A stretch of 53,155 bases of DNA from Gemmatimonadota bacterium (GTDB taxonomy: Bacteria; Gemmatimonadota; Gemmatimonadetes; Longimicrobiales; Gaopeijiaceae): NCBI GenBank assembly GCA_027623325.1, contig JAQBXY010000024.1, positions 1-53,155 of the forward strand, written 5' to 3'. Made by a program: the position numbers and the translations under genes. Below are positions 1-53,155 of the stretch, one piece after another. Under the pieces are notes generated by a model. It ran no database searches and had not been told where the DNA came from. It saw nothing but the letters and a program-made list of their open reading frames with translations. The number at the start of each line of letters is the position of its first letter. The first letter of the stretch is position 1.

Positions 1-405
1 CACGAACGAGGCCAAGGACGAGCGGTGCGAGTGCTCATCCCACCCGGGCGTAACGCACGGCTCAGTCCAAGGCCCTCGATGGCGTTGAAGGAGAGGAACC
101 GAAACGTCCGCTCCGTCCGAAAATTCGGACGGCGCGAGTGGCACAGGCGCTCAGGCTACAATAAGCACAGCTTGGTCGAGAACGATGACCTCGCTCGGGA
201 TGCCCGACAGCTGCCGAGTGGCGTGATCCCCGCCGAGGGGGGGGAGAATTCGTCCTCAGCTCGGAGCCATGCACCCACGCTATCCGCTCGGCCAAACCAC
301 GGAACTCATGCCGGCATGGGTTATGGCACAATAGCGGCACAAATGGCAGCGCCCCCCCTTTCGGGAAGTCCCCGCCGTTCTCGTAAGTCGTTGTGCCACA
401 ACACA
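1..405. other. Leading stretch without a recognisable gene
   Basis: Long open frames cross this stretch on both strands, but their products are Arg/Pro/Ser-rich, resemble no family I know, and run straight through the tRNA that follows, so I regard them as artefacts of high GC. The only structure I see is the inverted repeat at 113-132. Confidence 0.5.
113..132. repeat. Perfect inverted repeat, 9-bp arms
   Basis: Arms CCGTCCGAA and TTCGGACGG flank a 2-nt centre. It could be an operator or the stem of a terminator for a gene left of the window. No T-run follows on either strand, so its role is open. Confidence 0.4.
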
Positions 406-489
406 TGCCGGGGGCGGGACTTGAACCCGCAAAGGCCGAAGCCCGGGGGATTTTAAGTCCCCTGCGTTTACCGATTTCGCCACCCCGGC
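406..489 (-). tRNA. tRNA-Leu (anticodon UAA)
   Basis: On the minus strand the sequence starts GCCGGGGTGGCG and ends with the complementary CCCCGGC plus discriminator A. The D-loop, a long class II variable arm with a stem closed by TTCG-like bases, and the T-arm GGGTTCAAGTCCCG are all present. The anticodon loop reads CTTAAAA, giving anticodon TAA, so it decodes UUA/UUG. The length of 84 nt fits tRNA-Leu. CCA is not encoded. A decayed tyrosine recombinase lies about 100 bp from its 5' end. Confidence 0.93.
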
Positions 490-585
490 AAGTCCTTGCC
501 CTGCAATCGTTTCCACCGGATTCCGTAAGCTGCGATTCGGAGGTGGGGCGAGTTTGCGGGGCGAGTTTCGTTCTATTCTGGCCCA

Positions 586-909
586 TCAGCGGGCCTCCCT
601 CAACTGCGCCTCATGAGTCACGACGCGCAACATCGTCTCGTCATCCGGCTGCTGATACGCGGACTTCAGGGCCTCGAGACTGGCCCATCCTCCGGCCTGG
701 GCAACATCGACATCTTGCAAGTCCTTCCGCGAGCTAGCCCATAGTCGCCGGTAGGCGTGCCAAAGGGATCCATCCTGAGGCTTCAGGCCAGCCCTAACCT
801 CCGCGCTCCGGAGCCACGTAGCCGCATCATGGTAACCCACCGGCTGTTCGGGGTCATCGGGAGAAGGGAAGTGCGGCCCCTCCGAAGGCCGCCAAGGTTC
901 TCCGAGCCA
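586..909 (-). pseudogene. Tyrosine recombinase/integrase, C-terminal remnant
   Basis: The open frame translates to about 107 residues that look like the catalytic C-terminus of a phage-type tyrosine recombinase. A HAYRRLWAS stretch fits the HxxR box, GGWAS fits the conserved Gly-Gly-Trp region, and the Tyr in SAYQQPD is at the place of the nucleophile. An in-frame TAG at 910-912 closes the frame upstream, and no N-terminal core-binding domain or first catalytic Arg is seen, so the protein cannot be a full recombinase. Some annotators would start it at the GTG at 840. It lies beside a tRNA-Leu and a toxin-antitoxin locus, so it is probably what remains of an integrated element. Family assignment is fairly sure; the element type is unknown. 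Confidence 0.72.
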
Positions 910-930
910 CTACGCGAAGACCCTCTCTCG

Positions 931-1161
931 CTATCGAGCCGCAGCCTTCTCTGGGCGCCAATCCAGATTCAGCTCTCTTTTCGATTCAGCGCAGTCTCGC
1001 AGATAGAGATTGATGAGGGTTTGGTACGGAATCCCGGTTTCCTCTGCGAGTCCCTTGAAGTACGCCACCGTCGGGCTGTCCAGGCGGATCGTCACTCTCC
1101 TCTTCAGCCGCTTCGCGTACGGGTTCTTCTTCGCCTTCGAGAAGTCGTATTCAGTTTTCAT
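931..1161 (-). CDS. brnA: BrnA-type antitoxin (ribbon-helix-helix)
   Basis: This 76-residue protein fits the BrnA/CopG-like antitoxin family. A short basic N-terminus leads into a ribbon-helix-helix core with RRVTIRLDSPTVAYFK, then GIPYQTLINLYLRDCAE. In known systems BrnA neutralises the BrnT RNase and binds the shared promoter. It lies 8 nt downstream of the brnT remnant, with AAGGA in the gap as ribosome binding site, in the usual toxin-then-antitoxin order. The antitoxin frame is complete while the toxin frame is broken, so it may now be a free repressor or a neutraliser of related toxins elsewhere. Assignment rests on sequence pattern and gene order. Confidence 0.82.
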   Translation of the reverse strand: MKTEYDFSKAKKNPYAKRLKRRVTIRLDSPTVAYFKGLAEETGIPYQTLINLYLRDCAESKRELNLDWRPEKAAAR

Positions 1162-1169
1162 AGTGTCCT

Positions 1170-1458
1170 TCAGCTCAAGCGAATTTCATATTCGCGCGTC
1201 TCAAGACGGGTCGCCTTCCGGGCCGAGATGATCCGAATCACGTCCTCTTCACTAGCGCGTGAATCACCACGAGGATACGAAGCGAGGCACTCAGGCCGAG
1301 TAGCACGAACCGATCTTCTTCGTGTCGTGGCTGCGTATCCTCGAGGAGCAGCGCCTGCTCGTCGAAGAAGACTGACTGAGCCTCCTCCAACGATATCCCG
1401 TGCTTCTTCCTATTCGATGATGCCTTACGCGGTCCCAGTCGAATCGAATCTCGTTCAT
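1170..1458 (-). pseudogene. brnT: BrnT-type RNase toxin with two frameshifts
   Basis: Three frame segments together spell a BrnT toxin. The ATG at 1456-1458 starts MNEIRFDW. A one-base loss near 1430 (GACCG where GACCCG is expected) moves to the frame carrying RKASSNRKKHGISLEEA, FFDEQALLLED and DRFVLLGLSASLRILVVIHA. A second indel near 1247-1251 moves to the frame carrying SEEDVIRIISARKATR and YEIRLS, ending at a TGA at 1170-1172. Read literally, translation from the family start soon leaves the conserved frame, and the middle frame stops before the conserved IRIISARKAT tail. The toxin is probably inactive, or the assembly carries two homopolymer-type errors. The annotation-style ORF at 1238-1513 covers only the middle segment with a spurious N-terminus. 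Confidence 0.78.
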
Positions 1459-1463
1459 GATTC

Positions 1464-1488
1464 AATGTACACATTTGATGTGTACATT
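1464..1488. promoter_or_regulatory. Palindromic operator upstream of brnTA
   Basis: A perfect inverted repeat of 11-bp arms (AATGTACACAT and ATGTGTACATT) around a 3-nt spacer lies 5 bp upstream of the brnT start codon. Perfect dyads at this place are what ribbon-helix-helix antitoxins use for autoregulation, so BrnA binding is the natural reading. No binding has been shown here. Confidence 0.7.
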
Positions 1489-1568
1489 CACAATCCGCCC
1501 AAGATCCCTTCATCCTCCGTCCGAACGAACCTGAAACACCTGTCCGTTAAAGTTCTAGGGTGCCGACG

Positions 1569-1587
1569 CGGCGCGCACCGCGCGCCG
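1569..1587. repeat. Perfect GC hairpin, 8-bp stem
   Basis: CGGCGCGC and GCGCGCCG pair around a 3-nt loop. It lies between the brnTA locus and a GTTAGAC motif at 1631-1637. It may be the inner stem of a second attC-like site or a structured spacer. No T-run follows. Confidence 0.45.
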
Positions 1588-1719
1588 TGTTCCCCGGAGC
1601 GAACGGAGTGAGCGAAGGCGGTACTCGTTTGTTAGACGTCGTTGTCCCCTGCACGCCCATCCCGCCCACTTCATGTCCGCCTACGCTTGCGGATATGACG
1701 CTCGGCGAAGCTCCGCACG

Positions 1720-1837
1720 ACCTAACGATTTGCCATTCCGCTGCGCGAGCAACATGCCGATCCGGGGTTGTGAGCTGCAAGCCGAACAACTCCGGACCCC
1801 CACAGCCTGCCCCGACAGCAGGCACTGCGTGTTAGGA
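1720..1837 (-). repeat. attC-like recombination site candidate
   Basis: On the minus strand the element runs from CCTAAC (at 1836-1831) to GTTAGGT (1726-1720). The second motif fits the GTTRRRY core-site rule, and the first nearly fits the RYYYAAC inverse core. Between them are TGCC boxes near both ends and an inner stem with CCGG-GTTGT opposite ACAAC-CCGG, so the strand can fold on itself as attC sites do. It begins about 30 bp after the stop codon of the DUF6090-like gene, the expected place for the attC of a cassette in that orientation. No integron integrase is present in the window, so this remains a candidate. Confidence 0.4.
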
Positions 1838-1868
1838 CGCAGTCTTCGCGATAGCATTACATACGGCG

Positions 1869-2624
1869 TCATCGCTCAGAAGCGGCGACGAGTTCTGCAA
1901 GCACAGCCTGCGCTGACTGCATGAATAGTGTATTCCACTCCGCTTGCCGGAGGGCGAACTCCCGCGCGTTCTTGAGCTCAGCGACAGCCTGCGGAGAGCC
2001 CCGTACCAGCTCAACGACCTCCGAGCCGACGACGGCATCACTCAAGGAGAGGCCCACCATGCCGAGAGCGTCGCGCAAGCGCTGCGAAGCAGCCTCAACG
2101 CGCTCATCGGCTCGCTCGTAGCGCCGTGCGTTGAAGTAGTGGGTGGCAATAGCCGAGCGCAGCTCCAGGTTCCCAATGACATCGAGCCGACCGCTGGCGA
2201 TCGCCTGACTGAAGCTCGCGTCCGAGAGATCCAGACGCCTTTGATCTGCCAAGAGCAGCAGTGCCACACCCTGAGAGACACTGCCAGGCGCGTACAACTC
2301 ACGAGCCGCGATAAGGTGCTGATCTAGGTTCCAAGCCATCGCTTGGATCCGGCCGGCAACGGGGTCTCCCAGCATCGCGAGGATCTCATCCGCAGCGGCC
2401 GCTCGTCCCTGAGCGGCGCGGATCACGGCTCCGGCATCGACCGTGTCGCGTTCGAGGTCCGCGCGGATCCCGGACAGCAGATGTGCCTCGAAGGTGCGAT
2501 CCGCTCGAACGTCGCGGTAGTCGTCCACAGCCAGGGCTGCGAGCACCCCAACGACGATAACCAGGAACTCGCCAACCAGCTTCGTGCTACGTTCTCGCAT
2601 CTTGAACTCGCGGGGAGGCCACAC
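1869..2624 (-). CDS. DUF6090-like single-pass membrane protein
   Basis: A protein of about 250 residues with one N-terminal membrane segment (GEFLVIVVGVLAALAVDDYRD, residues about 18-38), followed by a soluble, mostly helical, Ala/Arg/Glu-rich domain. The short charged N-terminus, then Gly-Glu-hydrophobic helix ending in a polar N/D-rich turn, is the hallmark I associate with DUF6090 proteins, whose function is unknown. The start may be the GTG at 2624, preceded by GGAAG, or the ATG at 2600, which puts the membrane segment closer to the N-terminus. It is followed by the attC-like element, so it may be a mobile cassette gene. I cannot assign a role. Confidence 0.68.
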   Translation of the reverse strand: MWPPREFKMRERSTKLVGEFLVIVVGVLAALAVDDYRDVRADRTFEAHLLSGIRADLERDTVDAGAVIRAAQGRAAAADEILAMLGDPVAGRIQAMAWNLDQHLIAARELYAPGSVSQGVALLLLADQRRLDLSDASFSQAIASGRLDVIGNLELRSAIATHYFNARRYERADERVEAASQRLRDALGMVGLSLSDAVVGSEVVELVRGSPQAVAELKNAREFALRQAEWNTLFMQSAQAVLAELVAASER

Positions 2625-2807
2625 ATGCTTCCGGACTGCGTTCTAACGACTTTGGGTTTCTGCTGCAGGACCACAATGTCGACCGGCAGCGCGAGCCGCC
2701 AGGCGAGTGCTGCCGGGCCTCATGGCTTACCCTGTCAGCAGCAGACCCCTGTCACATGTCGCGCGCCTCTGGCTCGACCGGCCGCTTACTCAGAACGACC
2801 CTCCGTG

Positions 2808-3197
2808 TCAGTCGCGCCCCAATTCTGCATCGATCGAGTTCGCCAGATCGCTGTTCTTCGCGATGAGCGATTGAAAGCTCCCGGCAGCCACCCCGCCCGA
2901 GGTGCCGAGCTCCACTAGCTTGCTCCGCAGATCCTCGTCGGCAGCGAGCCTCGCCCACGGTCGAATCAACCCGAACTGGCTAGGACTGTGGCTCGACAAC
3001 GTATCCGCGAGGGGGACATCCCAGTAGGGCCTAAAGGCCTCGCGCCACCGGTGGTTCTGGTCCCGCACGTATCCGTGGAGGAAGCTCGCCGACTCTTGAT
3101 CCACCTCCTCGAGCCCTCCCTCACGCGTGCGTCTGGCGCGCGTGTATGGCGCGCTCTCCGAGTAGGCGGCAGCTTGGGACACTGGGAGGGACACCAC
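2808..3197 (-). CDS. Possible remnant of a second DUF6090-like gene
   Basis: The last ~75 residues of this frame, including ADEDLRSKLVELGTS and SLIAKNSDLANSIDAEL, read like the helical C-terminal end of DUF6090-type proteins (short regions measured for being kept or lost, ending in an IDAEL-like helix). The first ~28 residues look random and would lie on top of the ribosome binding site of the divergent gene, so a start near the GTG at about 3103 or a truncated gene is likely. No membrane segment is present. Coding status is uncertain. Confidence 0.35.
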   Translation of the reverse strand: MVSLPVSQAAAYSESAPYTRARRTREGGLEEVDQESASFLHGYVRDQNHRWREAFRPYWDVPLADTLSSHSPSQFGLIRPWARLAADEDLRSKLVELGTSGGVAAGSFQSLIAKNSDLANSIDAELGRD

Positions 3198-3211
3198 CCC
3201 GGAGAGACACT

Positions 3212-3625
3212 GTGCGCACGTCGAAAACGAAGATTGCCTGCACCCTGACGCTCGTCCTCTTCACGGCCTCCTGCGCCGCGTCCTCTGCGGGGTCGGCCGA
3301 CGGAGACGAGGCGGCCTCCGCGAGTGGTGGCGGTTCGGTCCTGACCGGAGAAGCCGTGCTGGCCACCCATGAGTCCGACCTGTACCGCGCGCTTCAAAGG
3401 CTGCGCCCGAGTTGGTTGCGCCCCCGGGGACAGGCTGCAACGAATACCAGAACCGAGGTCACCTTGTTCGTGGATGGTGTCCCACGGGGCACCGCGCGTG
3501 ATCTGGGCACGATTCCCCTCACGGCGGTCGTCGACATCCGCTTCCTGTCGGCGAGCGAAGCCGGCTTCGCGTTCGGTACGCTGGCGGGCAACGGTGGTAC
3601 GCTAGTGGTTCGCACGCGCCGCTAA
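3212..3625 (+). CDS. Small lipoprotein resembling an isolated TonB-receptor plug
   Basis: The GTG at 3212 is chosen because GGAGAG lies 5-6 nt upstream and the product then begins with a typical signal peptide ending in a lipobox (LFTASC). The mature part is about 110 residues with an Ala/Ser/Gly linker. The last ~60 residues match the order of motifs in TonB-dependent receptor plug domains: LFVDGVPRGT (usually xYVDGVxxG), then IPLTAVVDIRFLSASEAGFAFG (usually the xxVERIEVLKGPxAAxLYG block) and finally GGTLVVRTRR (usually NGVIxITTKRG). No barrel follows and the stop codon is clean. It would sit as a lipid-anchored protein in the periplasm or outer membrane. The plug relation is an inference from motif order. 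Confidence 0.7.
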   Translation: MRTSKTKIACTLTLVLFTASCAASSAGSADGDEAASASGGGSVLTGEAVLATHESDLYRALQRLRPSWLRPRGQAATNTRTEVTLFVDGVPRGTARDLGTIPLTAVVDIRFLSASEAGFAFGTLAGNGGTLVVRTRR

Positions 3626-3649
3626 GTCGGGGTCGGGACCGACCCCCAA

Positions 3650-5032
3650 TCACCGCTCCATGCGCCCCAGCTGAAAGCGCATCGAGTCCTCGACACCCTC
3701 GTAAAAGAACTCGAAGCCCGACTTCTGCACCTTGGTGGGAAGCACCCGCTGGCCCCACAAAAGCGCCTCGGTCCCCAACTCTCCGAAGGCGGCTTTCACC
3801 GCGATGCCCGGAACGGGGATGACGGTCGGACGACCGAGGACTCGACCGAGCGCCGAGGTGAAGGTCGCGTTGGTGACCGGGTGCGGTGACGTCGCGTTGA
3901 TCGGCCCTCGCAGCGAGTCGTCGTAGAGCAGATGGAGAATCAGGCCGGTGAGATCATCGAGGTCGATCCAGCTCATGTACTGCTTCCCGGACCCGAGGCG
4001 ACCGCCGGCGCCCATCTTGAAGGGCAGAAGCATCTGACCGAGGGCTCCACCCGCAGGCGACAAAGCGACTCCGGTTCGGAGCGTCACGACGCGGATTCCG
4101 GCCCGCTCGGCGGGCTTCGTCGCCCCTTCCCAGGCGCGGCACACCTCCGCCAGAAATCCCTTCCCGGCCGGCTCGGACTCGCCGAGGCTGTCCGCTCCGC
4201 GATCGCCGTAGAATCCGACTGCGGAGGATGAGATCAGGACCTTGGGACCATTCTTCATCGTGGACAGCGTACGCGCCAGAAGCTCGGTACCCCTCACTCT
4301 GCTCTGCTTGATGGATCGTTTCCGTTCGTCGGTCCAACGCCCATCGGCGATCGGTGTGCCTGCCAGATGAACGACCGCGTCGACCCGGGTCAGCCCCTTC
4401 TCGTCGATGACCCCAGAGGACGGATTCCAGAAGACGGATGAGTCATCCATCTTCCGACTGTCCCGCACGAGGGACACGACCTCGTGACCGCCCGTGGTGA
4501 GGAACGCACGAAGGTTGCTCCCCACCAATCCCGAGGCACCGGTGATCGCGACGGTGAGTCTCTTTCGCTCACGGTGCTCTGCGTGTCGTGCCAGATCGGT
4601 GAAGAGCCGCTGATATCGAAAGCGGAAGAGGCGGTCCAGTTCGCCCTTGATGAACGTCGGTCCGAGCGCCGCTCCCGCTGCTCCGAGCGGCGCTTCGAGT
4701 TCGATGTCGTCGGTCGCGATCGTGCCTCCACCCGGTGCCGCCGAGAAGCCGTGTGTATGCACCCAACTGCTCAGGGGGCCCTCGACTTGTTCGTCCCGAA
4801 ACTGCTTCCCGTACTCGTAGTCACGATGCTTGAGATCCCAGCGAAAGCTGGCCGGACCCCGATGCACGCGGAGGCTCACCTTCCCGCCGTCACGGATGCC
4901 ACCCGACTGGTGCAGCACCTCGACCTTCCCCCACGGAGGGGTCAGGCGCTCGAGCGCTCCCGGGCGTTCATGCCAGTCAAAAACCTCTTCGGGCGTGTGG
5001 TTCGGCAGTTCGGTTCGGAATGTGTAACGCAT
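3650..5032 (-). CDS. SRPBCC domain fused to TIGR01777-type NAD-dependent epimerase
   Basis: The N-terminal ~150 residues look like a START/SRPBCC ligand-binding domain (RTELPNHTPEEVFDWHERPGALERLTPPW). From about residue 158 an extended SDR follows with the nucleotide loop GASGLVGSNL, then HLAGTPIADGRW, SSSAVGFYGDRG with the Tyr of the active site, and the C-terminal YEG/GFEFFY region seen in the YfcH/SDR39U1 group. The full length of 460 residues matches the fused form known from several phyla. The substrate of this family is not known. It ends 24 bp from the convergent lipoprotein gene and is transcribed away from the neighbouring glycosyltransferase cluster only by a 75-bp gap, so it may be co-transcribed with nothing else. 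Confidence 0.88.
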   Translation of the reverse strand: MRYTFRTELPNHTPEEVFDWHERPGALERLTPPWGKVEVLHQSGGIRDGGKVSLRVHRGPASFRWDLKHRDYEYGKQFRDEQVEGPLSSWVHTHGFSAAPGGGTIATDDIELEAPLGAAGAALGPTFIKGELDRLFRFRYQRLFTDLARHAEHRERKRLTVAITGASGLVGSNLRAFLTTGGHEVVSLVRDSRKMDDSSVFWNPSSGVIDEKGLTRVDAVVHLAGTPIADGRWTDERKRSIKQSRVRGTELLARTLSTMKNGPKVLISSSAVGFYGDRGADSLGESEPAGKGFLAEVCRAWEGATKPAERAGIRVVTLRTGVALSPAGGALGQMLLPFKMGAGGRLGSGKQYMSWIDLDDLTGLILHLLYDDSLRGPINATSPHPVTNATFTSALGRVLGRPTVIPVPGIAVKAAFGELGTEALLWGQRVLPTKVQKSGFEFFYEGVEDSMRFQLGRMER

Positions 5033-5108
5033 GCTCGGGTCGTTGATCCAATCGGGAGATGAGGGACCGGTTCCGATCCCCCGGACGAATGTGGGGGCGT
5101 CCCGGGGT

Positions 5109-5780
5109 TCAAGCCAACAAAGCGGCCGCCACGAGGGATGCTGCCACCTGAACCGTCAGGTTGTCCAAGCCGTGATTGCTCGCGGCCTCCACCACGGCGG
5201 CGGCCGCGCCACAGATGAGCCCGACCCACCAGCTCGCGCCACCGGCACCGAGTGTCCATACCGCAAGCATCGAACCGGCGGAGGCCACGACGAACACCGC
5301 CGCCGATCCTTCGAGCGTCCGTGTCGCCGGTACCCCCGCCAGGGACGGGACCCGGTACGGGTGCCGCCCCCAGCGCGCTCCCACGGGCTCGCCCACGGCA
5401 TCACCCCATCCGGCCGCGAGGTATCCCACCGCAGCGAACGGGCCCGCAAGAAGCGCCGATGCAAGCCCACCGATTGCCGTCGTGAGGAGTGGGACGAGGA
5501 TGAAGAGGGTCCGGTGCGGTCGATCCGAATCGCGAGCCAGAGCCTCGTAGAAGGGCTGGCCCTCCCCCGACAACACCGCGGCGAGGACCATCCCGGCGAT
5601 CACCGCGCCGAAGACGACGGTTCCGGGTAGCGCCCACACCACATGCACCACCGCGGCCGTCGTGAAGACGAGGAAGTGGAAGATCTTTCGGGTGTACGCC
5701 ACCCGAACGCCGCGGCCACGCAGCGAAGCGACGAAGATCGCCCCTCCCGATCCGACCACGACGGCGAGCGCCGCGACCAT
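5109..5780 (-). CDS. Membrane kinase/cytidylyltransferase-like protein (phytol/dolichol kinase type)
   Basis: About 223 residues with some six hydrophobic segments. The diagnostic stretch GWGDAVGEPVGARWG, followed by RVPS and TRTLEGSAAVF, matches the CTP-dependent polyprenol/phytol kinase and phosphatidate cytidylyltransferase fold, where the GDAVxxxxG and KTxEG motifs bind the nucleotide and the lipid. It probably phosphorylates or activates a lipid alcohol in the inner membrane. It follows the glycosyltransferase gene directly. The ATG at 5780 is a conservative start. In the same frame a CTG at 5828 would overlap the upstream stop as CTGA, and GTG 5789 or TTG 5807 are also possible. A role in making a lipid carrier for the glycosyltransferase is inference. 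Confidence 0.75.
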   Translation of the reverse strand: MVAALAVVVGSGGAIFVASLRGRGVRVAYTRKIFHFLVFTTAAVVHVVWALPGTVVFGAVIAGMVLAAVLSGEGQPFYEALARDSDRPHRTLFILVPLLTTAIGGLASALLAGPFAAVGYLAAGWGDAVGEPVGARWGRHPYRVPSLAGVPATRTLEGSAAVFVVASAGSMLAVWTLGAGGASWWVGLICGAAAAVVEAASNHGLDNLTVQVAASLVAAALLA

Positions 5781-5824
5781 CAACGCCACGCGCGGCGACG
5801 GAATCAAACCCTCGAGCAGGGCGC

Positions 5825-7252
5825 TCAGTCGGCGACCTCCGTGGCTTCCACCGTGAATCCCTTCCTCGTCATGTGGCCCCAGCCCTGGACGCCGCGGATC
5901 GCGGAGACCGTCCCCTTGAGGCGCCACCAGGCGCACAGCTGGCGGTATCCGAAATTCTCCAGCAGCGCGAGCGCAAACAGCTGCAGAAGGTCCGAAAGCC
6001 GAGGGTAGCGTCGGAACGACAACTCCTCGAGCGCGACTGCAGAGAGGGACAGCGCCCCTCCCAGAATGATCGCGCCCGAGAGGAACGCGATCACGAAGGG
6101 CCACTCCGCACGGCCCGCGAGAATCGTGACGGTGAACGACACGTATCCCAACAACTCGATCACGGGCCCCAACATCTCCAGAAAGAAGAAGTACGGATAT
6201 GCGATGACGCCCGCTCGACCATACTTCGGGTTGAACATCATCTTCCGATGGCGAGTCAACGACTGGAACAGCCCCCGCTGCCATCGGTCCCGCTGCCGCC
6301 CCAGCACCGCCAGTGACTCGGGACACTCGGTCCAGGCCACGGGGTCCGGAACGAAGTGGATTCGATACGGGATGTCGTTCTCGCGACAGTATCGGTGGAG
6401 TCGCACGACGAGTTCCATGTCCTCGCCGACGGTGTCCGTAGCATATCCGCCGGCATCCACCACCACGTTGCGTTTGAAGATCCCGAACGCCCCGGAGATG
6501 ACGAGCGTCGCGTCCAGCGCGTCCCACCCCATGCGCCCCGACAGGAACGCCCGCAGGTACTCGAGAACCTGGAGACGGGCGAGGAAGTTCTTCGGCATCC
6601 GTACGTCGACGACCCTGCCCTGGCTGACGACACATCCGTTCGCGATCCGCAGAACACCCCCGGCCGCAATCGTCGTCGCGTCTTCCAAAAAGGGTCGCAC
6701 GATTCGTATCAACGCTTCGGGCTCGATGAGCGAGTCGGCGTCCATCGCACAGAACAACGGCGTCTGACAAAAATTGAGACCCGCGTTCAGCGCGTCGGCT
6801 TTCCCCCCGTTCTCCTTGTCGATAACCCACAGATTCGGATGGCGCCGGGACCGAAGCACCTGGCGGACGTCGGCAGAACCCAACTCGGCCGTCGGAACCC
6901 GGCTGGCCGGATACAGATTGAACGCCTTCGTCAAACGTTCGACCGTGCCGTCCTTCGAGCCGTCGTTTACGACGAGGATGTCGTACTCGGGATACTCCAG
7001 CGTCAGCAGCGACCGAACCGACTCGACGCAGGTCGTTTCCTCGTTGTAGGCCGGAGCGATGAGGGTGATCGGCGGCGCCCATGCCGATGTGATCAGGTCC
7101 GTCAGATCGAGTGACTTCATTCGTAGCGCGTACCGCTTGAGCGCGCCGAAAGCGAAGACACTAGTCACGAGGTACCCAGCGTGCAGGACGATGAAGTAGG
7201 CCAGCACGATGTAGTTGAAGACCTGAATCACGGACCAGAAGATCTCGGTCAT
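5825..7252 (-). CDS. Processive membrane glycosyltransferase, family GT2
   Basis: A 475-residue protein with an N-terminal membrane helix (residues ~5-35), a cytoplasmic GT-A domain and several membrane helices from about residue 355. Motifs of GT2 synthases are in order: APAYNEE, NDGSKDGT, AMDADS (the DxD site), GEDMEL and RQRDRWQRG (the QxxRW acceptor/product motif). This layout is shared with PgaC/IcaA, NodC and cellulose synthases, so it likely polymerises a beta-linked surface polysaccharide while translocating it. Its start ATG overlaps the stop of the HEAT-repeat gene by 4 nt, and a degenerate GGDEF response regulator is two genes upstream, which suggests control of polymer output by phosphorelay or cyclic-di-GMP. 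There is no PilZ domain. Product unknown. Confidence 0.9.
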   Translation of the reverse strand: MTEIFWSVIQVFNYIVLAYFIVLHAGYLVTSVFAFGALKRYALRMKSLDLTDLITSAWAPPITLIAPAYNEETTCVESVRSLLTLEYPEYDILVVNDGSKDGTVERLTKAFNLYPASRVPTAELGSADVRQVLRSRRHPNLWVIDKENGGKADALNAGLNFCQTPLFCAMDADSLIEPEALIRIVRPFLEDATTIAAGGVLRIANGCVVSQGRVVDVRMPKNFLARLQVLEYLRAFLSGRMGWDALDATLVISGAFGIFKRNVVVDAGGYATDTVGEDMELVVRLHRYCRENDIPYRIHFVPDPVAWTECPESLAVLGRQRDRWQRGLFQSLTRHRKMMFNPKYGRAGVIAYPYFFFLEMLGPVIELLGYVSFTVTILAGRAEWPFVIAFLSGAIILGGALSLSAVALEELSFRRYPRLSDLLQLFALALLENFGYRQLCAWWRLKGTVSAIRGVQGWGHMTRKGFTVEATEVAD

Positions 7253-8328
7253 GATTCGCCCTCCTCGAACAGCACCTGGCCCGCCAAACGCGCGTGAGGG
7301 TGATCCGACTCCGCGAGTTCCGCGAGTTCGCGCTCCCCTCCGGCCTCCCGAACACCTCTCGCTGCATGAAGCGCTGCCCAGGGAGACTCATCGTCCATCG
7401 CCGCAACCAGGAGCGGAATATCGTCGGCATTGCTGAGGAAGCCGAGCGCGTGAAGCGCCTGGGCGCGCACGATGATGTCCGAAGATCCACACAGCTCACG
7501 AATGATGGGCACGTGTGTGGGTCGTCCCACGGCAGCCAGAAGCCGGAGTAAAGCGGAGATGAGATCGCGGTCCTCTGTCCCAGGGAGAGCGGCGGCCGCG
7601 AGGTCGCCAGCGACAGGATCGAGTTGCATGCGGAGCGCCTCGGCCTGTACCGCGCGCAGCCAGGACGGGGTTGCTTCGTCAGCCAGCCCATCGCGCAGGG
7701 TAGACGACGCCTCAGGCCCGATCTTAGCAAGCATCGAGGCGAGAAATCTCGGATTCCAACCCTCGAACCGATCGAGGTGCTTCATCACTATGGGCGTGAA
7801 TTCCGGGAACTCGGGCCGAGCCAGATATCGCGCGGCCACCATCGACACCAGCGGTGACGGATCTTCGAGGCCCCGGAGCACTTCTGCAGAGTACTTCGGC
7901 AGGCCGAGCGTTCCGAGCGTCTGTATCGCACGAGTGCGAACCTCCGACCGTCGATCCTGAGCCCGGGCTGCGATTCCATCGAGGAAGGGAGCGACGAGTT
8001 TTTGCAGCGTGCGGCGCTCTTCGCCGCGCACCCGCCTCGTGTACTCCAGCACGAATCGAACGAAGTGCAGTCGATGCTCCTCGTCCACGCACGCCTGCGC
8101 GGCCGGAATCTGATCCGCATCCACGAGGGCGGCGAGAACCGGTGCCTCCCATCGAGCACTGAGCTCCTCCCACAGCCGATCGCGTCGACGATGACGACTG
8201 CGCAGAAGCACGGCGTACACCGAGAAGGCCAGGGTCACCGCGAAGAGGGCCAGGATCACGGCGACGAGCACCATGAGAGCCGTCTCCGAGACCGTCAGAC
8301 TTCCGGCGAGTCGGCGCAGACTAGCCAT
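7249..8328 (-). CDS. Membrane-anchored HEAT-repeat protein
   Basis: The N-terminus carries one hydrophobic helix (about residues 15-42, ALMVLVAVILALFAVTLAF) followed by a basic stop-transfer stretch RSRHRRRDR. The rest, about 310 residues, is made of helical repeats with the Ala/Leu pattern of HEAT repeats, for example RTRAIQTLGTLGLPKYSAEVLRGLEDPSPLVSMVAARYL split over two repeats, and IVRAQALHALGFLSN. It is expected to be a cytoplasmic scaffold at the inner membrane. It lies between the response regulator (9 nt away) and the glycosyltransferase (4-nt ATGA overlap), so it likely links signalling to the polymerase or assembles the synthase complex. The latter is inference from gene order. Confidence 0.82.
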   Translation of the reverse strand: MASLRRLAGSLTVSETALMVLVAVILALFAVTLAFSVYAVLLRSRHRRRDRLWEELSARWEAPVLAALVDADQIPAAQACVDEEHRLHFVRFVLEYTRRVRGEERRTLQKLVAPFLDGIAARAQDRRSEVRTRAIQTLGTLGLPKYSAEVLRGLEDPSPLVSMVAARYLARPEFPEFTPIVMKHLDRFEGWNPRFLASMLAKIGPEASSTLRDGLADEATPSWLRAVQAEALRMQLDPVAGDLAAAALPGTEDRDLISALLRLLAAVGRPTHVPIIRELCGSSDIIVRAQALHALGFLSNADDIPLLVAAMDDESPWAALHAARGVREAGGERELAELAESDHPHARLAGQVLFEEGES

Positions 8329-8337
8329 CGGATGACC

Positions 8338-9606
8338 TCAAACCGCGAACACCGATCGTCCTCGCCGCAGGAGCCTAAAGACACGGGCCGAGAGTTCGAT
8401 CGGTGAGAAGGGCTTGAGCACATAGTCGTCCGCGCCCAGCTGAAAGCCGCGCACCACATCAGCCTCGCTGCCCATCGACGTGAGCAAGATGATCGGGACG
8501 CTGGAATACGACGGCGTCCGACGCAGCCGCTCGAGGACTTCGAATCCGTCCATGCCCGGCATCTTCACGTCGAGAATCACGAGCGCGGGCGTCTCCTCGA
8601 GCGCCGCCTCATACGCCTCGCGGCCGTTGGCGTAGCGAACGACGTCGAGCCCCTCTTTGGCGAGTCGATGAAGAAGGATCGTGGCCGAGATCTCGTCATC
8701 CTCCGCGACGAGGACCCTCCGGTTGGCCCGAGGCGAGTCGATGTCTTCCGAGACGACTTGGTTGCGGCCCGACTCTCGGGCCTGAAACAGCCTCCTCCGA
8801 GCCGCATCGAGCACATCGTCGAGAGTATCGGCCTGCTCACCGATCACGACACCGACGGATGCCGTGAGACGCAATGTCTCGCCATCGGGGTCGTCGATGT
8901 GCAGCGCCCGAATCGAGTCGAGAGCCGCGCCAGCCACGGCGGCGGCCTCTTCCAGCGAAGAATTCGGAGAAAACACGATGAAGTCCCCGCCACCGAGACG
9001 ACCGATGCGGCTCTCGCCCACCGCCCGTCGCAGCGCGGCACCGACGTCTCGAAGTACACCTTCAGCGGCTTCCCACCCCCACCGCTCCGAGACGACCAGG
9101 AATCCGTCCAGTTGCACGAGCGCGAGGCCGAAATCCGTCCCAACCGCATCACATTCAGCGAGCAAACCTGCACGATTCATGAGCCCCGTCACCGGATCGA
9201 TGAGTGCCGTCCGGTCCCGGCCCCGAGTTCGCTCCAGGCGGGCCCGGATATCGGCGGCTACGTCATCGGGATTGAACGGCTTCTCCGTGAAGTAATCCGC
9301 ACCCAGAGCATAGCAATCCTGCCGAATCTCGACCCCGCCCCGAGCCGAGATCACGACGACCGGCACCGACGATGTGTCCGGCCGTTCTCGGACACGGCTC
9401 AGGAGCGTCCGGCCGTCCATGTCGGGGAGGATCAGGTCGAGCACGATCAGGTCGATCGACTCTCGTGCGAGGACCACCTCCGCTTCGGCACCCGTCCCCA
9501 CCGCAAACAGCTCCCGATCGTCCTCCTTCAGGACCATCTCCAGTAGATACTGGATTTCGGGGTCGTCCTCGACGATGAGGACACCGCGCTTGGCCGGGTC
9601 GCTCAC
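8338..9606 (-). CDS. REC-degenerate GGDEF-REC response regulator
   Basis: The N-terminal receiver (residues ~8-125) has EDDPEIQ, the phospho-Asp in LIVLDLILPDMDG and the Lys in TEKPF. A GGDEF-like domain (residues ~135-290) begins DPVTGLMNR, but its signature reads GGGDF instead of GG[DE]EF, and the usual metal-binding Asp region has LVQLDGFLVV. The second receiver (~298-415) has AEDDEIS, LVILDVKMPGMDG and VLKPFSP. The domain set recalls PleD-like cyclic-di-GMP enzymes, but with the altered loop this one may be inactive as a cyclase and act as an adaptor or sensor. It overlaps the hybrid kinase stop by 4 nt and precedes the HEAT/GT genes, so it is the likely output of the relay. Confidence 0.88.
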   Translation of the reverse strand: MSDPAKRGVLIVEDDPEIQYLLEMVLKEDDRELFAVGTGAEAEVVLARESIDLIVLDLILPDMDGRTLLSRVRERPDTSSVPVVVISARGGVEIRQDCYALGADYFTEKPFNPDDVAADIRARLERTRGRDRTALIDPVTGLMNRAGLLAECDAVGTDFGLALVQLDGFLVVSERWGWEAAEGVLRDVGAALRRAVGESRIGRLGGGDFIVFSPNSSLEEAAAVAGAALDSIRALHIDDPDGETLRLTASVGVVIGEQADTLDDVLDAARRRLFQARESGRNQVVSEDIDSPRANRRVLVAEDDEISATILLHRLAKEGLDVVRYANGREAYEAALEETPALVILDVKMPGMDGFEVLERLRRTPSYSSVPIILLTSMGSEADVVRGFQLGADDYVLKPFSPIELSARVFRLLRRGRSVFAV

Positions 9607-12600
9607 GCGTCCGCTTCCTGAACTCCTGCGAGCGGAAAGGACACGTCGAGAAGGTTCCTGAGCACCTCAGCCGCATCGGGGCCGGCACTGTGCACGGTCG
9701 CCAGTTCTCCGACAATCTCACGCTCCTTCTCGTTCAGGCCCTCCGGCGTTAGCACGAGTACCGGAAGACCCGTGTGCACGCGGTCATCCCGGAGTTCGAG
9801 GAGTGCGGCGACCCCTTGGATTCCGGGTAGGTCTAGGTCGAGAACCACGGCATCGGGAGCTTCGTGTCCGAGAATATTGAGAAGCTCTCCACCCGTGCTC
9901 GTCGTGACCTCGAGCCCCCTCTCCCTCACGACACCCGCCAGTTCCTTGCGGCGCGCCGGGTCGTGTACCATGAGGAGGATCCTGCCGCCACGGCGGCGTC
10001 CCAGATTCCGCCACAGCACACGGAGAAGGTCTTCGCGATCGAACGGCTTCGTAACCAAATCCACCGCTCCGAGGAGTCGCCCGCGCCCCTCGTTCGCGAC
10101 CACGCTCACGACCACGACGGGAATCACCCGCAGCACCGGATCCGCCTTGAGACGCTTCAGGACCTCCCACCCGGTAACGTCGGGCATGATCAGGTCCAAA
10201 GTGATGAGATCCGGCTGGTGCTCCCGCGCGAGGGCCAGCCCCTCCTCACCGCCGGAAGCCGTGAACACCTGGCACCCGAAGTCGGTCAGGAAATGCTTGA
10301 TCAACACCCTGGAGTCCATCTCGTCATCGACGACTAGGACCTTGAAGTCACCCCAACTCGGTCTCGGTGCGTCGAGAGTGGACGTGTCCGACTCGTCTTC
10401 CTCGGGCCCGTCCTCGGCGCGCACGGCCACAGGTAGCGCCCGTTGTGCCTCAACGGCCTCGGGCGCGTCGGCTTCCCGCACCGCCTTACCCGCACGCTCA
10501 CCCATCACGATCTTGAACGTCGAACCCTTGTTCTCCACGGACTCGACGATGAGGTCGTATCCCAGGAGCAAACAGATCGACCGCGACAGGGTGAGTCCCA
10601 AGCCGGTGCCACCGTACTTTCGGGAGGTGCCCGCCTCCGCCTGTTGAAACGCCTCGAAGATCGCCTCGAGTCGGTCGGCTGGAATCCCGATGCCGGTATC
10701 TACGACCGAGATCGCTACAGGCGTCTTCCCGTCCGGGGCCAGGTCCAGCCGCACCGTCACCGAGCCGGCGTGCGTGAACTTCAGCGCGTTGCCGACGAGG
10801 TTGATGATCACCTGCTTCAGCTTCGCCGAATCCGTTTCGACCATCGAGACCGACGACGGCACATCCGCCACCAACTCGATGGTGCCGTCCTTGGCTTTCG
10901 CCTGCCCTTCCAGCTGCTGAACGGTCTCTACACAGAGGTGTGCGAGATCGACCTCTTCGATGATGAGCTCCATGCGGCCAGCCTCGACCTTGGCCAGATC
11001 GAGCACTTCATTGATGAGCGCCAGCAGATGTTTTCCGTTCGACAGGACGCGCTGGAGAAAGCCCACGTCCTTGTGGGTAAGGCGGTCGTCCTTGTTCTTG
11101 AGCAGGATGTTGGTGAACCCGATCACGGAGTTGAGCGGGGTACGCAGTTCGTGACTCATGTTCGCGAGGAAGTGGCTCTTGGCCTTATTCGCGGCCTCCG
11201 CCTCGTCCTTCGCCACGTGGAGTGCTTCTTCCGCTCGAACGCGCGGAGTCACGTCCTTTCCGAAAAAGACGGCCCCCGACACCCCCGCCTGAGAGTGGAT
11301 CGGGTTCGCATAGAGTTCGAAGTAGCGGAGATGACCATCCACATCGTCGGTCCGCAGGGCGACCTGACGCTCACCCGCGAGGGTGCGGTCGTAGAGGTCC
11401 TGGTACCACTCGACATCCGCCGGGACAAACGCCGCGGCCGGTAACTCACCCACCTGCGGCTCGTGCCCGGTGCGCGCCTCCATGGCGAGTGCGAAGGCCG
11501 AGTTGAGCGTGATGAGCCGGTGCTGCCGATCGACCGACCAGATCGAATCGCCGGTGTTTTCGACTAAAGCAACCAGATTCTGTTGGGACTCGTCGAGCTT
11601 GCGCTCCGCGAGCCTCTGTTCGGTCACATCCCGGAGAATACTCTGTGTGGCCACAGCCGTGTCGCCGAGGAGCTGCGCCTGCGTGCTCCCGGAGAGAATT
11701 ACGACTCGCCCGTCGGACGCCAAATACTCCACATTGAAGCGCTGCGGAGCCCCTCCCCCGAGCACCCTCCTCAGTTCCTCCTCAAGCGCGGCCCGGTGCT
11801 CGGGCCGAACGATTTCCGACAGCGTCATCGTTTCCAGGTCGTCGTCGTCGTATCCGAGGACTCGCTTCCACGAGCTATTCACATAGAGGAATCGCCCGTC
11901 GGGCCCGACGCTCTGAATGAGATCGTTCGCATTGTCCAGGAAACGCTGAAGCCGCTCGCTGCTTTCCTTCACGGCCCGCTCGGTCTTGGAGCGGAAGTCC
12001 ACCTCGCGGGCCAGTTCGTGATGGGACTCGATCAGCGCGCCGAGCACGCGCGCCTCACGAGTGAACGTCGAATACACGCTCGAGAGCAGTCCTGTGAGAA
12101 TCGCCACGTAGCTCGCGATCTTGAGCATGTGGGCGGCGGCGAACATCGCGTCGAAGCGCTGCTGCGAAAAAGCCATGAACGCGCCGTGCGCCAGCATCGA
12201 AATGAGAAGCGATACCAGCATCCAATGTTCGAACTGGTCCCGCCGCCAGCTTCCCTTTCGATAGAAGCCGATGAAGCTGACGGCGAAGAACAACGCCGGC
12301 ACGAGCTCGGCCGGTCGACTCACCAGATCCGTCGGAGACGTGAGCGACTGAAGGGGAACGAGCTCGAAGAAGAGAAGGTTACTCAGGGTGAGAACCAGCG
12401 CGGTCGCGTAGACCGATACCTCCGAGATCGATCCCTCGCCGGTCCCGCGTTCGTCCTGGCGCCAAACGACACTGACGAACAGGAAGAGGGAGAGGAAGAC
12501 GCGTTCCGCCGTCCACGTCCAGGCGAAGAGACCCGCCGGTTGGACGCGTGAGTCCGCCACCACCCTCGCATCGATAATGAGAGGGGTCGTAACGAGGGCG

Positions 12601-12962
12601 TGGTTCAGGCCGAGCAGCGCTGCTCCAAGAAAGCCGCATCCGATCAACAGGAAAGTCGCCTGTTTCCGGCTATAGTACCGGACCAACGCAAGCGCCCCGA
12701 TGATAAACGCCAGGATGGTCGCGACCGCCTCCATGATGGAGTGGGCGGTGTACCCGGTTTCCCAGACGAAATTGGAGCGAAGCAGCAACGACCCGGCCAC
12801 GAGGACCAGGAACAGAAGCGCATAGAACGTCGAGTGTTCCAGGCCCCGGTCGGGGCCTGCCAACTCATCCTCGCTCGCCCGCGCGACCGATGGGAGTTTC
12901 GGGCCGACCGCGGGTTCTGCGAGAGAGGGAGCCTCGGGGGTCACCCCACCCGGTTCAGGCAC
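9603..12962 (-). CDS. Membrane hybrid histidine kinase (7TM-like sensor-PAS-PAS-HK-REC-REC)
   Basis: An integral membrane sensor of about seven helices (residues ~40-290), possibly MASE3-like, is followed by two PAS domains (~315-440, FLDNANDLIQSVGPDG; ~450-575, LVENTGDSIWSVD). The HisKA dimerisation helix has SHELRTPLNS with the phospho-His near residue 604. The ATPase domain has NLVGNALKF (near 724), DTGIGIP and GGTGLGLTLS. A first receiver has DDEMDSR, LDLIMPD and TKPFDRE. A second C-terminal receiver keeps LDLDLPG but has HDPARRK where the acidic pair should be and lacks a clear Lys, so it is degenerate. Either GTG 12962 or the GTG at 12944, which overlaps the upstream regulator stop as GTGA, may be the start. 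It would feed the HPt and regulators next door. Confidence 0.92.
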   Translation of the reverse strand: MPEPGGVTPEAPSLAEPAVGPKLPSVARASEDELAGPDRGLEHSTFYALLFLVLVAGSLLLRSNFVWETGYTAHSIMEAVATILAFIIGALALVRYYSRKQATFLLIGCGFLGAALLGLNHALVTTPLIIDARVVADSRVQPAGLFAWTWTAERVFLSLFLFVSVVWRQDERGTGEGSISEVSVYATALVLTLSNLLFFELVPLQSLTSPTDLVSRPAELVPALFFAVSFIGFYRKGSWRRDQFEHWMLVSLLISMLAHGAFMAFSQQRFDAMFAAAHMLKIASYVAILTGLLSSVYSTFTREARVLGALIESHHELAREVDFRSKTERAVKESSERLQRFLDNANDLIQSVGPDGRFLYVNSSWKRVLGYDDDDLETMTLSEIVRPEHRAALEEELRRVLGGGAPQRFNVEYLASDGRVVILSGSTQAQLLGDTAVATQSILRDVTEQRLAERKLDESQQNLVALVENTGDSIWSVDRQHRLITLNSAFALAMEARTGHEPQVGELPAAAFVPADVEWYQDLYDRTLAGERQVALRTDDVDGHLRYFELYANPIHSQAGVSGAVFFGKDVTPRVRAEEALHVAKDEAEAANKAKSHFLANMSHELRTPLNSVIGFTNILLKNKDDRLTHKDVGFLQRVLSNGKHLLALINEVLDLAKVEAGRMELIIEEVDLAHLCVETVQQLEGQAKAKDGTIELVADVPSSVSMVETDSAKLKQVIINLVGNALKFTHAGSVTVRLDLAPDGKTPVAISVVDTGIGIPADRLEAIFEAFQQAEAGTSRKYGGTGLGLTLSRSICLLLGYDLIVESVENKGSTFKIVMGERAGKAVREADAPEAVEAQRALPVAVRAEDGPEEDESDTSTLDAPRPSWGDFKVLVVDDEMDSRVLIKHFLTDFGCQVFTASGGEEGLALAREHQPDLITLDLIMPDVTGWEVLKRLKADPVLRVIPVVVVSVVANEGRGRLLGAVDLVTKPFDREDLLRVLWRNLGRRRGGRILLMVHDPARRKELAGVVRERGLEVTTSTGGELLNILGHEAPDAVVLDLDLPGIQGVAALLELRDDRVHTGLPVLVLTPEGLNEKEREIVGELATVHSAGPDAAEVLRNLLDVSFPLAGVQEADA

Positions 12963-13315
12963 CGCTCGATCGCCGCGATGAGAATATCCTCGTCAAGAAT
13001 GGGCTTCGTGACGTAGTCGTTGAAGCCGAGAGAGAGGTACTTCTCGCGATCACCCGCCATCGCGTGGGCCGTGAGCGCGATCACGGGAATGGCCTTCAAT
13101 GCATCCTGGGTGCGCAGCCACTTCAAGACCTCGGTGCCGTCCATCACCGGCAAGGAGATGTCGAGAAGGATCACTTCCGGGATGTTGTCCGGCAGCCCTT
13201 CGACGGCTTCGACTCCGGTCTCGTATTCCGATATCTCGTACAAATCATCGAGCAGGGCCTGCACGAGCATTCGATTGTCGGGATTGTCTTCGACGACTGC
13301 GACTTTAGGATTCAT
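12941..13315 (-). CDS. Single-domain response regulator
   Basis: A 124-residue CheY/SpoV-like receiver from the ATG at 13315. It has VEDNPDNR at the acidic pocket, ILLDISLPVMDG with the phospho-Asp, IALTAHAM and DYVTKPI with the Lys. There is no output domain, as in relay intermediates of the DivK type. The ATG lies inside the last codons of the HPt gene (11-nt overlap), and its stop overlaps the start of the hybrid kinase, so all three are translated together. It most likely carries phosphoryl groups between the kinase receivers and the HPt. Confidence 0.9.
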   Translation of the reverse strand: MNPKVAVVEDNPDNRMLVQALLDDLYEISEYETGVEAVEGLPDNIPEVILLDISLPVMDGTEVLKWLRTQDALKAIPVIALTAHAMAGDREKYLSLGFNDYVTKPILDEDILIAAIERCLNRVG

Positions 13316-13673
13316 CTGCTGGCATCCCCTTCTCGATCGACTCCAACTCGGCGATCGCGGCTGCATAAGCGGACTCGACCCCCGGCAGGAGGCTGAGCAT
13401 GGAATCGAGTTCGCCACTCAAAGCCGCGCTCTCGATTTGAGTAACAAGGGTCCTCAGGGTCTCTGCCCCGATGTTGGCCGCGCTCGATTTCAGTGAGTGC
13501 GCGCCCTTCTCAGTTTCCTCGGGGTCGCCCTCGCGGGCACCCGTTCGAATCTGATCCATGCGCGCGTCGGAGTTCTTCAGGAACAACCTCACCATTTGGC
13601 CGGCGAGCTTGTCTCCACCCCACTCTTTCAGGCGCTCGAGCGCCTGGGGGTCAATTACATGAGAATCAGTCAT
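13305..13673 (-). CDS. HPt phosphotransfer protein
   Basis: A 122-residue helical protein with the HPt box EKGAHSLKSSAANIGAETL, in which the His of AHSLKSSA accepts the phosphoryl group. Flanking helices (ALERLKEWGGDKLAGQMVRLF and LVTQIESAA) have the four-helix-bundle pattern. It opens the signalling run and precedes the single receiver. Since the neighbouring hybrid kinase has receivers but no HPt of its own, this protein supplies the missing phosphotransfer step. Confidence 0.9.
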   Translation of the reverse strand: MTDSHVIDPQALERLKEWGGDKLAGQMVRLFLKNSDARMDQIRTGAREGDPEETEKGAHSLKSSAANIGAETLRTLVTQIESAALSGELDSMLSLLPGVESAYAAAIAELESIEKGMPADES

Positions 13674-13744
13674 GACTTAAAGGATTCTCAGGGGGGTGAA
13701 AATCGTGGTTGCAGTGTACTTCTCGCCGGGTCCGAGTGCCAATG

Positions 13745-14401
13745 TTACGACGTCCCCGCGTGCCGAAGGGCCCGCACGCCGGCCGCTGCCCCTTCGGGAT
13801 GACCATACACCGCCGAACCAGCCACCAGCACAGTGGCTCCCGTCGCCAGGACCTTGGCCGCGTTCTTCACATCGACGCCGCCGTCGACCTCCAACTCCGC
13901 GTGCGATCCCATCGCGTCGAGGAGCGCACGCGCCCGGCGCAACTTGTCGAACGTAGCCGGAATGTACGACTGGCCGCCGAAGCCCGGATTGACGGACATG
14001 ATGACGAGAAGGTCGAGGCTCGGTAGAACCTCCCGAACCGCCTCGAGCGGTGTCGCAGGATTAACGGCGACTCCGGGCCGAACGCCCAGCTCACGGATCC
14101 GTTCGATGGTGCGATGCAGATGTCGACACGCCTCGACGTGGACCGTAAGCAGATCCGCTCCCGCATCGGCAAACGCCTCGAGATAGCGGTCCGGACTCTC
14201 GATCATCAGGTGCACATCGAGCGGCAAGGTGGTCGCCCGGCGCGCGCCCGCCGTGATCACCGGTCCGATCGTGATATTGGGCACGAAATGACCGTCCATG
14301 ACGTCCACATGGATCCAGTCCGCACCGCCGGACTCGGCCGCAGCGATCTCGTCCGCGAGCCGCGAGAAATCGCACGAGAGAATCGACGGTGCGATCTTCA
14401 T
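13745..14401 (-). CDS. rpe: Ribulose-phosphate 3-epimerase
   Basis: Converts D-ribulose 5-phosphate and D-xylulose 5-phosphate in the pentose phosphate route and, in some bacteria, the Calvin cycle. The 218-residue TIM-barrel protein begins MKIAPSILSCDFSRL, then has HVDVMDGHFVPNIT with catalytic Asp and metal-binding His, DVHLMIE, and the conserved late loop NPGFGGQ followed by EVDGGV with the second catalytic Asp. Length and start match the family. Its ATG overlaps the stop of rpiA by 4 nt (ATGA), so the two isomerising enzymes of the pentose branch form a pair. Confidence 0.97.
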   Translation of the reverse strand: MKIAPSILSCDFSRLADEIAAAESGGADWIHVDVMDGHFVPNITIGPVITAGARRATTLPLDVHLMIESPDRYLEAFADAGADLLTVHVEACRHLHRTIERIRELGVRPGVAVNPATPLEAVREVLPSLDLLVIMSVNPGFGGQSYIPATFDKLRRARALLDAMGSHAELEVDGGVDVKNAAKVLATGATVLVAGSAVYGHPEGAAAGVRALRHAGTS

Positions 14402-15093
14402 CGTTCGTTCCTCATGGTCCGCGTGCCGGCCTCGGATGCGATCACGGCTTCACTCGCCATCCCCAGGAAGAGCCCCGAGTCGACGATCCCGGCGCGAAAC
14501 GCCAGGAGTTGTTCGAGCTCGAGCGGGTCTTCGATGCCGCCCGTGAAGGAACAGTCGAGGAACACATTTCCGTTGTCGCTGCGTGTCGGCGATCCGTCGG
14601 GCGCGGTGCGGAGCACGACGCTCGCGCCGGCAGCTTCCAGGAAGTGCACCTGGGCATCAACGGCCCAGTCGATCACCTCGACCGGAAGGGGCGCTCGGGT
14701 CCCCAGTCGATCGACCAACTTGCTGTCGTCCGAGATGATCAACAGCCGGCGGGATGCCTGCGCCACCATCTTCTCGCGAAGCAGCGCACCGCCCAGCCCC
14801 TTGATCAAGTCGAGCTCGGGGGAAATCTCATCGGCCCCGTCGATCGTGAGATCGAGCCCTTCGCGGTCCCCGAGACCCACCAGCGGAATGCCCACTTCAA
14901 GGGCCTGCCGTTCGGTCTGAATCGAAGTCGGCACGCCCACGATGTCGGTCAACCTCCCGTCGGCGAGCGCCTCACCGAGCAGATCCACCAGATGACGCAC
15001 GGTGCTGCCGGTCCCCAGGCCCAGAGCCATCCCGCTCTCGATCTGGGCCATAGCGGCCACTGCGGCGTGCCGCTTGAGGTCGTCCTGACTCAC
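14398..15093 (-). CDS. rpiA: Ribose-5-phosphate isomerase A
   Basis: Interconverts ribose 5-phosphate and ribulose 5-phosphate. Family motifs are in order: QDDLKRHAA at the N-terminus, LGTGSTV for phosphate binding, IDGADEI with the catalytic acidic residues, KGLGGALLREKMVA with the catalytic Lys, and GGIEDP late. The GTG at 15093 is chosen because RpiA proteins normally begin just before QDDLK. The longer frame to 15186 adds an Arg-rich, unconserved leader. The result is 231 residues, the usual length. It is coupled to rpe. Confidence 0.95.
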   Translation of the reverse strand: MSQDDLKRHAAVAAMAQIESGMALGLGTGSTVRHLVDLLGEALADGRLTDIVGVPTSIQTERQALEVGIPLVGLGDREGLDLTIDGADEISPELDLIKGLGGALLREKMVAQASRRLLIISDDSKLVDRLGTRAPLPVEVIDWAVDAQVHFLEAAGASVVLRTAPDGSPTRSDNGNVFLDCSFTGGIEDPLELEQLLAFRAGIVDSGLFLGMASEAVIASEAGTRTMRNER

Positions 15094-15443
15094 CAGCGAA
15101 CCATGGTCGTCATCGAGTCGCGATCTCCTTGCGGGGAGGTGTTTGAATCGGCCCCGACGAATCTCCCTGCTCAAAAAGACCCGCAAGCCTCAAGAATCTA
15201 CTGACGGCGCCCACGGCGTACCAGACGGGCCATCCGGTTGACTGCGACTCTTTACGGATGCTCCCGACGGGGGCCTTCCGAGCCGGCGTGTAACCCTGTA
15301 AGACCCAACAGACTCCACGCAGGGGCGAGCAGTCGCTCGACTTCGCCGAACTCGCGACGCTGATGACGTCGCTGCGTCCGTTCGTGCAGGCCGCCGGGCG
15401 GACGATGGCGTAGAGCAACTCGCGCCGTGGCGCGCCGAGGCTC
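15094..15443. other. Intergenic stretch between rpiA and argH
   Basis: I find no gene here that I can name. On the minus strand a frame stays open from inside argH to 15110 (for example CSPLRGVCWVLQGYTPARKAP), and on the plus strand a frame ends LDFAELATLMTSLRPFVQAAGRTMA just before 15415. Neither has a convincing start with ribosome binding site. One may be a relic of a gene. Confidence 0.4.
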
Positions 15444-16847
15444 CTACCGAGCGGCCCCGAGTCTGGCGCGCACCTCGTCGAGTTGTACGAGAACGGAGCG
15501 GAGAGATGTGCCGCCGGCTGCATCTCTCGAGTCGACCGAGGCCTGCCAGTCGAACACTTCGAAGAGGTCGGCTCCGAAGGTCTCGCTCGCCGCCCGATAC
15601 TCTTCCAGGCTGAGCGCCGACAGCGCGACCCCGCGCGTCTCGGCCAAGCGTACAACGCGGCCGATGACCTCGTGGCTGACCCGGAACGGAACACCACGCC
15701 GGACCAGATAGTCTGCCAGATCCGTAGCGAGCAGCTGTTCGTCCATGACGCGGGTCATGCGATCGGACCGGAACTCTGCCGTCGCGACCGCCCCGGCCAC
15801 CACGGGAAGCGTCAGCAGAAGCGTGTCGATCGTATCGAACAACGGTTCCTTATCCTCCTGGAGATCCCGGTTGTAACTGGTCGGGAGCCCCTTCAGAAGC
15901 GTCAACATCGACATCAGATTCCCGACGAGTCGACCGGACTTCCCTCTCGTGAGTTCGGCTGCGTCCGGATTGCGCTTCTGAGGCATGAGACTCGAGCCGG
16001 TGCTGTATCCGTCGGAGAGTCGCACGAATCCGAACTCGACGCTGGAGAACAGGACGAGGTCCTCGGCGAGGCGCGAGAGATGCACGCCGAGCATGGCCCC
16101 CGCATAAAGCGTGTCGCAGATCCAGTCTCGGTCGGACACGGAGTCCACGGAGTTCTCGCTCACCCGATCGAACCCCAGTTCGACTCGAAGCGCTTCCCGA
16201 TCGATGGGGAACGGACATCCCGCGATCGCACCCGAACCCAAGGGGAGCACAGCGGCGGACGCGCGCGCGGCCCTGATCCGATCGAGATCCCGCAAGAACG
16301 GAAATACGTGGCTGAGCACCCATTGAGCCGCCAGCACGGGCTGCGCCTGTTGCAGGTGCGTGTAGCCAGGCATGACGACTCCCTGCCCTCGCTCGGCCAT
16401 GCCCAGGAGCGCCTCACACAATTCCGTGACTCGCGTCGCGATGAGATCGGCGGCCGCCATCCCGTGCAGTCGGACTCCGGTGGACGACTGGTCGTTGCGA
16501 GAACGGCCGGTGTGCAGCTTGCCCGCCACGGTACCGGCGGCCTCACCGAGCATGCGCTCGACAACGGAGTGGATGTCCTCCTCGGGCGCGTCGGCGAGTC
16601 CCTCGCTCTCGATGCGCGCCGCGACTTCACCTAACCCGGCGATAATCGCGTCGGTTTCTGCGGGGGTCAGGACACCGGCAGAACCAATCGCACGCGCCCA
16701 TGCGATGCTGCCCCGCACATCTTCACGCCAAAGGCGTTGGTCGATCCCCAGACTGCGGTTGAACGGCACCATCTCGGGTGCCATCCCACCTTCGAATCGT
16801 CCACCCCAGAGGGACTTCGCCTCGGACCCGCCCTCTGCGTCCGTCAG
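15444..16847 (-). CDS. argH: Argininosuccinate lyase
   Basis: Cleaves argininosuccinate to arginine and fumarate, the last step of arginine synthesis. Motifs include HTGRSRNDQ, HLQQAQPV, the fumarase-superfamily signature GSSLMPQKRNPD and LPTSYNRDLQEDKE. The conserved N-terminal WGGRFEGG lies upstream of the first ATG (16784). The frame there contains no ATG, GTG or TTG back to the argG stop, and the only start-like codon is CTG at 16847, which overlaps that stop as CTGA. I therefore place the start at the CTG, giving 467 residues, the normal length. TGGGG lies about 4 nt before it. Translation is probably coupled to argG. Confidence 0.95.
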   Translation of the reverse strand: MTDAEGGSEAKSLWGGRFEGGMAPEMVPFNRSLGIDQRLWREDVRGSIAWARAIGSAGVLTPAETDAIIAGLGEVAARIESEGLADAPEEDIHSVVERMLGEAAGTVAGKLHTGRSRNDQSSTGVRLHGMAAADLIATRVTELCEALLGMAERGQGVVMPGYTHLQQAQPVLAAQWVLSHVFPFLRDLDRIRAARASAAVLPLGSGAIAGCPFPIDREALRVELGFDRVSENSVDSVSDRDWICDTLYAGAMLGVHLSRLAEDLVLFSSVEFGFVRLSDGYSTGSSLMPQKRNPDAAELTRGKSGRLVGNLMSMLTLLKGLPTSYNRDLQEDKEPLFDTIDTLLLTLPVVAGAVATAEFRSDRMTRVMDEQLLATDLADYLVRRGVPFRVSHEVIGRVVRLAETRGVALSALSLEEYRAASETFGADLFEVFDWQASVDSRDAAGGTSLRSVLVQLDEVRARLGAAR

Positions 16848-18097
16848 AGCGCCCCAGCCTCAATCACTTCTTCGATCAGCCGGGAAACAGCTGCATCGCT
16901 ACTGCCCTGGCCCTCGACGGCGGCGGCGGCCCGGATCGGAAGCCCGAACAGCCGAATGAAGCCAGCCGCATCGGCGTGATCGTACGTCACGGCGTGCCCG
17001 AAGCTCGCAAGGTCCTCTCGGTAGAGCGAAACCGGACTCGTCCGAGAGACCACCCGACTCGAACCCTTGAACAACTTCAGGGTCGCCGAGCCCGTAACAT
17101 TCTTCGACAGGACGTTGGCCATGGCCTGAAGCGCCTCGCGCTCGGGAGTCCACCAACGCCCCTCGTACAGCATATCGGCCCACCGTTGCGCCATCTGATC
17201 CTTCAACGCCTCGGCTCGACGGTCGATCGTGATCGACTCGAGGTCCTTAAGCGCGTCGTAAAGCAACGTGCCACCGGGCGTCTCGTAGACGCCACGTGAC
17301 TTCATTCCTACGAGCCGATTCTCGACCAGATCGGACCGCCCCACCCCGTGACGGGCACCGATTTCGTTCAGAGCCGTCAGGAGTGCAACCGCGCTCATGA
17401 CCTCGCCGTTGACCGAAACCGGAACGCCCGCGTCGAAGCCGATCGTCACGTACTCCGGTTCGTCGGGAGCGCGCTGAGGAGACACCGTCCACAGGAACAT
17501 CTCTTCCTCGGGCTCGAGCGCAGGGTCCTCGAGCGGCCCCCCCTCGTGCGAAATGTGCCAGAGGTTCTCATCTCGAGAGTACAGCTTCGACTGGTCGATC
17601 CCATCGAGAGCGATGTTGCGGGCCCGCGCGTAGGCGAGGCAGTCCTCCCTCGAGTTCAGATCCCACTCGCGCCAAGGTGCGATGACGGTGAACTCCGGTC
17701 CGAGCGCCGCGTATGCGAGCTCGAAGCGCACTTGGTCGTTGCCCTTTCCCGTGCAGCCATGCGCGACGGCGTCGGCGCCGACCTGACGCGCGACTTGGAT
17801 CTGTCGCTGTCCGAGGATCGGCCGTGCCATGGCGGTGCCCAGGAGGTACTTCCGGCCGTACACCGCTCCGATCTTGAGCGTCGGGAACACGAAGTCCTCA
17901 ACGAACTCGGCCTGAAGATCCTCACCGTAGAAGGCCGAAGCGCCTGTCTTGAGCGCCTTCGCCTCTAGGCCAGCCAGGCCACCCTTCTGGCCGACGTCGC
18001 CCGCCATGCAGATGACGTCCGCTCCGTAGTTCTCTCTGAGCCACGGAACGATGACCGAAGTATCGAGTCCACCAGAATATCCGAGAACGACCTTCAT
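16844..18097 (-). CDS. argG: Argininosuccinate synthase
   Basis: Joins citrulline and aspartate with ATP. The 417-residue protein starts MKVVLGYSGGLDTSV, which carries the PP-loop ATP site SGGLDTS, followed by GCTGKGNDQVRFE, SREDCL and a long C-terminal multimerisation region. It is intact and of family length. The upstream 284 bp hold a hairpin and a palindrome that may bind ArgR, whose gene is next upstream. The stop overlaps the presumed CTG start of argH. Confidence 0.97.
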   Translation of the reverse strand: MKVVLGYSGGLDTSVIVPWLRENYGADVICMAGDVGQKGGLAGLEAKALKTGASAFYGEDLQAEFVEDFVFPTLKIGAVYGRKYLLGTAMARPILGQRQIQVARQVGADAVAHGCTGKGNDQVRFELAYAALGPEFTVIAPWREWDLNSREDCLAYARARNIALDGIDQSKLYSRDENLWHISHEGGPLEDPALEPEEEMFLWTVSPQRAPDEPEYVTIGFDAGVPVSVNGEVMSAVALLTALNEIGARHGVGRSDLVENRLVGMKSRGVYETPGGTLLYDALKDLESITIDRRAEALKDQMAQRWADMLYEGRWWTPEREALQAMANVLSKNVTGSATLKLFKGSSRVVSRTSPVSLYREDLASFGHAVTYDHADAAGFIRLFGLPIRAAAAVEGQGSSDAAVSRLIEEVIEAGAL

Positions 18098-18381
18098 GTC
18101 CTGCCCTCGACGCGCCAGAGCGCCTGTGCGAAAAGAGGCCCGGGGGTCAGAAGACCGACTGCTTCCCGCCGAAGCGCCGGAGGGCCTGTTGCCCCGTACT
18201 TCTGCCCCCGGTCCCCTTTTGGTTTCCGTGTTGGGTCACTGATTCCATGCAGTGAAGGCATAAATATGCACCATGGATGTATGGAGTCAAGCCCGCGCAA
18301 TAGGAAGAACGCAACCGAACGCCCAAGAATAGCGGACTCAAGACAACCCTCTCCGGCTGCATATTCTTGAGGCTGCCGACC
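18098..18381 (-). promoter_or_regulatory. argG leader with large hairpin and ArgR-box-like palindrome
   Basis: Between argR and argG two structures stand out. At 18140-18153 and 18199-18211, 13-nt arms (CCGGGGG, then CAGAAG, with one bulged T) can pair around a 45-nt loop that contains a smaller stem GCTTC/GAAGC. At 18258-18269 the palindrome GCATA-AA-TATGC lies in an AT-rich pocket, and ATG/CAT half-sites occur around it. ARG boxes are AT-rich imperfect palindromes of this size, so I propose an ArgR operator with the promoter nearby. The hairpin would be in the mRNA leader. Neither is proven. Confidence 0.5.
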
Positions 18382-18834
18382 TTAGCGGGGGGAAGCCATC
18401 GCCTCGATGCGGGCCTTGATGCGGCCGAGGGCCGACGCATCGCGCAGAATGATCAAGATCGTGTCATCGCCGGCGAGCGTACCGAGCACTTCCGGCCATT
18501 CCTCCCAATCGATGCCCGCCGCCACCGTCTGGGCGCCACCCTTCATCGTCCTCACGACCAGAAGGTGATCAACACCCTCCGCACTCTGAAACAGGGTCGG
18601 GAGCAAGGACTCGAGCTGAGGCGTGCTATCCCACTCGTCGGGGACCGAGTAGAAACCCGATCCGTCCGCCCCGGGAACCTTGACCAGCCGTAGCTCGCGC
18701 ATATCACGCGACAGGGTCGCCTGAGTCACCTCGGTCCCTCGAGCATGAAGCAACTCGCGGAGCACCTCCTGACTCGTCACACGATGCTCTCCCAGGACCT
18801 CCAGGATCTGCGCGTGTCGGTCGCGTTTGCTCAC
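18382..18834 (-). CDS. argR: Arginine repressor ArgR
   Basis: A 150-residue winged-helix regulator. The N-terminal half has HAQILEVLGEHRVTSQEVL and the recognition helix region VTQATLSRDMRELRLVKV, as in ArgR/AhrC. The C-terminal half, the arginine-binding hexamer domain, includes LLVVRTMKGGAQTVAAGID, the place of the GxAQ motif, and GTLAGDDTILII with the Asp-Asp that contacts arginine. The GTG start overlaps the thioredoxin stop as GTGA. It lies directly upstream of argG-argH and is expected to repress them when arginine is plentiful. Confidence 0.96.
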   Translation of the reverse strand: MSKRDRHAQILEVLGEHRVTSQEVLRELLHARGTEVTQATLSRDMRELRLVKVPGADGSGFYSVPDEWDSTPQLESLLPTLFQSAEGVDHLLVVRTMKGGAQTVAAGIDWEEWPEVLGTLAGDDTILIILRDASALGRIKARIEAMASPR

Positions 18835-19280
18835 GCCACGACCCTCTGAACCAGTGCACGAACCCGCTCGGGCTCGAAGCCAAGGCTCCGCTCAATCTCC
18901 TCGCCACCCTCGAACACGACCAACGTCGGAATGCTGCGAATCTGATACTTCATGGCGATATCCGGCGCACGATCGGTATCCACTTTGACAACGAGCATCT
19001 TGCCCGTTTGCTCCCGAGCGATCTCATCGATGAACGGCGCAACCATCTTACAGGGAGCGCACCAGTCCGCATAGAAGTCCACGAGGACCGGCGACGTGGC
19101 ACCCAACACGGTTCGCTCGAAGTCGTCCTGGCTCACCGCGACCGGGCGGTCCAGGAGCATCGGACGAGCACACTCGCCACACTTCGGCCGGTCCGCCGCA
19201 CGCGACAGATCGACCTGATTGAGCGTCGCACAGAATGCGCAGCGAAGTGTCACGGATTTGCGGGCTTCGGCGGTGGTCAC
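18831..19280 (-). CDS. trxC: Thioredoxin 2-type protein with zinc ribbon
   Basis: The N-terminal ~45 residues form a zinc ribbon with CAFC and CGEC pairs, as in TrxC. The thioredoxin fold follows with VLVDFYADWCAPCKMVAPFIDEIA and the cis-Pro in SIPTLVVF. The active site reads WCAPC where most thioredoxins have WCGPC, a change that could shift redox potential. It reduces protein disulfides in the cytoplasm and may respond to zinc or oxidation. It is co-transcribed with argR through a 4-nt overlap. Confidence 0.92.
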   Translation of the reverse strand: MTTAEARKSVTLRCAFCATLNQVDLSRAADRPKCGECARPMLLDRPVAVSQDDFERTVLGATSPVLVDFYADWCAPCKMVAPFIDEIAREQTGKMLVVKVDTDRAPDIAMKYQIRSIPTLVVFEGGEEIERSLGFEPERVRALVQRVVA

Positions 19281-19358
19281 ATCTCGTCCTCATGTCCTGG
19301 GGAGTAGCGGCGTTCGCGTACCCTCCACGCCACAGGGGTTTCCACCCGCGCACGACGA

Positions 19359-19390
19359 AGGGCCCGATCGGATCGCGCCGACCGGGCCCT
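19359..19390 (-). terminator. Strong hairpin after the TonB receptor gene
   Basis: Arms AGGGCCCGATCGG and CCGACCGGGCCCT pair over 13 positions with one mismatch and a 6-nt loop, 24 nt past the receptor stop codon. A second inverted repeat AGCGCTC-TG-GAGCGCT sits at 19393-19408. There is only a short T-poor tail, so it may act as a transcript end stabiliser rather than a classic intrinsic terminator. Confidence 0.6.
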
Positions 19391-19413
19391 CCAGCGCTCT
19401 GGAGCGCTTCCTG

Positions 19414-22269
19414 CTAGAAGAGGTCGTACCGGACGCGCACCATCGCGAAACGACCAATGGTCGGAACGCCCACGAAGGATCGGTAGTCCGCGTTGAAGAC
19501 GTTATTGACCGCCACCTGCAACGTCGCGGCCGTGTTCGGCACCTTGTATCCGAGGCTGACGTCAACGATCTGGAACGCCTCGACGCACATGCTCTCGAGG
19601 CCCCCGGTCGCCCCTCCCGTCACGCAACTCGTGCCGACGAAGTCCGCCGAAATCGCCGGGAACTCGTTCGAGAATCTCACGCGACCCGTCGCCGTGAATC
19701 CGGACTCCACGTTGCGGTACGCCAACCCCAGGTTCCCGCTGCTCCGCGGGGCGTTGAGCGCGACCGCATAAGGTGCACCGTCGTCCGCGTCGAAGTAGTC
19801 GTCGCTGATGTGGGAATAGGCACCGGTGAGGGACCACTCGTCCGTTAGGAACCACTGCAACGCCAGGTCCGCGCCCCAGAGGTTGAGGTCGCCGACGTTG
19901 CGGTAACTCACGATGAGATCGGAGCCCTGCGCCGCGACCTCACTCGACGACACCACACCCACCGGTATGCCCGCCATTCCCGCCGCGATCTGAGGGACCG
20001 CAGCGGCGGCTGTGGCGGCGGCCGTCGCCGCTGCCACGGCCGGATCCATACCCCCGGCGATGAACTGAGCCGTCAACGCACCGACGATCGGGCCCGTGAT
20101 GAACGACGCAATGTCGGCCCCGTTGAGCGTCAGAAGGGGCGTCATGATGAGAAGGGGCGACACGAAGTCGTTCTTCTTCATGTAGTACGCGTCGGCCGAG
20201 ATCTTCAGGCGGCCGTCCAGGATTCCGGTCCAGCCAACCTCGAAGGACTCCGTGTAGCTCTCGCGGATGGTGGGCACGTCGGGAATGACCTTGTTCGGTC
20301 CAAGCGGCTGGACCGTGAGCGAAATCGGGTCCAGCAGCATCACGCCGAGATCCGCGTTGGTCGGGGAGAGCGCAGACAGGATCGGCAGGAGCGGACCGAG
20401 CGCCGCCAGCGCTGGATTCGCCGCGACTTGAGCCGAAAGGACCGCGACGGCACCACCCCAGAAGATCGGAACACTGGGGCCGGCCATGAGATTGCCGGGA
20501 CCCAGGGGGTTGAAGGGCGACCGCACCCCGCGGAGCGTCCCGTCGTCGTTCTGGAAACCGAACCCGTTCGGCCCCGTCCCGAATGCACGCGTCGTGTAGC
20601 CGAGTGGACCCAGCCCCCCGGGCGCCGCCCCACCCGAGATGTCGAGGAAGTAATTCAAGCTCGAGGGCGTCGAGAACGCACGGTTGTACGTGAAGCGCAG
20701 GCTTTGCTCCTCCGTCGGGCGGAAGACCACCGCGGCCCGAGGCGACATCACGTTTTCGGGAAGGAGCGAATGAGAGTCGATCCGGCCGGCGGCGATGAAG
20801 TCCACCTGGTCGGTGAGCGCCGTCTTCGACTGGAGATAGACGCCCCACTCATTCATCTCGTCGACGGACTCGTACAACCCGTTGATGCTCCCGCCCGTCT
20901 CGGGCCGCGTGGCGTAATAGTCCACACCGAAGGTGAAGTCCTGACGCCCGTCCATGAACGCCACACCTTGTTGCGCCTGAGCCACGAAGAGCGTCGAGCG
21001 ATCGATGAGCGGCACACCTTCGCGGATGAGGTAGCTCTGGCCCGCGTCGCTGGTGTTGTAATAGGCCTGGGCGAAGAAGCGGTTCTTGCTGACCCTCGCC
21101 TGATAGAATTCGTAGATCCAGTCGATCGTCTGACCCGCCCCGAGGCCGGTCAGCTCGATGCCCGACGAGTTGTTTCGCCCATACGTCGCGACGAACACCC
21201 CGTCATCGGCGAACCGCCAGTCGGCGCGGGCCTCGAACCCGTACCGTTCGATATCGTAGTCGCGCAGGCCCAGCCGGCCGCACGCGGTCTGAGCCGTCGC
21301 CGCGTCGTGTCCCCGAATCGCCTTGTCCGCGAGGCACGCCGCCGGACTGGTGTCCGCGCGGGCGCGCGCCGCCAACTCGGTCGCGTCCTCATACTCCCAT
21401 TCGTTCCCCTGCAAGTACTGACCGGAGAGTTTCACGCCGAAGTTGTTGCCGAGGAGGTGGGACGAACGGAACGAACCCTGATACACCGACCGCTCGCCGG
21501 CCCCGAACGTGACCGACGTTCCCTGATCGTCGAGGGGCGACTTGGTGAGCAAATGGACGACACCATTTGCGGTATTCGGGCCGTAGAGCGCCGACCCGGG
21601 ACCCAACACTACCTCGATGCGCTCCAGGTCCATCTCATTCGATGGAATGAAGTGCATGAGGTTCACGCGGAGGGAAGGCACACCCGCGAGCCGGTGGTCC
21701 GTGAGGACGTGAAGCGCACCGGAGAAGATGTTGCTGAAGCCTCGCACGACCACGTTGGAGGCTTGCACGCCCTGACTGATGATGTTCACGCCCGGCGAGG
21801 ACCGAAGGTGGTCGACCACCGACTGAACGGGTCGCTCTTCGATCTCGACCGAGCTGATGGTATGCGTGGTCGCGGGCGCCTCGGTGGACTTCTCCCCGGT
21901 GCCGCGCGACGCCGTCACCACGACCGCGTCGAGGATCTCCGCCTGCGAAGAAAGAACGATGTCGAAGGTCGTGGTTTGGCCGGACCGGACCGTGACGTTC
22001 TCGAACAGCGTGGTGCGCGATCCGACGCGCCGCACGATGAGGTCGTACGACCCCGCGGGTAGCGCGATTCGGTACCGGCCCTGAGCATCGCTTAGGGTTC
22101 CGGTGTTGGGCGCCCCACCGCGCACCTCGATCTGGGCCTGGTCCACGGTCGCGCCGGCCTCATTGGTAACCGTCCCGATCAGCGTGCCTTGCTGAGCCGT
22201 CAACGAGCCCGAGAAGACGAATAGAGCCGCCGCGGCGGCCAGGGTCGAGCCGAACAATCGCATGCGCAT
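19414..22269 (-). CDS. TonB-dependent outer-membrane receptor
   Basis: From the ATG at 22269 the protein has a signal peptide (RLFGSTLAAAAALFVFSGS, cut after LTAQ), then a carboxypeptidase-regulatory-like beta-sandwich (GTVTNEAGATVDQAQIEVRG), a plug domain (VQSVVDHLRSSPGVNI, VVLGPGSALYGPNTANGVVHLLTK) and a 22-strand-type barrel ending in VRVRYDLF with the terminal Phe. It imports a ligand with energy from TonB. Two stretches in the middle of the barrel are unusually rich in Ala, Leu and Pro: about residues 600-665 (WGGAVAVLSAQVAANPALAA and ILSALSPTN), and about 735-800 (VAAATAAATAAAAVPQIAAG). They may be loops with membrane or lipid affinity. The gene stands alone; the ligand is unknown. Confidence 0.92.
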   Translation of the reverse strand: MRMRLFGSTLAAAAALFVFSGSLTAQQGTLIGTVTNEAGATVDQAQIEVRGGAPNTGTLSDAQGRYRIALPAGSYDLIVRRVGSRTTLFENVTVRSGQTTTFDIVLSSQAEILDAVVVTASRGTGEKSTEAPATTHTISSVEIEERPVQSVVDHLRSSPGVNIISQGVQASNVVVRGFSNIFSGALHVLTDHRLAGVPSLRVNLMHFIPSNEMDLERIEVVLGPGSALYGPNTANGVVHLLTKSPLDDQGTSVTFGAGERSVYQGSFRSSHLLGNNFGVKLSGQYLQGNEWEYEDATELAARARADTSPAACLADKAIRGHDAATAQTACGRLGLRDYDIERYGFEARADWRFADDGVFVATYGRNNSSGIELTGLGAGQTIDWIYEFYQARVSKNRFFAQAYYNTSDAGQSYLIREGVPLIDRSTLFVAQAQQGVAFMDGRQDFTFGVDYYATRPETGGSINGLYESVDEMNEWGVYLQSKTALTDQVDFIAAGRIDSHSLLPENVMSPRAAVVFRPTEEQSLRFTYNRAFSTPSSLNYFLDISGGAAPGGLGPLGYTTRAFGTGPNGFGFQNDDGTLRGVRSPFNPLGPGNLMAGPSVPIFWGGAVAVLSAQVAANPALAALGPLLPILSALSPTNADLGVMLLDPISLTVQPLGPNKVIPDVPTIRESYTESFEVGWTGILDGRLKISADAYYMKKNDFVSPLLIMTPLLTLNGADIASFITGPIVGALTAQFIAGGMDPAVAAATAAATAAAAVPQIAAGMAGIPVGVVSSSEVAAQGSDLIVSYRNVGDLNLWGADLALQWFLTDEWSLTGAYSHISDDYFDADDGAPYAVALNAPRSSGNLGLAYRNVESGFTATGRVRFSNEFPAISADFVGTSCVTGGATGGLESMCVEAFQIVDVSLGYKVPNTAATLQVAVNNVFNADYRSFVGVPTIGRFAMVRVRYDLF

Positions 22270-22404
22270 ATCCAACCTCGTCAAGGCGAAGATGGGAAAA
22301 CTTCGAAGGCAGGGCTTTCGCGAAGGTACACCGGGAAACCCTGAGCCCGCAATCATTTCCCCGATGTACGCCAGGTCTCCCTCGGCAGCGATAAACGTTT
22401 GATT

Positions 22405-22427
22405 CCTACGTCAAAAGGCGACGTAGG
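22405..22427. promoter_or_regulatory. Hairpin in the divergent promoter region
   Basis: CCTACGTC and GACGTAGG form a perfect 8-bp inverted repeat with a 7-nt loop between the TonB receptor and the dehydratase gene. On the minus strand it overlaps a possible -35 TTGACG, with TATCGC about 15 nt on. It could be an operator for the receptor gene. I do not recognise a riboswitch here. Confidence 0.4.
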
Positions 22428-22490
22428 GTCACCGCGGGCCGTGGCCGGCTCGGGTAGCGACTTCGTCGGCCTCTCCGCATCATCCCCCCC

Positions 22491-23462
22491 ATGAGCAACC
22501 CGAGCCTCTCGCTGGAGCGCCTCCACGCGGCCCACGCCCGCATCGCGCCGAGCATTCACCGCACCCCGCTGATTCATTCGAGCACGCTTTCCGAGCGAGC
22601 CGGAGCCCCCGTGTGGCTCAAATGCGAGAACCTCCAGAAGACGGGGGCGTTCAAGGTGCGAGGGGCCTTGCACCGCCTGCTCACCCTTACTCCGGAGCAG
22701 CGGGCTCGGGGGGTAGCGACGATTTCGGCCGGCAACCACGCTCAGGCGGTGGCGTGGGCGGCATCGGCCGCCGGCGTGAAGAGCCTCGTGGTGATGCCCG
22801 AGCGCGCGTCGCCGACCAAGGTGCGCGCCAGCCGAGAGTACGGGGCCGAAGTCGTGCTGCATGGAGACGCCACGGCCGCCTTCGCGCGCGTACGCGAGAT
22901 CTGTGAGGAGCGAGACATGACCTTCGTGCATCCCTTCGACGATGTGGAAGTCGTCGCGGGACACGCATCGTGCGGGCTCGAGATCCTCGAAGACCTTCCG
23001 AATGTGGGCACCATCGTTGTGCCTGTAGGCGGAGGCGGCCTGTCCTCCGCCGTAACCGCCGCGGTCGTCGCGACCGATTCGGACGCGGACGTGTGGGGCG
23101 TCGAACCCGAGGGCGCCGCGGGCATGCACCGCAGCCTCGCGGCCGGTCGCGCCATGCACCTGGACTCGTTCACCACCGTCGCCGACGGGCTCGCCGCCCC
23201 GATGGCTGGCGTTCTGAATCACGCGATTCTGGCCGAACACGCGCGGGGCGTGGTGCTGGTGAGCGACGAAGCCATCCTCTCCTCGCTCGAACTCCTGCTG
23301 GAGCGGACGAAGTTGCTGGTCGAGCCATCCGGCGCCGCGGGCCTCGCGGCCCTCTTGTCCGGGCAATTCGAGGTCCGACGCGACCGCCCGGTCGTCATCG
23401 TCCTGAGCGGGGGCAACGCCGACCTGGCCCAGCTGGGATCCTTCCTGTCGCGCAACCGCTGA
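22491..23462 (+). CDS. Threonine/serine dehydratase, PLP fold type II
   Basis: A 323-residue enzyme of the tryptophan-synthase-beta family. KCENLQKTGAFKVRGAL carries the PLP Lys, SAGNHAQAVAWAA is the Asn-loop, VPVGGGGLSS the phosphate-binding Gly loop, and EPSGAAGLAA lies near the end. It deaminates threonine to 2-oxobutyrate or serine to pyruvate; the serine-racemase-like subgroup has the same motifs, so the exact activity is open. There is no C-terminal ACT domain, so it is more like catabolic TdcB forms than the feedback-controlled IlvA. Its stop directly abuts the stop of the convergent FKBP gene. Confidence 0.92.
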   Translation: MSNPSLSLERLHAAHARIAPSIHRTPLIHSSTLSERAGAPVWLKCENLQKTGAFKVRGALHRLLTLTPEQRARGVATISAGNHAQAVAWAASAAGVKSLVVMPERASPTKVRASREYGAEVVLHGDATAAFARVREICEERDMTFVHPFDDVEVVAGHASCGLEILEDLPNVGTIVVPVGGGGLSSAVTAAVVATDSDADVWGVEPEGAAGMHRSLAAGRAMHLDSFTTVADGLAAPMAGVLNHAILAEHARGVVLVSDEAILSSLELLLERTKLLVEPSGAAGLAALLSGQFEVRRDRPVVIVLSGGNADLAQLGSFLSRNR

Positions 23463-23984
23463 TCAGTCGACGTCGATGAGCTCGAGTTGAAATACGAGCG
23501 TCGAACCCGCGGGAATGTCACCCCGTGCGGAAGATCCGTAGGCCAGACTCGGTCGAACCACCAGCTTTCGCGTCCCCCCGCGTTTCATTCCGACGATCCC
23601 TTCGTTCCAACCGCGAATGACCTCGCTGCCACCCAGACGGAGATGGTAGGGCTCACCCCCGCGGTTGCTGTCGAACACCGTGCCATCCGGTAGCCAGCCG
23701 ACGTAGCGAATCCAGACACGACTCGTGCGGCGGGCCACGGGGCCCTCACCGACGACGAGGTCCTGCACATACAGCCCGGAGGACGTCTCCTCGAAATCGC
23801 CGAGATCGACCTCCAATTCGGGAGCGAAGAAGAGTCGTGAGGGCTCGGCGGGAGGGAGTTCGGAGTCGTGAGCCGCGCTAGACGCCCCGCCGGCGCAGCC
23901 GCTCAGCATCGCGAAGATGCCAATGCATTGGATCGTTCTGAACACGGCGACGGCCCCGCCGCGCGATCGTCCGGCGCTACTCAT
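23463..23984 (-). CDS. FKBP-type peptidyl-prolyl isomerase lipoprotein
   Basis: The N-terminus has a signal segment with lipobox AMLSGC (Cys near residue 31), so the protein is probably lipid-anchored in the outer or inner membrane facing the periplasm. The mature part has the FKBP fold: LYVQDLVVGEGPVA, VWIRYVGWLPDGTVFDS, the loop FHLRLG-like region reading YHLRLGGSEVIRGWNEGI, VGMKRGGTRKLVVRPSLAYG and GSTLVFQLELIDVD. It catalyses prolyl isomerisation and aids folding of exported proteins, perhaps the outer-membrane receptors next door. The start may be one of several internal Met/Val codons. Confidence 0.92.
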   Translation of the reverse strand: MSSAGRSRGGAVAVFRTIQCIGIFAMLSGCAGGASSAAHDSELPPAEPSRLFFAPELEVDLGDFEETSSGLYVQDLVVGEGPVARRTSRVWIRYVGWLPDGTVFDSNRGGEPYHLRLGGSEVIRGWNEGIVGMKRGGTRKLVVRPSLAYGSSARGDIPAGSTLVFQLELIDVD

Positions 23985-24281
23985 GGGTTTCCTCTATCGT
24001 CTCGTTAACGGGGAGTGTCGTTGCCCAACGAGTGGCCCGCGCCGCCTCGCGGGCGCGCCCTACACTACTACACTATAAGGACTCGAACTCGGCGCACCGA
24101 GGTCCGCTTTGGCCACCGTTGCCGGTTTGCGCCCCTCGACGTACTGTAAACACTAGTGATCGGGGGTTCCCTGCCTACTTCGCCCCCCCCCACGGCGCAC
24201 GTGTGTGTGCGCATCTCTTGTGATGGACGGTTGGCTGGGGCCGTTCGCACGCGGGTATTTCTTGTCACTAGGAGGAACTCC
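23985..24281 (+). promoter_or_regulatory. Upstream region of the SusC/SusD pair with strong RBS
   Basis: About 300 bp without a gene. A candidate -10 box TATAAG lies near 24073-24078 in an AT-rich patch in otherwise GC-rich DNA, but I see no convincing -35. A strong AGGAGG at 24270-24275, 6 nt before the ATG at 24282, fixes the SusC start, which is later than the longest frame (24156). Confidence 0.5.
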
Positions 24282-27200
24282 ATGGTGTCGAATGTTGTGA
24301 GATCGACCCCACCATCGTGGCGAGCGGGGCTTATGGCTCTGCTGGCGTTCGCTTTGGTCGGGGCAAGCGCGCCTGCTCTGCAGGCGCAGACAGGCCAGAT
24401 TACGGGTAACGTGACGAATGCGGCATCGGGTGCCGCCCTCGGCGAAGTCCAGGTGTTCCTGGAAGGTCGCCAGCTGGGAACCTTGACTCGGTCGGACGGC
24501 CGCTACCTCATCTTGAACGTGCCGGTTGGCGCGTACCAGGTGACGGCTCAGCGGATCGGGTTCGGCTCCGTCACTCAGGCCGTCACCGTGACGGCGGGCA
24601 GCGCGGCTGCCGTGAACTTCTCCCTCTCGACCCAAGCACTCGGTCTCGACGAAATCGTCGTTACGGGTACGGCAGGCGCGTCGCGCCGTCGTGAGGTCGG
24701 GAACTCCATCGCGCAGATCAACATCGCTGACGTGCCCGATCGCCCGGTTTCGGCGGTCGACATGCTCCAGGGTGCTGCGCCGGGCATCGACGTCATGGGC
24801 GCGAGTGGTGAGGCCGGACAGGGCCGCCAGATCCGACTGCGCGGAAACTCGTCCGTGTCGATGACGAACAACCCGATCATCTACATCGACGGAATCCGGA
24901 TGCGCTCCGACGCGCTGCCGATCGTCAACAGTCTGGACACCGGTTCAGGCCGCGGCGCGCGTGTTTCGGTCAGCCCGCTCGACAACCTCAATCCGAACGA
25001 CATCGAGCGGATCGAGATCATCAAGGGTTCGGCGGCAACGACGCTCTACGGCACGGAAGCTTCGGCCGGCGTCATCCAGGTCTTCACGAAGCGCGGCTCG
25101 ACCGGGGCTCCGGTCTGGACCGCGGAAGTCCAGCAGGGCACCGGTTGGATGCAGGAGTTCGGTGTGAACGGCATGGACTACCTGAACATGGAACACTACA
25201 TGCGGGACGCGTTGTGGGGCGGCGGCTACGAAGGCGGCGAGTTCTCCGTTGACTGCGCCACCGACGCCACCGACACCGACAACCGCTGGCAGGGCGAGAA
25301 CGCCACGGCCGAGGGCGCGTGCTCCTGGCCCGGTGCCATCTGGATGCAGAACTACAGCCTCTCCGTGCGCGGCGGGGGCCAGGCACTGCAGTACTTCATC
25401 TCGGGCCAGCTCCAGGATGACCAGTACGCGTTGCCGAATGATGAGCTCGAGAAGTACAACTTCCGCGGCAACTTCACGATGACGCCGACGGACAACCTTC
25501 AGATCCAGTGGAACACCGGCTACACGAATCAGTGGCAGGCCAACACGTCGACGGCGAACAACGCCCAAGGCGTGACGCTGAACGCGTTCCGCCAGGAGCG
25601 TAACTACTGGGGCTCGGGTGATCCGACCCGGATCGCGGAAGCCATGGACTACGACCTCCAGCAGACCGTCGAGCGCCTGAGCACCGGCATGACGGCCAAC
25701 TACACCCCGCTCGCGAACATGACGAACCGTTTCACGGTCGGGTACGACTTCACGCAGCAGGAAGGCCGTAACCTGCGGAACTTCGGCTTCACGCAGTTCC
25801 CGCGGGGCTCGATCACGAACGACACGTATCAGAACCGGCTCCTCACCTTCGAGTACGTCGGCTCGTACGCGTTCTCGCTGACCGAGTCGGTCGGTTCGAA
25901 CTTCTCCTGGGGCGGCCAGGCCGTCGGCGACGAAGACCGTCGCCTCCAGGGCTACGGCGAGAACTTCCCCGGCGCCGCTGAGCCGACCGTATCGTCGGCC
26001 GCGCTGACGTTCGCTCGGGAGAGCCGCCAGAAGGTTTGGAACGCGGGCTTCTTCGTCCAGAATGTCTTCGACTTCTCGGACAAGTACTTCCTCACCGGTG
26101 GTGTTCGCGTCGACGGTAACAGCGCGTTCGGATCGGGCTTCGGGCTTCAGGTCTATCCGAAGGTCTCCGCCGTGTGGATCATGAGCGACGAGGACTTCTT
26201 CTCAGACGCGATGGGTACGTTCAAGCTGCGGGCCGCCTACGGTCAGTCCGGTCGTGCGCCTGGAGCGTTCGACGCGGTCCGGACGTGGAATCCGGCAGGC
26301 TTCGTCGGACTCCCGGCGTTTACGCCGAGCAACCTCGGCAACGCCAACCTCGGTCCGGAAGTTACGGCCGAATGGGAAGTCGGGTTCGACGCCTCCTGGT
26401 TCAGTGATCGCGTCAACGCCGTCTTCACGTACTACAACCAGCGCACGACCGACGCGCTCATGAACGTCGCGGCGATCCCGTCCAGCGGCTTCACGAGCAG
26501 CCAGTTGCAGAACGTCGGTGAAGTGGGCAACACGGGCGTCGAGCTTCAGCTCGACGGTTCGGTATACCAGTCCGCCGACTGGGGGGTCGACCTCGGCTTC
26601 GGCTTCAGCACAAACAACTCCGAAGTCATCAGCCTCTGCAGTGATCCCGCCGACCTGACCACATGTATCGCCGAGTTCAGCGATCTCAATGGTCGGATCA
26701 TCGAAGGGTACCCGGTTCCCGTGCAGTGGGACCGTAGGACCGCCAATCCGGACAACGTCGATGGCACGTACCAGTACGCCTGCGACGACCGGGATCCGTT
26801 GGTCGAGGGCGACTACCCCTCGCTTACCGTCGGCGGGTGCACGGCCAATCTTCCAATCGGACCACAGCTTCCGACCACCTTCATGACGCCGAGCCTCACA
26901 GTCCGGGTGCCGGGCAACATTTCGTTGTCCGCGCGCGGTGAGTTCCGTGGCGGCCACTTCGCCGAGATCGCACCGATCCCGGTGGGGCGTTCGGTTCGGT
27001 CCGCGCTCTGCTTCCCGTGGTACGTTGGACCGGCGGGTTTTTCCACGCCGACCTCGAAGACGCTGGCCCTCAAGCCCGAGACACCCAACGGCATGCGTGA
27101 GCGGTGCACGCCGGCGGGAGCCCGCGACAATTGGTACAAGGCCGACTACTTCAAGCTGCGCAGCGTGAGCGCGACGATCCCGATGGACTTCGCGTTCCCG

Positions 27201-27386
27201 GATCGTGTGTCGGGTGCGACGCTGACGCTCGCGCTTCAGAACGCGTTCGATTGGTACAAGGAGATTCCGTGGTACGATGCGGAAATTCAGGGCAACGCCG
27301 CCGCTGGTGACGATGGTATCGGCCAGCAGACCGAACGTATTCCTTCACCCGCCACGTTCCGGATGTCCCTCCGGGTCACGTTCTAA
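24282..27386 (+). CDS. SusC/RagA-type TonB-linked outer-membrane transporter
   Basis: A 1034-residue barrel protein. Signal peptide (ALLAFALVGASAPALQAQ), a carboxypeptidase-regulatory-like domain (GNVTNAASGAALGEVQVFLEG), the SusC plug (VSAVDMLQGAAPGIDVMG, IRLRGNSSVSMTNNPIIYIDG, IEIIKGSAATTLYGTEASAGVIQVFTKRG) and a long barrel ending in SLRVTF. SusC proteins form the channel of pedal-bin importers with a SusD lipoprotein as lid; ligands are glycans or peptides. The SusD gene follows after 14 bp. Codon use is strongly GC-ending and Asn/Thr-rich loops fit high expression. No glycosidase or sigma/anti-sigma partner is next to it, so the ligand is unclear. Confidence 0.95.
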   Translation: MVSNVVRSTPPSWRAGLMALLAFALVGASAPALQAQTGQITGNVTNAASGAALGEVQVFLEGRQLGTLTRSDGRYLILNVPVGAYQVTAQRIGFGSVTQAVTVTAGSAAAVNFSLSTQALGLDEIVVTGTAGASRRREVGNSIAQINIADVPDRPVSAVDMLQGAAPGIDVMGASGEAGQGRQIRLRGNSSVSMTNNPIIYIDGIRMRSDALPIVNSLDTGSGRGARVSVSPLDNLNPNDIERIEIIKGSAATTLYGTEASAGVIQVFTKRGSTGAPVWTAEVQQGTGWMQEFGVNGMDYLNMEHYMRDALWGGGYEGGEFSVDCATDATDTDNRWQGENATAEGACSWPGAIWMQNYSLSVRGGGQALQYFISGQLQDDQYALPNDELEKYNFRGNFTMTPTDNLQIQWNTGYTNQWQANTSTANNAQGVTLNAFRQERNYWGSGDPTRIAEAMDYDLQQTVERLSTGMTANYTPLANMTNRFTVGYDFTQQEGRNLRNFGFTQFPRGSITNDTYQNRLLTFEYVGSYAFSLTESVGSNFSWGGQAVGDEDRRLQGYGENFPGAAEPTVSSAALTFARESRQKVWNAGFFVQNVFDFSDKYFLTGGVRVDGNSAFGSGFGLQVYPKVSAVWIMSDEDFFSDAMGTFKLRAAYGQSGRAPGAFDAVRTWNPAGFVGLPAFTPSNLGNANLGPEVTAEWEVGFDASWFSDRVNAVFTYYNQRTTDALMNVAAIPSSGFTSSQLQNVGEVGNTGVELQLDGSVYQSADWGVDLGFGFSTNNSEVISLCSDPADLTTCIAEFSDLNGRIIEGYPVPVQWDRRTANPDNVDGTYQYACDDRDPLVEGDYPSLTVGGCTANLPIGPQLPTTFMTPSLTVRVPGNISLSARGEFRGGHFAEIAPIPVGRSVRSALCFPWYVGPAGFSTPTSKTLALKPETPNGMRERCTPAGARDNWYKADYFKLRSVSATIPMDFAFPDRVSGATLTLALQNAFDWYKEIPWYDAEIQGNAAAGDDGIGQQTERIPSPATFRMSLRVTF

Positions 27387-27400
27387 GGGGGGATCACACA

Positions 27401-28723
27401 ATGAAAATGACAAATCACAAGAAGACAGGACTCCTAACCGCGGGGGCATTCACGTTCTTGCTTCTCGCCGGTTGCGATGTCGTCAATCCGGGTCCGGTAC
27501 AGGACGAGTTCCTGGCCGAGGAGGCTTCTCAGCCCGGGCTCATCAACGGCTCGGTCCGGCGGCTCGCCGAAGCGTTGTCGTACGGCAATTACACGATGGC
27601 GATTCTGTCCCGGGAGGTCTTCCCGGGCGGTCAGATCGGAGCCTTCGGGCACGATGTGGCCGTTCAGGGCGGGCATGTCCAGCCGGGTTACGATGTCGGT
27701 CGCTGGAACCAAACGCAGCAAGCCCGGTTCATCGCCGAAACCGCGATCAAGCGGTTCACGGAGGTGAACGCCAGTAACGCCAACATGTATCGGGCCCACC
27801 TGTACGCAGCGTTCGCATACAGGACACTCGGTGAGTGGTGGTGTGACGCCGTGATCGGAGACACCGATCCTGACGTCACGACGCCCGGGTCGTTCGAGGC
27901 GGGCACGACGACGTACTTCAACCGGGCGGTGACCAACTTCACAGCCGCCCTGGGCTTCGCGAGCAACGACGCCGAGCGACATGCGGCGTTGGCGGGGCGT
28001 GCGTCGGCCTATCTGTGGCTGGGCAGCTTCGCCCTAGCCCAGGCAGACGCCGCGGGTGTTCCGGACAGCTTCGTGCTGACCATCACCTTCGACGCGCAGG
28101 AGCAGGCGTACTACAACTCGATCCAATGGGCAAACGCCAAGACCCCGTACCTGTCCTACTCGCTCGAGAACACGTGGCAGAAGTCGTATTACGATGCCAC
28201 GGGAGATCCGAGGACTCGGTGGGTAGTCGACGCGGGCTTCCCGTTCGCGGTGGGCTCGCTGTCAGGGTTCGGTCAGGTTCCGTGGTCGAACCAGACGAAG
28301 TTCACGGACCGCGGCGACGATGCGCGTATCGCTAGTGGTTGGGAGATGCGCTTGGTCGAGGCTGAGGCGATCCTTGCTTCCGGTGGCAGCTTCGCCACGG
28401 CGCTGGGCCTGATCAACCAGGTTCGGACGAGATTCAACAGCACTCTCCCCGGCAACGCGCCACTGACTGCCTACACCGCTGCCGACGCGACGGAAGCGTG
28501 GCAGTGGCTCAAGCAGGAGCGTGGGCTCGAGTTGTGGCTCGAAGGTCGACGTCTCGGGGACGAGCGTCGTTGGATGGCGACAAACGCTCCGGGCGCGCTC
28601 TATCAGCCGCCGGTGGCGTGGGAGACGTTGAGCCCGCTGTTCACCAGCAACCCTCGTTCGTACTGCCTGGACATCCCGGATTCAGAGCGGGATCGCAACC
28701 CGAACGTACCGCCGACCACCTGA
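27401..28723 (+). CDS. SusD/RagB-type substrate-binding lipoprotein
   Basis: A 440-residue surface lipoprotein with signal peptide and lipobox LLLAGC, then the SusD-like start CDVVNPGPVQDEFL. Helical TPR-like segments follow (RAHLYAAFAYRTLGEWWCD, HAALAGRASAYLWLG), and the C-terminal part has WEMRLVEAEAILASGG, LINQVRTRFN and LKQERGLELWLEGRRLGDERRW, the RagB/SusD hallmark ending. It would act as the lid of the SusC channel encoded 14 bp upstream. Both genes likely share one transcript ended by the terminator at 28773. Confidence 0.95.
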   Translation: MKMTNHKKTGLLTAGAFTFLLLAGCDVVNPGPVQDEFLAEEASQPGLINGSVRRLAEALSYGNYTMAILSREVFPGGQIGAFGHDVAVQGGHVQPGYDVGRWNQTQQARFIAETAIKRFTEVNASNANMYRAHLYAAFAYRTLGEWWCDAVIGDTDPDVTTPGSFEAGTTTYFNRAVTNFTAALGFASNDAERHAALAGRASAYLWLGSFALAQADAAGVPDSFVLTITFDAQEQAYYNSIQWANAKTPYLSYSLENTWQKSYYDATGDPRTRWVVDAGFPFAVGSLSGFGQVPWSNQTKFTDRGDDARIASGWEMRLVEAEAILASGGSFATALGLINQVRTRFNSTLPGNAPLTAYTAADATEAWQWLKQERGLELWLEGRRLGDERRWMATNAPGALYQPPVAWETLSPLFTSNPRSYCLDIPDSERDRNPNVPPTT

Positions 28724-28772
28724 TCGAATGGTGACGCGTTTCCGACGGCAACGCGTGGCGGGGTAGAAAAAG

Positions 28773-28800
28773 ACCGCCCCCGGCTTCGGCCGGGGGCGGT
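28773..28800 (+). terminator. Rho-independent terminator
   Basis: A perfect 12-bp stem (ACCGCCCCCGGC / GCCGGGGGCGGT) with a TTCG tetraloop is followed by TCTTTTT and preceded by AAAAAGA, so it can stop transcription from both sides. It closes the SusC/SusD operon and also shields the tRNA/mdh unit. Confidence 0.96.
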
Positions 28801-28819
28801 TCTTTTTATGGGATCTGCA

Positions 28820-28892
28820 CTGGGGCGGGTGGACTCGAACCACCAACCTCCTGGTTAACAGCCAGGCGCTCTGCCAATTGAGCTACACCCCA
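28820..28892 (-). tRNA. tRNA-Asn (anticodon GUU)
   Basis: On the minus strand the 73-nt sequence begins TGGGGTGTAGCTCAATTGG and ends CGCCCCA plus discriminator G. D-arm, anticodon arm CCTGG-CTGTTAA-CCAGG and T-arm GGTGG-TTCGAGT-CCACC are complete. The anticodon is GTT, for Asn. CCA is not encoded. It lies 62 bp beyond mdh on the same strand. Confidence 0.96.
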
Positions 28893-28911
28893 TCGACCTG
28901 TTGGAACGCTT

Positions 28912-28929
28912 CACGGGCCGTGGCCCGTG
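28912..28929 (-). terminator. Inverted repeat after mdh
   Basis: CACGGGCC-GT-GGCCCGTG is a perfect inverted repeat between mdh and tRNA-Asn. It could end the mdh message or be a processing signal before the tRNA. No T-run follows. Confidence 0.4.
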
Positions 28930-28954
28930 GGTCGCAGCCGGTTCTGCGTAGGCC

Positions 28955-29896
28955 CTACGCCTCGAGAGCCTTCAAGTCCTTCACGGTCGCACGGACGTGC
29001 TCGGCGCTCGACGCGAGGGCCGCCTGCTCCGCGGCATCCAGCTCGACCTCGATGATCCTCTCGAGCCCGTTCTCGCCCAGGAGGCAGGGGACTCCGAGAT
29101 AGAGATCCTTGAAGCCGTACTCTCCCTGCAGCCACGCGGCGCACGGGAGAATGCGTCGTTTGTCCTTCACGATCGCTTCGGCCATCTGTACGGCGGCGGC
29201 GGCCGGAGCGTAGTAGGCGCTGCCGGTCTTCAGGAAGGCGACGATCTCTCCGCCACCCTTCCGGGTGCGCTCCACGAGGGCGTCGATCCGGTCCTGGGAC
29301 ATGAGCTGCGACACCGGGATCCCGCTCACGGAGGTGTAGCTCGCGAGCGGAACCATCGTGTCGCCATGGCCACCGAGCACGAGGGCCTGGATGTCCTCGA
29401 TCGAGACATCGAGCTCGAGCGCGATGAAGGAGCGATAGCGGGCTGTATCGAGAACACCGGCCATGCCGATCACACGCTCGCGCGGAAACCCGGTCGTCTC
29501 GAGCGCGACCTGCGCCATGACGTCGAGCGGGTTGGTCACCATGATGACGATGGACTCGGGAGCCACACGCTTGATCTCCGTGCATACCGACCGGATCACG
29601 CCCGCGTTCGTTTTGAGCAGGTCGTCTCGACTCATGCCCGGCTTACGAGCGATGCCGGCCGTGACGATGAAGATCTCGGAGCCCGCGGACGAATCGTAGT
29701 CGTTGGCACCGAACACGCGTGAGTCACAGCCCTCAATGGGAGCACTCTCCCATTGATCGAGACCCTTACCCTGCGGGATCCCGTCGGCGATGTCGACCAG
29801 CACGACGTCTTTCGCGAGTTCTTTCTGGGCGAGCAACTGCGAGCACGTGGCACCCACGTGTCCCGCGCCGACGACCGTGATCTTCTTGGCGCTCAT
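28955..29896 (-). CDS. mdh: Malate dehydrogenase (LDH-like type)
   Basis: Oxidises malate to oxaloacetate with NAD in the citric acid cycle. From the ATG at 29896 the protein has 313 residues, the usual size of the LDH-like MDH. NAD-binding [13 protein letters not shown], substrate-binding Arg residues in [23 protein letters not shown], and the catalytic [10 protein letters not shown] are present. The RKPGM(S/T)RDD loop is typical for malate rather than lactate. The longer frame upstream is an Arg-rich leader without conservation. Confidence 0.96.
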
Positions 29897-30042
29897 ATGA
29901 AAACGTCCGCTCCGCGGCAGGGTTTCGACAGGGTCTCTCGGCGCGAATCGTCCTCGAGACCGGCGCGCCCGGGACCTTCGTTTCTCGAAGGCCCGCAAGA
30001 GTATAACAACGCCGGCGGTAGGGTCTAGGGTGTGGAGGTTCC

Positions 30043-31023
30043 CTAGCCGCCCGTCTGCGAAAGCGCCACGAGTCCACCCGAACCCACATCACTTCCCTGG
30101 ATCAGATAGTGGCGCTCGGGCTTGATCTGCAGAGTGTGCACGATGTGCGGGACGAGGTCTTCTCCGGCCCTGAGCGGGTCGCGAAGGTTCGTCTGGATCG
30201 ATCCGAAGAGGCACGGCCGCAGGTGTCCATCGGCGGTGAGCCTCATGCGATTGCACCGATCACAATAGTTGTGACTCATCGGTGTGATGACCCCGACCGT
30301 CCCGGGGGCATTCGGGAAGCGGTAGTAGCGGGCCGGCCCGTTGCCGAACGGCCCGGCCACCGGCTCGAGCGCGTCGATCGCTTCGACACGGCGCAGCGCT
30401 TCATCGCACGAGACGAACTGCTTCGCGCTCAGGTCGAGGTTGGCACCCGTCGGCATGAGCTCGATAAAGCGGATGTGCCACGGGCGCTTTCTCGTGATCT
30501 CCGCAAAATCGGCGATCTCGTCATCGTTCTGTCCACGGATCAAGACGACATTGATCTTGATGGGCGCGAAGCCGGCCCGTTCTGCGGCGTCCAGGCCCGC
30601 CATGATCGCGGGATACGATCCGGGGCGTCGCGAAATGGCGTCGACCCGGTCGGCCCTCAACGAATCGAGCGAGACGTTGAGGCGTTGCACACCGGCGGAA
30701 CGGAGCGCCTCGGCCTGGTCTTCCAGCAAGACGGCGTTGGTCGAGAGCGATAGATCCTCGATCTCGGGAATGGCCGAAATCATCCGGATCAGGTCCGGGA
30801 GGTCGCGCCGTACGAGTGGCTCGCCGCCCGTAATTCGCACCCGACGAAGTCCCATACCGGCCATGGTGCGGACGATCTGCTCGATCTCCTCGTAGCTGAG
30901 GATCTCCTCGCGCTTCAGCCAGGGCAGGCCCTCCATGGGCATGCAATAGACGCACCGGAGGTTGCACTTGTCGGTGACCGAAATGCGGAGGTATTCAACA
31001 CGCCGTCCGAACTGGTCGATCAT
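30043..31023 (-). CDS. moaA: GTP 3',8-cyclase (molybdenum cofactor step 1)
   Basis: A radical SAM enzyme that starts cofactor synthesis from GTP. The N-terminal cluster motif reads CNLRCVYC, followed by [11 protein letters not shown]. The C-terminal cluster has [18 protein letters not shown]. The family MoaA normally ends in a Gly-Gly pair, and this protein ends SQTGG. The ATG at 31023 overlaps the moaE stop as ATGA, and family alignment begins at [18 protein letters not shown], so the longer frame is rejected. moaC is not in the window. Confidence 0.97.
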
Positions 31024-31475
31024 CGATGCTCCACGGTTGGCGCTCCGGTACCCGGAGGTACGGTGCCCGCGACCCACTCGCTCGGCCCGTCGACGTACCG
31101 CTCCTTCTTCCACACGGGCAGCCTCTTCTTGATCTCTTCGATCACATACCGAGAGGCGTCGAAGGACTCGGCTCGATGAGGGCTCGAAACGGCGATAGCC
31201 ACCGAAACCTCACCGACTTCCAAATCGCCGACCCGATGGACGACAGCGAGTCGGTCAGTACCGGCCCGTTCGGCCGCCTCCTTCGCGATTTCCGCCAACA
31301 CGGACTCGGCCATTTCGACATAGGAGTCGTACCTCATCCCGGTCACATCGCGACCGTCCGCGTGACTTCGCACTACGCCCAGAAACAGGATCGATGCCCC
31401 GTCCTCGCTCGAACCCACGCGGGCAAGCACCTCGCTGGGATCGATGGCCTGAGGCCCCACGGCGCTGTACACCAT
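31020..31475 (-). CDS. moaE: Molybdopterin synthase catalytic subunit
   Basis: Forms the dithiolene of molybdopterin with thiolated MoaD. The 151-residue protein has SEDGASILFLGVVRSHADGR, the DSYVEMAESVLAEIA helix, VVHRVGDLEVGEVSVAIAV, SPHRAESFDASRYVIEEIKKRLPVW in two parts, and the active Lys in WKKERY followed by GPSEWV. Intact and of usual size. Three bp separate it from moaD. Confidence 0.95.
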   Translation of the reverse strand: MVYSAVGPQAIDPSEVLARVGSSEDGASILFLGVVRSHADGRDVTGMRYDSYVEMAESVLAEIAKEAAERAGTDRLAVVHRVGDLEVGEVSVAIAVSSPHRAESFDASRYVIEEIKKRLPVWKKERYVDGPSEWVAGTVPPGTGAPTVEHR

Positions 31476-31478
31476 CGG

Positions 31479-31730
31479 TCAGCCGCCGGCCACGGGAGGA
31501 ATGAACGCCACCTCATCGCCGGCACCCAAACGCTCCTCCGGAAACGCATACGTCCGATTCACGGCCACCGCGGGCTGCGGGGGAAGCCCATCGAACGGGG
31601 CGCCCCGGGCGCGCAACTCGTGGACGAGATCCGCCACGGTCGCGCCGTCCTTCAATTCAACCTGGATCTCCGCTGTACCCAAGAGATCCCGATACGAAGC
31701 GAAGAAGAGCGTGTGGACGGAAATGGGCAC
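31479..31730 (-). CDS. moaD: Molybdopterin synthase sulfur carrier subunit
   Basis: An ubiquitin-like sulfur carrier. From the GTG at 31730 it has 83 residues and begins PISVHTLFFASYRDLLG, then VADLVHELRARG, VNRTYAFPEERLGAGDEVAFIPPVAGG with the C-terminal Gly-Gly that is adenylylated and thiocarboxylated. The upstream part of the open frame (to 31859) is unlike MoaD, so I start at the GTG, though no clear ribosome binding site is visible. It precedes moaE and moaA. Confidence 0.9.
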   Translation of the reverse strand: MPISVHTLFFASYRDLLGTAEIQVELKDGATVADLVHELRARGAPFDGLPPQPAVAVNRTYAFPEERLGAGDEVAFIPPVAGG

Positions 31731-31779
31731 GGATCGTCGTTGGGGAGGGAAAACAGGCCGCCTAGAGAGATAGACTCTC

Positions 31780-32343
31780 TCATCCCCGCCCGTCAACGTC
31801 GCCGCGCACCCCTCCGCGCCGGGGGCGTCGCTGATCGTCACCGCGGCTCCGGAGGGCACGAATCCTCTCTCCTAGCTGCTCGCGCAGCGACTGCATCTCG
31901 AGAATCTGAGTCGGTGTCAGAACCTCGAGGAGGGCCAACTGCTCCTCGCGGAAGATGTCGGCCTCCTGAATCCGAAGCTGAACCATCCGCTCCAGCAGTT
32001 CCTGAGCTTCGACCTCGTCACCGGATTCTTCGATGAGGAGTGCCTCCACCCGCCGCCGTGCGGCTTGCTCGGACCTCGCGAGCTCACGTCGGCGAACTCC
32101 GAATTCCTGGTCGATCTCACCCAGTCGAACCGCCTGCTCGTCGGTGAGTCCGAGACGCTCCTTCATGACACGCGCGATCTGCGCCCGCATTCTCTGCTCG
32201 AGTTGGGCTCGATCCTGGCCGCCACCACGTCGCCCCTCGGGGCCACGCTGCGCATCGACCGGCGCCGCGCACAACAAGACGATCGCGATCGTTCCAAGAG
32301 AGAAGTGCACCGACCGGCGCACCCGCTCGCCGAAGCCTCTCAT
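31780..32343 (-). CDS. Spy/CpxP-like periplasmic protein
   Basis: A signal peptide (VHFSLGTIAIVLLCAAPVDAQ) leads into a 155-residue, Arg/Glu/Gln-rich, all-helical protein. LGLTDEQAVRLGEIDQEF resembles the LTxxQ-type motif of the Spy/CpxP/zinc-resistance periplasmic chaperones and the second such motif is LTPTQILEMQSL. It is the last gene of the sigma/anti-sigma operon and overlaps the anti-sigma stop, so it is likely to be a periplasmic sensor or chaperone serving the envelope stress response. The end is very basic (RSRGDDQRRPRRGG). Confidence 0.8.
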   Translation of the reverse strand: MRGFGERVRRSVHFSLGTIAIVLLCAAPVDAQRGPEGRRGGGQDRAQLEQRMRAQIARVMKERLGLTDEQAVRLGEIDQEFGVRRRELARSEQAARRRVEALLIEESGDEVEAQELLERMVQLRIQEADIFREEQLALLEVLTPTQILEMQSLREQLGERIRALRSRGDDQRRPRRGGVRGDVDGRG

Positions 32344-32819
32344 AAGGAGCCTCCGGGCGATGTCCCTACCGCGAGCTCATCGAGTAGCTCCGCGAGCGCC
32401 TCATCGGAAAGAGCGTCGAACGAAGGCGCTCCCGCGAGAAGCCCATCGTCGGACAGCCAGAGTGCCCCCTCCTCTACTTCATACGCGTAGTTCGGAACCT
32501 CCGAATCACGCATCGCCGGAGAGTCCGAGCTGATTCCGATCCCGAGCGCCAGCGCGGCCACAGCGGCCGCGGAGAGGCCCCACCACGGCGAGGCGCGAGT
32601 CGTCCGATCCCGCTGAACCGCCGAGACCACCCGAGCGGCGAGTCTGGCCGGCACCCGAGGGCGGCTGGCGAACAAGGTTCGAGCCAGCTCGAATTCGGCC
32701 CGGCACTCCTCGCACGTGACGAGGTGGCCCTCGACGGATGCCGCCCCCTCTCCGGAGCTTCGACCCGAAACCACGTCCGGAATCCCCTCCCGGACCACTT
32801 CGCACAGTGCATCGTTCAT
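32340..32819 (-). CDS. Anti-sigma factor, zinc-finger type
   Basis: The N-terminal cytoplasmic domain has the zinc anti-sigma motif with His and two Cys in EGHLVTCEECRAEF. A hydrophobic segment (WWGLSAAAVAALALGIGI, about residues 78-95) is followed by a periplasmic region of about 60 residues rich in acidic residues. It would hold the ECF sigma factor, encoded directly upstream with 4-nt overlap, at the membrane until a signal releases it. Confidence 0.88.
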   Translation of the reverse strand: MNDALCEVVREGIPDVVSGRSSGEGAASVEGHLVTCEECRAEFELARTLFASRPRVPARLAARVVSAVQRDRTTRASPWWGLSAAAVAALALGIGISSDSPAMRDSEVPNYAYEVEEGALWLSDDGLLAGAPSFDALSDEALAELLDELAVGTSPGGSL

Positions 32820-33373
32820 CGTAACAACTCCCTGAGCCGCCGTATCCCGTGGAAATAGTTCACACGGGCCGCTCCTTCACTCGACTCGATGATTTGACCG
32901 ATTTCTTTAAAGCTCAACCCCTCGTCGATCCGCAGGGACACCGACATCCGCTGCTTCTCCGGCAACTGCTCCATCATCTCGCGTGCCCGTGCCGACTCCT
33001 GTGACCTCACCGCCGCTTCCGCCGGATCCACGTCTTCCGAGCGAACCGGACCCGCGTCCTCCAATGCCGTTTCCCGCCTTCGGCCGCTCTTGCGGAGGGA
33101 GCCACGCGCTTCATTCGCGGTAATCGTGAGAAGCCACGTCCGAAACGCCGCATCCCCCCTAAAGCTGTCCAACGCCCTGAACGCCTTCAGGAAGGCGTCC
33201 TGCACCACGTCCTGGGCCGCATCATCATCTCGCGTGAGAGAAAGCGCGACGCGGTATGCCGCTGCGTGATGGCGGTGCACCAGAGTGCTGAGTGCCGCGT
33301 CATCCCCGGAGCGACCCCGGCGGACCAGTTCTGAATCGCTGGGCTCAGGGCCGAGTCGGTCGTCTTCCCTCAC
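32816..33373 (-). CDS. ECF-family RNA polymerase sigma factor
   Basis: A 185-residue sigma-70 family member with region 2 (LVHRHHAAAYRVALSLTRDDDAAQDVVQDAFLKAFRAL) and region 4 (LPEKQRMSVSLRIDEGLSFKEIGQIIESSEGAARVNYFHGIRRL), written here in part as long known features. The absence of regions 1.1 and 3 and the anti-sigma partner fit the ECF group, RpoE-like. It likely drives its own operon with anti-sigma and the Spy-like gene, in an envelope stress role. Confidence 0.93.
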   Translation of the reverse strand: MREDDRLGPEPSDSELVRRGRSGDDAALSTLVHRHHAAAYRVALSLTRDDDAAQDVVQDAFLKAFRALDSFRGDAAFRTWLLTITANEARGSLRKSGRRRETALEDAGPVRSEDVDPAEAAVRSQESARAREMMEQLPEKQRMSVSLRIDEGLSFKEIGQIIESSEGAARVNYFHGIRRLRELLR

Positions 33374-33435
33374 CGAAGTGTAGACGTGCCCGACGTCAAA
33401 GTGTTAAGCGGTCGGCGCAGCCGAATCGATCGACC

Positions 33436-33729
33436 TCAACGGTTGTCGAGGCGTTCGACTCGAGTCCGGAGGTGCTTGGACGGTTTGAAGACCGGAACGG
33501 AGCGAGAAGGCACTTCGACCGAGTCGCCCGTACGAGGGTTCCTCGCCATGCGGGTCTTTCTGCGTCGGACCTTGAACGTCCCGAATCCGCGAATCTCGAT
33601 GTTGTCGCCGTTCGCGAGCGCCAACTTGATCGCGTTGAGAAAACCGTCGACGACGAGCGCGCAGTCCTTCTTGGTGATTCCGGGGCCGATCGCTTCGGCC
33701 ACCTGCTCGACCAAGTCTGCCTTCGTCAT
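33436..33729 (-). CDS. HU/IHF-family DNA-binding protein
   Basis: A 97-residue histone-like protein. It starts MTKADLVEQVAEAIGPGITKKD and has the conserved arm GFGTFKVRRRKTRMARNPRTGDSV with the Pro that kinks DNA. The ATG at 33729 fits family length; the extra 14 residues upstream do not. It bends and compacts DNA as homo- or heterodimer. IHF-alpha, IHF-beta and HU cannot be told apart here. Confidence 0.94.
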   Translation of the reverse strand: MTKADLVEQVAEAIGPGITKKDCALVVDGFLNAIKLALANGDNIEIRGFGTFKVRRRKTRMARNPRTGDSVEVPSRSVPVFKPSKHLRTRVERLDNR

Positions 33730-33863
33730 TCTCCCTCCAAAGAACCGTTGGGTGGCGCACGCACCGCGCATCGGGATGAGACGGTAACAAGCCCTGACGG
33801 GGGCCGCAAGGTCGTCGGAGTTGTTGCGGCACTGTGACTTGCGACCGTGGCCTGATGCGCAGC

Positions 33864-34976
33864 TTAGCGGCTCTTTCGCGATTCCATGAGTCCGACGAAC
33901 GTGTCGAAAAGGTAGCGACTGTCGTGAGGGCCGGGAGCCGCCTCCGGATGATACTGCACCGAAATGACCGGAAGCTCTCGATGCTCGACGCCTTCCACCG
34001 TTCCGTCGTAGAGGTTCACGTGTGTCAGACGCAGACCCGGGGCGCTGGGGATCTCGTCGCCCTCTCCCCCCCGCACGGCGAAGCCATGGTTCTGAGACGT
34101 GATTTCGACCGTCGCGCGATCCAGGTTCTTTACCGGGTGGTTTCCGCCGTGATGTCCGAACGGAAGCTTGAACGTGCTCGCCCCGAACGCCCGGCAGATA
34201 AGCTGGTGTCCGAGGCAGATACCGAAGATCGGAACCCCTGCGTTCGCCAGCCCCAGAATGGCTCGTTCGGCCTTCTCGACGGCGGCCGGGTCGCCCGGTC
34301 CGTTGGAGACGAACAACCCGTCCGGCGGATCCGCGAGGATGGCGTCTACGGAAAAATCGGCCGGAATCACCGTGACGCGGCAGCCCCGCTCCGCGAGCAT
34401 CTTCGGAGAGTGCGCCTTCACCCCAAAGTCGTAGGCCAGAACGTGAAAACGTTCCTCGCCGACCGCGGGGACGACATACGGCTCTGTCGTCGACACCCCG
34501 CAGGCGAGATCGAGTCCCTCCATGAGCGGCTGCGCACGAATCTTCTCGAGAAGCGCATCCTCCGCCTGATCCGAGGGTGCGATCGCTCCGCGCATGGCAC
34601 CCTCCGATCGGATGTGGCGCGTCAGGGCCCGCGTGTCGATGTCGGCGATGCCGCTGATGCCGTTCTCCGTGAGATACTCATCCAAGCCACCCTCGGATCG
34701 CCAGTTCGAGTGCACCCGCGATGCTTCGCGGACGATGAAGCCCGAAAGCAGCGGAACGGGGGACTCTCTGTCCTCGGAATTCACCCCATAGTTGCCGATC
34801 AGGGGGTAGGTCATCGTAACGAGCTGACCCGTGTACGAAGGATCCGTCAGGACCTCCTGATACCCGGTCATGCTGGTATTGAAGACCACCTCGCCGAACG
34901 CGACCTCCGATGAGCCCACATGTACGCCGTCGAAGCGGCGTCCGTCCTCGAGCAGAAGGTAGGCGGTGCGGTCCAG
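33864..34976 (-). CDS. carA: Carbamoyl-phosphate synthase small subunit
   Basis: The glutaminase chain that feeds ammonia to the large subunit for arginine and pyrimidine synthesis. EVVFNTSMTGYQEVLTDPSY opens the family core; the amidotransferase triad is shown by GICLGHQ and the late QYHPEA. Conserved residues AYLLLEDGRRFDG lie upstream of the first GTG (34919). Upstream of them the only plausible start is CTG at 34976, preceded by TTAGGAG with a 5-nt gap, so I extend to it, giving 370 residues, which is normal. No carB is in the window. The downstream neighbour is the HU gene. Confidence 0.94.
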   Translation of the reverse strand: MDRTAYLLLEDGRRFDGVHVGSSEVAFGEVVFNTSMTGYQEVLTDPSYTGQLVTMTYPLIGNYGVNSEDRESPVPLLSGFIVREASRVHSNWRSEGGLDEYLTENGISGIADIDTRALTRHIRSEGAMRGAIAPSDQAEDALLEKIRAQPLMEGLDLACGVSTTEPYVVPAVGEERFHVLAYDFGVKAHSPKMLAERGCRVTVIPADFSVDAILADPPDGLFVSNGPGDPAAVEKAERAILGLANAGVPIFGICLGHQLICRAFGASTFKLPFGHHGGNHPVKNLDRATVEITSQNHGFAVRGGEGDEIPSAPGLRLTHVNLYDGTVEGVEHRELPVISVQYHPEAAPGPHDSRYLFDTFVGLMESRKSR

Positions 34977-35136
34977 GAGAACTCCTAATAAGGCGGCTGG
35001 GTAGCCGGTGGTCGAGCAAAAGCTATGTGTGCGGGGGGCCCGGTCAACCCGTGTTCCGTGCGGTGGCTGAGCCGCCGCCGCCGCCGTTAGCTTGCGACGC
35101 CGAATCTACCCCCCTCGACGCCCGAGTACGCCACCC

Positions 35137-35709
35137 TTGGACACGCTCTACATCCACGCGGACGAATCCTGCCTGGGAAATCAGAATCAAGACCGCGCCA
35201 GCCCTGGCGGGGCGGGCGGGCTGGTCGAAGTCTGGCGCGACGGGGCATGGGAGCGTCAGGACTTCTGGCTCTCCGAGCCCGATACCACCAACAATCGAAT
35301 GGCGCTCCGCAGCGCGCTCGACGCCCTCGGAGGGGCGCCTCGCGACTCCGCTATCCGATTCACCTCCGACAGTCAGTACCTCGTGAAGGGAATCAATGAG
35401 TGGCGGCACGGCTGGAAACGGGCGAACTGGGTCCGCAAGACCGGCAAGATCATGAATCTGGAGTTGTGGAAGGCCCTCGACGCCGCGCTGGCGGGGCGGG
35501 ATTTCAAGGCGATTTGGGTCCGCGGCCACGATGGGCACCCGGAGAACGAATACGTGGACTTCCTCGCGACGCGAGCGGCCGCAGACCAGACGCAGTCGGG
35601 TGGCCTGGTCGCGGCGGGCTTCCAAGCCTGGCTCGAGGCGCAGCGTGAGAAGGGCCGCTTTCGCGACTACCGTGAATCCGACGGTCCCGCCGCGCGTTTC
35701 GGGATCTGA
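35137..35709 (+). CDS. Divergent RNase HI-like protein
   Basis: The fold of RNase HI is visible: a first strand YIHADESCLGN with Asp, PGGAGGLVEV, the NNRMALRS helix, FTSDSQYLVKGINEW with Asp, the basic helix KRANWVRKTGKIMNLELWKAL and WVRGHDGHPENEYVDFLA with His and Asp. In most RNase HI enzymes the helix reads NNRMEL, and the Glu is catalytic; here it is Ala. An extra Glu follows the first Asp (ADES instead of DGS). The enzyme should bind RNA/DNA hybrids, but its catalytic scheme is altered or it is inactive. TTG at 35137 is taken as start, TTG at 35092 is the longer choice. Confidence 0.82.
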   Translation: MDTLYIHADESCLGNQNQDRASPGGAGGLVEVWRDGAWERQDFWLSEPDTTNNRMALRSALDALGGAPRDSAIRFTSDSQYLVKGINEWRHGWKRANWVRKTGKIMNLELWKALDAALAGRDFKAIWVRGHDGHPENEYVDFLATRAAADQTQSGGLVAAGFQAWLEAQREKGRFRDYRESDGPAARFGI

Positions 35710-35726
35710 CCGCTCCACAAAGCGAA

Positions 35727-35762
35727 GCGGCCCAAGTCGCAGCGAACTGCTACCGGGGCCGC
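35727..35762 (+). terminator. Weak hairpin after the RNase HI gene
   Basis: GCGGCCC and GGGCCGC pair with a 22-nt loop, followed by CTCTTCTT. It may end the RNase HI message, but the loop is large and the T-run broken. Confidence 0.35.
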
Positions 35763-36368
35763 CTCTTCTTGCGGGGTCTGGGGCGGGGCTCACGGCTCCG
35801 TCCAGTCACCCTGACTGCGCTGGCGGGATGTCGGTCCGTGCTTGGGACCGCCTCCGTGAAGGCGGCTGGACCATCTCCCTTCCCTCGTTTCTTGTCACGC
35901 GGGCCGTGACCGAGGGTGCCCCGAGCTCTTTTCGTTGGGGCTTCGTCGGGGGCCAGCGACCTCCCCCGTCGGGCTCACCAGGTCTCCCAAGCCCATGGTT
36001 CGCCATGTCACCGCTACGCCGTCGCGTCCGGAAACTCACGTCTCAGATTCATCGGAGGGATGACCAACGCCATCGTCTTAGATGAGCCGCATCTGAATCG
36101 CACAGGATAGATACCGAAGCGAAGGGCCCGCTGCAAGGGCCGAGCGGAGTACTCAGCTCTCGAATCGTCAACACGCTTCAACTTATTGCGTGTCAATATA
36201 TTACGGCATCGCGTCAATGCACTTTCGAGGTATCTTCGGGCGTGTTTCCAAACATATGATTTTGGAAACATTCTTTCCTGTCAGCTCTGGATCGTACCAT
36301 CCGGAACTTGAAAAATGCTCCCGATTCCCGCCGGCCGTCCCGAAAAGAACACCAACAATAAGTGTTGC
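35763..36368. other. Gene-free stretch, AT-richer in its right half
   Basis: About 600 bp between the RNase HI gene and lipB. Frames exist but are Arg/Pro-rich and unlike proteins. A stem CCGCCT-CCGTGA-AGGCGG is present at about 35850-35870. From about 36100 to 36370 the DNA is clearly less GC-rich than the surroundings (for example TCAATATATTACGG), as expected for an old insertion, a promoter or a structural RNA. I could not match it to tmRNA, RNase P RNA, SRP RNA or 6S RNA by eye. Confidence 0.4.
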
Positions 36369-37031
36369 TTAAGCGACAGGAAGCTCGTGGCCGAACAGAT
36401 CCGTGAAGTGGCGAACGAGGGCGGCCGACAAGACATCCGGAGCTGGGGCGGTGCCGATTTCCTTCTCCAAGGAAGTGACACCCGCTCCGGCGATGCCGCA
36501 CGGAATGATCGTCTCGAAATAGGAGAGGTCAGCCGCCACGTTGAGCGCGACTCCGTGCGAAGTGATCCACCCGGAGGACACTCGGACCCCGATGGCTGCC
36601 AGCTTCCCCTGGTCCGTCCAGACCCCGGTCCCCTCGTCACTGCGATGGCCCTCCACCCCGAAGGACGCGACGACCCTGATCATCCACGTCTCGAGGTCGC
36701 GCAGGTAGGCGTGGAGGTCCTTTCGGTCCGGCTTCAGATCCAGAATCGGATAAGCGACCGCCTGCCCTGGACCGTGATACGTGACGTCGCCGCCCCGCCC
36801 GGCCTTGAACAGCTCGATGCCGCGGCGCGCACGTTCGGCTTCGTCCACGAGCACATGCGCCTCATCCGTCGACGACCCCATCGTGATGACGTGCGGGTGC
36901 TCGAGCAGGACTAATGTGTCCGGGATCTCCCCCGAGCGCCGCTGCACCACGAGACGCTCCTGGAGCTCCAGGGCTTCGCCGTACGGCACGAGCCCGGGCT
37001 CGAGCACCGACAGGGGTCTACGAGGCATCAC
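36369..37031 (-). CDS. lipB: Lipoyl(octanoyl) transferase
   Basis: Moves octanoyl from acyl carrier protein to the lipoyl domains of 2-oxoacid dehydrogenases. The 220-residue protein has LLEHPHVITMG, the family signature GRGGDVTYHGPGQ, GVWTDQGKLAAIGVRVSSG with the catalytic Lys, TSHGVALNV and IIPCGI with the active Cys. It is located just downstream of the E1-E2 genes, whose E2 carries a lipoyl domain that needs it. lipA is not in the window. Confidence 0.96.
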   Translation of the reverse strand: MMPRRPLSVLEPGLVPYGEALELQERLVVQRRSGEIPDTLVLLEHPHVITMGSSTDEAHVLVDEAERARRGIELFKAGRGGDVTYHGPGQAVAYPILDLKPDRKDLHAYLRDLETWMIRVVASFGVEGHRSDEGTGVWTDQGKLAAIGVRVSSGWITSHGVALNVAADLSYFETIIPCGIAGAGVTSLEKEIGTAPAPDVLSAALVRHFTDLFGHELPVA

Positions 37032-37067
37032 CCCGTCCGCCGGAGCCGGGCGCCCACTCCGCTTGGA

Positions 37068-38465
37068 TCACGCGTCTTCGGGGAACGTCTCCAACATCTG
37101 CTTGAGACGAGACAGGAACCGTGCAGCGTCCGCTCCGTCCACGATTCGGTGGTCGTAGGCGAGTGAGAAGAGGCACCGCTTCCGGATCGCCATGGAGTCG
37201 GCCCCCGTATTCACGTCGCTGACCACGACGACCCTCTTTTCGATGGCACCCGTACCCAGGATGGCCGACGTTCCTTTCGGAATGATGGGGAGCCCGACCA
37301 ACGTCCCCAGGACGCCGGGATTCGTGATCGTGAATGTGGCTCCCTGAATTTCGGCGGGCATCAACTTCCGATCGCGGGCTCGGGTCGCGAGATCGACGAT
37401 CTTGTTGCCAATCCCGACGAGACCCAGGTGATCCGCATCGTGCACGACGGGAACGATGAGGCCCGGATCGAGATCCACGGCCATCCCGAGATTCACGTTG
37501 CCCCGGAAAATCGTGTTGTTGCCGGACACCGCCGAATTGACCGTGGGGAACTCGTGGAGGACTCGGGACACAGCCCACGCCACAAAGGCCGTGTAACTGA
37601 CCCGCGCGCCTTGGGCCGCCCAGCGCGCCTTGCTCTCCGCGCGAACCCGGTCGATCGACGAGAAGTCGACTTCAATGAAGGAGTGAACATGGGGCGCCAC
37701 TCTCTTCGCGAGCACCATGTGTTCCGCCGTCAGGCGGCGGATCTTGTCCATCGGCTCCACGCGGTCGGCCGCACGCACCGGGTATTCCGGATGCTGGACC
37801 GTGCGGTAGAACGCCGCCCACAAATCGGACGGATCGGCGGAGGTGCTGGCAGCGGCCGCAGGAGTAGCCGCGACGGGTGCGGAAACCGTAGGCGCGGTGC
37901 CCGGCGACGCGGCCGGCGATCCCACACCGGAGGCAGCGCCCGACTCGATGAAGCCCAGGATGTCCTGCTTCGTGACCCGCCCGGCATGTCCGGTCCCCGC
38001 GACGGCCTCGATGCTTACGCCGTGCTCCTCGGCGATCTTACGAACCACCGGGGTGGAACGGGTCCTGAGTCGCTCTTCGACGCTCCCGGGCGCCGTAGCG
38101 GGCGTTGGCGGGGCTACTGGGGCCGCGGCGACAGGAGCCGCCATGGCGGGCGGCGATACGGGGGGAGGGATCACGGCTGCCGGGGCCGCGACCGGTGCGG
38201 GGGCTGCAGCCACGCCAGCGCCGACTTCCGTGTCGATATAGGCGACGATCGTGCCCACCTCGACGGTTTCACCGGCTGCCACGGCAATCTCTACCAGTGT
38301 CCCGGAAGACGGGGCCGGGATCTCAGCATCGACTTTGTCGGTGGAGATCTCGAGGATCGGCTCGTCACGTTCGACGGCGTCTCCCACCTGCTTGAGCCAC
38401 TGCGATACGGTGCCCTCGGCGATGGACTCACCCATCTGAGGCATGGGGACTTCAATTCGAGCCAC
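37068..38465 (-). CDS. 2-oxoacid dehydrogenase E2 acyltransferase
   Basis: Lipoyl domain (residues ~1-78) with the modified Lys in EISTDKVDAEIP, an Ala/Pro-rich linker, an E3/E1-binding domain (~130-170; STPVVRKIAEEHG, GRVTKQDILGFI), a second Ala/Pro linker and the catalytic domain (~225-460) with SYTAFVAWAVSRVL, NLGMAVDLDPGLIVPVV and YDHRIVDGADAARFL, in which His and Asp form the HxxxDG active site. The E1 genes upstream make this the core of a pyruvate or branched-chain complex. No E3 gene is nearby. Which 2-oxoacid is used cannot be told from sequence alone. Confidence 0.94.
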   Translation of the reverse strand: MARIEVPMPQMGESIAEGTVSQWLKQVGDAVERDEPILEISTDKVDAEIPAPSSGTLVEIAVAAGETVEVGTIVAYIDTEVGAGVAAAPAPVAAPAAVIPPPVSPPAMAAPVAAAPVAPPTPATAPGSVEERLRTRSTPVVRKIAEEHGVSIEAVAGTGHAGRVTKQDILGFIESGAASGVGSPAASPGTAPTVSAPVAATPAAAASTSADPSDLWAAFYRTVQHPEYPVRAADRVEPMDKIRRLTAEHMVLAKRVAPHVHSFIEVDFSSIDRVRAESKARWAAQGARVSYTAFVAWAVSRVLHEFPTVNSAVSGNNTIFRGNVNLGMAVDLDPGLIVPVVHDADHLGLVGIGNKIVDLATRARDRKLMPAEIQGATFTITNPGVLGTLVGLPIIPKGTSAILGTGAIEKRVVVVSDVNTGADSMAIRKRCLFSLAYDHRIVDGADAARFLSRLKQMLETFPEDA

Positions 38466-38484
38466 GCTCGATCACTCCGCGTTA

Positions 38485-39510
38485 TTAGTATGCCGCAAGG
38501 TACCGCGCCGCCGTGACGACGTCGTCGGTCTGTGGTAGAAAGTAATCTTCCAGCGAGCCTGAGTAAGGCACCGGCGCGTCGATCGCCGTCACGCGCAGGA
38601 TCGGACCGTCGAGCCATTCGAAGGCCTTTTCACTGACCCGGATCGCAATTTCACCGGCGATCCCCCCGGTTCGGGTGTCCTCGTGCACGATCAAGAGCTT
38701 GCCGGTCTTCTTCACACTCTCGACGATCGCCCCCTCGTCCAGCGGGAGAAGGGTCCGCAGATCCAGGATCTCGAGAGACCCGCCATCTTCCTGCTCGATG
38801 ATGTCGGCCGCCTCGACGCACTTGTGGACCATGGCGCCGTACGAAACCACGGTGACGTCCGTGCCTTCTCGGACCGTGCGGGCCTTCCCGAGGGGGACGA
38901 TGTAGTCTTCGTCGGGGAGGACTTCCCGAAGGGCTGGGGCACGGTACAGCCCTTTGTGCTCCTCGAAGATGACGGGGTTGTCATCCCGAATCGCCGCCTT
39001 GAGCAATCCCTTGGCGTCGTAGGCGGTACTCGGATACACGATCTTGAGTCCGGGCGTGTGGAAGAACGCCATCTCCACGTTCTGGGAGTGGAAGGGCCCG
39101 CCGCGATTCCCTCCGCCCACAGGTCCGCGGATCACGAGCGGCATCGGCCCCGCGCCTCGATAGTGCGAGGTCGCGATGTAGTTCGTGATCACGTCGTAGG
39201 CCGGCGAGATAAAGTCCATGAACTGCATCTCGACCACCGGACGCAGCCCCATGTGCGCCGCCCCGGCGGCGGCCCCGGTGAAGCCCCCTTCCGCGATCGG
39301 GGTGTCGATGACACGCTGGGGGCCGAAGTGACCGAGGAAGTCCCGGGTGACCTTGAACGCGCCCCCATACACGCCGATATCCTCGCCCATGAGGAAGACC
39401 CGATCGTCGCGGCTCATCTCCTCGAATAGAGCCTCGCTGATCGCTTCGAGGAGCGTCACAGGCTCTCCCCGTTTGGTCTTCAGGAGGTGCACGGGAGTCT
39501 CGCGGTCCAT
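38485..39510 (-). CDS. 2-oxoacid dehydrogenase E1 beta subunit
   Basis: The beta chain of a heterotetrameric ThDP-dependent dehydrogenase. From the ATG at 39510 it has 341 residues. EALFEEMSRDDRVFLMGEDIG carries the catalytic-site Glu, and RVIDTPIAEGGFTGAAAGAA and EMQFMDFI are typical. The later part has VVSYGAMVHKC and LRTLLPLDEGAI. The neighbouring E1 alpha ends 14 bp upstream and E2 begins about 20 bp downstream, so the three are co-transcribed. The long frame continuing upstream is spurious. Confidence 0.95.
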   Translation of the reverse strand: MDRETPVHLLKTKRGEPVTLLEAISEALFEEMSRDDRVFLMGEDIGVYGGAFKVTRDFLGHFGPQRVIDTPIAEGGFTGAAAGAAHMGLRPVVEMQFMDFISPAYDVITNYIATSHYRGAGPMPLVIRGPVGGGNRGGPFHSQNVEMAFFHTPGLKIVYPSTAYDAKGLLKAAIRDDNPVIFEEHKGLYRAPALREVLPDEDYIVPLGKARTVREGTDVTVVSYGAMVHKCVEAADIIEQEDGGSLEILDLRTLLPLDEGAIVESVKKTGKLLIVHEDTRTGGIAGEIAIRVSEKAFEWLDGPILRVTAIDAPVPYSGSLEDYFLPQTDDVVTAARYLAAY

Positions 39511-39524
39511 GGATCGTAAGCCCT

Positions 39525-40574
39525 TCAAGCCAGCATCGGGTCGGGAGTGTCCGCGCGGGTCCACGGGCGCGGTGTGATAAGATCGGAATAGACGTCGCAG
39601 CCCGCATCGGCGCCCGTCGGAAGCGACTCGGCGAGCACCTGTTCGGCCGCAGAGCGACACTCTTCGAACGCACCTTCTTCGATGGCCACGAGCTCCTCGT
39701 TCGTGGCCCACGCGTCCGAAGCCAAAAAGGCTCGGAACCGGTCGAGCGGATCCTTCTTCTGCCACTCGTCGATGAGGGCGGGGTCCACATAGTCCTGAGG
39801 GTCGTGCTGAGCGTGCCCGAGCCTCCGAAAGTACTGGAGATCCACGAGCTGCGCTCCTTCGCCCGAACGGGCCAGGGCAGCAGCGCGACGAACGGTATCG
39901 AACACGGCGAGAACGTCGGTACCATCGACCGACGATGCGCCGATCCCGTAGCCCGGACCCTTCTCGGTGAAGCTCGAGACCCGTGTGTTCCCCGAGGTGG
40001 GGGTCGAAAACGCCCACTGATTGTTCTCGACCATGACAATCAGCGGGCAGCGGAGCGCCGCAGCTACGTTCAGACCCTCGTGCCACGCACCGGTCGACGA
40101 GGCTCCATCGCCGTAGAAGACCATACCGACCCGGTCTTCATCGCGGAGCGAGAACGACAGCGTGATGCCCGCCATGACCTCGACCATGGTGCCGAGGGGA
40201 GACACGCCACCCACGAACCCCTTCTCGTAGTCCGACCAGTAGAGATTCGCACCCCGCCCGCGCGTCGGACCGGTTCCCCGCCCGAGGTACTGGCGAAAGA
40301 AGTCGACCACTTCGCCCCCGAACAGGAAAAGCGCTCCCGCAGCCCGGGTCGTCGCAGAAAGGAAATCACCGGTACCGTCCGTCCGGCGCCGAAGGGCGAA
40401 AGCTGCGCCAACCGCGCCGGCTTCCTGCCCCAAAGACCGATACACACCTCCTTCGACGTGCCCCTGCTTCTGAAGGAGATCGAGTCGCTCTTCGGCCGCA
40501 CGGGTCAGGCACAAGGCCCCATACATGTCGTGCAGTTCCGAACGACCCAGTCCGTGCGTCGAACGATCAGACAC
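39525..40574 (-). CDS. 2-oxoacid dehydrogenase E1 alpha subunit
   Basis: The ThDP-binding chain, 349 residues. The ThDP signature runs from YGDGASSTGAWHEGLN to VENNQWAFSTP. Further motifs are LGRGTGPTRGRGANLYW, where related enzymes have the conserved H/S/T loop, and GHAQHDPQDYVD. The family covers pyruvate and branched-chain types. The phosphorylation-loop region is not diagnostic here. It opens the operon with E1 beta, E2 and lipB downstream. Confidence 0.94.
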   Translation of the reverse strand: MSDRSTHGLGRSELHDMYGALCLTRAAEERLDLLQKQGHVEGGVYRSLGQEAGAVGAAFALRRRTDGTGDFLSATTRAAGALFLFGGEVVDFFRQYLGRGTGPTRGRGANLYWSDYEKGFVGGVSPLGTMVEVMAGITLSFSLRDEDRVGMVFYGDGASSTGAWHEGLNVAAALRCPLIVMVENNQWAFSTPTSGNTRVSSFTEKGPGYGIGASSVDGTDVLAVFDTVRRAAALARSGEGAQLVDLQYFRRLGHAQHDPQDYVDPALIDEWQKKDPLDRFRAFLASDAWATNEELVAIEEGAFEECRSAAEQVLAESLPTGADAGCDVYSDLITPRPWTRADTPDPMLA

Positions 40575-40582
40575 CGACCGCG

Positions 40583-40945
40583 TCAGTTGCCCTCGTTACC
40601 GGGATTACCCGCAGATCCTTCGACCGGTTGTGCGACCCCGGGAATGACGGGCGCCGGAGCCGTGGACGTCACCGGCGCGTTGACCTGGATGACCGAGTCG
40701 GGGACTCGAGACCGGGACGACATGATTGAAAGCACCAGCGAGAGCACCATGAAGAGCGTTCCGGCTGTCCACGTGGCCCGCGTAAGCACGGTCGCGGCCT
40801 GCCGGCCGCCGAGGACGCCCTCGGTCATGGTGCCACCACTGCCCCCAACCGCCGCGAGGCCCCCACCCTTCCCAGATTGCAGGAGGATGACGACTCCGAG
40901 AAAAAGTCCGTCCAGCACAAGGACGGTCAGCAGAAATCCATACAT
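40583..40945 (-). CDS. secG: Preprotein translocase subunit SecG
   Basis: A 120-residue two-helix membrane protein: GFLLTVLVLDGLFLGVVILLQ, then GKGGGLAAVGGSGGTMTEGVLG, then a second helix TLFMVLSLVLSIMS. The cytoplasmic Gly-rich loop is typical of SecG. It assists SecYE. The ~40-residue Pro/Val/Ala-rich tail after the second helix is longer than in E. coli-like forms. It follows tpiA, an arrangement common in several phyla, at 78 bp. Confidence 0.93.
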   Translation of the reverse strand: MYGFLLTVLVLDGLFLGVVILLQSGKGGGLAAVGGSGGTMTEGVLGGRQAATVLTRATWTAGTLFMVLSLVLSIMSSRSRVPDSVIQVNAPVTSTAPAPVIPGVAQPVEGSAGNPGNEGN

Positions 40946-41023
40946 CGTAGCACATCCCTTCAGAGTAGAACGATAAACGTCGGAGAGGCCGGAAAAGGTG
41001 TCAACGGGTCACCCCAGCCCCGC

Positions 41024-41770
41024 TCATCCCCCCGCGGACGCGATTTCCGCGAAGGACTTGGGATCGAGACTCGCCCCGCCTACCAGCACCCCGTCGACCT
41101 CCGCCGCGGCCATCAGCTCCGCAGCGTTCCCCGGCTTCACGGAACCCCCGTACAGAAGGGGTACCCGCGTCGCGGCCGAAATCCCCAAGGCGCCCTCGAG
41201 TCGCGTCCGCAGCGTCGCATGTGCCGCCGAAGCATCCCCTGGAGTCGCAGTCTCGCCCGTGCCGATGGCCCACACCGGTTCGTACGCAATCAGAAAGCGG
41301 GAGCCGCCGGTTCCACACGTGGGCAGCACCGCGTCGAGCTGCCGCAGGATGACCTCTTCGACCCGGCCCGCGCGGCGCTCGTCCAGGGTCTCTCCCACAC
41401 AAATCACCGGAACGAGCCCGTTCCGTTGGGCGGCCCCGACCTTGAGCGCGACCTCCTGATCACTTTCGCCGAACACGTGGCGACGCTCGGAGTGGCCGAT
41501 GAGCACGAAAGTGGCACCCGCCCCTGCCGCCATCCCGGCGGACACTTCGCCGGTGAACGCGCCCTGGTCCTCCCAGTGGATGTTTTGAACGCCGAGCTGG
41601 ATACGACGGTCCCTGGATGGAGCTCTCGCGGCCGCGAGGAGGGATATCGCAGGCGGGAAAAGGAGCAATTCGTGCCGGCTGGGTACGCCCTCGAGCCGAA
41701 GGGCCTCGAAGAAGGCAGTCGTTTCGACCGGGCCCATATGCATCTTCCAATTGCCCGCGATGACAGCCAT
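41024..41770 (-). CDS. tpiA: Triosephosphate isomerase
   Basis: Interconverts dihydroxyacetone phosphate and glyceraldehyde 3-phosphate in the cytoplasm. The 248-residue barrel has AGNWKMH with Asn and Lys, HSERRHVFGE with the catalytic His, AYEPVWAIGTG with the catalytic Glu and LYGGSVKPGNA as the phosphate loop. Intact and of normal length. The start lies 3 bp after the pgk stop. Confidence 0.97.
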   Translation of the reverse strand: MAVIAGNWKMHMGPVETTAFFEALRLEGVPSRHELLLFPPAISLLAAARAPSRDRRIQLGVQNIHWEDQGAFTGEVSAGMAAGAGATFVLIGHSERRHVFGESDQEVALKVGAAQRNGLVPVICVGETLDERRAGRVEEVILRQLDAVLPTCGTGGSRFLIAYEPVWAIGTGETATPGDASAAHATLRTRLEGALGISAATRVPLLYGGSVKPGNAAELMAAAEVDGVLVGGASLDPKSFAEIASAGG

Positions 41771-41773
41771 CGG

Positions 41774-42982
41774 TTACCCCTGATTGGTGAGTGCGTCGAC
41801 TCCCGGAAGGCGCTCGCCCGCCAGAAGCTCGAGCGAGGCGCCGCCACCGGTCGAGACGTGTGAGAGCCGATCGACGACGCCGGCCCGCTCCGCGGCTGCC
41901 GCAGAGTCTCCTCCTCCCAACACACCCATCGCACCGCCGTCACACGCCTCGGCCACGGCGAGCGCGATCTCGATCGTGCCCTGAGCGAAGGCGTCGACTT
42001 CGAAGACGCCCATGGGCCCGTTCCAGACGATGGAGCGCGACCGGCGGATCATGTCACTAAACCGCGCCCGGCTCGCGGGACCGATATCGAGAATCTTGTC
42101 GTCTCCCGAAACAGCCTTCCGATCGACGATTCGGACCGGCGAGGTCTCGGTTACCTCCGAAGCCACCACACAGTCGATGGGCAGCACGAGCCGTTCGCCA
42201 CCCTCTTCGATCAACTGCCGTGCGATCTCGATGCTATCCTCTTCGACGAGAGAAGCGCCGGTATCGAGACCCAATGCCCGGAAGAACGTGTTGGCCATCG
42301 CCCCACCGATCAGGAGGCGGTCGACACGCGGAAGGAGTGACGAGATCACTCCGATCTTCGAGGAGATCTTCGCTCCTCCCACGATGGCAATGAAGGGTCG
42401 CTCCGGCATCCGGAGAATCTCTTCGAGGTACCGGAGTTCCTTCGCCATCAAGAGCCCCGCCACCGCCTCGCCACCGCGGGCGACCATGGCCCGGGCGAGT
42501 CCCGTCGTCGAAGCGTGAGCTCGGTGCGCGGCGCCGAAGGCGTCGTTCACATAAAGCTCACCGAGCGCCGCCCAAGACTCTGCGAGGGCTTCGTCGTTCG
42601 CCGTCTCCCCCTCGAGGAAGCGCGTATTCTCGAGCAGGGCGATGACGCCATCCGGAACGTTCGACACGGGTCCAGCGGCCCGCCTGCCATCGGCGTGCGG
42701 TATGAAGCTCACCGGGCGTTCGAGGAGTTCGCTCAGGCGACGGCCGACCGGAGCAAGAGAGAATTCCGGATCGGGCCTCCCCTTGGGACGGCCCAGATGC
42801 GAGAGGAGGACGATCCGCGCGCCTGCGTCCGATAACGCCACGAGGGTGGGGATCGAAGCACAAATCCGCTGGTCGTCCGAGATCTGGCCGGATTCGAAGG
42901 GCACGTTGAGGTCCGCGCGCACGACCACCGTGCGCCCTCGGAGCCAAGCCACATCGACATCCGAAAGTGTTTTCTTGTTCAC
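41774..42982 (-). CDS. pgk: Phosphoglycerate kinase
   Basis: Makes ATP from 1,3-bisphosphoglycerate. RADLNVPFESGQI, SHLGRPKG, LLENTRFLEGE, the hinge IVGGAKISSKIGVI, NGPMGVFE and LGGGDSAAAAERAG are in order. The GTG at 42982 begins NKKTLSDVDVAWL and overlaps the stop of the upstream GWxTD-like gene as GTGA. Length 402 is normal. It is in line with gap and tpiA. Confidence 0.97.
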   Translation of the reverse strand: MNKKTLSDVDVAWLRGRTVVVRADLNVPFESGQISDDQRICASIPTLVALSDAGARIVLLSHLGRPKGRPDPEFSLAPVGRRLSELLERPVSFIPHADGRRAAGPVSNVPDGVIALLENTRFLEGETANDEALAESWAALGELYVNDAFGAAHRAHASTTGLARAMVARGGEAVAGLLMAKELRYLEEILRMPERPFIAIVGGAKISSKIGVISSLLPRVDRLLIGGAMANTFFRALGLDTGASLVEEDSIEIARQLIEEGGERLVLPIDCVVASEVTETSPVRIVDRKAVSGDDKILDIGPASRARFSDMIRRSRSIVWNGPMGVFEVDAFAQGTIEIALAVAEACDGGAMGVLGGGDSAAAAERAGVVDRLSHVSTGGGASLELLAGERLPGVDALTNQG

Positions 42983-44157
42983 TGTGGAGGAAAGATTTTC
43001 CCCAGGTCGTCGACGTAGGCTCGCCCTTCGGGCGTCAGGTCCGTCCGGTTCGATGAGACCCAGCGGACGAACGTGATATCCGGTCCGCTTCCGTAGTCCC
43101 AGAACTCGGTGAGTCGGCCGGAACCCTCATCGACGATGTGGATCGCATTGGGTCCTCCGAAACGTACCCACACCTCTGCCGCATCGCCAAATACACTATC
43201 GAAGCGAAGATGTGCGAAGGAGGCCCGCGCGAGGTGCTCCACCCACCGCTCGTTGATGGGAGTCGACGGCGATCGATCCTTCGTGGCCCAGAACTGGTCC
43301 TCCCAGGCGTGGCGCTCGGCTGCCGGAAGGCGCCGGTACCGGGTCGTCTCCGAGCGATCGAGCAAGAAGCCGATGTCGGTCAGAGCCTCCACATCCGCGT
43401 CGGGCAGGCGCTCCAGCGCGGACTCGAAGTGCGCAGCCGCCTCGACGGAACGACCCATACGGTGCAGCGCGACTCCAGCAAGGAGGAGTCCGTTGGGATG
43501 TCCCTCGCTGACGCGCGTGAACCGCCGAGCGCCTCGGAGCACGTCCTCCCATCGCCCTTCCGACGCCAGAGTAACCAGGAGGTCGGTATTCGCGCGCACC
43601 TGCCCCGGATACGCGTCGATGGCGGCCCGATACGAGGCCATCATCAGCGTGAGGTCCCCGGAGGTGCGAGGGCGGACCAACTCGAACCCGTCCTCGAAGA
43701 CGGCCGCCACTTCGCCTGGGCACAGGTAGTTCCACGCCATCAGGCGATCGGCCGACGCATACCCGCGATCGGCCTGGCCCGACGACCGCGCCTGCTCACA
43801 TCGAGCGGCCGAAAACGCTTCTGCGCGCACCCGGCCCACTCCGTCGACGCCGAGCCAGCGGTCGCGAATGAGCTTGGCGCGCTCGTCGTGAAGTTCAGCC
43901 ACGACCCACGCGCTCGTCTCGGTATCGCGTAGCGCGATCTGAAGACCGCGCTCAAAGAGAGACCGCGCCTCCGTTCGCAGTCCCTGTCGAAGCCGGATGC
44001 GGGCGAACGCGAGCATGGAAGCGGGGTTCTCCTGCCCCTGATCGATCGCGTACTCGAGGGCAGAACCCACCGATGCTCGCCAATGGGTAGGGGCCATACC
44101 CGCAGGCGCTTCGCCCGAGAGGATCGCTCCGAGAGGGCCATATGCTCCACGTACCAT
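42979..44157 (-). CDS. TPR protein with GWxTD-like C-terminal domain
   Basis: The first ~270 residues have helical repeats of TPR kind (SMLAFARIRLRQGLRTEARSLFERGLQIA, ANTDLLVTLASEGRWEDVLRGARRF, LLAGVALHRMGRSVEAAAHFESAL, noted in part). The last ~120 residues have HAWEDQFWATKDRSPST, NERWVEHLARASFAHLRF and VWVRFGGPNAIH, the pattern of GWxTD-domain proteins, although the GWxTD tetrad itself is not clear. No signal peptide is evident. ATG 44157 is an uncertain start; the frame is open to 44246. It sits between gap and pgk, so it may assemble or regulate the glycolytic enzymes or have been inserted by chance. Function unknown. Confidence 0.65.
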   Translation of the reverse strand: MVRGAYGPLGAILSGEAPAGMAPTHWRASVGSALEYAIDQGQENPASMLAFARIRLRQGLRTEARSLFERGLQIALRDTETSAWVVAELHDERAKLIRDRWLGVDGVGRVRAEAFSAARCEQARSSGQADRGYASADRLMAWNYLCPGEVAAVFEDGFELVRPRTSGDLTLMMASYRAAIDAYPGQVRANTDLLVTLASEGRWEDVLRGARRFTRVSEGHPNGLLLAGVALHRMGRSVEAAAHFESALERLPDADVEALTDIGFLLDRSETTRYRRLPAAERHAWEDQFWATKDRSPSTPINERWVEHLARASFAHLRFDSVFGDAAEVWVRFGGPNAIHIVDEGSGRLTEFWDYGSGPDITFVRWVSSNRTDLTPEGRAYVDDLGKIFPPQ

Positions 44158-44293
44158 GCGTCGAACGCACGCGGAAGCGGAGCTTCCGGTGGCGCGTCTT
44201 GCCACACGGTCCCGGGACGGGCTGCTTTTTGGTCGGTTCGCATCACCCTGTACTACGCCGATCGGCTCTCGGGGTTACATGAAATACCGGGTC

Positions 44294-46144
<1,851 letters not shown>

Positions 46145-46148
<4 letters not shown>

Positions 46149-46984
46149 ACGCGGGCGCGCTCCTCGATGGCCGCCCTCATGGCATCCACCGACGGCGGAC
46201 GCCCCCACCAACGTTCGAACGACGCCGCCGCCTGTTGCACCAGCATTTCGAGTCCGTCGGTCGATCGAATGCCGGCGGCTTCCGCCGCACGCACGAAGGA
46301 CGTCGCTTCGCGCCCGTAGACGAGATCCATGGCGGCTCCAGCCCGATGCAGTTTCTCGAAGTCGAGGGGGGACGGGTCCCCTGGCTCGAGCCCCAGCCGC
46401 GTGGCGTTCACGACGAGGTCGAAGTCTTCACCCTCGAGCTCTCGCAGGACCGGTACGACCCTGACGGTCGGTCCGCCAATCCGGCGCGCCACGGCGCGAG
46501 CGCGCTCCTGCGTCCGATTGTAGAGGAGCACCTCTCCCACTCCCTCGTCCAGGAGTCCCAGCAAGGCCGCCCTGGCGGCCCCCCCCGCCCCGAGAAGCAG
46601 GACGCGAATACCCTTCGGCGAGCCTTCGAGAAAGATGTTCAGCGCCCGCCTGAATCCATCCACATCGGTGTTGTCGCCGTGAACCCGTCCGTTCTCGTCT
46701 CCCCAAAAGGTGTTGCACGCTCCCGTCCGACGAACCGAGTCGCTCCGAACGTCGACGAGCGAGGCAGCCTTCTCCTTGTGCGGCAGCGTGATGTTGCCGC
46801 CTCCACCGGCGCGCGCGAGTCCGCGCATGAATCCGACGAGGTCGTCGGCCCCGCACCGAACCGCCACATAGACCCCGTCGACCCCAGCTTCGGCAAACGC
46901 GGCATTGAGGATTTCCGGGGATGCCGAGTGGGATACGGGGTCGCCCAATAGGGTGAGAACTCTCGTACTCGCTGAAACCGTCAT
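46145..46984 (-). CDS. aroE: Shikimate dehydrogenase
   Basis: Reduces 3-dehydroshikimate with NADPH in aromatic amino acid synthesis. GDPVSHSASPEILNAAF, NITLPHKEKAASLVD with the catalytic Lys, GDNTDVDGF with the catalytic Asp, then LLGAGGAARAALLGL and YNRTQERA for NADP (the NRTxxR clamp). The ATG at 46984 overlaps the phosphatase stop as ATGA. 279 residues. Confidence 0.95.
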
Positions 46985-47475
46985 GGTTGAATCATCGGGC
47001 GGAGGCGTTCGAGCACGCCGTCGATCAAATCGCTCAAGAAGTCGAACGTCTCCTGGTATTCTTCGTCCGTGCCGCCGACGGGGTCGGGAACGCCTCGTGC
47101 GCCCTGCCCTTTCTCGCTCGCGCCCGCAAAAGTGGTGATCATCGCCCCCCGTTCCCCGCCTCCCAGGTCTTCGACTCGGTGGAGGTGGCTCGCCGACATC
47201 GTAAGGACGAGATCCGCTGCCGCAGTACCCTCCCGAGTGAGCACCGTGGCCTGGTGACCGGACAGGTCGAGTCCGTGCGCTGATGCGGCTCGGACTGCCC
47301 CGGCGGAGGCTGGGCTGCCGTGAAACGCTGCGACACCGGCCGAACCAACTTCCACACTCCATCCGAGGTCGGCGAAGCGCTGGCGGGCGATGACTTCGGC
47401 CATCGGGCTGCGGCAGGTGTTGCCCGTGCACACGAACAGCAGACGGAAGGGCCGGTCCCGTTCGAGACTATTCAT
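46981..47475 (-). CDS. Low-molecular-weight phosphatase, YwlE-like
   Basis: The active loop LLFVCTGNTCRSPMAEV has the CX5R signature of LMW phosphatases, and the acid is given by VPDPVGG. In YwlE-type enzymes the residue between Asn and Cys in the loop is Thr and confers preference for phosphoarginine over phosphotyrosine; this protein has CTGNTCRS with Thr in that place, so an arginine phosphatase is possible. It sits next to a Sua5 gene as ywlE does in many bacteria. The start is ATG 47475, inside the last codons of the upstream gene. Confidence 0.9.
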   Translation of the reverse strand: MNSLERDRPFRLLFVCTGNTCRSPMAEVIARQRFADLGWSVEVGSAGVAAFHGSPASAGAVRAASAHGLDLSGHQATVLTREGTAAADLVLTMSASHLHRVEDLGGGERGAMITTFAGASEKGQGARGVPDPVGGTDEEYQETFDFLSDLIDGVLERLRPMIQP

Positions 47476-48118
47476 GAATCCCCGGTATCGCACACCGAAG
47501 CCGCGCAATCGGCACCGTGCCCTCGCGCAGCACGATGGGTTCGCCCGTGGTGCAGTCAACGACCGTCGAAGGCCCGGACTCCGGAAGCGGTCCGGCATCC
47601 AGGAGCCACACATCGGCTCCGAATCGAGTCAGCACGTCCCTAGCTTCATGTCCAGACATCGCCGGCCTCTCGCCGGGCGAATTGAGACTCGTCGAGGTCA
47701 GCGGGCCTCCCACGGCGGCGATCAGGCGTGCGGCAACCGGATGCGAAGTCACCCGGACGGCGACCCCACCGGACACCGGGTCCCGGACACCGGGCGGGAA
47801 GGTTGCCTTCGGATCTCGGAGCACCAGCGTGAGCCCACCGGGCCAAAAGATCTCAGCGAGTTCACGGGCGGCATCGGTCCACTCCAGCTCGGCGGCCGCC
47901 TGTCGGGATTCAATGAGCGCGATCAGGGGCCTGGCTTCCGAGCGGCCCTTCACAGCTCGAACGTTCCGCACACCCTCGACCGTGCAGGCGCCTCCGAGGC
48001 CATACACTGTTTCCGTCGGGTATGCGACGACGCCTCCGCGACGGATGTGTCCGACGGCTTCCGATAGATCCGCGTCGGGATCGGCCCTCAGATCCATCGT
48101 GCTCAACCCAACCGTCAC
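47468..48118 (-). CDS. Sua5/YrdC-family threonylcarbamoyl-AMP synthase
   Basis: Makes threonylcarbamoyl-AMP for the t6A tRNA modification at position 37 of ANN-decoding tRNAs. GGVVAYPTETVYGLGG, VKGRSEARPLIALI (the KxR(x2)S-like ATP loop), PGGLTLVLRD, VAVRVTSHPVAARL, and SLNSPGERP are present. The GTG at 48118 overlaps the ispD stop as GTGA and has GGGAG 5 nt upstream; the ATG at 48097 is the alternative. It lacks the extra C-terminal Sua5 domain, so it is the short TsaC-like type. Confidence 0.92.
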   Translation of the reverse strand: MTVGLSTMDLRADPDADLSEAVGHIRRGGVVAYPTETVYGLGGACTVEGVRNVRAVKGRSEARPLIALIESRQAAAELEWTDAARELAEIFWPGGLTLVLRDPKATFPPGVRDPVSGGVAVRVTSHPVAARLIAAVGGPLTSTSLNSPGERPAMSGHEARDVLTRFGADVWLLDAGPLPESGPSTVVDCTTGEPIVLREGTVPIARLRCAIPGIHE

Positions 48119-48834
48119 AGGGACTCCCTCGCTCGAAGTAGCGCCTCGGCCACGACCAGGTCTTCCGTGCGAGTGACCTTGATGTTCGCGGCCCCGCCGT
48201 CGACCATCACCACTCTCATCCCGGCTCGCTCCACGAGTTCGGCGTCGTCTGTCGCATCGCCGCCCCCATTCGCGTATGCTCGCCGAAGTGCCCGGGCCGG
48301 AAAGACCTGCGGTGTGTGTGCATGCCAGATGCTTGAGCGCTCGGGAGTGCTCAGGATGGAGCCATCCGGGCCCACGGTCTTCATCGTATCGACCGCAGGG
48401 CAGCCGGACACGGCGCCCACGCCGGTTGCGGCGATGTCGATGCACGTCCGGACAACCTGCGCCGTCACGAGCGGGCGGGCAGCGTCGTGGACGGCGATGA
48501 CGGTAACATCGTCCGGGAGCGCCTGGATGGCCCGTCCCACCGACTCGGACCGCGTCGCGCCTCCTGCTACAACGGTGACACGAGGGTCACACTCCAGCAG
48601 CCAGCGCGGCGGCGCTTCGGCATCATCCGGCGGTAGCGCGACACACAAGGCCACGACCCGAGTGTCTGCAAGGAAGGGTCTCATCGCGTGAAGCAGCACG
48701 GGTTCTCCGGCCAGTTCCAGAAGGGCCTTTCGAACGCCCCCCATGCGGACTCCAGAACCGGCCGCAGGAATCGCGACCCCCACCCTCACGGTGTCGCCCA
48801 CCGACCGTTCAGAGGTGGTGACGGCCTCCCTCAT
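48115..48834 (-). CDS. ispD: 2-C-methyl-D-erythritol 4-phosphate cytidylyltransferase
   Basis: Makes CDP-methylerythritol in the MEP route of isoprenoid synthesis. IPAAGSGVRMGGVRKALLELAG has the CTP-binding loop with Arg and Lys, VVAGGATRSESV and VIAVHDAARPLV are the central motifs, WHAHTPQVFP and GGAANIKVTRTEDL end the protein. It overlaps the dnaB stop by 4 nt and is translationally coupled to the Sua5 gene. ispF is not in the window. Confidence 0.96.
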   Translation of the reverse strand: MREAVTTSERSVGDTVRVGVAIPAAGSGVRMGGVRKALLELAGEPVLLHAMRPFLADTRVVALCVALPPDDAEAPPRWLLECDPRVTVVAGGATRSESVGRAIQALPDDVTVIAVHDAARPLVTAQVVRTCIDIAATGVGAVSGCPAVDTMKTVGPDGSILSTPERSSIWHAHTPQVFPARALRRAYANGGGDATDDAELVERAGMRVVMVDGGAANIKVTRTEDLVVAEALLRARESL

Positions 48835-50252
48835 GGACCGAAGCCATTCCCCGTGTCTCGCGGCCCGCCGCCGCCCTTCGCGAACACCGCCGAGTCGAAT
48901 CGGGTATGTGCCTTGTGGAAGTAGAGAGGCACCACTCCGGTCGGGCCGTTTCGCTGTTTGCTCACGATCAACTCCGCCTTTCCTTCCAGCTCCTCCCGAC
49001 TCTCGGCCGAAGCGTAGTATTCGGGGCGGAACAGAAACATGACCACATCGGCATCCTGCTCGATCGAACCCGAATCTCGGAGATCGGAGAGCATCGGTCG
49101 CTTGTCCGTCCGCTGTTCCGGGCCGCGGCTGAGCTGTGACAGCGCGACGACCGGAACCTCGAGTTCACGGGCGAGTGCCTTGAGGCCTCTCGAGATCTGA
49201 CTCACCTCCTGTACGCGGCTCTCCGAGTTGCCACTCCCCGACATGAGCTGCATGTAGTCGATGAGGATCATGCCCAGCTCCTTGGAATCGGAGCGGAGTT
49301 CGGACTGGAGGCGTCTGCTCTTCGCACGAATCTCGAGAACGTTGGCACCGGGTTGATCGTCGATCCAGATCGGTGCTGTATTGAGATGGCCGGCGGCGGC
49401 CGCGAGGCGCTGATGTTCTTCCTGGGAGAGCTTCCCTCGGCGGAGTTTCTGCGCGTCGATGCGACCCTCCGAGCACAGGAGCCGCTGCACCAACTGCTGA
49501 GAGGACATCTCGAGGGAAAAGATGGCGACAGGAATCTGATGCTGGATGGCGGCGGTCGCCGCAATGTTCAGGGCCAGGGCCGTCTTTCCCATCGAAGGGC
49601 GGGCAGCCACGATGCACAAGTCACCCTTCTGAAGGCCTGTGGTCATCCGGTCGAGGTCGGAGAATCCGGTCGGCACGCCGGTGATGCCCGATTCGGACTC
49701 CTGCATGCGCTCGATGTGCTCGAACGTCGACCAGAGGATCTCCTTGATCCAGACGAAGCCATCGCGCTTGTGGCTCTCCGCGACCTGAAAGATCCGAGCC
49801 TCGGCTAGGTCGAGGATCTCGTCGACGCCGCGTTCGCCCTGATCGTACACGTCACGAATAATCTGCGAGGACTGCTCGACGAGCCGGCGCAGGAGCGCCT
49901 TGTCCCGGATGATGCGCGCGTGGTACTCGATGTTGGCGGCTGTGGGGACCGCATCGACCAGCTGACCGAGGTAGTCCAAGCCGCCCGCGGACTCGAGCTC
50001 GCCGGTGTTCTTGAGCTCCTCAGCGACCGTGATTACATCGATGACATCACCCCGCTCGAACAGGCGGATCATCGCCCGATAGAGGCGGCGATTGCCCTCG
50101 CGGTAGAACATCCCGTCGCCGATGTGTTCGACCGCACGGGTGACCGCTTCGCGATCGATGAGCATGCCACCGAGCACAGCAGTCTCCGCCTCCATCGAGA
50201 ACGGAGGCGTCCGGTCGAAGACCGTCTGTGCGAAATTCGGGGAGGCTTCCAT
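48831..50252 (-). CDS. dnaB: Replicative DNA helicase DnaB
   Basis: The hexameric helicase at the replication fork. The N-terminal domain starts DRTPPFSMEAETAVLGGMLID. The RecA-like domain has the Walker A motif ARPSMGKTALA, then GLIFSLEMS-like VAIFSLEMSSQQLV, Walker B MILIDYMQLMSG, LSQLSRGPEQR and the arginine-finger region. ATG 50252 is the conservative start, since the family core begins a few residues later; the frame is open to a GTG at 50351. No intein is present. 473 residues. Confidence 0.96.
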   Translation of the reverse strand: MEASPNFAQTVFDRTPPFSMEAETAVLGGMLIDREAVTRAVEHIGDGMFYREGNRRLYRAMIRLFERGDVIDVITVAEELKNTGELESAGGLDYLGQLVDAVPTAANIEYHARIIRDKALLRRLVEQSSQIIRDVYDQGERGVDEILDLAEARIFQVAESHKRDGFVWIKEILWSTFEHIERMQESESGITGVPTGFSDLDRMTTGLQKGDLCIVAARPSMGKTALALNIAATAAIQHQIPVAIFSLEMSSQQLVQRLLCSEGRIDAQKLRRGKLSQEEHQRLAAAAGHLNTAPIWIDDQPGANVLEIRAKSRRLQSELRSDSKELGMILIDYMQLMSGSGNSESRVQEVSQISRGLKALARELEVPVVALSQLSRGPEQRTDKRPMLSDLRDSGSIEQDADVVMFLFRPEYYASAESREELEGKAELIVSKQRNGPTGVVPLYFHKAHTRFDSAVFAKGGGGPRDTGNGFGP

Positions 50253-50394
50253 CCAGCGCTGTTGCTCGGTGTCGCGGAACGAGGATTGATCGAGGGATAT
50301 GATAGTAGCGCGCCTCAAGGGCCTCGTCACGGTCTCGACGACCGTGGTCACCGGTCCGGCGGACAGCGCCGTACCTGGCGGCGCAGCTTATGTG

Positions 50395-51240
50395 CTACGC
50401 GCCGTCGATCACACCCCGAAGGAGCTGAAGGTCGTCCCAGAAGGCGCGGGTCCACTTCGGATTACGAAGAAGTGCCGCGGGATGATACGTCACGATCAGG
50501 GGGACGCCATGGTATGTGTGCACCTCGCCTCTGAGTTCGCCCAGGGCGACCTTTTCTCGGCCCGTGAGAAGCTGTCCGGAGAACGAGCCCACCGCCAGCA
50601 GCGCCTCTGGTTTCACGAGTTCGATCTGCTTCCGAAGGAGGGGCGAGCACGCCTCGATCTCGTTCGGTAGCGGGTTTCTGTTCGCGGGAGGGCGACACTT
50701 CAGAACGTTCGCGATATAGACCGACTCGGCCCGACTCAATCCCACGGTCGCCAACAGAAGATCGAGGTACTTCCCCGCCGCGCCGACGAAGGGGAGGCCC
50801 GTCTCGTCCTCGTTCGCGCCGGGAGCCTCACCGACGACCATCAGGCGTGCGTCGCTCGGGCCATCGGAGAACACGACCTGGGTCCGACCTTCGGCGAGGC
50901 GGCACCGCGTACACGACAGCGCGATCTCTCGAAGCTCCGCGTAGTTGTCCGGCAACGCCCAAGCGTCGGCCGGAGCGGCGGCGGCGGCCCCGCCGGAGGG
51001 CCCCTTTGGCGTAGCGGGCACGGGGCGCGAGCGCACGGCCGGCGACGCGGCGGGTGATCGCGGGGCGGGTGCCGTGGCGGCAGGCACCTTCTCGGGCGGC
51101 GGAGTACCTCGGCGAGCCGAGGCAGTCATTGCCATCGCCTCGGCGCGTGTCATCCCGTCCAGGAACACCTCTCCACCGCCCATTTCCACTCGTTGACGGA
51201 GCAAGCGAGCGCTATCGGCGGCGGATGGACGTTCCGACAC
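50395..51240 (-). CDS. Family 4 uracil-DNA glycosylase (iron-sulfur)
   Basis: Removes uracil from DNA. The catalytic domain is at the C-terminus. Cys ligands of the 4Fe-4S cluster are in SCTRCRL, VLKCRPP and EACSPLL. The active region is GEAPGANEDETGLPFVGAAG, and VTYHPAALLR gives the late His motif. About 100 N-terminal residues are Pro/Ala-rich and low in complexity, typical for some bacteria but not part of the enzyme. It lies between coaBC and dnaB on the same strand. Confidence 0.94.
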   Translation of the reverse strand: MSERPSAADSARLLRQRVEMGGGEVFLDGMTRAEAMAMTASARRGTPPPEKVPAATAPAPRSPAASPAVRSRPVPATPKGPSGGAAAAAPADAWALPDNYAELREIALSCTRCRLAEGRTQVVFSDGPSDARLMVVGEAPGANEDETGLPFVGAAGKYLDLLLATVGLSRAESVYIANVLKCRPPANRNPLPNEIEACSPLLRKQIELVKPEALLAVGSFSGQLLTGREKVALGELRGEVHTYHGVPLIVTYHPAALLRNPKWTRAFWDDLQLLRGVIDGA

Positions 51241-51245
51241 GGCCG

Positions 51246-52484
51246 TTACTCTCCGCTCAGCAAGCGGGCCACGTGATCGAGCACGACCTCCGCGACTTCG
51301 TGCTTCGACAGCAGCGGAAGGGCCTCGGGGCTCGCCCCCGCCTTCAGGATCGTCACTCGATTCGTGTCGACCTCGAAGCCAGCCCCATCCTCCGTGGCGT
51401 CGTTGGCCACCAGGAGGTGGAAGCCCTTCTGGTCGAGTTTCTTGGCCGCGTTCTTCAGCAGATCGCGCGTTTCGAGCGCGAAGCCGACACAGACAGATCC
51501 TTCCTTGCGCAAGTCGCGCGTCACGAGCGCGATATCAGGGTTGGCGGTCAGGGACAGCGTTGGACTCGTTCCACCCTCCGAGCGCTTCATCTTCTGCGCG
51601 TGAACGCTGTCCGGACGGAAGTCGGCCACGGCAGCGGCGAAGACCGACACATCGGCGCCCCCGATCGCGCTTGCGACCGCTTCGTGCATGGCCGCTGCCG
51701 TCTCGACGGAAACGACGTCCACACCGAACGGGTGTTCGAGCGACGAAGGCCCGCTCACGAGGGTGACCTGGGCGCCGCGCCGCCACGCCGCCTGTGCGAT
51801 CGCGTAGCCCATGCGACCCGACGAACGATTCCCTACGTACCGAACCGGATCGATCGGCTCGTGTGTCGGACCGGCGGTCACGAGCACGCGACGACCCCTG
51901 AATGCGGCGTCGGTCGCGAGGGCCCGACCCACCGCCTCCGTGATCTGGTGGGGCTCGAGCATCCGGCCCGGTCCGTCCCCCTCCCCTACCGCCAGGGGTC
52001 CTTCGGCCGGACCGGCGATCCCGTAACCCAGATGATCGCGGATATGGCTCAGATTATGTTGGACCTGCGGATGCGCGAACATGCGGTCGTTCATCGCGGG
52101 ACACAGGATGACGGGTGCCCGGGTCGCGAGGAGGGTCGTGCAGATCAGGTCGTCGGCACGCCCTTGGGCGGCCCGAGCGATGAAGTCGGCCGTCGCGGGG
52201 GCGACGCATACGGCATCCGCTTCGCGGCCGAGGCGAACGTGGAGCGCGGCACCTTCGACGGAGAAGAGATCCGTCAGGGTCCGTCGGCCGGTCACACCCT
52301 CGAACGACAAAGGGGCTACGAATTGCTGGGCCGAGCGCGTGAGAACCACATCGACCTCGGCTCCGAGCCGGGTCAGATCACGCGCCAACTGGATCGACTT
52401 GTACGCGGCGATTCCGCCCGTAACCCCGAGCACGATCCGTCGGCCCTGCCACGGCCTACGGGGAGCGAGTGGGGTACCGGGCAA
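51246..52484 (-). CDS. coaBC: Bifunctional phosphopantothenoylcysteine synthase/decarboxylase
   Basis: Two steps of coenzyme A synthesis. The flavin decarboxylase (CoaC, residues ~15-185) has GVTGGIAAYKS, the His of ALHVRLGREAD, and PAMNDRMFAHP with the catalytic Asn. The site that usually reads ACGDxGxGRM has LAVGEGDGPGRM, without the Cys. The synthase (CoaB, ~190-400) has VTAGPTHEPIDPVRYVGNRSSGRMGYAIA, and a late KLDQKGFHLLVANDA. TTG at 52484 is the start, supported by GGGGGAGG 6 nt before it. rpoZ is 20 bp upstream. Confidence 0.95.
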   Translation of the reverse strand: MPGTPLAPRRPWQGRRIVLGVTGGIAAYKSIQLARDLTRLGAEVDVVLTRSAQQFVAPLSFEGVTGRRTLTDLFSVEGAALHVRLGREADAVCVAPATADFIARAAQGRADDLICTTLLATRAPVILCPAMNDRMFAHPQVQHNLSHIRDHLGYGIAGPAEGPLAVGEGDGPGRMLEPHQITEAVGRALATDAAFRGRRVLVTAGPTHEPIDPVRYVGNRSSGRMGYAIAQAAWRRGAQVTLVSGPSSLEHPFGVDVVSVETAAAMHEAVASAIGGADVSVFAAAVADFRPDSVHAQKMKRSEGGTSPTLSLTANPDIALVTRDLRKEGSVCVGFALETRDLLKNAAKKLDQKGFHLLVANDATEDGAGFEVDTNRVTILKAGASPEALPLLSKHEVAEVVLDHVARLLSGE

Positions 52485-52504
52485 GAGAAGCCTCCCCCGG
52501 CGAA

Positions 52505-52723
52505 TTAGGGGTCTTCGCGGCGCCGGCGCTTCACGAGACGGAACTCGATCTGGCCCGAAGTCAGCGCCTCGAGGGCCCGCGTCGTCAGCTTCTTTTCCTC
52601 ACCCAACGGCATCGCGTCGCGCGGAAGAGCGTTCAACTCGCGCGTATATTTGGCTGCGACGAGGACTCCGAGATACTTGCTCTCGGTGCCCTCCGCGACT
52701 TCGAGCGGCGTAAAGACTCGCAT
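52505..52723 (-). CDS. rpoZ: RNA polymerase omega subunit
   Basis: A 72-residue protein that begins MRVFTPLEVAEGTESKYLGVLVAAKYTRELN, an omega-type N-terminal helix with the AKYxRELN box (E. coli AARRARQ). LTTRALEALTSGQIEF is the second omega helix. AGGAG 5-6 nt before the ATG overlaps the gmk stop. Gene order gmk-rpoZ-coaBC is widely kept. Confidence 0.94.
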   Translation of the reverse strand: MRVFTPLEVAEGTESKYLGVLVAAKYTRELNALPRDAMPLGEEKKLTTRALEALTSGQIEFRLVKRRRREDP

Positions 52724-52731
52724 GGGTACTC

Positions 52732-53155
52732 CTATGGGGTGTCGTGCATGTAGTCCGCGTACTCTTCAGCGAGAAGTCGGGCGATCTCTCGCCGAAGTCC
52801 GTCGACGTCCCGATTCTCATCTCGCTGTCCAACGTCCCGTCCTTCGACGATGGCTCGAATGGCCTTGACGCAGTCATCGACGTCATCGTTGACCACAACA
52901 TAGTCGAAGTCGGGCACTGCCTGCAGTTCCACGAGGGCCGAGTTCAACCTCCGAGCGATATCGGCCGGGGCCTCGGTGCCCCGGCCCGTGAGACGGGTCA
53001 TCATGATGCCGACCGACGGTGGAAGGACAAACACCAGCTTCGCATCCGGCACACTCTCCCGAAGTTGGCGGGCCCCCTGGACATCAATGTCGAGGACGAC
53101 GTGCTCACCCCGCGCCGCCGCTGCTTCGATCTCGGCGCGGGGCGTCCCGTAGAGG
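52732..53155 (-). CDS. gmk: Guanylate kinase, N-terminal part missing at window edge
   Basis: The frame is open to the right edge and the stop is at 52732, so only the C-terminal ~140 residues are seen. YGTPRAEIEAAAARGEHVVLDIDVQGARQL, KLVFVLPPSVGIMMTRLTGRG and DYVVVNDDVDDCVKAI are the conserved GMP-kinase segments, here given in short. It phosphorylates GMP to GDP. The P-loop and start lie outside the window. Confidence 0.94.
   Translation of the reverse strand, partial: LYGTPRAEIEAAAARGEHVVLDIDVQGARQLRESVPDAKLVFVLPPSVGIMMTRLTGRGTEAPADIARRLNSALVELQAVPDFDYVVVNDDVDDCVKAIRAIVEGRDVGQRDENRDVDGLRREIARLLAEEYADYMHDTP

Follow-up and report, generated by a model that had tools for sequence, protein, structure and literature searches.

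Gemmatimonadota genomes encode a large, multi-copy and apparently undescribed family of proteins built around a domain like the plug of TonB-dependent receptors. The domain stands alone, without a barrel, and in most members it is predicted to be tethered by a lipid anchor. The member from which the family was traced lies at positions 3212–3625 of the window, by which we mean the whole stretch of 53,155 nucleotides that was analysed. Within the limits of structure prediction and of homology seen by profile, its product has the plug fold. The family lacks several features of receptor plugs, and the fold may have been reused for interactions in the periplasm.

The gene and its product

The reading frame starts with GTG at position 3212 and stops with TAA at 3623–3625. 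It is alone on its strand, and the gene at 3650–5032 converges on it 25 bases downstream. Since the frame is closed, lies inside a 53-kb contig and is met by a convergent gene, it is not a broken receptor; a longer gene interrupted by an assembly break, which the earlier note had named as a way for its idea to fail, is thereby ruled out. The features are as follows (basis in brackets).

3201–3206, plus strand: GGAGAG, likely ribosome-binding site, 5 nt ahead of the GTG (sequence reading)
3212–3625, plus strand: complete gene for a lipoprotein-anchored plug domain, 137 amino acids and stop (open reading frame, same-frame homologues)
3212–3271, plus strand: signal peptide VRTSKTKIACTLTLVLFTAS, short and hydrophobic, in a layout shared by homologues (sequence reading)
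3272–3274, plus strand: lipobox cysteine (LFTASC), with Ala at residue +2 (sequence)
3275–3328, plus strand: Ala/Ser/Gly-rich linker without a TonB-box-like motif (regular expression)
3329–3622, plus strand: predicted plug-fold domain, 98 amino acids (AF2 model, fold matches, hhalign)
3398–3418, plus strand: RLRPSWL (family consensus RLRPRWL), where receptors have a PGV-type motif (alignment)
3470–3481, plus strand: VDGV, common to receptor plugs (alignment)
3512–3577, plus strand: IPLTAVVDIRFLSASEAGFAFG, counterpart of the receptor stretch that ends in YG, with Ser at the receptor lock Arg/Lys (alignment)
3593–3622, plus strand: GGTLVVRTRR, last plug strand and end of the protein, where receptors enter the barrel (sequence, alignment)
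3650–5032, minus strand: NAD-dependent epimerase/DUF1731 protein, convergent neighbour outside the system (Pfam)

The earlier note had recognised a plug-like order of three motifs (VDGVPRG, IPLTAVVDIRFLSASEAGFAFG and GGTLVVRTRR) and no barrel. All three motifs are present in the protein, and the reading frame ends with the last plug strand. Beyond what had been claimed, the plug is whole and not represented by its C-terminal motifs alone; its N-terminal part carries RLRPSWL.

Two minus-strand reading frames upstream (window 2808–3197 and 1869–2624) have no Pfam match. On inspection by eye their ends resemble each other, and the shorter frame could be what is left of one of the longer type.

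Extent of the family

The translated window protein has a match in 54 of 59 related genomes (E ≤ 0.001; best outside its own genome 2.7e-16), and the reading frame is therefore more than a product of chance. Three family members occur in its own genome (G000), namely C6 (the window gene), C8 and C11. A first scan of a genome contig collection with the window protein as query gave no relative, and a second one, for which the query was an alignment of a few family members, yielded 35 loci. Of these, 34 bear titles that name Gemmatimonadetes, Gemmatimonadota, Gemmatimonadales, Gemmatimonadaceae or Longimicrobiales (the last lying within Gemmatimonadota), and one is titled 'uncultured bacterium'. 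Phyla outside Gemmatimonadota were covered by the two-motif contig scan and a plasmid collection only; the plasmid collection held no family match.

At E ≤ 1e-12, a cut-off that separates the family from receptor plugs in its own genome, the family occurs in 53 of 81 genomes of the phylum, with 133 copies in total and up to seven per genome. A looser count at E ≤ 1e-4 reaches 129 of 150 genomes, receptor-plug cross-hits included, and finds nine places in the own genome, three of which are family; because of these cross-hits, the stricter count is preferred.

Two alignments were used. The first (A1) has 29 rows from 32 family-match loci, with the near-identical L018, L022 and L024 omitted; the second (A3) combines the window domain with 30 of the 35 contig-scan loci, leaving out L061, L063, L064, L088 and L089 as near-copies or cut. 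In A3, R26, A78, G83 and G90 are invariant, and P27, W29, D49 and S74–D77 nearly so. A literature search, largely outside subscription journals, turned up no account of free plug lipoproteins of this kind. The suggestion that the class is widespread but barely described thus holds within Gemmatimonadota as far as tested.

Homology to receptor plugs and predicted fold

By itself, the window protein has no significant match in Pfam or NCBIfam, Plug (PF07715) included. Its sole Pfam match, DUF3293 (E 0.086), falls below the cut-off, occurs in one of 31 members and was taken as chance. The relationship emerges from the family: in A1, 14 of the 29 members match Pfam Plug (E ≤ 1; best 4.7e-7), as do 15 of the 31 in A3 (E ≤ 0.1), the window protein never being among them, and 8/29 match NCBIfam SusC/RagA. 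Searched against PDB sequences, the A3 profile gave 18 matches at E ≤ 10, every one a TonB receptor; the best, a SusC homologue (E 0.0051) and BtuB (E 0.0084, profile positions 11–107), are marginal taken singly. Alignment of the family profile with the 12 receptor plugs of the own genome by hhalign (probability 97.2, E 3.5e-11, 91 columns) spans the receptor plug domains over their whole length.

The AF2 model of the window domain (pLDDT 86.2, pTM 0.78) matches receptor plugs end to end, in agreement with the plug-like domain first proposed. Foldseek returned 229 matches at E ≤ 10, and all 50 among the matches listed are, by description, TonB-receptor structures or complexes with one. In VIA-align, 6z9a_B ranks first (Z 9.2, rmsd 2.5, 92 of 98 residues aligned, model 1..98); 49 of the 50 rows are TonB receptors, the exception being 9ld1, and Z 8 is reached by two rows only. 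As a control, a receptor plug from the window was folded without an alignment and gave an uninformative pLDDT of 39.

In predicted end-to-end fold and profile homology, the family resembles TonB-dependent receptor plugs (PF07715; SusC-type BT1763, BtuB, FhuA), with which it has in common the VDG, central-strand, YG/FG and last-strand motifs. It differs from them in its lipid anchor, in the absence of a barrel and of a TonB-box-like motif, in being about 10 residues shorter before VDG, and in having Ser at the second lock residue and RLRPRWL for the PGV-type motif.

Lipid anchor

The window protein is a predicted lipoprotein with the lipobox LFTASC, as had been claimed. The lipobox and linker were examined in 51 proteins, 29 of A1 and 22 of the 35 contig-scan loci, and a lipobox expression fits 48 of the 51. 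Inspection by eye corrects this count in both directions: L008, L017 and L086, which match, and L030, which does not, resemble ordinary signal peptides, and the non-matching L013 and L078 have a plausible Cys. Most, and not all, members would therefore be lipoproteins, and a few are predicted to be secreted with a plain signal peptide.

Features absent from the family

None of the 51 linkers was flagged by a TonB-box expression of our own making; 50 were tested, the linker of L060 having been mis-cut to zero. The earlier idea that the protein binds TonB is not borne out by these 50 linkers, with the caveat that TonB could bind elsewhere.

Two positions are taken here to lock the plug to the barrel: an Arg in the motif IRG, and an Arg or Lys in RGP/KGP. 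At the second, Arg or Lys is found in 9 of 12 receptors, in one of six other barrel-less plugs and in 0 of 31 family members (Ser in 28, Asp in two, Asn in one). The first depends on the alignment and is not counted as lost: MAFFT places the Arg of WLxxRG there in 27/31 members, HMMER places it in an insertion, and the AF2 model has no strand in this segment. Counted between the PG column and the VDG aspartate, the median length is 32 residues in receptors versus 22 in the family; this stretch presumably forms the ligand-binding apex loop in receptors.

A search with PF00593, which may miss some barrels, detected 12 barrel genes in the own genome, all 12 with a plug of their own. L051 (735 amino acids) has a Plug match and no barrel match, and L041 lies near a contig end. 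Together with the missing basic residue at the second lock position, the plugs present in all 12 barrel genes speak against a protein that blocks or gates a receptor.

Other barrel-less plug architectures

In L107 and L108 the family domain is doubled at the C-terminus of CarboxypepD_reg proteins, and L109 has it singly. The two doubled proteins (L107:2505–5003 and L108:2136–4160) have two tandem family plugs connected by Pro-rich linkers and a middle region without domain assignment. Neighbouring or tandem pairs of family genes occur at L112–L115 and L118.

The own genome further encodes barrel-less proteins that combine CarboxypepD_reg and Plug (L047, L048, L053, L103, L104; two in a row at L047). 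These resemble the family in that lock residue 2 is not basic in any of the five; they differ in being larger and in their N-terminal CarboxypepD_reg domain (by Pfam in L047, L048, L103 and L104, by eye in L053), and no lipobox layout was seen in these five. Related genomes have BlaR1-type M56 peptidases with a C-terminal half-plug (L131, L134, L143, L154). These and the half-plug of L129, which is anchored by a transmembrane segment, are plug-derived and barrel-less like the family; they differ in that mostly the C-terminal plug part alone matches Pfam Plug, and in being tied to M56 or TonB_C. The doubled, tandem, CarboxypepD_reg and M56 architectures argue that plug folds are freely used in the phylum.

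At L154, a TonB C-terminal-like stretch follows the M56 and half-plug regions in another frame. On contig C49 of G000, a tonB gene (L129:3102–3788; TonB_C E 5.6e-16) is directly followed by a gene for a half-plug protein (L129:3749–4336) with an apparent N-terminal membrane segment, forming a tonB–plug pair. Its IRG and IKG residues are kept, as they are in L052, which is the same gene.

Gene neighbourhood and copy number

Among 69 immediate neighbours at 37 loci, with genes called by a crude script, four match Plug and two SusD. These neighbours reveal neither a tie to receptors nor a function, and a role read from operon or neighbourhood was discarded. An M20 peptidase and a LiaF-like gene are kept neighbours of the C8-type copy, not of the window gene. 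The third member of the own genome (L122, contig C11) converges on a SusD gene, which is followed by a SusC-type receptor gene. The window itself has a SusC-type receptor at 24156–27386, then a lipoprotein at 27401–28723 that is SusD-like by appearance.

With genome size held fixed, family copies rise with barrel number across the 81 genomes (partial rank correlation 0.44, permutation p 5e-5), where barrel numbers are unscored first-look candidates (18 per genome scored) and relatedness is ignored. For genus means the value is 0.56 (n = 46); the corresponding values for peptidase M28, used as a control, are 0.15 and 0.25. Within genus g41, copies follow barrels closely (rho 0.88, n = 7). Counter-examples are genus g56 (rho −0.32, n = 6), and genus g70 (6/6 genomes) and family f9 (four), which have barrels and zero family copies. 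This covariation suggests that the family is connected with the receptors of the outer membrane or with their cargo; it would fit a function close to receptors, or plugs that just derive from them.

Proposed role and alternatives

The reading to which we give an even chance is that the plug fold has found a new use as an interaction module, tethered in the periplasm by a lipid anchor. A receptor plug domain would have lost its barrel and TonB box and become part of a lipoprotein, and the protein would sit on the inner surface of the outer membrane. There the domain would fold independently and bind proteins or ligands in the periplasm through the conserved residues of RLRPRWL..RG and SASDATTR(F/Y)GTGH, and would not gate a channel. 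The missing receptor-specific features (TonB box, lock residue 2, apex length) support a module and not a gate, as does the use of plugs outside barrels in the doubled, tandem and M56 architectures. The family probably does not serve as a channel stopper. The isolated FepA plug, which behaved as unfolded according to the review PMC11658791, counts against a module that folds independently.

The full-length plug fold would also suit a plug that acts in trans by filling the barrel of a plugless receptor. However, each barrel gene detected in the own genome already owns a plug, no member has a basic second lock residue and a chain that ends in two plugs fits badly, so that this reading is disfavoured and very improbable. 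Nor is it likely that the protein serves as a TonB sink that competes with receptors; a different half-plug protein of the own genome does stand directly behind a tonB gene, but the linkers lack any TonB-box-like motif that our expression could detect. The family might also consist of redundant copies of receptor plugs, not maintained for any function and commoner where receptors are many, which would account for the covariation with receptors. Such an origin has little probability in view of the strong family-specific conservation, with its four invariant residues, and of the neighbours that the C8-type copy keeps.

A regulator associated with receptors deserves a small share of belief. The lipid-anchored plug would touch receptors or their plugs from the periplasm and tune their opening or assembly, with one paralogue per receptor group. 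The rise of copies with barrel number, the lower M28 control and genus g41 favour it; g56, the barrel-bearing g70 and f9, the unscored barrel counts, the disregard of kinship and the lack of linkage to receptor genes weigh against it. Rather unlikely, too, is a phylum-wide system of lipid-anchored free plugs acting in trans, in which each paralogue would tune or select a receptor group or cargo and copy number would for that reason track receptors.

Significance

Plugs are known as stoppers of channels; a barrel-free form that occurs naturally in many copies, with conserved residues of its own, would mean that the fold has also come to serve as a free module. Some caution in annotation follows: not every protein labelled 'TonB-dependent receptor plug domain' should be taken for a receptor. 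The family would also offer a naturally isolated plug for study, where the isolated plug of FepA is reported to have been unfolded (PMC11658791).
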